DNA from: an uncultured Candidatus Poseidoniales archaeon
GTDB lineage: Archaea > Thermoplasmatota > Poseidoniia > Poseidoniales > Thalassarchaeaceae
NCBI GenBank assembly: GCA_902573115.1
Contig: CACGIM010000008.1
Location: 1-37,603 of the forward strand
Length of the DNA: 37,603 nt
Direction: 5' to 3'
The translations under genes and the position numbers were made by a program. Shown here in pieces: positions 1 through 37,603 of the stretch. The notes under the pieces are model-generated. The model was not told where the DNA came from and searched no databases. It saw only the letters and a list, made by a program, of their open reading frames with translations. The first letter of the stretch is position 1. The number at the start of each line of letters is the position of its first letter.

Positions 1-143
<143 letters not shown>

Positions 144-203
144 TCAAGAGATGGCGTCATCCTTCAACCTGATGAGTGGTTTCTATACCGGTGCGCTAAT
201 CAT

Positions 204-824
204 ATGTCCCTCATTGGGTGCTCCATGGGAGTCGGTTGGGCGGTCTTCAGAAACTACTCTGGTCACGCCAAGGAAATATTGGGAGACGTAACGGATTACC
301 CTCGATTCTTTCTAATGCCCCCCTCCGCAATGGTAGATTGCGATGAACATGGGAATAATGTTGTAACGCTTCTGGAACCAAAAGAACATATTGATCACGA
401 GGTTGAGATGGTAATAAGGCTCGGTGAGAACTTGGAACCGATTCAGATGTGTGTTGGAATAGATACGACAAACAGAACTCGTCAGACTATGGCTAAGTTA
501 GAGGGCTGGCCATGGCTTGAGGGGAAGGGTTTCAGAGGATCAGGGGTCCTAGGAACTTGGACCGACTGGGATAGTGGTGCAAAGGAAATTGGCCTGTCTC
601 TAAATGGCGAGACTAAGCAGATGGCCTCTACGGAAATGATGGTCCACTCCTTAGACTCAATCATGAAGAATCTGACTCGATGGTATGACCTCGAACCTGG
701 AGATTTTGTGTGGACAGGTACTCCTAAGGGTGTTGGACCGATGAATGAAGGAGATCTAGTGGAAGCATGGATGAAGGACTCTGAGGGCAATATCGTTAGT
801 CATTTGAGGGCATTTTGTAAGTAA
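204..824 (+). CDS. Fumarylacetoacetate hydrolase (FAH) family protein
   Basis: 206 aa ORF with FAH-type features (MVIRLGEN, GFRGSGVLGTW, GDFVWTGTPKGVGPMNEGD). Start codon uncertain. Confidence 0.8.
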   Translation: MSLIGCSMGVGWAVFRNYSGHAKEILGDVTDYPRFFLMPPSAMVDCDEHGNNVVTLLEPKEHIDHEVEMVIRLGENLEPIQMCVGIDTTNRTRQTMAKLEGWPWLEGKGFRGSGVLGTWTDWDSGAKEIGLSLNGETKQMASTEMMVHSLDSIMKNLTRWYDLEPGDFVWTGTPKGVGPMNEGDLVEAWMKDSEGNIVSHLRAFCK

Positions 825-843
825 TTGAAATGAAGGTAAGGAT

Positions 844-2097
844 ATGGGGGAGGAATCCAGGAGAATCACCGATACCTGGCTCATAGATGATGATGGGACC
901 ATTCAAAATGGTGACTTTCTGCTCTTTAAAGATGGTAGATTTGAAAATAGTAAGGGTGACGAAGATGTTTTGGAAACAATCAATGGTAGCTCCAAGATAG
1001 TGACTAGGTCTCTTCAGAACTGGCACACGCACATGGCAATGGTACTGAACAAATCTATGGGGGAGGGCCTACCACTTATGGAGTGGTTGGAGACCTCAAT
1101 ATTTCCAGTTGAGAAGGGTCTGACACCTAAATTAGTTGAGGTGGGAACTAGAGCAGCTGTGGCCGAAATGATATCCACAGGGACTACCTTTGCCTGTGAC
1201 ATGTATTACCACCCCGAAATAGTGGGCGATGTTCTAGCTAAGTCAGGAATCAGAGCCAAGGTTTGTGGCCCGATTACAGATTTCCCAACACCCTCATATC
1301 CTAATGGGCCAGGAGAGGCGCTCAAGAAGGTCGAGTCTCTAATTTCTGGAGGATCTCCCAGTCCAGGAAGAGTAGAATACGGAATAGGAACACATTCTGT
1401 ATACACCTGTTCCGAAGAGACGTTGATAAAGGCCTCAGAAATTTCTCAAAGGACGGGATGCACGCTGAGCATACATACCTCTGAAACTAGGAAGGAAGTT
1501 GCAGACTGCCACTCCGAACACGGAATGTACCCCGTAGAGTATCTTGACTCTATCGACTATTTCACAGAGGGCACAGTTTGCGCACACTGCGGTTGGGTGA
1601 CAAAAAAGGAGATGAGGATATTAGCAGGACATGGTGCCCATGCTGTCCACTGCCCGACTAGCAATCAGAAACTTGCATGTGGAGGGACAATGTCCTACCC
1701 AGCTATGAAAGAAGCGGGTGTAGACGTGAGATTGGGGACAGATGGAGCGGCTAGCAACAACTCTCTTGACATGAGGGCTGAATCAAAGGCAGCGAGCTTA
1801 ATTCAGAGGCATGATCATTGGGATGCCAGAGTTCTAGGCCCCAAGGAGACATGGAAACTAGCTACTAAGGAATCCAAAGACTGGGTGACTTGGGACTTAG
1901 ATGACATTAGGATGCGCCCTAAGGGAAATGAAGGAAGACGCCTGCTTCCAAACCTAATATACTCTGGAGCTAGGGTTCTTGATGTATTTGTTGATGGAGA
2001 GGTGCTTAGGAGAGACGGGATTACTATGACCGTGGATGAGGAGGCATCTTGCGTAGAAATTGATGAAGCGGTTGGCGAGTATTACTCTGAAATATAG
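844..2097 (+). CDS. Amidohydrolase family protein (chlorohydrolase / S-adenosylhomocysteine deaminase-like, TrzA/MtaD/SsnA group)
   Basis: 417 aa; metal-binding motifs NWHTHMAM, SIHTSE, CAHCGWV, LGTDGAASNNSLDM. Confidence 0.85.
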   Translation: MGEESRRITDTWLIDDDGTIQNGDFLLFKDGRFENSKGDEDVLETINGSSKIVTRSLQNWHTHMAMVLNKSMGEGLPLMEWLETSIFPVEKGLTPKLVEVGTRAAVAEMISTGTTFACDMYYHPEIVGDVLAKSGIRAKVCGPITDFPTPSYPNGPGEALKKVESLISGGSPSPGRVEYGIGTHSVYTCSEETLIKASEISQRTGCTLSIHTSETRKEVADCHSEHGMYPVEYLDSIDYFTEGTVCAHCGWVTKKEMRILAGHGAHAVHCPTSNQKLACGGTMSYPAMKEAGVDVRLGTDGAASNNSLDMRAESKAASLIQRHDHWDARVLGPKETWKLATKESKDWVTWDLDDIRMRPKGNEGRRLLPNLIYSGARVLDVFVDGEVLRRDGITMTVDEEASCVEIDEAVGEYYSEI

Positions 2098-2236
2098 GTA
2101 CTCTAAACGTGAGCAATGGTGTAGATCAGTTAAGTCTTTAATGCGAAAAATCACCTTATCGAATATTACAATTCGATTCTGATAACAATAGATAATTGAC
2201 TGCAAATCTGATATCCCGAGAGCTCCGGATAACCTC

Positions 2237-2989
2237 GTGGACAACGAAGTATTCCTACTGTTGATGGTTTTGGGGGTATTTGCAGGATTTGTTGATAGCG
2301 CCGTAGGAGGAGGAGGATTACTTCGGCTTCCTGCCATGATTAGTGCTGGTTTGCCACCTCACGTGGCCCTGGGAACCAATAAGTTCGCATCCGCCGCAGC
2401 AGCGGCTATTGCGAGTGCCAAGTATCTGCAGAGTGAAATTGTACCGAGGAAACCTGCCTTGATTGGGTGGTGTTTGATGATCGTATTTTCAATAATCGGG
2501 GCCAAAGTGGTACTATCTATCAGCGCTGATATTCTTCTTGGAATTGTTATTTTTGTCCTCTCAGCGCTGTTTCTATATGTCTTGTTAAATCCCCAATTTG
2601 GGAAAGAGGAGGAAATCAAGGAGAGCAATGTAATTCCGGTAACCGTGGGAATGGGAGCCGGATTAGGATTCTATGAGGGTTTTCTTGGACCGGGTACTGG
2701 TAGTATGCTAATGGCCGGATACATCAAAGGTGCTGGTTTTGGAATGGATAGGGCAGCTGCCACTGGCAGAATTCTGAATTTCGGGGGAAATATAGGTTCT
2801 TTTGCTATTTTTGCTATGGCTGCATCGGTAAACTACGAGGTTGCAATTCCATTTGCCCTAGCAAATATGATTGGTGGTTTCCTAGCGCCCGGATATGTCC
2901 TGAGATATGGCTATTCACTACTTCGGCCGATGTTTTTGATTGTCGCAGCAATAATGATATTAGCCCAAATAATGAATATTCTAAGCTAA
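2237..2989 (+). CDS. TSUP family (TauE/SafE-like) membrane permease
   Basis: 250 aa polytopic protein, GTG start; GFVDSAVGGGGLLRLPAMISAGLPPHVALGTNKFA and the second-repeat motif GFYEGFLGPGTGS are typical of TSUP/TauE. Confidence 0.88.
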   Translation: MDNEVFLLLMVLGVFAGFVDSAVGGGGLLRLPAMISAGLPPHVALGTNKFASAAAAAIASAKYLQSEIVPRKPALIGWCLMIVFSIIGAKVVLSISADILLGIVIFVLSALFLYVLLNPQFGKEEEIKESNVIPVTVGMGAGLGFYEGFLGPGTGSMLMAGYIKGAGFGMDRAAATGRILNFGGNIGSFAIFAMAASVNYEVAIPFALANMIGGFLAPGYVLRYGYSLLRPMFLIVAAIMILAQIMNILS

Positions 2990-3002
2990 TTATGCTTATC
3001 CA

Positions 3003-4052
3003 TTATGTCGAAGACAATTGATTTGTCATCCAGTCCCTAACTAATCTCCTTCTGTCTTTGGAGTCTACCTTAGAGGTATGTGGCATGTCAAGCTCGTGGA
3101 TTTCTGAAATATGAGAAATATGTTCCTTTATCAACCGAAAATGGTATTGGCCGAGGGTCATATCATTTCTAGACTGAAGTACCAATGCAGGAACATTGGG
3201 TATGCCGCAATAAGGTAGCTCCGCGTTAGAATATCTAATTCCAAGATCTGGATGTATCCTTTCGTGTTCCATTCTGAGAATATGCCTTACCCAGTGTGTC
3301 GCAAGAGCGGCCCTGCCCGGTAGTTTCTTTTCTATTATCAGAGGCATGGAGGCTACAGGGGATTCGAGAATAATTCCCTTGAGCGAATCCTTCCACCACC
3401 CAGAGGAGTGAGAAGAAAGTCTCAGAGTCAGAAATCCGCCTAGTGAGTGGCCGTAAATCCATAGCCGGTTTGGAGTGAATCCAAGTATATCTGGGGCATG
3501 ATCCAAAAGACCCTCGATGTCTGTCACGGCCTTTAGCACTGTCCAGTCTTTCCTTTTACCCTGTGAGCCAAATCCTCTTTGATCGAGGCTTATGACATTC
3601 ATACCTAGCTCATGAAATTGCAAAGCTCTAGATTCGCCTCTGGCCAAACAAGACCCATATCCGTGTAGGTATACTAGGAGGTCCCTGCTTTCATTATCAG
3701 ATCGCAAAATAAAGGCCTTGAAGGGTTCGTTAGCCCAGCCGTTGAATGTAAAGGATTCCCAATTTCCTGTCATTGGACCGTCTGAAGCCGGTTTACCTGT
3801 GACAAATACTAACCTGTAAACAATCCAGTAAACGACTGCATAAGCGAGACAGGGCAAAGTTATTCCAACAGCAACCCAAAAACCCTCGCTAGAGGAGACT
3901 TCTGGAAAATATAAGAAAAGAAAGATCTCTACAGGGATTACAAGCAATAGTAGCTTAGGGATGATTGGGTACCAGGTATCTTTGGATACAGAGTATGAAG
4001 ACGCAATTCCTTTGACAAAGGCAGGATCAGGTTGGTCCCCTTCAGATAACAT
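3003..4052 (-). CDS. Alpha/beta hydrolase with N-terminal membrane segments
   Basis: 349 aa; nucleophile elbow GHSLGG, LVYLHGYGS oxyanion region, C-terminal DMPHTSKV; hydrophobic helices in the first ~80 aa. Confidence 0.82.
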   Translation of the reverse strand: MLSEGDQPDPAFVKGIASSYSVSKDTWYPIIPKLLLLVIPVEIFLFLYFPEVSSSEGFWVAVGITLPCLAYAVVYWIVYRLVFVTGKPASDGPMTGNWESFTFNGWANEPFKAFILRSDNESRDLLVYLHGYGSCLARGESRALQFHELGMNVISLDQRGFGSQGKRKDWTVLKAVTDIEGLLDHAPDILGFTPNRLWIYGHSLGGFLTLRLSSHSSGWWKDSLKGIILESPVASMPLIIEKKLPGRAALATHWVRHILRMEHERIHPDLGIRYSNAELPYCGIPNVPALVLQSRNDMTLGQYHFRLIKEHISHISEIHELDMPHTSKVDSKDRRRLVRDWMTNQLSST

Positions 4053-4140
4053 GGCGTTTCCTACAAACTAACCTGTAATCCCAGATAGATAAAACATCGA
4101 GTGTGCATGATTGAAATACGTGAGAAAATCTACACTAAGT

Positions 4141-4151
4141 AATATATAAAC
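4141..4151 (+). promoter_or_regulatory. Possible archaeal TATA-like box upstream of the peroxiredoxin-like gene
   Basis: AT-rich aatatataaac about 60 nt before the ATG at 4212, in the intergenic gap between divergent genes. Sequence resemblance only. Confidence 0.3.
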
Positions 4152-4211
4152 AGTTAATATTATTCTTATCATTTTTGGTCAGTTTTTTTACTCATATTAC
4201 CTGGCGTTTCT

Positions 4212-4754
4212 ATGCCTAAGCTTAGTCGAGGAGACCCTGCTCCTGATATTTCTCTACCAGCAATTGACGGAACTATATTCGAAATGTCATCGATGAGAGG
4301 TAAGAAAGTAATTTTCACATTTTTCAGATTTTCATCTTGCCCCTTTTGCAATATAAGAATAGATCGTCTGATAAAGAGATGGAAAGAATTCCCGGAGGAC
4401 ACAGTTATGGTGGGTGTTTTTGATGCCCAGATAGAAGAACTTACAAAACGAATGGAAAGGAAAAATGTTCCCTTTACCATTGTTGCAGACGAGACATACG
4501 ATACCTTCGTAGAAAGTGGTGTTACGAAATCCTTCTGGAGATTTATGTGGGGGGCATTTAGATCACCAATAACCTTCCTACAGGCCACACTAAGAGGTTA
4601 CGTTCCGATGACCATGTCGATATCTAAGATGTCTACAATACCTGTAGATTTGCTCATAGATGAAGAGGGCAAGGTAAGAGAAGCTCACTATTGCAAGGAC
4701 ACTGTCGATCACATACCAATCGACAAGCTGATTTCCTTTGCAAGAGGTGAATGA
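4212..4754 (+). CDS. AhpC/TSA (peroxiredoxin-like) thioredoxin-fold protein
   Basis: GDPAPDISLPAIDGT ... FRFSSCPFCNIRI (CxxC) ... ADETYDTF; C-terminal LLIDEEGKVREAHY. Confidence 0.8.
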   Translation: MPKLSRGDPAPDISLPAIDGTIFEMSSMRGKKVIFTFFRFSSCPFCNIRIDRLIKRWKEFPEDTVMVGVFDAQIEELTKRMERKNVPFTIVADETYDTFVESGVTKSFWRFMWGAFRSPITFLQATLRGYVPMTMSISKMSTIPVDLLIDEEGKVREAHYCKDTVDHIPIDKLISFARGE

Positions 4755-5818
4755 GCTTGGGACCTTTCGACTACGGGCCCATTGAAGGTTGCACCAAAGA
4801 TATCTGCATGTCCCCGTACAGAATATTAGATCCAGAGTCTCCAGAGATTCTCGAAATGTGGGTTATCACATTTCTTGTCTGGGCGTTATTTTCTACCGCC
4901 GCTTATTTTCTAGTCAAATTCTCCAAGGGAAATCTTAGAGACTGGATTCTCGCTGTACCATATTATTCCGGAATGATTGGGATAGGTACGCTTTGGCTTT
5001 CGGTTTTCATTGGTGGATTCGTCATTCCAGACGGACAATTTGGTGCTTGGACCCACTCTCTAAGTCAGTACACCACGATCAGTGTCTTGGTATACTATCA
5101 GCCGATCCGAACATTAATTCCGATTGGATTTAGCATAGCTAACTTTGGTGCACTTGTTGCCTTGGCGGAGGGATGGAGGAGATGGGCAAAAGATGGCCCC
5201 CCAGATTCTAACCAAAACAAATTAATTGGCTTGTTCACTATCATAGCCCTATCAATTCTGATAATACCAATATTGGATGTGGTGGCAGCTCCCTCCTATC
5301 TGAACGCACTAGGATCTTGGGGACTGACATTCCTGCTTATCGTGATAGGTTTGTCTGCATTTTACTCGTTGTTAGAAGCATATCGCAATGGAAGCGGATT
5401 GAGAAGCTCCTCCTATCTATTTTTCTTGTCAATGTGGGGGACTCTAGTGATTGCAGGGAGTTTCTGGGTGGAGGCTAGCCTTTCTTTCTCAAGACATTTC
5501 GACAGGCCCATCCACCTTGATGCAAGTTACACATCTTTTCTGTTTGCTGCATTGACTCCTATCTTCGGATCTCTAGCATTGTACTCGATTGCAATCAAGA
5601 AGGGTTCTGACATATCCTTCGAAAGCAGACTACTAACGATTTCTGGATTAATTATCTTCCTTGCCTTAAGTTATGTTATCTGCTATGAAATGGGAGTATA
5701 CAAGTTATTCTTCAATGGTAATTACAATGAGTCCTTAATTGGCTTTCACGAGCACATACTATTGAGCATGGAGTTCCTCTGGCTGACATACTTTGGTACC
5801 GAGCTTATAGATGATTAG
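4751..5818 (+). CDS. Polytopic membrane protein of unknown function
   Basis: 355 aa, multiple hydrophobic helices; ATGA overlap with the upstream CDS suggests translational coupling. Confidence 0.7.
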   Translation: MSLGPFDYGPIEGCTKDICMSPYRILDPESPEILEMWVITFLVWALFSTAAYFLVKFSKGNLRDWILAVPYYSGMIGIGTLWLSVFIGGFVIPDGQFGAWTHSLSQYTTISVLVYYQPIRTLIPIGFSIANFGALVALAEGWRRWAKDGPPDSNQNKLIGLFTIIALSILIIPILDVVAAPSYLNALGSWGLTFLLIVIGLSAFYSLLEAYRNGSGLRSSSYLFFLSMWGTLVIAGSFWVEASLSFSRHFDRPIHLDASYTSFLFAALTPIFGSLALYSIAIKKGSDISFESRLLTISGLIIFLALSYVICYEMGVYKLFFNGNYNESLIGFHEHILLSMEFLWLTYFGTELIDD

Positions 5819-5822
5819 CTCA

Positions 5823-6947
5823 CTATGGGTGAAAAAGGAAAGCCGCACCAAGAACTGCATAAGAGGCCAAAAGCATGGCTCCTTCTAGCCAATTGGATTT
5901 CCCGTCAGCGGCGATTGAATTTACAATCAAAACCGACAAGAATGCTGAGACGGTCTCAATCATGCCGAACTCAAAGGTTAGAGGCACTCCCAGACCCCAT
6001 GCGAAGATTACCATCATGGGGGCTACGAAGACAGCTATCTGGGTAGAGGAACCCATTGATATTGCAAAGGAAAGGTCCATCTTGTCCTTTCCAGCTACAG
6101 TGACTGCCGTAAAATGCTCTGCGGCGTTACCGAACAAGGGGAGAAGTATTACTCCAATGAAAATATGAGGAAGTTCCAATTTATCAGCAGCATCCTCAAC
6201 TGAGTGGACTAGTATCTCTGCCATCCATGATACTAGAATCGTGGCAACCACCAGTAGTATGATTGCATCTCGCTGGGACATCTCAGGATCCTCGTGATGG
6301 GAGCCCTCTGTAGCAAACAGATGCTCATGACTGCGGAACTGGAAGAAAAGAAATAGACCGTAGATCAATAAGAGTATGACCGCTGCTATTCGACTTAGAT
6401 TTCTAACTCCCTCTTCTCCAGATAAGCCCCCTACAGTGGATTGGAAAACTGTTGGTATAATCAGCACAATCATTGAGAGGAGGAGCAATGACCCATTGGA
6501 GCTCACCTGAGTTTTCGAGAACTTCTGTTCTGTGAAGTGAATTCCGCCCCATACAAACGCTAAACCCATGACCAATAGGAGGTTTCCGAGAATGCTGCCA
6601 ATTATGCTGGCTTGAACCAATTGCAGGTAGAAAAACTCGGTATCTGTTCCTTTGTTCTGGTAAGCGCTGTAAATCAGTAGCAAAGCAATGATCATCTCAG
6701 CCGCATTACCGAATGTGGCGTTCAACAACCCTCCAAGCGACTCTGAAGTTCTGAGAGCTATCTCCTCGGTGGCTCGACCCATCAGAAATGCTAGAGGCAT
6801 TATGGCCACTAGCGATGAGGCGAAGGCCATTGAGGAGTCGTGCTGAAAATAATTGAAATAAATCGTAGTTGGGACAGCGAGTAAAAGTAAGTTTAGCTTT
6901 GAGTCTCGGGGATCCATTGCCCCTAGCCATTTCATTTGCTGTGCCAT
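5823..6947 (-). CDS. cax: Calcium/proton (cation) exchanger, CaxA family
   Basis: Two GNAAE-type alpha-repeat motifs (LNATFGNAAEMIIALLLI and LLPLFGNAAEHFTAVTVA) typical of Ca2+/H+ antiporters. The ORF track extends to 7259, but the start is probably the ATG at 6947 (MAQQMKWLGAMDPRDSKLN). Confidence 0.9.
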   Translation of the reverse strand: MAQQMKWLGAMDPRDSKLNLLLLAVPTTIYFNYFQHDSSMAFASSLVAIMPLAFLMGRATEEIALRTSESLGGLLNATFGNAAEMIIALLLIYSAYQNKGTDTEFFYLQLVQASIIGSILGNLLLVMGLAFVWGGIHFTEQKFSKTQVSSNGSLLLLSMIVLIIPTVFQSTVGGLSGEEGVRNLSRIAAVILLLIYGLFLFFQFRSHEHLFATEGSHHEDPEMSQRDAIILLVVATILVSWMAEILVHSVEDAADKLELPHIFIGVILLPLFGNAAEHFTAVTVAGKDKMDLSFAISMGSSTQIAVFVAPMMVIFAWGLGVPLTFEFGMIETVSAFLSVLIVNSIAADGKSNWLEGAMLLASYAVLGAAFLFHP

Positions 6948-7029
6948 TATCGATCTCGTGTCAAGGATTCTAGGTGAATGTTGCGCCTTTGACGGGAGTG
7001 TTCTTGTCAACTTGTCATCACGAGACGGT

Positions 7030-7572
7030 GTGGAGGAGGCATTAAGACTAGCATTGACCGGAACACCTGGAGTTGGTAAAACTACTATATCCTCATTTCT
7101 CACTAATGAGGGTTTGCAGGTAATTTCAGTTGAGTCTCTGGCTGAGAAGCTAGGCTGCATTGATGCGGAGGACCCTGTGGACAGAGCAAGGCCAATCGAC
7201 GTGGTGGAGATGTGCTCACAATTGAAAACGGATTGGTCGACTAGTCCAATTGTTTCCACAGTAATTGACGGGCACCTCTCGCACCTACTTCCGGTTGATT
7301 GCTACATAATTGTCAGGTGTAATCCATCAGTTCTTAGGGGTAGACTTGAAGATAGGGGCTACACCGAACAAAAGATCAGACAGAATTTGGAATGGGAGAT
7401 CATAGGTGGGGCATGGAATGAGGTAAGCTCTGGATTACCCGTGATTGAGTTAGACGCAACGTCGGGCCCGATAGAGGGTAAAGTAAAACGGATTATGCAA
7501 TGGATGACAGATGGTTTCAAGCCAGATAGACCGGCCAGCCCGATTGACTGGATTGGAAGAGGTGAGGCTTAG
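7030..7572 (+). CDS. AK6/Fap7-like adenylate (NMP) kinase
   Basis: Walker A LALTGTPGVGKTT near the N-terminus, VIDGHLSHLLP, IVRCNPSVLRGRLEDRGY, typical of the archaeal AK6 family. Likely GTG start at 7030; the longer ORF begins at 6958. Confidence 0.85.
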   Translation: MEEALRLALTGTPGVGKTTISSFLTNEGLQVISVESLAEKLGCIDAEDPVDRARPIDVVEMCSQLKTDWSTSPIVSTVIDGHLSHLLPVDCYIIVRCNPSVLRGRLEDRGYTEQKIRQNLEWEIIGGAWNEVSSGLPVIELDATSGPIEGKVKRIMQWMTDGFKPDRPASPIDWIGRGEA

Positions 7573-8250
7573 ATGTTCGAAAAACTGAGGGAAAGGTGGA
7601 CTAAGACGATCAACCCAATGGTTCTAAGAATGGAGAAAGTTGATCCCAACTATCTCACATGGACAAGCCTTTTTCTTGCTCTTGGATCATTCTTTCTAGT
7701 GGCTGGAGCTAGTTTGGATAGTCGAGGGGCATTGGCAATAGTGGGCACAGTATTGTTGATACTTATCGCGGCGGTTTTGGATGGGTTGGATGGAGCACTA
7801 GCAAGACACCAAGGTACGGATAGCCCCTATGGTGATTTTTTGGACCACACAATAGACAGAGTTGTTGATATTGGACTTTTGGTTGCCATAGGTGCGAACA
7901 CAGTTTTTGTAGACAATCCTAGCTCGGGTTACCTCGCAGCCCTTCTGACCCTTTTTGGTTCATACATGGGAACTCAAGCTCAATCTGTAGGACTTGGTAG
8001 AATATACGGGGGATTCTCTAGGGCCGACAGAATGGTATTGACCCTAATGGCGCTGATTATTGCTTCTTGGCAGGCTCACTCTGGATTTTCTGGGTACGAA
8101 ATTGAAGAGATCCATGAGGTAATGGAGTGGTTAATATTAGGGAATAGTGAGCTCAATGGAATGACCTTCGCTTTATCCATTTCTGCTTGGGGGGGACTCT
8201 ATACCTTCATAGTTAGATTTATCAAAACCAGAAGTGGACTGCTATCGTGA
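7573..8250 (+). CDS. CDP-alcohol phosphatidyltransferase family protein (archaeal phospholipid headgroup synthase-like)
   Basis: CDP-alcohol motif DGLDGALARHQGTDSPYGDFLDHTIDRVVD plus several TM helices. Confidence 0.88.
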   Translation: MFEKLRERWTKTINPMVLRMEKVDPNYLTWTSLFLALGSFFLVAGASLDSRGALAIVGTVLLILIAAVLDGLDGALARHQGTDSPYGDFLDHTIDRVVDIGLLVAIGANTVFVDNPSSGYLAALLTLFGSYMGTQAQSVGLGRIYGGFSRADRMVLTLMALIIASWQAHSGFSGYEIEEIHEVMEWLILGNSELNGMTFALSISAWGGLYTFIVRFIKTRSGLLS

Positions 8251-8305
8251 GCGCCTTTTCAGGTAGCCCTTGTAAACCTCTATTTTTCGGTCATCCACTG
8301 GGGCA

Positions 8306-9457
8306 ATGGTTATCCTCTATTCAACACGCCTGATGTGTGTGAAGCACCTCATAGAGAGAGTTCTCGAGCTCCAGGATGAAGAGACTCAGTCTCCAACATT
8401 ACCCGAGTTGGAAGAAGTTCCTGACCTAGAAAACCTTCTAAGGTCACTCCAGCCAAAGATTAGGGTATTTGGTTGTGGAGGATGCGGATCAAACACAGTC
8501 GCCCGATTAGAGCAGGAGGGCTTGTTCGATGGTGAGTACGTCAAGGGGATGGCAGTAAACACTGACGCTCAGCATTTGTTGAGAGTCAATGTAGAGAACA
8601 AAGTCCTGATTGGTCGATCCGCCCGAGGCAGGGGGGCGGGGGGCGATCCGGAGAAAGGAGAACAGGCAGCATACGAGTCCGAACGTGTGCTAAAGAATGA
8701 GGTGGAGGAATGCGATCTTGCATTCATCACCGCGGGCCTCGGCGGCGGCACTGGTACAGGTAGTGCCCACGTCGTCGCCAGGCTCGCAAAGGCTTCTGAA
8801 GCACTGACGATCGCAGTAGTGAGCTATCCATTCGTATCCGAGGGAGCCGTAAGAAGACAGAATGCAGAGTGGGGACTTGAAAGGTTGAGAGAGGTTTGTG
8901 ACACCGTAATTGTACTACCTAATGAAAGACTACTAGAGGTTGAAGGAGTCAGGGATTTACCCCTAGACGCGGCATTCAGAGTTGCAGATGAGTTGCTAAT
9001 GAGAAGCATTTCTGGAGTATCTGAAATGATTGCCAAGGAGGGAGTAGTAAATCTTGACTTCCAGGATCTCAGGTCAGTGATGGAGAATGGCGGAGGAGTT
9101 GCAATGATCGGACTCGGTGAGGCCACAGCAGAAGAAGGAGCTGAAAGGGCGACAATGGAAGCATTGCAATCACCTCTTTTAGATATAGACATATCAGATG
9201 CAAGGGGGGCGCTGGTTAACGTTGTTGGCGGGCCGGGCCTGACTCTTGGAGAAGCGGAGCAATGTGCGAAGATTATCCGAGAGAGTATCAACCCTTATGC
9301 CAGGATGATTTGGGGAGTAACTACTGACGAATCAATGGGGAGGGATATTAGGGTACTTCTAGTTCTAACCGGGGTCAAAAGCGAGCAGATTCACGGTGCC
9401 TCTCTCCACACACAAATGAGGAACCTTAGGAATAGGACAGTCGAATTCGTAAGTTAG
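8306..9457 (+). CDS. ftsZ: Cell division protein FtsZ
   Basis: Tubulin/FtsZ signature ITAGLGGGTGTGSA, N-terminal GCGGCGSNTVARL, T7-loop NLDFQDLRSVM. Start codon may be slightly downstream. Confidence 0.94.
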   Translation: MVILYSTRLMCVKHLIERVLELQDEETQSPTLPELEEVPDLENLLRSLQPKIRVFGCGGCGSNTVARLEQEGLFDGEYVKGMAVNTDAQHLLRVNVENKVLIGRSARGRGAGGDPEKGEQAAYESERVLKNEVEECDLAFITAGLGGGTGTGSAHVVARLAKASEALTIAVVSYPFVSEGAVRRQNAEWGLERLREVCDTVIVLPNERLLEVEGVRDLPLDAAFRVADELLMRSISGVSEMIAKEGVVNLDFQDLRSVMENGGGVAMIGLGEATAEEGAERATMEALQSPLLDIDISDARGALVNVVGGPGLTLGEAEQCAKIIRESINPYARMIWGVTTDESMGRDIRVLLVLTGVKSEQIHGASLHTQMRNLRNRTVEFVS

Positions 9458-9509
9458 GACTTACAAAGATTGGTGATAATCGATTATCTAACCTCCCGTC
9501 GTCCTTAAA

Positions 9510-9812
9510 TTGAGTCTGCGGGTCGCCCAGAACCTCATTGGTGATAGCGTGGCTGTTGAAAAGTCAAAAGTAGGACCCATCGAAGAGATGGCCCAATCGT
9601 GGCAGGATGAGATTGAGGGCAGGGTAAAGGGACTTCAGACCGGTTCCTATGCTAGAATTTTGAAGATGGCCAAGAAGCCGTCTAAGCAAGAGTTTAGGCA
9701 AACTGTTATTGTTTGTGGCATAGGAATGTTTGTTCTGGGTGCAATTGGCTTCGTAATCCTAGCTTTGATGGTGAATGTTTTCCCTCCATTTTTTGAATGG
9801 CTGACTGGGTGA
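9510..9812 (+). CDS. secE: Protein translocase SecE / Sec61-gamma subunit
   Basis: Small protein with a single C-terminal TM helix, core ILKMAKKPSKQEFRQTVIVCGIGMFVLGAIGFVIL; located between ftsZ and spt5. Start uncertain (TTG at 9510). Confidence 0.88.
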   Translation: MSLRVAQNLIGDSVAVEKSKVGPIEEMAQSWQDEIEGRVKGLQTGSYARILKMAKKPSKQEFRQTVIVCGIGMFVLGAIGFVILALMVNVFPPFFEWLTG

Positions 9813-9821
9813 GGTGTTAGC

Positions 9822-10688
9822 GTGTCAGAGGCATTCACAGTATACCTCCGAAGCGGAGAGAAGGTTCTGGTTATGCAGAGAGCTGATGAGGTAGCTGATT
9901 TTCCGGGCGCATGGGATGGAATTTACGGGGTAGGTGATCCCTCAGACTTGGATTCAGTCATGTCTCGAATTACAGAGTGCACTGGAATCCCTGTAGATAA
10001 ATTACAATATGTAAGGTCCGGAATGGCTCGAGGGCTAGCCTACGGGAACAGGTTGAGCGATGTCACCCCCCTTCTATTTGTGACTGAAGAGGCTGAGGTC
10101 TCCGCAGGGACATTATACAAGAATTCAGAATGGTTAGACCCGGGAGCTATTCAGACGAAGGACTACGCTACGCCACAATTGAGAGAGATGTACGGAGACG
10201 TCGCTTCCTACTTATACATCCTGAAGACATCGATAGGTCAGGAACAAAATGTAGCCGGAGAAATTAGAGCTCGACTTTCGGGAACTGGATCATTGAAAGA
10301 CATTCAGGACAAGATATTCGGGGTTCTGAGTCCCCATTACATGAAGGGATTCATCTTTGTTGAGGCGACCGCAATGCACCATGTGCAGAAGCTCATTGGA
10401 AGAGTTGGAGTCGGTGTTACTCCACTAAAGAATTGCAGCAAGGTACTCGATGGAGAGGCCCCTTTGGAGGATGTTTTGCCATATCTCGAGCCTAAAGCTG
10501 CTACATCTGGAATAGAGGAAGGTTGCATCGTTGAGATTTCGGGTGGAGCCTTTAGGGGTCAGGCCGCCCGAGTGACCAGAGTGGCGGAGTCCAAAGAGGA
10601 AGTCACTGTAGAGCTATTCGAAGCAGCGGTTCCTGTGGCACTAACGGTTAGAGCGGACCAAGTCAGGGTCACTCAGAGAGTTGAGTGA
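9822..10688 (+). CDS. spt5: Transcription elongation factor Spt5/NusG with an extra N-terminal Nudix-like domain
   Basis: C-terminal part has NGN (YLYILKTSIGQEQNVAGEI...MKGFIFVEA) and KOW (CIVEISGGAFRGQAARVTRV). The N-terminal ~115 aa (KVLVMQRADEVADFPGAWDGIYGVGD...SRITECTGI...EWLDPGAI) resembles a Nudix fold. Confidence 0.9.
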   Translation: MSEAFTVYLRSGEKVLVMQRADEVADFPGAWDGIYGVGDPSDLDSVMSRITECTGIPVDKLQYVRSGMARGLAYGNRLSDVTPLLFVTEEAEVSAGTLYKNSEWLDPGAIQTKDYATPQLREMYGDVASYLYILKTSIGQEQNVAGEIRARLSGTGSLKDIQDKIFGVLSPHYMKGFIFVEATAMHHVQKLIGRVGVGVTPLKNCSKVLDGEAPLEDVLPYLEPKAATSGIEEGCIVEISGGAFRGQAARVTRVAESKEEVTVELFEAAVPVALTVRADQVRVTQRVE

Positions 10689-10710
10689 CCTCTAATCAGC
10701 CTTTTTTCAT

Positions 10711-11049
10711 GTGGCATCATTATCAAATAGGGAGAGCAGGTCGGCCGATTCCGCGACAAGGGGCTTGTACATGTCAGCACGCAATGAGACTCCACACAAA
10801 GTTATCCAAGAGCTGGGTAAAAAGAAGTGCAACGGGTCCTGGGAAGAGTCCACTGAGAACCTGACCATGGACCAAGTGAAGAACGTAGCAGAGTCCCAGA
10901 AAGATAGGCTGACGGGCAAGTCACTGTACGCTAGGTGCAGAGAAGTTATGGGTACTTGCGTTGCAATGAGAGTGAAAGTCGAAGGAATGGAGCCAAAAGA
11001 GGCTCTAAGCGCAATGAGCGAGGGGGCATTTAACGAGCATTTTAGTTAA
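10711..11049 (+). CDS. rpl11: Ribosomal protein L11, apparently C-terminal domain only
   Basis: LTMDQVKNVAESQKDRLTGKSLYARCREVMGTCVAMRVKVEGMEPKEALSAMSEGAFNEHF matches the archaeal L11 C-terminal domain (LTMEQVxxIA...KEVIGTCVSMGVxVEGxxPKEA). Position between spt5 and L1 fits. No N-terminal GPPLGPALGPLG motif. Confidence 0.85.
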   Translation: MASLSNRESRSADSATRGLYMSARNETPHKVIQELGKKKCNGSWEESTENLTMDQVKNVAESQKDRLTGKSLYARCREVMGTCVAMRVKVEGMEPKEALSAMSEGAFNEHFS

Positions 11050-11092
11050 ATTTCACGAATTGCGGGAGAGGTGAATCTCGTTTACCGCAGAG

Positions 11093-11746
11093 GTGAGTAA
11101 TATGAAAGAAAATCTACAGTCAGCGATTCAGAAGGCATTGGACGATTCTCCCGACAGGAGCTTCGTAGAGTCGATAGAAATATCCTTCACAATAAAGGAT
11201 GTAGATCTGAAAGTTCCTACAAACAGAATTCAGGAAGAGGTTCGACTTCCTTCTGGAAGAGGGAAACCAGTGAAGATAGCAATGTTCGCGGGTGGGGAGA
11301 TGGCAGCAAAGGCAAAGGCCGCAGGACTCGATGTTATTGACCCCTCAACTATAGAGGATTTAGGCGGAAACAAGCAGAAAGCTAGGAAATTGGCTAAGCA
11401 GTATGACTTCTTCCTATCCGAGATCCCCCACATGGGTACAGTTGGAAGATTTCTGGGGGGCGTATTAGGTCCTCGTGGTAAAATGCCTCGTCCTGTCCCC
11501 CCTACTCTTGATCCTGCTGCCCTTGCTTCAGGATTGAAGGACACGGCAATTGTTCGTTCTAGAGATAGGGTGACATTCCATACCGCAGTAGGATCTAGGG
11601 AGCAGGGGATTGAGGACTTGACCTCCAACGCCGTTGCAATATGGGATAGAGTGACAGGTAAACTTGAGAGGGGAGCGGGAAACATTCGCTCTTGTTACGT
11701 AAAGACCTCCATGGGGCCATCAGTCAGGGTAGAGGTGGTTATGTGA
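11093..11746 (+). CDS. rpl1: Ribosomal protein L1
   Basis: LPSGRGKPVKIAMFAGGEMA and GTVGRFLGGVLGPRGKMPRPVPP; operon context. GTG start, with an in-frame ATG at 11102. Confidence 0.95.
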   Translation: MSNMKENLQSAIQKALDDSPDRSFVESIEISFTIKDVDLKVPTNRIQEEVRLPSGRGKPVKIAMFAGGEMAAKAKAAGLDVIDPSTIEDLGGNKQKARKLAKQYDFFLSEIPHMGTVGRFLGGVLGPRGKMPRPVPPTLDPAALASGLKDTAIVRSRDRVTFHTAVGSREQGIEDLTSNAVAIWDRVTGKLERGAGNIRSCYVKTSMGPSVRVEVVM

Positions 11747-12759
11747 TTCCTAAGGTAGCAGGATGGAAGAAAGATAGGGTGTCTCAACTCACTGATATAT
11801 TCACCAGTGAGGGAGTAGTTGCCGTGGTTGATGTCTCCGGAGTCCCTGCTAGTAATATGATTGACATGAGGAATACTCTCAGGGATAGGATGAGTATCAC
11901 AATGGCGAAGAAATCCCTGATGAAGATTGCATGGGCTGACTCGGGAAGGCCGGCTGATGAATTCGACTCTCTTCTTGATGGGGCCGAGCAGCCATGCGTT
12001 GTCCACAGCAGTTCGATGAATGCATTTGAGATTTTTAGTGAACTGGAAAAGACTCGTCAAGGAAGACCGGCAAAGGCAGGCGAGAAGTTTCCCGAGGACG
12101 TCACCATTCCTGCCGGGCCAACAGAGTTCGGTCCTGGCCCAATTGTCGGAGAATTCAATGCCGTGGGAATTCCAGCAAAAATAGACAAGGGCAAGGTGGC
12201 AATCCAGAAGGAGACCACATTTGAACAAGGTCAGGAGATTTCCGCCGATTTAGGAATAATGCTTTCTAAATTAGGAATAAACCCAATAGAGATAGGATTG
12301 ATTCTGACTGGTGCTATAGAGGATGGTCACATCTTCTATTCATCCGACCTTGACTTGGATACCGATGGTCTAAGGCAGGACATAATTTCTGCCACTTCTG
12401 GAGCATTCAATTTAGCCTGCAACGTTAGCTGGTTCTCATCAATCACAACTCCAACACTTATTTCAAAAGCCTCTGGAGAGGCTCTTTCGGTCGCAATAGA
12501 GGCAGGGATAATCAACGATGAAACTGCAACCATCATTATCTCTAAGGCAAAGAATAGTGCACTTGCGCTAGCCGGACAATTAGATTCCTCAGCTCTAGAT
12601 GAAGAGCTTCTCGCTGCTCTTGGAGCAGCCAGCCACAGTGCTGAAGTCGCCCCCTCCGAGGCGACGGAATCGGAAGAGGCCGAAGAGGCCCCTCCCGTTG
12701 AGGAAGAGGAGGAAGAGGAGGATGCTGGGTTCGGTGGACTGGGCGATCTCTTTGGTTGA
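11743..12759 (+). CDS. rplP0: Ribosomal protein L10 (P0)
   Basis: [44 protein letters not shown]...[11 protein letters not shown]-terminal acidic tail [21 protein letters not shown] start overlaps the L1 stop (GTGA). Confidence 0.94.
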
Positions 12760-12775
12760 AAAAAAGGTGAATGAA

Positions 12776-13090
12776 ATGGAATATGTATATGCTGCAATGT
12801 TGTTGCATTCTGCAGGAAAGGGCATCGATGACAAGGCCGTCAACTCCGTGTTGAAGGCTGCTGGAGTCGAGGCAGACGGGGCGAGAGTAAAGGCCCTTGT
12901 TGCCTCTCTAGGCTCTGTCGACATCGATGAGGCCATGGCGACCGCAGTCGCCGCCCCAGTGGCCTCAGCTGCTCCGGCTGCTTCTTCTGGTGGATCCGCT
13001 GCTGAGGCAGCTCCCGCTGAGGAAGAGGCTGCTGAGGAGCCTGAGGAAGAAGCGGGTGGCTTCGAAGGTCTGGGCTCCCTCTTCGGCTGA
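12776..13090 (+). CDS. rpl12: Ribosomal protein L12 (P1-type)
   Basis: [45 protein letters not shown], Ala/Glu-rich hinge, C-terminal [11 protein letters not shown]. Confidence 0.95.
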
Positions 13091-13123
13091 ATCAACGATT
13101 TGAACTAATGACGCGAAGCCGCT

Positions 13124-13624
13124 ATGGGCGAGGGCCTCGAGGGTGGCGTGAGACAAATGGAGCGGATGCTCGAAATTCCGGTTAGCATAGTGCCTACTGA
13201 GGCAATCAGGGCCCTGCGAGAGATTGGGGAATCCAGAGGCTGGGTCATGAGTCGTTTTGAGGAATCTACGATTGTACACAGATGGGCCATTATTGTTCCA
13301 TTGACGAAGAGAGCCCGCGTTCTTGGTCTTTCAGTAAATAAAGGGAGAGCAAAGGGGCTCTCTATTCGATCTTGGAGCCACGTTCCGGGTTCGGCAGGTC
13401 GTCTTTCCTATGTTTCTTTTAGGATTCCCGAGTATATGGATGGTCAAGAATGGTGTGAATTTCTGGAGGAGTGGGTGGCAAAGCTTCCCAGATGTCCATG
13501 GAAGTGGAGCTTCATGGAGAGGTCGATGATTGGTTATCTTCTCCCGGAGTTTCGATCTTCTAGGAAGTTGTTCTCCAAAGAGGGTTTAGATGTGAAGGGT
13601 TGGGAGTCCAAAGATAATCGATGA
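13124..13624 (+). CDS. Hypothetical protein
   Basis: 166 aa ORF on the coding strand of the operon, directly after L12; no recognised motif. Confidence 0.6.
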   Translation: MGEGLEGGVRQMERMLEIPVSIVPTEAIRALREIGESRGWVMSRFEESTIVHRWAIIVPLTKRARVLGLSVNKGRAKGLSIRSWSHVPGSAGRLSYVSFRIPEYMDGQEWCEFLEEWVAKLPRCPWKWSFMERSMIGYLLPEFRSSRKLFSKEGLDVKGWESKDNR

Positions 13625-13693
13625 TTGAGGCTAATATGTATCTTCAAGGCATAGGATTTGATAGGGGCGGTGTAGGACCCGAGACCGAGCCAC

Positions 13694-14359
13694 ATGGACT
13701 TTCAGGATCTCGTAGATTCTCCTCAGAAAGTTAAAACTCTAGCTGGATCGGTAGCTTTCATGGTCGTTTTTCCCATATATTTCGCAGTATTACCATCATT
13801 AATCGATGAGGATATATCAGGAGGATCATCACCCGGTTTGTCTGGTTCAATAAATGTGATCTTCGAGGAGAGTGAGATTACTCTGAGCGAATCAGTCACT
13901 CTTGGTGATGGAGAAAGTCATGATACATTCTTCGATTTGATGCTGGATTATGAGAGGATTCTTGGTTACGTAGAGCTACAAGTGTTATGTTTTGATGGGG
14001 ATGACCCGGGGCCTGGTTTCACAGATTCAGTTGATGGCGCTAGTGATCTAAGCGATCTGGATGGGATAGAAGATCAGTCAGATAGCGGGGAATGCTCCGG
14101 AGGTGGGGGTGGTGGATTTTCTATGAGATGGGACGTTACCGAGAACTACACAGGAGAGTCATATACATCGGAGAACATGAGTGAGAGTGAGATTAGAAAT
14201 ATCTGGGTGGATAGTGGTAAAGGTAGAGGCACATGGCTCGCAACAATTACTGCCTCAATAGAGGCTGCACCAATTGCTGGTGGCTTCATAGACGATGATG
14301 AGGAGTTTGAAATCACTTGGACTGCAGTCCACTATAATCTCACAATAGAGCCAGCTTAG
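13694..14359 (+). CDS. Membrane-anchored hypothetical protein with acidic exported region
   Basis: N-terminal TM (VAFMVVFPIYFAVLPSLI) followed by an Asp/Ser/Gly-rich region with a GGGGGG linker. Compatible with an extracytoplasmic domain. Confidence 0.6.
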   Translation: MDFQDLVDSPQKVKTLAGSVAFMVVFPIYFAVLPSLIDEDISGGSSPGLSGSINVIFEESEITLSESVTLGDGESHDTFFDLMLDYERILGYVELQVLCFDGDDPGPGFTDSVDGASDLSDLDGIEDQSDSGECSGGGGGGFSMRWDVTENYTGESYTSENMSESEIRNIWVDSGKGRGTWLATITASIEAAPIAGGFIDDDEEFEITWTAVHYNLTIEPA

Positions 14360-14361
14360 AT

Positions 14362-15645
14362 TCATGTCTTGGCGTGGATACTCACTACGTCTCCGTAAAT
14401 GAGTTCGTGTTCCGCTCCGATGACTCTGCCTGACTTTGCGTCTACCGCTCTCACAAAACCTTCTCCAAGATCTGTATGTACCTGAAAAGCCAGCCCTCTG
14501 GCAGTAGTACCCTGAGGTACTAAAATTGCGTCAGGCAAGGGCTTACCCTCACCATCCACCCAATGTTTCTCATCATGAACTGGATAAGAGACGATCTGCG
14601 AAAGCTGTCTGAAGACCACATCTGAAAGAAGGCCAACAAGACCTCCCCCCTCCCATGATGATAGCGAATTGGAAATAGACTTGAGTGCCTCTCTTTGTTT
14701 TGTTGACAGGTTGGATTCTCCCAAATCGGTTAAATCGAATTTGGTGCCCCCGGTGTGGTATCTAATCATGCCAGAAGAAGAAGCCCTACGTAGGGCAAGT
14801 TCAGCCTCTGCGCTTGTGAAGACCATTTTTCCTCCCAATGATTCAATCTCCGATTGCAATTCTTTGCCAGTGTGGATTTGATTGTCTGCCTTGTTAGCGA
14901 CAATCGACAATGGAAACAGCTTCTTCCTGATTATTGAGGCTAGTGTAGAGATTTCTTCACTACCCCATGAGGTTGGAGAGCTTGAGCTAGGGTGCTCTTT
15001 CATAACAGAAGATATTCCCGATGAAACATGGCTCTCTCTTGCCCCTATTCCGGTTAATCTCTCCAATATGTGCTCTGTAATAGCTCGAATTCCTTCTGCT
15101 TGTGCCCTTCTAGATGCTCGTTCCCATCCGTTGACAATTATGCCCATTACCCATGAGTCAAGCTCAGAGAGTAGGAAACGGAACTCTGCCATTGGTTCTG
15201 AGCCACCCGATCCAACAGGATTTCCTTCTAGGTCAGTTGATCCCGAGACATCAACTACCTGAATAAGTGCGTCACACCTAGAAAGATCCGATAGGAATTG
15301 ATTTCCCCTCCCTCTTCCTTCATGCGCACCAGGAACTAATCCTGCTACGTCGACTAGGGTCACAGGAACCAGTCTTTTGAATCCAGAACATGAGCCTGAA
15401 TTAGGAATGCAAATGCTTCCTTCCCTAGGATCTTCGGAATCAGACGGATCCAGCCTTCCAGAAGACTCTCTTCTCTCCCTTAATATCTGGCAAGCACAGG
15501 GCTCAGGAAGAGGGACCCAGGTCACTCCGACATTCGGATCTATTGTTGTAAAAGGATAGTTAGCAATGTCGACTGGCATCTCCGTTAGTGCTGAGAATGC
15601 TGTTGACTTCCCTACATTTGGCTTACCAACTAGACCTATGCGCAT
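14362..15645 (-). CDS. YchF/Obg-like GTPase with C-terminal TGS-like domain
   Basis: MRIGLVGKPNVGKSTAFSALTEMPVDIANYPFTTIDPNVG, VDVAGLVPGAHEGRGRGNQFLSDL, VANKAD, C-terminal AFQVHTDLGEGFVRAVDAKSGRVIGAEHELIYGDVVSI. Likely ATG at 15645. Confidence 0.9.
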   Translation of the reverse strand: MRIGLVGKPNVGKSTAFSALTEMPVDIANYPFTTIDPNVGVTWVPLPEPCACQILRERRESSGRLDPSDSEDPREGSICIPNSGSCSGFKRLVPVTLVDVAGLVPGAHEGRGRGNQFLSDLSRCDALIQVVDVSGSTDLEGNPVGSGGSEPMAEFRFLLSELDSWVMGIIVNGWERASRRAQAEGIRAITEHILERLTGIGARESHVSSGISSVMKEHPSSSSPTSWGSEEISTLASIIRKKLFPLSIVANKADNQIHTGKELQSEIESLGGKMVFTSAEAELALRRASSSGMIRYHTGGTKFDLTDLGESNLSTKQREALKSISNSLSSWEGGGLVGLLSDVVFRQLSQIVSYPVHDEKHWVDGEGKPLPDAILVPQGTTARGLAFQVHTDLGEGFVRAVDAKSGRVIGAEHELIYGDVVSIHAKT

Positions 15646-15692
15646 GCTATCTAACCCCGCTACTAACAACTGGCGAATGGACTATGTGGTGC

Positions 15693-17354
15693 TCAGAGCT
15701 CGGTTGGGCTTCCCGGTGAGTCGGAATTTGACTCGGGAATTACCACTGTATCCAGCTTTCCCTCTCTCTGAGCGAGTATTTTTCTGACTGTGGTTTCCTT
15801 CGTCAGCATGTATGGGCTTGAAATTGAGGTCGAAGAATTTGGTTGGTCTTCACCGGCTAGGCTACCTCTGAAGGATCCACTGATTAGGTTGAGGCAATGG
15901 TATATCGATCCAATGACAGTGCCGTAGAACAAGACGGATCCCAAGACGCTGAGTCTGTCTACGATTGATATCTCGACAATGGCATCAGCTTGATTGAGCG
16001 ATGCTTGAGAAAAGTCCGACATCATAGAGAATATCAGGCCAAAGGCTCCTCCTGCCATAAGCCAGTATGCCCATCTGGAACGGTTCATCGAGAGTACGTT
16101 CCTTCCGGAAGCCTCTGGGAATATGCACAAAGCGGAGCCCAAAGCTCCCGGGACAAATACCAGCCAAACCCCCATCATGGCTAGAGTCCACTGTATACCT
16201 GAGAGTTCTCCGGTACCTGTAAGGTGATCAGTGTGCACGAAAAGTGCTCCGATTGAAATGGGAACCAGCGCAATCGCAGCTAGGTTAATTTCTGGCATTC
16301 CGGGGTGGTCAGGGTTCTCCATGAACACATCATCACCACGCATTGTCGCCATTACATTTGCAGAAAGGGCGATCACAGGTATCAAAGACATTGCAAGAAG
16401 AAAAGACCCTGCAATTATTTCGTTCCTAGTAGGTTCGAAAGAGGCGGCCTGAATTCCGAGAAAATCTGCGGCAACCCCTCCATCAAATACTCCTGCCGAG
16501 CTAATCGTCAGAATGGTACCGACCATAGTCACCGCAGCAAGAGATCTAGACCACAACGGATTTCCGCTCCCCCTTGATGCAGAGTATAGGATTGCTCCTG
16601 CAAGCATTAGGGAAAAGGAGGCCCCAGTCATGCGTGTGGCGAGCCATTGTCCAGTGCCTGTGTCATGAGCACCGGAGACGAAAAGGGATACCACCGACAT
16701 TGGAGCAGCCAGCAAACCGATTATCATCATCCATGCTGGAAGTGCCATCTTCTTTGTTCGAGAGGCCGCCGTCAAGAGGATGTTTACAATTACTGCAGCA
16801 CCAGAAAGAAGGAGTATGCCAGAAGAGGCCAACATCACCTTAATTCCTAGAATTTCTGGATTATTTGCACCAATAAAGAGGATTATCACTCCTACAGTCC
16901 ACACAAGGGCCATCAGGACAGCATTCTTCTCGCTGGCTAGTGTTGTCCCCCCCAGCTCCGGAACTACGTGCATAGCTACTCCGTTAAGCATCATCCCTCC
17001 CGATCCATAGCTTGCTGTCAGAATACCTGCTAGTATTAGAGAGGAAGAAGACGGATTTAGACCCCATGAAGATAGGCTGTGTAGGGCATCTGGGTCATGC
17101 GCAAGCCAGAGTCCACAGAATGTGATCGTTGAAGATGGTATCATCCATAGAGCACCATGCATTATCCATGTAGTAGACGCAGACCCCTTCCTCCCTTCTA
17201 CGAAATCTATTGGAGGGCCGAGGGCTTTCTCCAGCATGAACATAGTCAAGCTCTTCGAAACGTCAGTGAAAACCCATATCCCTCGATTAATCATTACAAA
17301 CAAAACGAAGATTATTATCCAGAAAGCAAGCATTGTTGTTAGCAGTCCCATCAA
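15693..17354 (-). CDS. Polytopic membrane protein resembling heme-copper oxidase subunit I (CcoN/NorB-like), probably divergent
   Basis: 553 aa, about 14 hydrophobic segments; WIMHGALWM, MHVVPELGGTTLASEKNAVLMALVWTVGV (compare CcoN YYxVPRLTGRxLYSExL...), ANVMATMRG, GALGSALCIFPEASGR. Confidence 0.55.
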   Translation of the reverse strand: MMGLLTTMLAFWIIIFVLFVMINRGIWVFTDVSKSLTMFMLEKALGPPIDFVEGRKGSASTTWIMHGALWMIPSSTITFCGLWLAHDPDALHSLSSWGLNPSSSSLILAGILTASYGSGGMMLNGVAMHVVPELGGTTLASEKNAVLMALVWTVGVIILFIGANNPEILGIKVMLASSGILLLSGAAVIVNILLTAASRTKKMALPAWMMIIGLLAAPMSVVSLFVSGAHDTGTGQWLATRMTGASFSLMLAGAILYSASRGSGNPLWSRSLAAVTMVGTILTISSAGVFDGGVAADFLGIQAASFEPTRNEIIAGSFLLAMSLIPVIALSANVMATMRGDDVFMENPDHPGMPEINLAAIALVPISIGALFVHTDHLTGTGELSGIQWTLAMMGVWLVFVPGALGSALCIFPEASGRNVLSMNRSRWAYWLMAGGAFGLIFSMMSDFSQASLNQADAIVEISIVDRLSVLGSVLFYGTVIGSIYHCLNLISGSFRGSLAGEDQPNSSTSISSPYMLTKETTVRKILAQREGKLDTVVIPESNSDSPGSPTEL

Positions 17355-17360
17355 TTCACC

Positions 17361-17639
17361 TCACTCACTTGTAGCTTCAGTTAGCATAGTACCAAGAATT
17401 GCGAATACGCCGATCATCACTCCCAAGATGAAGAACCAGATACCGGAATCAAAAACACCCTCAAAGACCGGCAAGACGCTAGAAATCACTGGAAGATCGC
17501 TGTCGGGAAATAGTATGCCGTACAGTATCAGGAAGATTATCGCGGATACGAATCCCAACACGAGCATTATCCACGACGATGGCGGTTCGTTCTCCCCTTG
17601 GAGGAATTGAGAAGTTAGTGAGGAACCATCATTAGACAA
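17361..17639 (-). CDS. Small two-TM membrane protein, probably co-transcribed with the HCO-like gene
   Basis: 92 aa with two hydrophobic helices (WIMLVLGFVSAIIFLILYGILF; GIWFFILGVMIGVFAILGTML), immediately upstream of 15693..17354 on the same strand. Confidence 0.6.
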   Translation of the reverse strand: MSNDGSSLTSQFLQGENEPPSSWIMLVLGFVSAIIFLILYGILFPDSDLPVISSVLPVFEGVFDSGIWFFILGVMIGVFAILGTMLTEATSE

Positions 17640-17724
17640 ACTGTCACCCCAAAGGCCTTGGATTACGATACCACCACCGAAGATTCGCCCTTAAGCATTG
17701 GGCGTACTAAGTATGGATAGTAAC

Positions 17725-18858
17725 TCAAGGGGCACGAATGATATCTACGGGGTCTCCTCTCCTGAATGCACCTGTCCCAAGGGGGACCGGGAGAGTCAGA
17801 TCATTATCCAGCTCAGCTCTCCAATGAGACTTGCAAGAGCAGTCTATACCTTGAAACTCCGAAATTTCTCCAGAAACTGAGTACCTCTCTATTGCTGCAA
17901 CCACTTCGACATCGCAGGATCCACAGTTGTGAGCTCCCCTCACTTTGCCTCCTGCCGTAGGGTGAACAATAACTCTACATCCAGTTTCACTAGTCTTTGC
18001 ATGAGCTTGCTTGATCATTTCCACCAGTGACCATAGCCAAGGTGGCCTGTACTCCTTATTCCGGTAGAGTCGATCAACAACGGTTCTCTTCTGTATATTC
18101 ATCGGATTTACTGATACCTCGTCAGAGAATTGTGCGACATCGCCCAGCCACGATGTTGTGTGATTCAGAGCAACACCTTCTGACATGAACGGCGGTTTGA
18201 ATATCAGGTAGGTCTTGACTCTTAGCCGGTTATCCTTCAGCATGTCTACGGCCTTGTGCCACTGCCTAATGGTGAATCCTTTGTTGACGTGGAATCGCAG
18301 AACTTTGTCATCATAAGCTTCCAATCCAATTGCCACAGTACATCCGGGGTGCCTTTCTGCGACCCAACTTATTTTCTCCGGAGTACACATCTGGGCCTGA
18401 GCTTCCACCACCAAATGGAGACCCATTTCTTTAGTCTCGGAGAGAACTTTATCTTGCCATTCGGGAGGGTTCTCCCTATCCTCAAAGAAGGTTCCAGAGG
18501 TGTATACTTTGATCATTTCACAACCCTCAAAATTATTTGTTGATTCTTTAGCAAACTCCCATTGAGAAAACATATCATCTGCGGAAACGTCATCCCTAAC
18601 GTCATTGAAGTATCCACAGAAAGTGCATCCAGACTTCCACCACCAGGCACACCCTTTAGTTCTGAGGATAACAGTAGCTGCTGTGCAAGGTGTTCCATCT
18701 GGGAGGTTTTCTGGTGTCTTGTAGACTGTGACTGGTCTGCTAGCATCCCATGACTCCCTGAATGAGATTGACTCGGATGTGTTTTCTGGGGCCTTGATCA
18801 GATGGTGGATTTTTACAGCCTTTGTTCCGTCTCCAAGTATCCCCGCAGATTCCGCCAT
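17725..18858 (-). CDS. Archaeosine biosynthesis radical SAM protein RaSEA-like
   Basis: ILRTKGCAWWWKSGCTFCGYFND cysteine motif, YTSGTFFEDRENPPEW, VVEAQAQMCTPEKISW, AIGLEAYDDKVLRFHVNKGF, characteristic of the TIGR01210/RaSEA family. Confidence 0.83.
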   Translation of the reverse strand: MAESAGILGDGTKAVKIHHLIKAPENTSESISFRESWDASRPVTVYKTPENLPDGTPCTAATVILRTKGCAWWWKSGCTFCGYFNDVRDDVSADDMFSQWEFAKESTNNFEGCEMIKVYTSGTFFEDRENPPEWQDKVLSETKEMGLHLVVEAQAQMCTPEKISWVAERHPGCTVAIGLEAYDDKVLRFHVNKGFTIRQWHKAVDMLKDNRLRVKTYLIFKPPFMSEGVALNHTTSWLGDVAQFSDEVSVNPMNIQKRTVVDRLYRNKEYRPPWLWSLVEMIKQAHAKTSETGCRVIVHPTAGGKVRGAHNCGSCDVEVVAAIERYSVSGEISEFQGIDCSCKSHWRAELDNDLTLPVPLGTGAFRRGDPVDIIRAP

Positions 18859-18919
18859 GGTATGCGCTGTACGTCTCTCACTTGATATTGACCCGTTTCA
18901 CTCTTTATTCCGATTGAAT

Positions 18920-20773
18920 ATGGTAGAATACACTAAACGTTCTCAAGCCATGGGTATTCTAGGTAATCTGATGTCATTCGGGACTGTAGATGGATTGAGC
19001 GAAGATGAAAATAGGGCATTGAAAAGTTGGTATTGGTACGACTGGGCCAACCAAGCTTTCGCACTTACAGTTGGAACGGTCCTAGGAGGGCAGATGATCA
19101 CTGCATACTTCAACTTGGCAACAGGTGGGGCATCGGAGATTCTAGGTCTAAATGTTACAGGCTCGTCATTCTACGCCGCAATACTTGGCTTGTCAATGGT
19201 TTTTGTAGCTATTACGAGTCCGGTGCTCGGTGCTATAGCTGATCGGATCGCGATTAAGAAGAAAATTGTGTGGATATACACATTGATCGGAGTGATTTTC
19301 ACTGCATTCATGGGAATTGCACCTCATCTTGATGCTAATTCGGCTTACAGGCTCCTAGCTTTTTGTTTCCTTATGGGTCAGATTGGAATGGCGGGTGGCA
19401 ATACGATCTACTACGCATTCATGCCATATCTTGCTGATGAAGGGAATATGGAGAAGGTATCCAGTTGGGGTTTTTCATACGGATTTGCGGGAGGAACCCT
19501 GATCCTGATACTGCATCTAATCGTAATGGGGACAGGGGCATTCGGACTGACGGATGCATATGGAGAATGGACCCTGACCTTTGCATTTGTCACAACATCA
19601 TTGTGGTGGCTAGGATTTGGGTTGCCCTTTTTCAGAAATACCCCGGAGCCTGTGATAGCCAACGAGCGTGCATATAGCTCAGTCATTGAAGCGGTTAGGG
19701 ATGGCCTAAACGAGGTAAGGGCTACTTTCGGAGAAATAAGAAAGTATAGAGTTCTAGTCATATATCTCCTTGCATATCTCCTATTCTATGACGTTCTGCA
19801 TACTGTTGGAGGAGTAGCCAGCTCCTTCGCCGAGAATGACCTAAGGCTACCTGTGATGATGAATTTCGCCTTAATTTTGTTAGCTAATATTATCGCTATT
19901 CCTATGTCAATAGTTGGAGGGATATTAGCCGTAAGGTACGGTACCAAGGCAGTCCTTGGGGGCGCAATAGGAGTATATATGGTGGTTCTGATCATTGCAA
20001 CCGGTTTCGCGCCTCTGGAAATGGATGGAGAGCACGAAAGATACGACTTTCGGTATGACTATCTGCCTGAATCCGACGAGTATGAGCTCAGCACCCTCCA
20101 TGATAGAGGAGTCAAGGGTTGGGTCAGCAAATCAGGGCCCGGAGATGAGGATTTCAGGAGTTCTTTCCTAATTTATATGATCGAGGGTAGTCTTGAAGGA
20201 GACGCATGGAAGGATTCAGATATTGAGAAGACGGTAATTTCAGCGGATGAGGCTGCTCTCCTAGCCTCAGAGATGCAAAATATGACGGCCCATAGGTGGT
20301 CTTTTTCATTCGAGGGAGGGAATCTAGACAACCTGTCCTCAGTGGGAGATGAGCATATCACAATAATAGAAGGAGGAGTCATTGACTGGTGGCCTAATTT
20401 CTTGAGAGACAACGTGTGGGGGCCACTAAACTTTGGAGTCACACTTCAATGGATGCTGCTTGGAACTTTGGTAGGATTCGTGCAGGGATCTGCAGGAGCT
20501 CAAGCTAGGAGTCTTTTCTCATACTTGGTTCCAAAATCCAAGTCTACAGAGTTCTTCGGATTCTTTGGCTTTATGGGAAAGGCAGCCGCAGTAATTGGCC
20601 CGTTCGTATTCGCTTTCTTCTCTGCAGCCTATGATACTAGATTTGGAATAATGGTATTACTAATCATCCTCATACTAGGATTGATGATGTTTCCCTTCAT
20701 CGATATTGAGGAAGGTAGGAGAGTCGCTAGGGAGACAGATATCGAATCAGGAATTTATGTGGGGGAGGAGTGA
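18920..20773 (+). CDS. MFS transporter, UMF1/Atg22-like
   Basis: SWYWYDWANQAFALTVGTVLGGQMITAYF is characteristic of the UMF1 family; ~12 TM plus a large soluble insert. Likely start ATG at 18920; the longer track ORF overlaps the divergent RaSEA gene. Confidence 0.82.
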   Translation: MVEYTKRSQAMGILGNLMSFGTVDGLSEDENRALKSWYWYDWANQAFALTVGTVLGGQMITAYFNLATGGASEILGLNVTGSSFYAAILGLSMVFVAITSPVLGAIADRIAIKKKIVWIYTLIGVIFTAFMGIAPHLDANSAYRLLAFCFLMGQIGMAGGNTIYYAFMPYLADEGNMEKVSSWGFSYGFAGGTLILILHLIVMGTGAFGLTDAYGEWTLTFAFVTTSLWWLGFGLPFFRNTPEPVIANERAYSSVIEAVRDGLNEVRATFGEIRKYRVLVIYLLAYLLFYDVLHTVGGVASSFAENDLRLPVMMNFALILLANIIAIPMSIVGGILAVRYGTKAVLGGAIGVYMVVLIIATGFAPLEMDGEHERYDFRYDYLPESDEYELSTLHDRGVKGWVSKSGPGDEDFRSSFLIYMIEGSLEGDAWKDSDIEKTVISADEAALLASEMQNMTAHRWSFSFEGGNLDNLSSVGDEHITIIEGGVIDWWPNFLRDNVWGPLNFGVTLQWMLLGTLVGFVQGSAGAQARSLFSYLVPKSKSTEFFGFFGFMGKAAAVIGPFVFAFFSAAYDTRFGIMVLLIILILGLMMFPFIDIEEGRRVARETDIESGIYVGEE

Positions 20774-21480
20774 GTTTGAACTCCTTTGGCCCCATCCAAC
20801 ACATCCTATCCGTGTTGGTAATGATTCTATTGGGGGTAATAATTGGGCTAGCAATAGTTCCAGCATATCTATTCTTTGAATGGTTCACTTTCTTTACGGA
20901 AGGTGATGAGGTGATGGAGACACTAGGCATATGTGTCGGATTGGGGCTTGGATACATTATCTGGGGGGTTTCTCTGGTGGTGATATGCGGTTCTCTAGGA
21001 GGTCTGTTCAAGATTAGGAAGCCAGAGGGAAGGTATCCGCTAAGATCACTTATCACCATCCAGTGGGCCTTTTCACTGGTTTTCCACAGAGTTGCTCAAA
21101 TTTTTCTAAAAAATGTAGTGCCTTCTTTTTTGGCCAATATCTACTATCGTCTGATGGGAGCAAATATAGGAAAGGGCGTGCAACTGAACTCTGAAAACAT
21201 CAACGATGCTTCGATGTTAACCTTTGGAAACGGAGTCGTTGTAGGTGGCGGGGCCACAATTAACGGTCACATTGTGGAGAGGGGAGAGATAGTGCTGGCC
21301 CCTGTGACGATAGGAGATGGTGCGTTGATCGGTGGGGGGAGCATAGTTCAACCTGGATGCAAGATCGGAGAGGGGTCCGTAGTTGGGGCCAGAGCGGTGG
21401 TGCCAAAGTGGACAGAGATACCATCAGGTGAGGTCTGGGGCGGAATACCGGCTAGATTCATCAAAAGAGTTGGCGAGTAG
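20770..21480 (+). CDS. Membrane protein with C-terminal left-handed beta-helix (hexapeptide) acyltransferase-like domain
   Basis: N-terminal TM helices, then hexapeptide repeats IGKGVQLNSENINDASMLTFGNGVVVGGGATINGH...IGDGALIGGGSIVQPGCKIGEGSVVGARAVVPKW. GTGA overlap with the upstream MFS gene. Confidence 0.8.
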   Translation: MSLNSFGPIQHILSVLVMILLGVIIGLAIVPAYLFFEWFTFFTEGDEVMETLGICVGLGLGYIIWGVSLVVICGSLGGLFKIRKPEGRYPLRSLITIQWAFSLVFHRVAQIFLKNVVPSFLANIYYRLMGANIGKGVQLNSENINDASMLTFGNGVVVGGGATINGHIVERGEIVLAPVTIGDGALIGGGSIVQPGCKIGEGSVVGARAVVPKWTEIPSGEVWGGIPARFIKRVGE

Positions 21481-21483
21481 TGA

Positions 21484-22104
21484 TTATTCCTCGTCCTTAC
21501 CTTCTTCGGGGGAGTCTTGCTCCATCTCTTTGATTTCTTCGATGACAGCTTTCTTCTGAGCCTGAAATGATTCTTGCTTGGATTGGATTTCCTTCGCAGT
21601 TTCTACCGCCCTGTCAATCATGTCATGACGTGTCTTGATTGCTTCGTTGAGCTCCTCGAAAACCTGCATGTGTTGCATGTACCAATCATCTCTAGCAGCT
21701 AACTCTGCTTGCGCTGCTTGATTTGACTCGTCAATCTCCTCTGCTAGGGTTATCGCTGTACCAAGCCTCGCCTTCTCCCTGTCTAGCATCTCTTCAGTCT
21801 TCTCCAACTTGCTCTCGAGAAACGGAATCTTGGTATTGGCCTTGGCTAAATCTACCTCCATCTCATCCTTTTGTCTTCTTAGGTTAGAGAGTAGATTGTT
21901 GATGCCCTCCTTCTCGGTCTCCTTGTCGATTAATTCTCTGTTCAGAGTCTCAAGCTGAGCCTTCATCTCAGTGATGTCGGCTTCCTGTGCTTGGTATGCT
22001 ACAAGGAGCTTGTCTAATGCCTCCTTGTCCTTCTCAGCTTGCTGCTCCAAGTGGCTAATAGTCTCCTGAGGGTCGCCTCCGTGAGAGTCGCCTTGGTCAG
22101 TCAT
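21484..22104 (-). CDS. Coiled-coil protein of unknown function
   Basis: Glu/Lys/Leu/Gln-rich heptad-like sequence throughout (LEQQAEKDKEALDKLLVAYQAQEADITEMKAQLETLNRELIDKETEKE...). Likely start MTDQGDSHGGD at 22104. Confidence 0.7.
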   Translation of the reverse strand: MTDQGDSHGGDPQETISHLEQQAEKDKEALDKLLVAYQAQEADITEMKAQLETLNRELIDKETEKEGINNLLSNLRRQKDEMEVDLAKANTKIPFLESKLEKTEEMLDREKARLGTAITLAEEIDESNQAAQAELAARDDWYMQHMQVFEELNEAIKTRHDMIDRAVETAKEIQSKQESFQAQKKAVIEEIKEMEQDSPEEGKDEE

Positions 22105-22169
22105 GCTCAGGATGCACAGGTGACCCGGATATAACCCCGGCGGAACCTGAGTCATCGATGTAAGTCAAA

Positions 22170-23588
22170 TCAGGGGTTTTCTGACACCGCTGCTATGGTT
22201 GCAGAAAGCACCACGGTTAGCCTCTTGGAAGAAGGAATATGCAATTTCTCATCCGGACCATGTGCATTGTTTCCAGGTCCTGAGGTTCCTGTGCATAGGA
22301 ACATTGCATCTGGATACTTGCCCTGCATCATTGCCATGAATGGTATTGTTCCACCTGTCCAAGTAGCTAGGGGTGGCAGCCCAGAAAGTTCCATTGATGA
22401 ATTGTGAATGGCCTTTGAGATTGTCCCATCCAATGGTGGAGCGTGAAAACCATCAGCACATGAGTCTGGGGTAAAGGTCACCTCTGCCCCATATGGGGGA
22501 TTTTTTTCTAGAATCTCCTTAGCCTTGGTGATTGCCAACTCTGAGTCAACACCAGGAGGAATTCGAAAGCTGAGCTTCACATCAGTGTTTGTTCTGAGGA
22601 CATTTCCTGCAACTTGAACCGGAGGAATCCCATCTGCTCCGATTATGGAAAGGGTAGGTTCCCAATTCATTCCTACTATCATTTCCTGAGTTGAGTCAGA
22701 TGCTTGCCTCAGGGAATCTACTGTGGGAAATTGCTCCCAAACACTGTCACCTACAATATCCGCAAGTGCTTCTGCCTTTGTCCATATCTGATCAGAAATG
22801 TCAGTATGCATTTCTGGAATCAGGACCCTTCCCGTGGAAGAGTCCTCTACTCTGTCCAGTAGCATTCGCAAAATTCTGAATGATGATGGGATGGATCCAC
22901 CAGAATTTCCTGAATGTATTCCCTCATGGGACACCTTTACTGACAAAGTTCCCGAAACTAACCCCCTCAGGGACTCTGTCATCCATGTATGATTGTAATC
23001 TGGGCCTCCGCTGTCCATGACGACAATCATGTCGGGATCTCCCAGCTGCCCCGAGAGAGCATCTAAGTATGGTGGGAGATCAAATGACCCCGACTCCTCG
23101 CATGTCTCGATTATCATCGTGCATTTAGGGTGGGGCACTCCTTGGCCTTGGAGGAGCTTTACTGAGGTTGCGCATAGGTATCCCCCATATCCATCATCAA
23201 CCGAACCCCTGCCGTAAAGCCAAGGATCCCTTCTAACCGCCTTAAGCGGATGGAGGCCGTCAGACCATAATTCGGGCTTGGATGGTTGCTTGTCAAGGTG
23301 AGAGTAGAAAATCACCTCACCCGGTCCAGTACCCTCTATTGTGACTAACAATAGAGGAGAGAGCTCACCGATCTTGTGTACCTCATGGGAAATTCCGACT
23401 ATTTCCTGTTCGTCAAGCCAATTGCGAAAAAGGTCAATTGTAGCATCTAGCTCTCCTAATTCTGACCATTTTGGCTCAAAAAGCGGTGACAGGGCCTTTA
23501 TTTCTATCATTTCAGATAGGCTAGGTAATATCGAATTCTCCCATATCTGATTGCTTCTTTCCATCATCGAGGTTAGATCCAACTCCAT
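22170..23588 (-). CDS. M20 family metallopeptidase / ArgE-DapE-carboxypeptidase G2-like
   Basis: VIFYSHLDKQP, WLYGRGSVDDGYGGYLCATSV, IIETCEESGS, HEGIHSGNSGG motifs of M20 enzymes. Likely ATG at 23588. Confidence 0.9.
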   Translation of the reverse strand: MELDLTSMMERSNQIWENSILPSLSEMIEIKALSPLFEPKWSELGELDATIDLFRNWLDEQEIVGISHEVHKIGELSPLLLVTIEGTGPGEVIFYSHLDKQPSKPELWSDGLHPLKAVRRDPWLYGRGSVDDGYGGYLCATSVKLLQGQGVPHPKCTMIIETCEESGSFDLPPYLDALSGQLGDPDMIVVMDSGGPDYNHTWMTESLRGLVSGTLSVKVSHEGIHSGNSGGSIPSSFRILRMLLDRVEDSSTGRVLIPEMHTDISDQIWTKAEALADIVGDSVWEQFPTVDSLRQASDSTQEMIVGMNWEPTLSIIGADGIPPVQVAGNVLRTNTDVKLSFRIPPGVDSELAITKAKEILEKNPPYGAEVTFTPDSCADGFHAPPLDGTISKAIHNSSMELSGLPPLATWTGGTIPFMAMMQGKYPDAMFLCTGTSGPGNNAHGPDEKLHIPSSKRLTVVLSATIAAVSENP

Positions 23589-23610
23589 GATAGTTAGCGG
23601 AGGCTTCACC

Positions 23611-26600
23611 TCATGGACTCTTCGTAATGGGGGTTTCACAGAAATTCTCGCAATTTCTGCAAACGGATATGGGATGATGTGTCAAATCCTCCAAATCAGA
23701 TAGAGAAAATTCGGAAGACAGGGTCATAATTGCGGTTCTTTCTAATGTCTTGAAGAGATCCTCCTTTGCTTGCTCTAGCAATTCCTCGGGATACTCGACA
23801 ATCCTACCCGTGAGACCGACCAGGATCGCAGGAGGCAGGACCTCTCTGTGTGGCATTCCGATTCTTTTCTTCTCCTCCTCCGTTCTGAGAAGTGCTAGGT
23901 GATAGAGAGCCATCTGCAGTCTATGCTTTCGAAGCATCTTGACCTCCGCATCGCAATTGGGTCTGGCATCATCCGATCCCATTGTCTCAAGGAGCCCGTT
24001 ATTTACTTCTGAAATCAAAGACTCAGCTCCCTCGGTCTTTAGATCAACAGATCGGATAGAGGAAATCCCATCCTCTGACCTAAAACAGAGGACGATGTCT
24101 ATTACTCCACTGATGTCTATGTTAGTGGACTCTATCTTTGCAATTTCCTCCCCTCCTTCGGGAGTCCATCTTTTCCTAGAGACTGTTTGAAAAGTTAGTG
24201 GAATAGAGATGTCAAATGGCATCTCTGTTCTAAGTCCCTCAAGTTTCTTTCCATCCACTAGCCCTCCGTCAACCATCCTTCCCAATTTTCCTTGCGATAT
24301 CCTCCTGGCCATGGAAGATGTTGCATTCAATACAGCTTCTTGGTCGATCCCTGGAGGCAGGAGCTCGTTGAACACTGTTTTGTGGATTTCAATGTCAGCC
24401 ATCCTATCTTTTGTCTTTTTTGTCCATGATGACGGCAGGGGGATGCTTGTACCCTCCTCTCCTGGTCCTGGGTTTCCTATTCCAATTTCCATAATTCTGT
24501 GAAAAATTGTTCCAAAGGTCGCTGGATCTACTGGCAGGAGAGACTCAATTAATGTGGTCTCAGAGCTTTTTAGAATCGGATAGGAGGTGTTTACGCCTGC
24601 TCTAACTTCGAGCCAGTGACAGGTAGGGCACTCGAAATATGATGGAAGCTTGCTTGGGTTAGCCCTAATTCGAGTTGTTTGTTCAATGAACGGCTCACTA
24701 GCTTTTTGCTTTAGCTCCGAGATGGTTCTAGCAGCATTGTCGATTGCCCCTATTTTCTGTAAGGGGGTCTTAGATTGGGAGGTTCCTTTTGCATTGTTGA
24801 AGCATTCCGGGTGATGGAAGATCGACATCCCCTTCCCTTCCGAACCCCCAAGAAAAGCCTGCTCCATCATATCCGCTGGGTCTAGGTTGATACTTCCTGA
24901 GTCCCCCAACTCAGGTTCGTTGTTCGATTTTGAATGGTCCAGCCAAGGCGAGGATTCCTCACTCCTCCTCCATGATCCTCGCCTTAATGACTCCAGCCAC
25001 ATTTGGCCTAGTTGAGGGGAGGATTTGTCATATGCGAGAGGGAGTTTTATCCCGATCTGATCTTCCCATATGGTTCCCTTGGGTGATCCTGAAATGATAA
25101 GCTTCTGCTCAGCCCTGGTGGCTCCGACATAGAGTAGTCGCCTCGCCTCCGCGTTCTTTCTCGCTCTGTGAAGAAGTGAGACATGATTCCAGAGTGCCGA
25201 TTTGGGTGTGCTTTTCTCAGATGGCCAAGGATTAGGGTGTCCTGCGAACATTTCTGGACTGACTATTAGCCTACTATTCTGCTCGTTCCTCATGTTAGTT
25301 TGCCTAGGGGAGAATAGGTCAGCGAGTATGACCACCTTAGCCTCTAGGCCCTTTGAGCTATGTATTGTCATTACTCTCACTGCTTCACTGGAAGGAGTGG
25401 TAGACGCCTCGAGGCTCTGTGAATTGCTATCGCTAAGTTCCCTGAGTTGGTCCGAAAGAACTATTGGATCTCCTCCTACCTCTTTTGACATGATCCTTAC
25501 TAAATCGACGAAATGCTCTACGTCTTGCCTGGAGGTCTCGTCAGGGTAGGCAACTAGTAGGTCTGAGTTATCTATTGTCTCCTCTAACAACTCTAGAATT
25601 CTAGATTGTGAAGATAGCTCTACCCACCTCGAAACCATCGACCTCTGACGATCTCCTACGCAATGAGCTAGGAGTCCCTCAAGGAGATTCTCTCCGTCCG
25701 ATTTTGATGATAGGAATGAGTGAAGTTGACAGTCGTTAAGCCCCAGCAATGTAGAGCGGGAAACCCATGCAGCATTGTGACGTGATTTTGGTCTGGCAAC
25801 AAACTGGATTAGTCCCTCCAGAGCTTTCACTGCAGGCCTATCAAGTAGACCGCCCTCCCTGTCTACTTGAGATGGGACTCCCATGTCCGCTAGATGCCTA
25901 ACGATTACATCCCTTAGTCCAACTCTGTTTGGCATTAGGATGCTAATCTCCTCAGGATTCACGGCGTTCTCTTGAGGTGCATTCTTCCAAGATCCATCCG
26001 CTGATCTTACTCTTACTGTAGTCCCGTCAATCAAGCTCCTCACTCTTTGAGCTATTAGTCTGGACTGCCGTTCAATGCTGTCTGACGGACCGGGCCCGAA
26101 AGGATCTAGATACTCCTCCAGATTTTTCGAGGGGTCTTCGGGTACGTTAGAGTCGGGAGGGCATATCCACTCTATTGATCCGGTAAGAGCCCTCTTCTCC
26201 GGAAAGCTGTGAAGTGTCTGAGCGGAGGCGTAAAAGTCTCCCTTTGCCAGAATCCTGTGTCTATCCGAAAATACGTCTTCCCACCACTCGTTCATCGTAT
26301 CGAGAAGGCCGCCTTCGGTTCTGTAATTTACATGAAGAGATACCATTCCTTCCATTCTGGACCTTACTTCATCTGCCGAGGGAGCAGGGAGGTCCCAGTC
26401 TGTAGAGTCAAAGGGTATCCAGGAGGCTAAGTCCCTCCCTCCTCTCTCCATGTGTTCAGTAGCCGTTGCAATAGTTGAGATGTGGTCATTCCTTGGATCC
26501 CTGCTGTGAGTCTCTTTCCTCAGTGGAGGTTGGCTAGTTAGCTCTGGTATGCTAGAAAACTCGTGTGCGTTAATGGCTCTCAATGATCTTGCGAACTCTA

Positions 26601-28557
26601 AGAAGCCGGTCACCTCTGCTTGCCTGAAAGCGTATATGCTCTGCTTTACATCACCGACATAGCAAACTGTAGGCTGCCATGGGGTATCTGGCTTACCTGG
26701 GTCACCCTCTTTTTCTTGCCGTGGCCCCCACAATCTCGAAAGCAGTCTCCACTGCAAAGGAGAGTTGTCTTGAGCCTCGTCGATTATGAATGCCCTGAAC
26801 CTTCTCCTTATGTCTCCTAGAATACTATACCTGGCCTCAAGATCGGTCCTCATGGCCCCTAAGCTAGCTTGGGAGGCTCCTGCAGAGTTTGGATTTGCTT
26901 CTAGTCTCTTGATAGCCTCAAGTGCGCTGATAATGTGATCATCTCTCCAAGGACTGGTTTCAAGTGAGTCGAGGGCTTGTTGTACTGTAGGGTGATAGAA
27001 TGCTCTGCATACCTCAGGACAATTGGTTAGGAGGAGATCTCCTGCCATCCTTTGGATGTCATCAAAGTCATGAACCTCGTTTCGTTGTTTAAGATTCTTC
27101 AGAACTCCTTGGAATCCTTGGTGAAGAAGGTGAAGGTCTCTTAGATTTTGAATCTCTGACTCGAGAGAGAAATGGTAATTCTTCTTTGGGTCTTCAGGCC
27201 TTTCCGGTATCTCCTTCGCAAGGGGAAGGGATGGGGGGTCCCAGTCCGGTGGTGTGTGAGGGGGCTTTGCTCCATCCAACAGGCTTGAAATTCTGACAAA
27301 GTGGAGAACCATGTCCCCTAGTTCGTCAGACCAAATCCTGTTCATTTCCGATTTGTGATTCTTCATTTCATCTGTGAATCTATCCTTAATGCTCTTGTCA
27401 GAGATATCCGCATGGCTTCTTATCCCGGATTCCCATCCCCCAGATGGTAGTTTCAATCTTGGGAGAAAGGTCATTTTCTTGTTATACATTGAGGAAGGAG
27501 AAACTATGCACATTAGGATCTTAGCCATCCAGAGCAGTTTACCCCAGTCATCCGATGGTGGGCCTTCAACGATCAAATCATCTAATGAGGCCATCCTAGT
27601 CTGTGGAGACCATCCTGGAGAGGATGGAGGCAAGAGTCCGGTTTTGATCGACTCTCTAATTTCGTGAGCAATAGCATGGGTTCTGTCGGACTGTATCGAA
27701 ATATCTTTGCTATCGATCGAAGAGAGTATCTTGTGTTTCAGCAAATCCCCATCCAATTTTCCTTCTTCATCGATTATTTTCCGTGACGACTCCTCCACGA
27801 AGACAGACTTGCTAACCAAGGCTCTCAAAACCCTAGTCGCAGAGGTCCTCCCCGAGTAGTGTCTAGCCACCCTATCTCTTGCAGCCAACACATCGGCAGC
27901 GATGGTTGCGGGGATTCCAGCATCCACAGCTTCACCGATACGTGATTTTTCGCCCGCTAGTCTCCAGATTGTCCTTAGAGAGGTCTCAATCAGGATTGCC
28001 CTTCCTGAGTCTGAGACATTCTCTCGACTGAGGGCATCTCCTAACCAACCCCTGTAGGGAGACACAAGCTGAGAGAGGAATGAGTCAATTGTTCCGATCG
28101 GAGCATCCTCCAACAGAGTTAGGAGTTGCTCGACAAATCCCTGACTCCTTATTCTAGGATCTCTTCTGATTGCTCCATCATCACCTATCGGACCGGGTCT
28201 TAGTCTCGAAATCGCCTGTCTTAGCCTGTCCTTCATTTCGTTTGCAGCCCTGTTAGTAAAGGTCAGGAGTACTACTTCCCCTGGAAGAAGGCCTCCCCAT
28301 TCCTCCAGATTGACCCTTTCCGATGCAGGGTGTATGGTCACCCCACCTATCGTGCTGGATGGTCTTGCTGGTACGGGAAGTAGTCTAGTAGCCCTTTGAT
28401 CGGAAGATAAGTAGTGCTCAATCACCCTGTCCACGATTGTGCTAGTCTTACCAGTCCCTGCCCCTGCATCTATCACTATGTGAGAGTCTAAGTTCAATGC
28501 AAGACGTTGTGCTGTGTTTAGCCTGATCAGAAAAATCCCTCCATCTTGACATTGCAA
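23611..28557 (-). CDS. AddA/RecB-like UvrD-family helicase with C-terminal RecB-type nuclease domain
   Basis: 1648 aa; Walker A VIDAGAGTGKTSTIVDRV, LTFTNRAANEMKDRL, motif II FIIDEAQDNSPLQW, VGDVKQSIYAFRQAE, VRVMTIHSSKGLEAKVVILADL, YVGATRAEQKLIISG; C-terminal FGTIFHRIMEIG, RSVDLKTEG, HRLQMALYHLALL nuclease motifs. Confidence 0.9.
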   Translation of the reverse strand: MQCQDGGIFLIRLNTAQRLALNLDSHIVIDAGAGTGKTSTIVDRVIEHYLSSDQRATRLLPVPARPSSTIGGVTIHPASERVNLEEWGGLLPGEVVLLTFTNRAANEMKDRLRQAISRLRPGPIGDDGAIRRDPRIRSQGFVEQLLTLLEDAPIGTIDSFLSQLVSPYRGWLGDALSRENVSDSGRAILIETSLRTIWRLAGEKSRIGEAVDAGIPATIAADVLAARDRVARHYSGRTSATRVLRALVSKSVFVEESSRKIIDEEGKLDGDLLKHKILSSIDSKDISIQSDRTHAIAHEIRESIKTGLLPPSSPGWSPQTRMASLDDLIVEGPPSDDWGKLLWMAKILMCIVSPSSMYNKKMTFLPRLKLPSGGWESGIRSHADISDKSIKDRFTDEMKNHKSEMNRIWSDELGDMVLHFVRISSLLDGAKPPHTPPDWDPPSLPLAKEIPERPEDPKKNYHFSLESEIQNLRDLHLLHQGFQGVLKNLKQRNEVHDFDDIQRMAGDLLLTNCPEVCRAFYHPTVQQALDSLETSPWRDDHIISALEAIKRLEANPNSAGASQASLGAMRTDLEARYSILGDIRRRFRAFIIDEAQDNSPLQWRLLSRLWGPRQEKEGDPGKPDTPWQPTVCYVGDVKQSIYAFRQAEVTGFLEFARSLRAINAHEFSSIPELTSQPPLRKETHSRDPRNDHISTIATATEHMERGGRDLASWIPFDSTDWDLPAPSADEVRSRMEGMVSLHVNYRTEGGLLDTMNEWWEDVFSDRHRILAKGDFYASAQTLHSFPEKRALTGSIEWICPPDSNVPEDPSKNLEEYLDPFGPGPSDSIERQSRLIAQRVRSLIDGTTVRVRSADGSWKNAPQENAVNPEEISILMPNRVGLRDVIVRHLADMGVPSQVDREGGLLDRPAVKALEGLIQFVARPKSRHNAAWVSRSTLLGLNDCQLHSFLSSKSDGENLLEGLLAHCVGDRQRSMVSRWVELSSQSRILELLEETIDNSDLLVAYPDETSRQDVEHFVDLVRIMSKEVGGDPIVLSDQLRELSDSNSQSLEASTTPSSEAVRVMTIHSSKGLEAKVVILADLFSPRQTNMRNEQNSRLIVSPEMFAGHPNPWPSEKSTPKSALWNHVSLLHRARKNAEARRLLYVGATRAEQKLIISGSPKGTIWEDQIGIKLPLAYDKSSPQLGQMWLESLRRGSWRRSEESSPWLDHSKSNNEPELGDSGSINLDPADMMEQAFLGGSEGKGMSIFHHPECFNNAKGTSQSKTPLQKIGAIDNAARTISELKQKASEPFIEQTTRIRANPSKLPSYFECPTCHWLEVRAGVNTSYPILKSSETTLIESLLPVDPATFGTIFHRIMEIGIGNPGPGEEGTSIPLPSSWTKKTKDRMADIEIHKTVFNELLPPGIDQEAVLNATSSMARRISQGKLGRMVDGGLVDGKKLEGLRTEMPFDISIPLTFQTVSRKRWTPEGGEEIAKIESTNIDISGVIDIVLCFRSEDGISSIRSVDLKTEGAESLISEVNNGLLETMGSDDARPNCDAEVKMLRKHRLQMALYHLALLRTEEEKKRIGMPHREVLPPAILVGLTGRIVEYPEELLEQAKEDLFKTLERTAIMTLSSEFSLSDLEDLTHHPISVCRNCENFCETPITKSP

Positions 28558-31500
28558 GTGCTTCTAACCGAGCAAAAGGAGCAAACTCCCGGAGAGGGAG
28601 TGGGATGAACACTACCCAATCGTGCCTTGTAAGCTACCTTCTGGGCAACCCCCAGCCTCTGGGCTAACCAAGCCCTGAAGTGATCACTATCCGCGCTCGG
28701 TCCCTCATCTTGGAATCTGTGGAGTTCTGAGGTAACAGAAGATCTGGTCCCAATATTTGTCCTGTCATTGTCTTTCGAATATTTGGATGAGAGCTCGATG
28801 AAGTGCTCAGATGTGTGGCCAAGTACTGATATTCCCGCTCCCAGAACCAAGTCTCCGGGATGGGTTACTTCCCAGGACCTAGCGTAGATGGCAAGTTGCA
28901 GTTCCTCCAGAAGACCCTTGTAGTGACGTTGCATCGCCGATCCGGACTCAGATGTCTTCAGATCTCTGATTGCTACTATTCTTCTGGGAGACCAACCAGA
29001 TCCGTTAATCCTGATTGGCGCTACTGAGTCGTTTCCAGACTCGTTCACCCAGATCCTAGAGTCCCCGTCAATTGGCAACAAATCTACCCTGTCAATCCAC
29101 CCCCTAACTTTGATCGGATCATTAAATCCATCCGAGATTTCTATACCTGGATTATCCTCTTGTCCTATCTTCCACTCAATTGCAATAGGAGCAGAATCAC
29201 CTAAATCAAATTCCGCGGAAATAATTCCTCCTACTCTACCGGCAAGAGGCACAGGCATTGGGTCAGCTAGCCAGCTATTCCATTCCTGGAGATTCATGCC
29301 AGTTAGCATACGAAGGCGATTTGTAGATACTGCATCGGTTCTTCCGAGCCAGGGAGCATGTGAGTCTAGTGACTCAAGTGCCAGCATCATGATCTGCTTT
29401 ATGTCGAGCCCTGAATTCCGTATGCTGCTGTATCCTAAGCCTCCGTCGTGTCTTCTCTCTTCTCCGGAGGAAAGCCCAAGAACTCCTTGAATAATATCAT
29501 GATGCACGTTGTGAATGAGCTCGCCGTGGGTCCTGCTATCCACATCTTCCTCTTGATTCTCTTCTCTTTGAGCACTAAGTTCTCTCGTCATCCATGCCAT
29601 TCGGGGGCACCTGTGCCAGTCCTGCAGTCTAGTTGGTGACCAAAGATCGATGTCCTGCCTAGGTTCGGATAGGTGTCCGTGCCTTGAGTCACTCACAGCA
29701 GACCCACTGGGAGCCAGCGGGAGTGGCCTAGGATCTATAGTTGGAGGGGATTTGCCGTTTCTATCCACACCCCCCACCACTGGCCATCGATGGTTCTCTC
29801 TGGGGTTCAACACCCCCTCTGGAGGTTTGCCTCGAAGCTTCGATTTCTCCAAAGATAAGATGTGTTGAGTAGCGGAGTCTGGAAGATAGCCGTCCTTTTC
29901 CGGAACAGTGGGCTGCCGTCTCTCTCTGTCTCTCTGCAAATCTGGATCTAAGGGAATGGATATTGAGCTTGGATTCAGAGGTGGCCTTTGAGCAGGCTCT
30001 CCAGATTGTATCATTTTTCCTTCCTGCTGCCTTAGTCCTCTTGGTGAGTTGTCGGTCTCGAGAGATAGGTCCCCAACTCCTCTCGTTCCATCAGGATCGA
30101 ACTCACTTATCCATTCTCTTATTGGGGCAGCAGGCGGAGAGGACTCGTCCATACTTGGGTCGAGGACTATTACTTCCGGGGCAGAGTGAAGGATGTGCTG
30201 AAGACTATGTCGGGCGTCCCTGATGGGAGAATCCGGACTGAGGATTCCTAGGGAATGCCTCTGCTCCTCACCTAGGAAAGCAATCTTGGGAACCCTCAAG
30301 TCCCATGAGATGCTTGATAGGTTCGACAATATAATTGTATCAGAAGTGCTCCCCAGCGCCTCTGATGGACTCATTACCGATACTCCACCGGTGTAGTTTT
30401 GTCCACCAGCAACTGCAGTTGAAGCGCTTGAAAGTGAGTTCATCTCCTCCACCCAATCTGGACCCATAAGGGGATGATTTTGATTAGAGCTGATTTGCAT
30501 TTTTCTCAGGAGCTCTCTATCCATAACAAGAGACTGCAGGGCTGAGGCTGGGCTGAGGGCAATACCCCCATAACTGGTCATTTCTGACTTCAAATTGATA
30601 AGCTGGAGTGTCTTTTCAAACCATTCGTCACCGTTGGTCGGCGGGCTTAGGAGTGGTAGCTCATGGCCAGAAAAGCACCCAAGAGCCCCCTTGTTAGCTC
30701 GAATTATCTCCCTGTCTGTTCCTCTTAACAGGGGAAATAGTGAGTTGGCTAGGCATAGTAACCACCACTGCGCGGATTCCTTTTCCAGTCCCTCCTTTTC
30801 TCCGATAGGGGGCCTTGAAAGAGTTGCAATCCACTTGGCCAATGCACCCGGTCCGCCCAAAACGTGCTCGCTTCTTGCTATCTTGGTTAGAACCTCTGGA
30901 TTTGCAATTGGGATTATTGCGCTCTCTGTGGGATGCTTAAGGGAATCTTCGAAAGGAACGATTGATGATTGCAATGCTAGATTCCGAAGCCTTTCCAGAG
31001 AAAAGGCGTCAGGGCCATGGGATAGGTTTGCTAGCGAGATTATCCAATGACATATGGGGTGCGTGTAGGCGCTTGTCTTACTTCTCACTAGTCCCAAACC
31101 CAAGTTGCCGAGCTTTCTTTCCCATTTGTGTCTGTTATTCTCCGCAGAGGGATCTACGATCGTGATCCTTGACGATCCGCTTGACATTGCTTCGTTCACA
31201 AAGTCCGTAGCGGCTCGGAAAGAGTGCTTCTCCCTCCTAAGTAGTATCCTATGTATGTTCCCGATTTTGTCTGAGGCATCTATTGAATGACTGGGAACCC
31301 ATTGAGGGAGGCTATTCGAGTCCCTAACGGGATGCTCATCTAGTAGGAGATTGCCGTGATGTCCGAGTCTGAAGTTTCCTGAGTGGACAAGCTGATGAAT
31401 AGGCTTGTGCTTGGAGATTGAGAGGAGGATTTGACTTCGGGATCTACTCATCACAGGTGAGTGGTCTAGCATGATGATTCCATCTATGTCCGAGAGTGTG

Positions 31501-32099
31501 AATGGCGTTTCTCCTCCATTCAAGCATTCAATTATCTTCTGAGGGACCATGTCCGGATGAGTTCCTCTCATTCGGTTCTCCAATCTAGTTAGCACTTTCC
31601 TGAAGGTTGTAATTCCTGGACCATCCCAATCTTTGATTACTAAATCTCTTGAAAGCTGACGATGTAATGATGTTAGTGCCTCTGTCTTAGCCTTACCCCA
31701 CGTCATATTTGGCAGGGGGTTGATAATTGGAAAGCCTAGTTTCGCGGCCTCCTTCTGACACTCCTTGTGAAGTACTATCATGAATGGACCCTCGGTGGAT
31801 ATCACTCTAGGCAACCTCAGGTCCGCGACCAGGGAGTTAATCAGTGATTCAATAGTATGATGCAGAGTTCTGTCGATAGCCCCACCTAGCCCTATCCCAG
31901 AGAGTACCTGCTTCCTGGTATTTTCATTGGGATAAATCAAGAGTATCCTGGGCGTTCCCCCTGACTTAAGCCCGGATGAGTCTAGTGACTGCAGCTTGAT
32001 GTGGTTTAGAAGCCATTCAGGAATTGGACCTCGACTGATCTTCTCGCTGGTTATATCATAATCTCCGGACATCCGACCGCCTCCCTGAGCGTTGTCCAT
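28527..32099 (-). CDS. AddB-like nuclease subunit with PD-(D/E)XK domain and Fe-S-type Cys motif
   Basis: 1190 aa; C-terminal SPTRLQDWHRCPRMAWM, THGELIHNVHHDII, IVAIRDLKTSESG, LLEELQLAIYARSWE, and final GVCSFCSVRSTCNV (CX2CX5C). Overlaps the helicase gene by 31 bp on the same strand. Confidence 0.8.
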   Translation of the reverse strand: MDNAQGGGRMSGDYDITSEKISRGPIPEWLLNHIKLQSLDSSGLKSGGTPRILLIYPNENTRKQVLSGIGLGGAIDRTLHHTIESLINSLVADLRLPRVISTEGPFMIVLHKECQKEAAKLGFPIINPLPNMTWGKAKTEALTSLHRQLSRDLVIKDWDGPGITTFRKVLTRLENRMRGTHPDMVPQKIIECLNGGETPFTLSDIDGIIMLDHSPVMSRSRSQILLSISKHKPIHQLVHSGNFRLGHHGNLLLDEHPVRDSNSLPQWVPSHSIDASDKIGNIHRILLRREKHSFRAATDFVNEAMSSGSSRITIVDPSAENNRHKWERKLGNLGLGLVRSKTSAYTHPICHWIISLANLSHGPDAFSLERLRNLALQSSIVPFEDSLKHPTESAIIPIANPEVLTKIARSEHVLGGPGALAKWIATLSRPPIGEKEGLEKESAQWWLLCLANSLFPLLRGTDREIIRANKGALGCFSGHELPLLSPPTNGDEWFEKTLQLINLKSEMTSYGGIALSPASALQSLVMDRELLRKMQISSNQNHPLMGPDWVEEMNSLSSASTAVAGGQNYTGGVSVMSPSEALGSTSDTIILSNLSSISWDLRVPKIAFLGEEQRHSLGILSPDSPIRDARHSLQHILHSAPEVIVLDPSMDESSPPAAPIREWISEFDPDGTRGVGDLSLETDNSPRGLRQQEGKMIQSGEPAQRPPLNPSSISIPLDPDLQRDRERRQPTVPEKDGYLPDSATQHILSLEKSKLRGKPPEGVLNPRENHRWPVVGGVDRNGKSPPTIDPRPLPLAPSGSAVSDSRHGHLSEPRQDIDLWSPTRLQDWHRCPRMAWMTRELSAQREENQEEDVDSRTHGELIHNVHHDIIQGVLGLSSGEERRHDGGLGYSSIRNSGLDIKQIMMLALESLDSHAPWLGRTDAVSTNRLRMLTGMNLQEWNSWLADPMPVPLAGRVGGIISAEFDLGDSAPIAIEWKIGQEDNPGIEISDGFNDPIKVRGWIDRVDLLPIDGDSRIWVNESGNDSVAPIRINGSGWSPRRIVAIRDLKTSESGSAMQRHYKGLLEELQLAIYARSWEVTHPGDLVLGAGISVLGHTSEHFIELSSKYSKDNDRTNIGTRSSVTSELHRFQDEGPSADSDHFRAWLAQRLGVAQKVAYKARLGSVHPTPSPGVCSFCSVRSTCNVKMEGFF

Positions 32100-32140
32100 G
32101 ATTGACGGAGGTTATTCAACCCAACTCATGATTGACGTCA

Positions 32141-33073
32141 TCAGTGACCGTTAATTTTCTTTCTGCGAGGAGTTAGCGCTGCGAGTAGGCAGAGTAGTGT
32201 TGACACGGCCGGAGCAGGCAGAGAGCCTGCTTGGGCAGAAACTGAAGTCCCCCAATCAATTAGTAGAATGAGCGAAATATCATCCCCGTCCCATGGGGGA
32301 GGCAGAACGACCTGGAGGGAACCGTTATTCCAGTTGGGGAGCTTAATAGTCTCATGTAGAACATGATGGTAGATGTCAAGCCCATTTGTTCCATTGGGGT
32401 AGTATATGCTACCTTCTACAATCATCAGAACTGCTTCAGCCGTCCAGTCTTTTGAGCTAGAGAGGTTGTTGTACCAATTCACCACTGCTCCATTTTCCGA
32501 TTTAGCTATTTCCAGCGACAGAGTTCCGTTGCCTTGGAAGGGATGGCTAGACCCGAGAGAAAGAGCAGTTGAGTAATCGGTTACTAGGCTGTTGGACCTA
32601 GTGCTATCTCCGGTGTACATCCTCTCTCCATCAAACACCTTCGAAGGCGCAGCCCTTTCACTTCCGCTCAGGTATGGAGTTTCGCTTGATTCTAGTGACC
32701 CTTGGCCATATTCTTCTATCCACCTTGAGTCGGATGATTCGCTGCCGAATGGGTCTAGAGTCTCATATAGGTACCTGTGGTAGTGGAAACGGAGGACTTC
32801 ATGACTTCCGATCGCTTCATCCAAGGCTATCTCTGTCTCTACGCAGTTAAAACACCAAGTGGCCGTGTAAACCTCTACTACGCTGGGTAAGTCTGAAACT
32901 TCAATCGTGGATCTCTCATTAGTAGTATTATTGCTGAGTAGGATTGAGGGTCCGCCTATTGTCCCGGCATTCATGCCCAATCTAGCATCATCCCACAACT
33001 TGGAACTGGCCGCTGAAGCATGAATCGGCAAGATTAGCATGGTCGCTAGGAGGATCGCTAGGAGGCTTCTCAC
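32141..33073 (-). CDS. Secreted thioredoxin-like protein with C-terminal membrane-anchor/sorting-like tail
   Basis: N-terminal signal peptide MRSLLAILLATMLILPIHASA; VEVYTATWCFNCVETEIAL (WCxxC); C-terminal LPAPAVSTLLCLLAALTPRRKK (hydrophobic helix plus basic tail). Confidence 0.75.
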   Translation of the reverse strand: MRSLLAILLATMLILPIHASAASSKLWDDARLGMNAGTIGGPSILLSNNTTNERSTIEVSDLPSVVEVYTATWCFNCVETEIALDEAIGSHEVLRFHYHRYLYETLDPFGSESSDSRWIEEYGQGSLESSETPYLSGSERAAPSKVFDGERMYTGDSTRSNSLVTDYSTALSLGSSHPFQGNGTLSLEIAKSENGAVVNWYNNLSSSKDWTAEAVLMIVEGSIYYPNGTNGLDIYHHVLHETIKLPNWNNGSLQVVLPPPWDGDDISLILLIDWGTSVSAQAGSLPAPAVSTLLCLLAALTPRRKKINGH

Positions 33074-33111
33074 GTCAGTTCGAGTGGGGCGGGCTATTGA
33101 ACGCTTACGGG

Positions 33112-34155
33112 TTATCGTGAGGCTGCGAACGCCTCTATTGCCCTATCCACATCTTCATCGGTGATGTGTAGATGGGTAACCGCTCTGATTGAAGAGTCGT
33201 CGATCGTTAGCGTATCTACTCCCTGGTCTGATAGTTTGGAAACCATTTCCTCTGCGCTTCCCTTCTCGCAGCCGATGTAGACCATATTCGTTTGGACCTG
33301 GTTCATATCCACATTGTACCCCATCTCGCTCACGGCCTCTGCGAGCCTTCGGGCCCTGTAATGATCATCACGAAGTCGTTCGATGTTGTTGTCCAATGCA
33401 TATAGTCCTGCAGCTGCTAGAATTCCCGACTGCCTCATTCCTCCTCCGAACATCTTTCTCCACCTGTATGCCCTTTCGATCATCTGGGAAGACCCAACAA
33501 GGACGCTTCCAACGGGGGCCCCCAATCCCTTTGATAGGCATATCGAGACCGAGTCATAGTGCTCCGCTATTCTTGCTACTTCCACTCCCATAGCAACAGA
33601 GGCGTTGAAAATCCGCGCCCCATCTATGTGGGATGTGCAGTTGTTCTTGGTGGAGACCCTAGCGATTTCGTCCATTGTTTCTAATGGGTAGCAGGTACCT
33701 CCGCCTCTATTAGCGGTGTTCTCAACGCAAACCATCGATCCGTTTGGGAAGTGCCCTAAGCTCCCATCCCCCTTTCTTATCGCGCTTCTCACATCTTCCG
33801 GGTTCATTATGCCGTTCAATCCTTCCACAAGCGCTACTGAAACTCCGGATAGAGCGGCAAATCCCCCTCCCTCGTAGATGTAGATGTGGCTATGGGCCTC
33901 AGTGATGATTTCGTCGCCTGGCTCGGTCTGCGCACGTATCGCAGTAGCGTTGCACATTGTTCCGGACGATACGAACAGCCCGGACTCCTTGCCGAGCATA
34001 TCAGCCAGCCTATCCTGGAGTTGTATGACAGTTGGATCGTCGCCGAGAACGTCGTCCCCTACGATTGCCGTGGTCATTGCCTCTCTCATTCCGGCCGTTG
34101 GTTGGGTCACGGTATCACTTCGAAGGTCCACCCTGCCTCCGGGGTATTCCCTCAT
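33112..34155 (-). CDS. ltaE: Low-specificity L-threonine aldolase (PLP-dependent beta-eliminating lyase)
   Basis: VDLRSDTVTQPTAGMREAM, VGDDVLGDDPTVIQLQ, SHIDGARIFNA, SICLSKGLGAPVGSVLVG (PLP Lys). Confidence 0.93.
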   Translation of the reverse strand: MREYPGGRVDLRSDTVTQPTAGMREAMTTAIVGDDVLGDDPTVIQLQDRLADMLGKESGLFVSSGTMCNATAIRAQTEPGDEIITEAHSHIYIYEGGGFAALSGVSVALVEGLNGIMNPEDVRSAIRKGDGSLGHFPNGSMVCVENTANRGGGTCYPLETMDEIARVSTKNNCTSHIDGARIFNASVAMGVEVARIAEHYDSVSICLSKGLGAPVGSVLVGSSQMIERAYRWRKMFGGGMRQSGILAAAGLYALDNNIERLRDDHYRARRLAEAVSEMGYNVDMNQVQTNMVYIGCEKGSAEEMVSKLSDQGVDTLTIDDSSIRAVTHLHITDEDVDRAIEAFAASR

Positions 34156-34197
34156 GGTATTCGGAATGGATTAGGACAAATAACTGATACTATCAGC

Positions 34198-37100
34198 CTA
34201 ATCCTTCTTCCTTATCTGTCCTACTGTTAGATCCTCGGAGTACATGTAGGCCTTCCCCCGGCCCCCTTCCTCTTTCTTCCTTCCAGATATGTATAGAACT
34301 GCCATCGTGCCGAGAATAACGGATGGTACGGCGAAAATGAGCATTGTAAGCAGTAGCGGCCTCTCAACATCGTTGCACTCGGTCTGGCCGCTATACTCCT
34401 GCTCCTGGCCACTTGGGCACTGTGTCTGCTCAGTGGCACCCTCCTCTGCTACGAAGTTCCCTGGTTGTGCTAGATCGCAGCTCCTGGATTTCGCGGATGA
34501 CTGGAAGGTGCCTGGCTCACAGGGAGTTTGCGAGGTAGCCCCGGAGGACTGGACAAAGTTCCCTGGGTCTGCTTCTAGACAGGATTCCTGTCCTTGGTCG
34601 GGCTGGAAATTGCCTGGTCTGCAGCTCGTCTGTGACATGGCACCCTCCTCGGGTACGTGGTGCCCCGGCATTGCCTCTTGGCACGAGTCTTGGCCCGCAA
34701 CGTTCTGGTACTCGCCTTTCGAGCACGGTATTTGGTCTGATGCACCCTCTTCTGGTACGTAGCTACCTGGAGTCGCTTCCATGCAGCTGGTCTTTCCTGC
34801 GGTCGACCTGTAGGTACCTGGCTCGCAAGGTGTCTGTGAGGAGGCCCCTTCCTCCGATACGTAGTGTCCTGGCGAGGCTGGTATGCACGATGTCTGACCC
34901 TCTGGTCGGTAGTTCCCAGGGGTACACGACACGGTGGATGTTCCGTCAGCGGAAGCCACCTCTCCAGGAGCAGGTTCGATGCATGAGCCCGATCCGGACT
35001 CGGCCTGGTATTGCCCCTCAGGACACTGGGTCTGGCCTGTTGCCCCGTCAAAGTCGACGTAGTTTCCCGGATCAGCTGGGGTGCACTGCGACTGTCCTGC
35101 AAACTCAGAGTAGGTACCCGATGGGCATGGGATCGGAGAGCTCGATCCAGGTGCTGAATAGTTTCCTGGTTGGGAGTTCTCGCAAGAGGTCTGCCCGGGA
35201 GACGATTGGAATGTTCCGGCTGGGCATTCCACTTGGCTAGTGGCGCCATCGAAGTTGGTGTAATTTCCTGGTGATGATTCCAAACAAGAAGCTTGGGCCT
35301 TCTGCGGCTGGTAGGTGCCAGCTGGGCAGAGGGTCTGAGATGACTGCCCCTCTGAGTCAACATAGTTTCCTGCGGAGGCGTCCGTGCAATCTGATGCACT
35401 GAAACCCGGCATGTATTTTCCGACGGGACATGGTATCTGCTCAACGGATCCTAAGATATCGACATAGTAGCCCGGCTCTGCATTGAAGCAAGAGGTGGCG
35501 CCTTCGCTAGGCTGGAATTGGCCCTGTTGGCATTTGTCTTGAGAGTCTGATCCCGAAGATTCGACGAAGTGTCCCGAGCTTGCGGTGATGCAGGCGGTTT
35601 GGCCGGCGGAGCTCTGCCATGATCCGGCCAAGCAGGGGTCCTGATTGATTGCCCCCGATAACGCTACGTAGTGTCCCGAGCTTGCAGTGATGCAGTCTGT
35701 CGCCAGTGGTGCAGGTTGGTAGGTCCCGGGGCTGCAGGGAGTCTGTTCCGTAGATGCTACCCCAGATACGAAGTTTCCTGGATCAGCAGGGATGCAGGAG
35801 GCTTGCTCAGCAAGTGGCTGGTAATATCCTGTCAGGCATGGGAACTGCTCCTCTGAGTACTCGGGCGAGTAGTAGCCTGCAGAGGTCACCCCGGAGCATT
35901 CCAATGGGTCACCCGCCGCGTAGTGCCCAGCTGGACAACCCATTGGTAGGGGGTCCAACATAGATATGATCCCATCCGAATCGGGGTCCCTGTCTGATAG
36001 GCTGGCGAGGTTGCTCGTGTAGGACTGGATGGGGTCTGGTTCGTTGCTGTTGGGGTACGGGTCGTCAGTGCCACCCTCTCCAGGGTAGTACGACCCAAGT
36101 TGGCCTCTGGTGTTGGCACCCCAGCAGTAGACTTTGGAGTCGGCTGTAATTGCGCACGTGGACTCGGTTGAGCCCCATTCGAGACTGCTGTTCTGATCCC
36201 AGTTAGCGGAGAACCACTGCCCCATCGTGGTCAACCCAACGAACTCGTGGCCACCCGATACCTGAGTTAGTGGTGACACAGCGCTGCTGGCCCCACCGTT
36301 CCCCAGCTGCCCGTTGGTGTTCTGACCTCCGCAGTAGGCCTCATTGCCGTCTAGGATGGCGCAACCGAAGGAGGAGGCTTGTGCGAATGATAGTGCGGTC
36401 CTTCCTTGAGGTACCTCCTCATTTATGATTGGCTGCATCCCATTGTTGTTTGGGTCGCCGGGATTCCAGCTACCCCCTTGGCCCCAGTATGCCAGTGATT
36501 CATTGTCGAGGATGGCGACTGTGAATACCCCACCGCCTTCCACTGCGACTGCCCCTCTACCTCCTGGCATTGGAACGTGCACTGGTTCAAACTGCGTTCC
36601 AGAGAAAACGTTCGAGCCAGCAGGGACTGATGAACTAGGGGGGCCGTAGACCCATGCAACCCCAGTTAGGGTATCTCCGACCTTTCCTGTCCATACGAAC
36701 TCCCCCTGCCAGACATAGTTTCCATTGCTGTCAACATGGCGTAGCAGTCCATTGCCCCCGTGAGAGCTGAAAGACGTAGAATCGGTAAGGTTCAGCACGG
36801 TGTCTTGACTGCTGAATTGATCTGTAGTCGATGTGACGTAATGGCCGGGCTCTTGACCCATTTTACCGGATTCTCCCCAGCAGTAGACGCTGTTGTTATC
36901 CAAGACCGCGCATGAATGCGTGCCCCCCACGGAGATTGAGACGGCGGGCCTGTCATCGGGGAATTTGACTAGGTTAGGAGCTGCGACTGCACCAAAACGA
37001 TTGCATTGGGTGTCGGGGGCATCGACGTCAAAAAGGCTTGAAACACGGCAATATGTGAAATTTTCATCCGTGTCGAATGCGTAACCCAGCTGTCCGCGGT

Positions 37101-37603
37101 GGTTGTAGCCCCAGCATGAGACTGACCCATCTTCGAGAATCGCACAGGAGTGTCCCTCCTCACCTGAGACCATCGTCTTAACTGTTAAATTGCCTGGGAA
37201 TTGCACCTTCTGAGGGGCCTTGTCCCCATGGTTGATACAAAGTTCATTCCACCAATTGCCACCGTCTGGATTCACTTCACAAGTGTTCCTTCCTAGTTGT
37301 CCCATCCTTCCCGATCCCCAGCAGTAAACCTCGTCCGATGTTGTGACTGCACATGCATTGTAGTAGCCGACTGCGACCTCTCTGAATGACATGTTAGCAG
37401 CTTCGGATACCGTCACTGGTACTGTTGAATGCGTGCCGTTACCTGCTTCTCCGTTCCCCAGTTGGCCTTGGTTATTCGCGCCCCAGCACTTCAGGGACTG
37501 GTCCTGCATTACCATGCAGACGGTCCCCCTACCACTTGCGATTGTAGCATCTGTGTGGATTGATCCTGAGGTGAAGCCAGGTGCGTTGTTTGACCCAGAC
37601 GTG
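34198..37603 (-). CDS. Large surface protein with RCC1-like beta-propeller, Cys-rich GCC2/GCC3-like repeats, C-terminal TM and cytoplasmic tail (5' end off the window)
   Basis: Frame is open to the right edge: upstream of the ORF-track Met at 37515 it reads ...SGSNNAPGFTSGSIHTDATIASGRGTVCMVMQDQ. Repeated CWGxNxxGQLG units, then ~15 Cys repeats, TM (LLLTMLIFAVPSVILGTMAVLYI) and basic tail. Confidence 0.85.
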   Translation of the reverse strand, partial: TSGSNNAPGFTSGSIHTDATIASGRGTVCMVMQDQSLKCWGANNQGQLGNGEAGNGTHSTVPVTVSEAANMSFREVAVGYYNACAVTTSDEVYCWGSGRMGQLGRNTCEVNPDGGNWWNELCINHGDKAPQKVQFPGNLTVKTMVSGEEGHSCAILEDGSVSCWGYNHRGQLGYAFDTDENFTYCRVSSLFDVDAPDTQCNRFGAVAAPNLVKFPDDRPAVSISVGGTHSCAVLDNNSVYCWGESGKMGQEPGHYVTSTTDQFSSQDTVLNLTDSTSFSSHGGNGLLRHVDSNGNYVWQGEFVWTGKVGDTLTGVAWVYGPPSSSVPAGSNVFSGTQFEPVHVPMPGGRGAVAVEGGGVFTVAILDNESLAYWGQGGSWNPGDPNNNGMQPIINEEVPQGRTALSFAQASSFGCAILDGNEAYCGGQNTNGQLGNGGASSAVSPLTQVSGGHEFVGLTTMGQWFSANWDQNSSLEWGSTESTCAITADSKVYCWGANTRGQLGSYYPGEGGTDDPYPNSNEPDPIQSYTSNLASLSDRDPDSDGIISMLDPLPMGCPAGHYAAGDPLECSGVTSAGYYSPEYSEEQFPCLTGYYQPLAEQASCIPADPGNFVSGVASTEQTPCSPGTYQPAPLATDCITASSGHYVALSGAINQDPCLAGSWQSSAGQTACITASSGHFVESSGSDSQDKCQQGQFQPSEGATSCFNAEPGYYVDILGSVEQIPCPVGKYMPGFSASDCTDASAGNYVDSEGQSSQTLCPAGTYQPQKAQASCLESSPGNYTNFDGATSQVECPAGTFQSSPGQTSCENSQPGNYSAPGSSSPIPCPSGTYSEFAGQSQCTPADPGNYVDFDGATGQTQCPEGQYQAESGSGSCIEPAPGEVASADGTSTVSCTPGNYRPEGQTSCIPASPGHYVSEEGASSQTPCEPGTYRSTAGKTSCMEATPGSYVPEEGASDQIPCSKGEYQNVAGQDSCQEAMPGHHVPEEGAMSQTSCRPGNFQPDQGQESCLEADPGNFVQSSGATSQTPCEPGTFQSSAKSRSCDLAQPGNFVAEEGATEQTQCPSGQEQEYSGQTECNDVERPLLLTMLIFAVPSVILGTMAVLYISGRKKEEGGRGKAYMYSEDLTVGQIRKKD
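34380..35945 (-). repeat. Tandem Cys-rich coding repeats (about 15 units, ~24 aa / ~72 bp)
   Basis: Units such as CPAGTYQPQKAQASCLESSPGNYTNFDGATSQVE / CEPGTYRSTAGKTSCMEATPGSYVPEEGASDQIP, consensus CxxGxYQ(x)7-8C(x)3-4PGxYV(x)2-3GAxxQ(x)2. Confidence 0.85.
36050..37603 (-). repeat. RCC1-like repeats (about seven recognisable CWG/GQLG units)
   Basis: LKCWGANNQGQLG, YCWGSGRMGQLG, SCWGYNHRGQLG, YCWGESGKMGQ, AYWGQGGSWN, YCGGQNTNGQLG, YCWGANTRGQLG. Confidence 0.8.

Follow-up and report, generated by a model that had tools for sequence, protein, structure and literature searches.

A predicted, catalytically degenerate Nudix domain at the N-terminus of the elongation factor Spt5 in Poseidoniales archaea

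Introduction

Spt5/NusG is, to our knowledge, the only transcription elongation factor common to all life. Proteins of the Spt5 family bind to the clamp of RNA polymerase and raise processivity, the NGN domain being the part that binds RNA polymerase and Spt4; eukaryotic Spt5 gained extra KOW domains. Archaeal Spt5 is described in reviews as a protein of one NGN and one KOW domain, of which the former keeps it on the polymerase clamp and the latter touches partners such as FttA (PMC3382729, PMC11616081). No report of Spt5 with a Nudix domain, or with an all-beta N-terminal domain, was found in the open-access literature searched, and Nudix is absent from the text of a 2026 survey of elongation-factor domains that includes 40 archaeal proteomes (PMC13289920).

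Outside the Spt5 family, two described proteins share features with the arrangement reported here, namely NrtR and CFIm25/NUDT21. Nudix enzymes are recognised by the box consensus GX5EX7REUXEEXGU with its metal-binding glutamates, and Nudix folds serve as ligand sensors in other systems. NrtR, composed of a Nudix domain and a winged helix, is an initiation repressor sensing ADP-ribose; it resembles the Poseidoniales protein in carrying a Nudix fold on a transcription protein, but differs from it in the partner domain and in the process concerned. CFIm25/NUDT21 offers the likeness of a non-hydrolysing Nudix domain acting in gene expression (PMC3287031), but it is a separate eukaryotic protein that binds UGUA RNA, is not attached to an elongation factor and showed no special sequence relation to the domain described below.

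The window analysed here is a stretch of 37,603 nucleotides (GenBank assembly GCA_902573115.1, contig CACGIM010000008.1) from an uncultured archaeon of the order Poseidoniales, family Thalassarchaeaceae. Poseidoniales, or Marine Group II, are common surface-ocean archaea and rank among the most abundant groups of archaea there. A preliminary description of this DNA, made from the sequence alone, had pointed at an Spt5 gene with a degenerate Nudix-like extension. To this the present analysis adds the order-wide fixation of the fusion, an identifiable likely source family and the presence of a different N-terminal domain on Spt5 of other Thermoplasmatota.

Results and discussion

Identity and organisation of the spt5 gene

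The features of the locus are compiled in Table 1. Judged from its sequence matches, the encoded protein is a genuine Spt5 with about 118 additional N-terminal residues. The NCBIfam equivalog TIGR00405 matched residues 132-286 above the model cut-off (E=1.5e-31), which includes the single C-terminal KOW domain, for which the Pfam model by itself remained under its cut-off. Over the same residues phmmer aligned the protein with Spt5 of Thermococcus (9bct) and of Pyrococcus (3p8b). The gene is flanked by a SecE-like gene on one side and by the genes of uL11, L1, L10 and L12 on the other, an interval that is the usual archaeal Spt5 locus, and Spt4 (PF06093) exceeded its cut-off in each of the 14 genomes searched. 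With archaeal Spt5 it therefore shares the NGN and KOW domains, the equivalog-level match, the operon position between SecE and the stalk genes and the presence of Spt4 in the genome; it differs in the pseudo-Nudix domain placed in front of the one NGN and one KOW.

Table 1. Coordinates of the features of the spt5 locus within the window
Feature	Position	Strand	Evidence and remarks
Shine-Dalgarno-like GAGGTG	9811..9816	+	5 nt upstream of the GTG start; from sequence
Gene of Spt5 (NusG family), with pseudo-Nudix domain fused at the N-terminus	9822..10688	+	288 aa; GTG start, TGA stop; frame open in all complete orthologues
Predicted degenerate Nudix domain (pseudoenzyme), residues 1-118	9822..10175	+	Pfam matches of orthologues, AlphaFold, Foldseek, hhalign, residue table; omega about 0.06
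Collapsed Nudix box, residues 36-56, GVGDPSDLDSVMSRITECTGI	9927..9989	+	REU Glu replaced by R49, second Glu of EE by C53; at least 2 residues shorter; column table and alignments
Later catalytic Glu position, residues 98-99 (L98-Y99)	10113..10118	+	WEH Glu replaced by L/I/R/V, followed by a newly invariant Tyr
Junction REMYGDVASYL, residues 119-130	10176..10211	+	Conserved between Nudix-like domain and NGN
NGN domain, residues 131-225	10212..10496	+	PF03439 (residues 131-193), E=1.4e-9; TIGR00405
KOW domain, residues 226-288	10497..10685	+	TIGR00405 to residue 286; PF00467 weak, E=0.032; PDB matches to Pyrococcus and Thermococcus Spt5

The open reading frame and the motifs quoted from it in the preliminary description were all found as described there, and its estimate of 115-120 extra residues agrees with our figure. 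Its premise that archaeal Spt5 measures about 150 aa held only in part: the extension is real, but greater length is not exclusive to this protein, given that Spt5 open frames of 270-320 aa occur in several other families of Thermoplasmatota.

It had also been pointed out that the fusion would be in doubt if Spt5 were initiated separately near position 10200. The sole internal candidate examined, the in-frame M122, is a non-start codon in three of 50 orthologues, and all complete orthologous copies have an uninterrupted full-length frame, which makes a separately initiated Spt5 unlikely. As M122 is not conserved as a start, the full-length fused Spt5 is, from comparison of the orthologues, likely to be the product made. 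Two trivial explanations were rejected: an internal start at M122, in view of the TTA or CTC codons in the three orthologues, and a frameshift or assembly artefact, in view of the identical open frame in more than 150 independent genomes.

Fold of the N-terminal region

Both sequence comparison and structure modelling assign a Nudix fold to the N-terminal region. The Pfam search with this region of the window protein alone returned no match, while 18 of 27 orthologous N-terminal domains searched singly matched PF00293 (NUDIX; best E=2.2e-4). The AlphaFold model, computed from an alignment of 27 sequences, had the topology E-E-E-H(43-54)-E-E-E-E-H, with the Nudix helix at residues 43-54 and a C-terminal helix, and its pLDDT was 73-93 across residues 1-110. 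Over much of residues 129-212 pLDDT fell below 50, leaving the NGN and the relative placement of the domains uncertain, and for this reason no surface was placed on the polymerase. Foldseek against the PDB ranked Spt5 entries first and Nudix proteins directly after them, with probability 1.00 and TM-scores by target of up to 0.72; among these were BdRppH (3ees), Methanosarcina mazei MutT (3grn), Ap4A hydrolases and NrtR (3gz8). The Nudix-like character of the extension proposed earlier is thereby borne out by the structure prediction and fold search that had been suggested for checking it. It should be added that some relatives carry insertions of variable length just upstream of the REMYGDVASYL junction.

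Loss of catalytic residues

For the comparison of individual positions, a column table was drawn up from 26 Nudix sequences of the sister family found in other Thermoplasmatota (see below) and 19 Spt5 N-terminal domains. The first glutamate of the box, present in 26/26 sister-family sequences, is D, S, N, T or A in the Spt5 copies; the REU glutamate (25/26) is replaced by arginine, R49 in the window protein, in 18/19; the second glutamate of the EE pair (26/26) by C, A, S or V in all 19; and the glutamate of the later WEH motif (26/26) by L, I, R or V, likewise in all 19. The only catalytic acid mostly retained is the first glutamate of the EE pair, E52, in 14 of the 19 Spt5 copies, so that four of the five are gone. 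Furthermore, the Ser, His, Phe, Asp and Trp which are conserved in the sister family in the columns of window residues 35, 82, 84, 96 and 97, presumed to be substrate-binding positions, are lost or mostly lost. The core residues L16, R20, W31, G36, G55, L85 and W104 are retained, and F5, D32, G38, G71, L78, Y99 and D106 became newly invariant.

The Spt5 domain thus departs from the Nudix box and its metal-binding glutamates, and the pattern is the one expected when a fold stays and the enzyme function goes. On these grounds we consider the domain a pseudoenzyme and not a hydrolase, and predict that assays of hydrolysis would be negative. The box substitutions noted in the preliminary description for the window protein were right and apply to the whole order: RE has become x-R, the second E of EE has become C, A, S or V, and at least two residues were deleted.

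These data leave practically no room for reading the N-terminal region as a chance resemblance to Nudix, as an active hydrolase or as a protein of its own, made possible by an internal start of Spt5. The absence of a Pfam match for the window protein alone might be quoted in their favour, but chance resemblance is contradicted by the NUDIX matches of the orthologues, by the fold search and by the profile alignment given below (probability 99.2); hydrolysis by the lost catalytic acids; and a separate protein by the lack of a conserved start codon at M122.

Distribution, selection and independent additions

In a class-wide search the fusion turned up in both families of Poseidoniales, in about 157 genomes in total, among them every genome of at least 90% completeness; in at least two genomes without a detected fusion the gene is cut at a contig edge. 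Complete fusions occur alike in the Thalassarchaeaceae, to which the source genome belongs, and in the second family, with whole-protein identity between the two down to about 50%. In the phylogenetic tree all Spt5 Nudix-like domains formed one clade with a long stem (support 100/100), whereas their deep placement and the donor Nudix branch were left without resolution. In MGIII, the sister group within this class, Spt5 is plain; in place of the fusion, some MGIII genomes have an intact Nudix gene that stands alone. The simplest history accounting for these sequences is a single fusion on the Poseidoniales stem, with catalysis lost afterwards.

Within genus, omega was about 0.06 for the N-terminal domain and about 0.01 for NGN and KOW, values which are indicative only, synonymous sites being saturated at this level. 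They point to purifying selection on the N-terminal domain, which is kept and evolves faster than the NGN and KOW core.

The survey of Spt5 length and architecture across Thermoplasmatota, called for in the preliminary description, had a double outcome: the fusion is Poseidoniales-wide, and Spt5 of other families is long too, owing to an unrelated domain. The extra N-terminal part in those families comprises about 130 residues and is an all-beta sandwich in the AlphaFold model (mean pLDDT 92), without significant Pfam match; its loose fold matches include Spo0M. It was found in Thermoplasmatales, Methanomassiliicoccales-like and related families. Both kinds of protein carry an addition at the N-terminus of Spt5, but the all-beta domain is without resemblance to Nudix and represents a separate acquisition. 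N-terminal additions to Spt5 arose at least twice in Thermoplasmatota.

Relationship to a Nudix family of other Thermoplasmatota

Outside Poseidoniales, the profile of the Spt5 N-terminal domain detected a family of small Nudix proteins in roughly one in three of the Thermoplasmatota genomes sampled, and hhalign aligned the two over 117 columns with 25% identity (probability 99.2, E=2.4e-19). In the reverse search with the profile of the Nudix family, the Spt5 domain scored above ordinary Nudix proteins in most Poseidoniales genomes; the same profile also found further Nudix proteins there, many of which are Ap4A-hydrolase-like by eye. In Poseidoniales the domain profile revealed no stand-alone copy of the N-terminal domain at E<=0.001. 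The nearest relatives of the Spt5 domain are thus Nudix proteins homologous to it over residues 1-118, stand-alone or fused to the aconitase-X (AcnX) swivel domain PF01989. They have an intact catalytic box and WEH motif, are presumably active and are not attached to Spt5.

Type I IPP isomerase, suggested as a source by a weak NCBIfam match (E=0.02), was not supported: the IPP isomerase-like gene of the window genome was unmatched by the domain profile at E<=0.01, compared with values of about 1e-5 to 1e-18 for the Nudix family.

Two observations on gene context may be added. In six cases from several Thermoplasmatota the nearest Nudix family sits behind the aconitase-X swivel domain (E=3.7e-25), which is linked with the mevalonate pathway of archaea. 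In three cases from MGIII the stand-alone gene of this family lies near a uL16/L10e gene and a gene read from its open reading frame as isopentenyl phosphate kinase-like. The MGIII neighbourhood is a hint that the ancestor of the Spt5 domain may have taken part in isoprenoid metabolism.

Possible functions of the domain

Taken as a whole, the evidence is best explained by a former Nudix enzyme which was fused once to Spt5 and now acts as a docking domain at RNA polymerase, an explanation to which we give about an even chance. An active small Nudix protein would have joined the N-terminus of Spt5 in the ancestor of Poseidoniales, after the split from MGIII, and would then have dropped its catalytic and presumed substrate-binding residues while retaining the fold. 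From knowledge of the family we infer that, as in all other archaea, this Spt5 is anchored to the clamp of the polymerase by NGN and Spt4, and that KOW retains its usual partners. The pseudo-Nudix domain would add another docking surface next to the polymerase during elongation, one specific to this lineage and with a protein as the most likely partner. All 46 copies of the domain are acidic (net charge -4 to -19, median pI 4.4, against pI 6.1 for NGN and KOW), and this makes a protein a likelier partner than nucleic acid; the argument is a weak one, because the proteome is acidic anyway, with a median pI of 5.3 for the proteins of the window.

We favour docking over the nucleotide or alarmone sensing put forward in the preliminary description, whose other part, a degenerate and non-catalytic Nudix domain on Spt5, stands, while sensing found no direct support. 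A sensor that binds a nucleotide, an alarmone or other pyrophosphate without hydrolysing it, and so alters the effect of Spt5 on elongation, is a possibility that we rate as less likely than docking. The Nudix domain of NrtR turned up in the fold search; R20 and W31, which we take to be located at the pocket of Nudix enzymes or close to it, are invariant, and with the newly invariant D32, Y99 and D106 a pocket could persist and a new ligand or partner would be conceivable. The loss of four of the five metal-binding acids and the complete or near-complete loss of the Ser, His, Phe, Asp and Trp conserved in the sister family make metal-dependent pyrophosphate binding of the ancestral type improbable, however, and the disappearance of presumed substrate-binding residues together with the catalytic ones argues against the ancestral ligand having been retained.

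Docking is also to be weighed against a purely structural role, in which the domain would pack on NGN or Spt4 and stabilise Spt5 or its contact with the polymerase, no outside partner being involved. The nearly invariant REMYGDVASYL junction and the near absence of amino-acid change at residues 119-135 within genus suggest rigid packing against NGN. Nevertheless, MGIII and many other Thermoplasmatota manage without the domain, Spt4 is present for the same job, and several relatives have the variable-length insertions directly before the junction, so we find this role rather doubtful.

Far less probable in our opinion is binding of nascent RNA in the manner of CFIm25/NUDT21, by which the domain would guide 3'-end formation with the FttA ribonuclease. 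The Nudix domain of CFIm25 does bind UGUA without hydrolase activity (PMC3287031), and archaeal Spt5 bridges the polymerase and the CPSF73-like nuclease FttA (PMC11616081). At the sequence level, however, no RNA-binding feature was identified, and the acidity of all copies counts against such a role, subject to the same reservation about the acidic background proteome.

On a more speculative note, and with a rather low expectation of being right, the domain might serve as a signal input that tunes elongation across the order upon binding a metabolite or a partner from the translation side; it would then belong to a more extensive remodelling of the interface between transcription and translation on this branch, on which the neighbouring uL11 also lost its N-terminal domain.

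The order-wide pseudo-Nudix addition points to a part of the transcription apparatus, specific to this lineage, that would serve in docking or sensing. With an addition derived from a dead enzyme fixed throughout one order and a different addition in related orders, archaeal elongation factors do gain parts, and residues 1-118 offer a compact handle on what docks at the elongating polymerase in abundant archaea of the surface ocean.

The neighbouring uL11 gene

The N-terminal domain of uL11 belongs to the base of the ribosomal stalk and is close to universal. The uL11 gene located directly downstream of spt5 (10771-11049, + strand) encodes the C-terminal RNA-binding domain alone, about 92 aa in length (PF00298, E=3e-7), and in none of 15 Poseidoniales genomes, drawn from both families, did the N-terminal domain model PF03946 reach its cut-off. 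This order-wide loss is striking by itself. The same model was present in MGIII, in other Thermoplasmatota and in all 14 control genomes.
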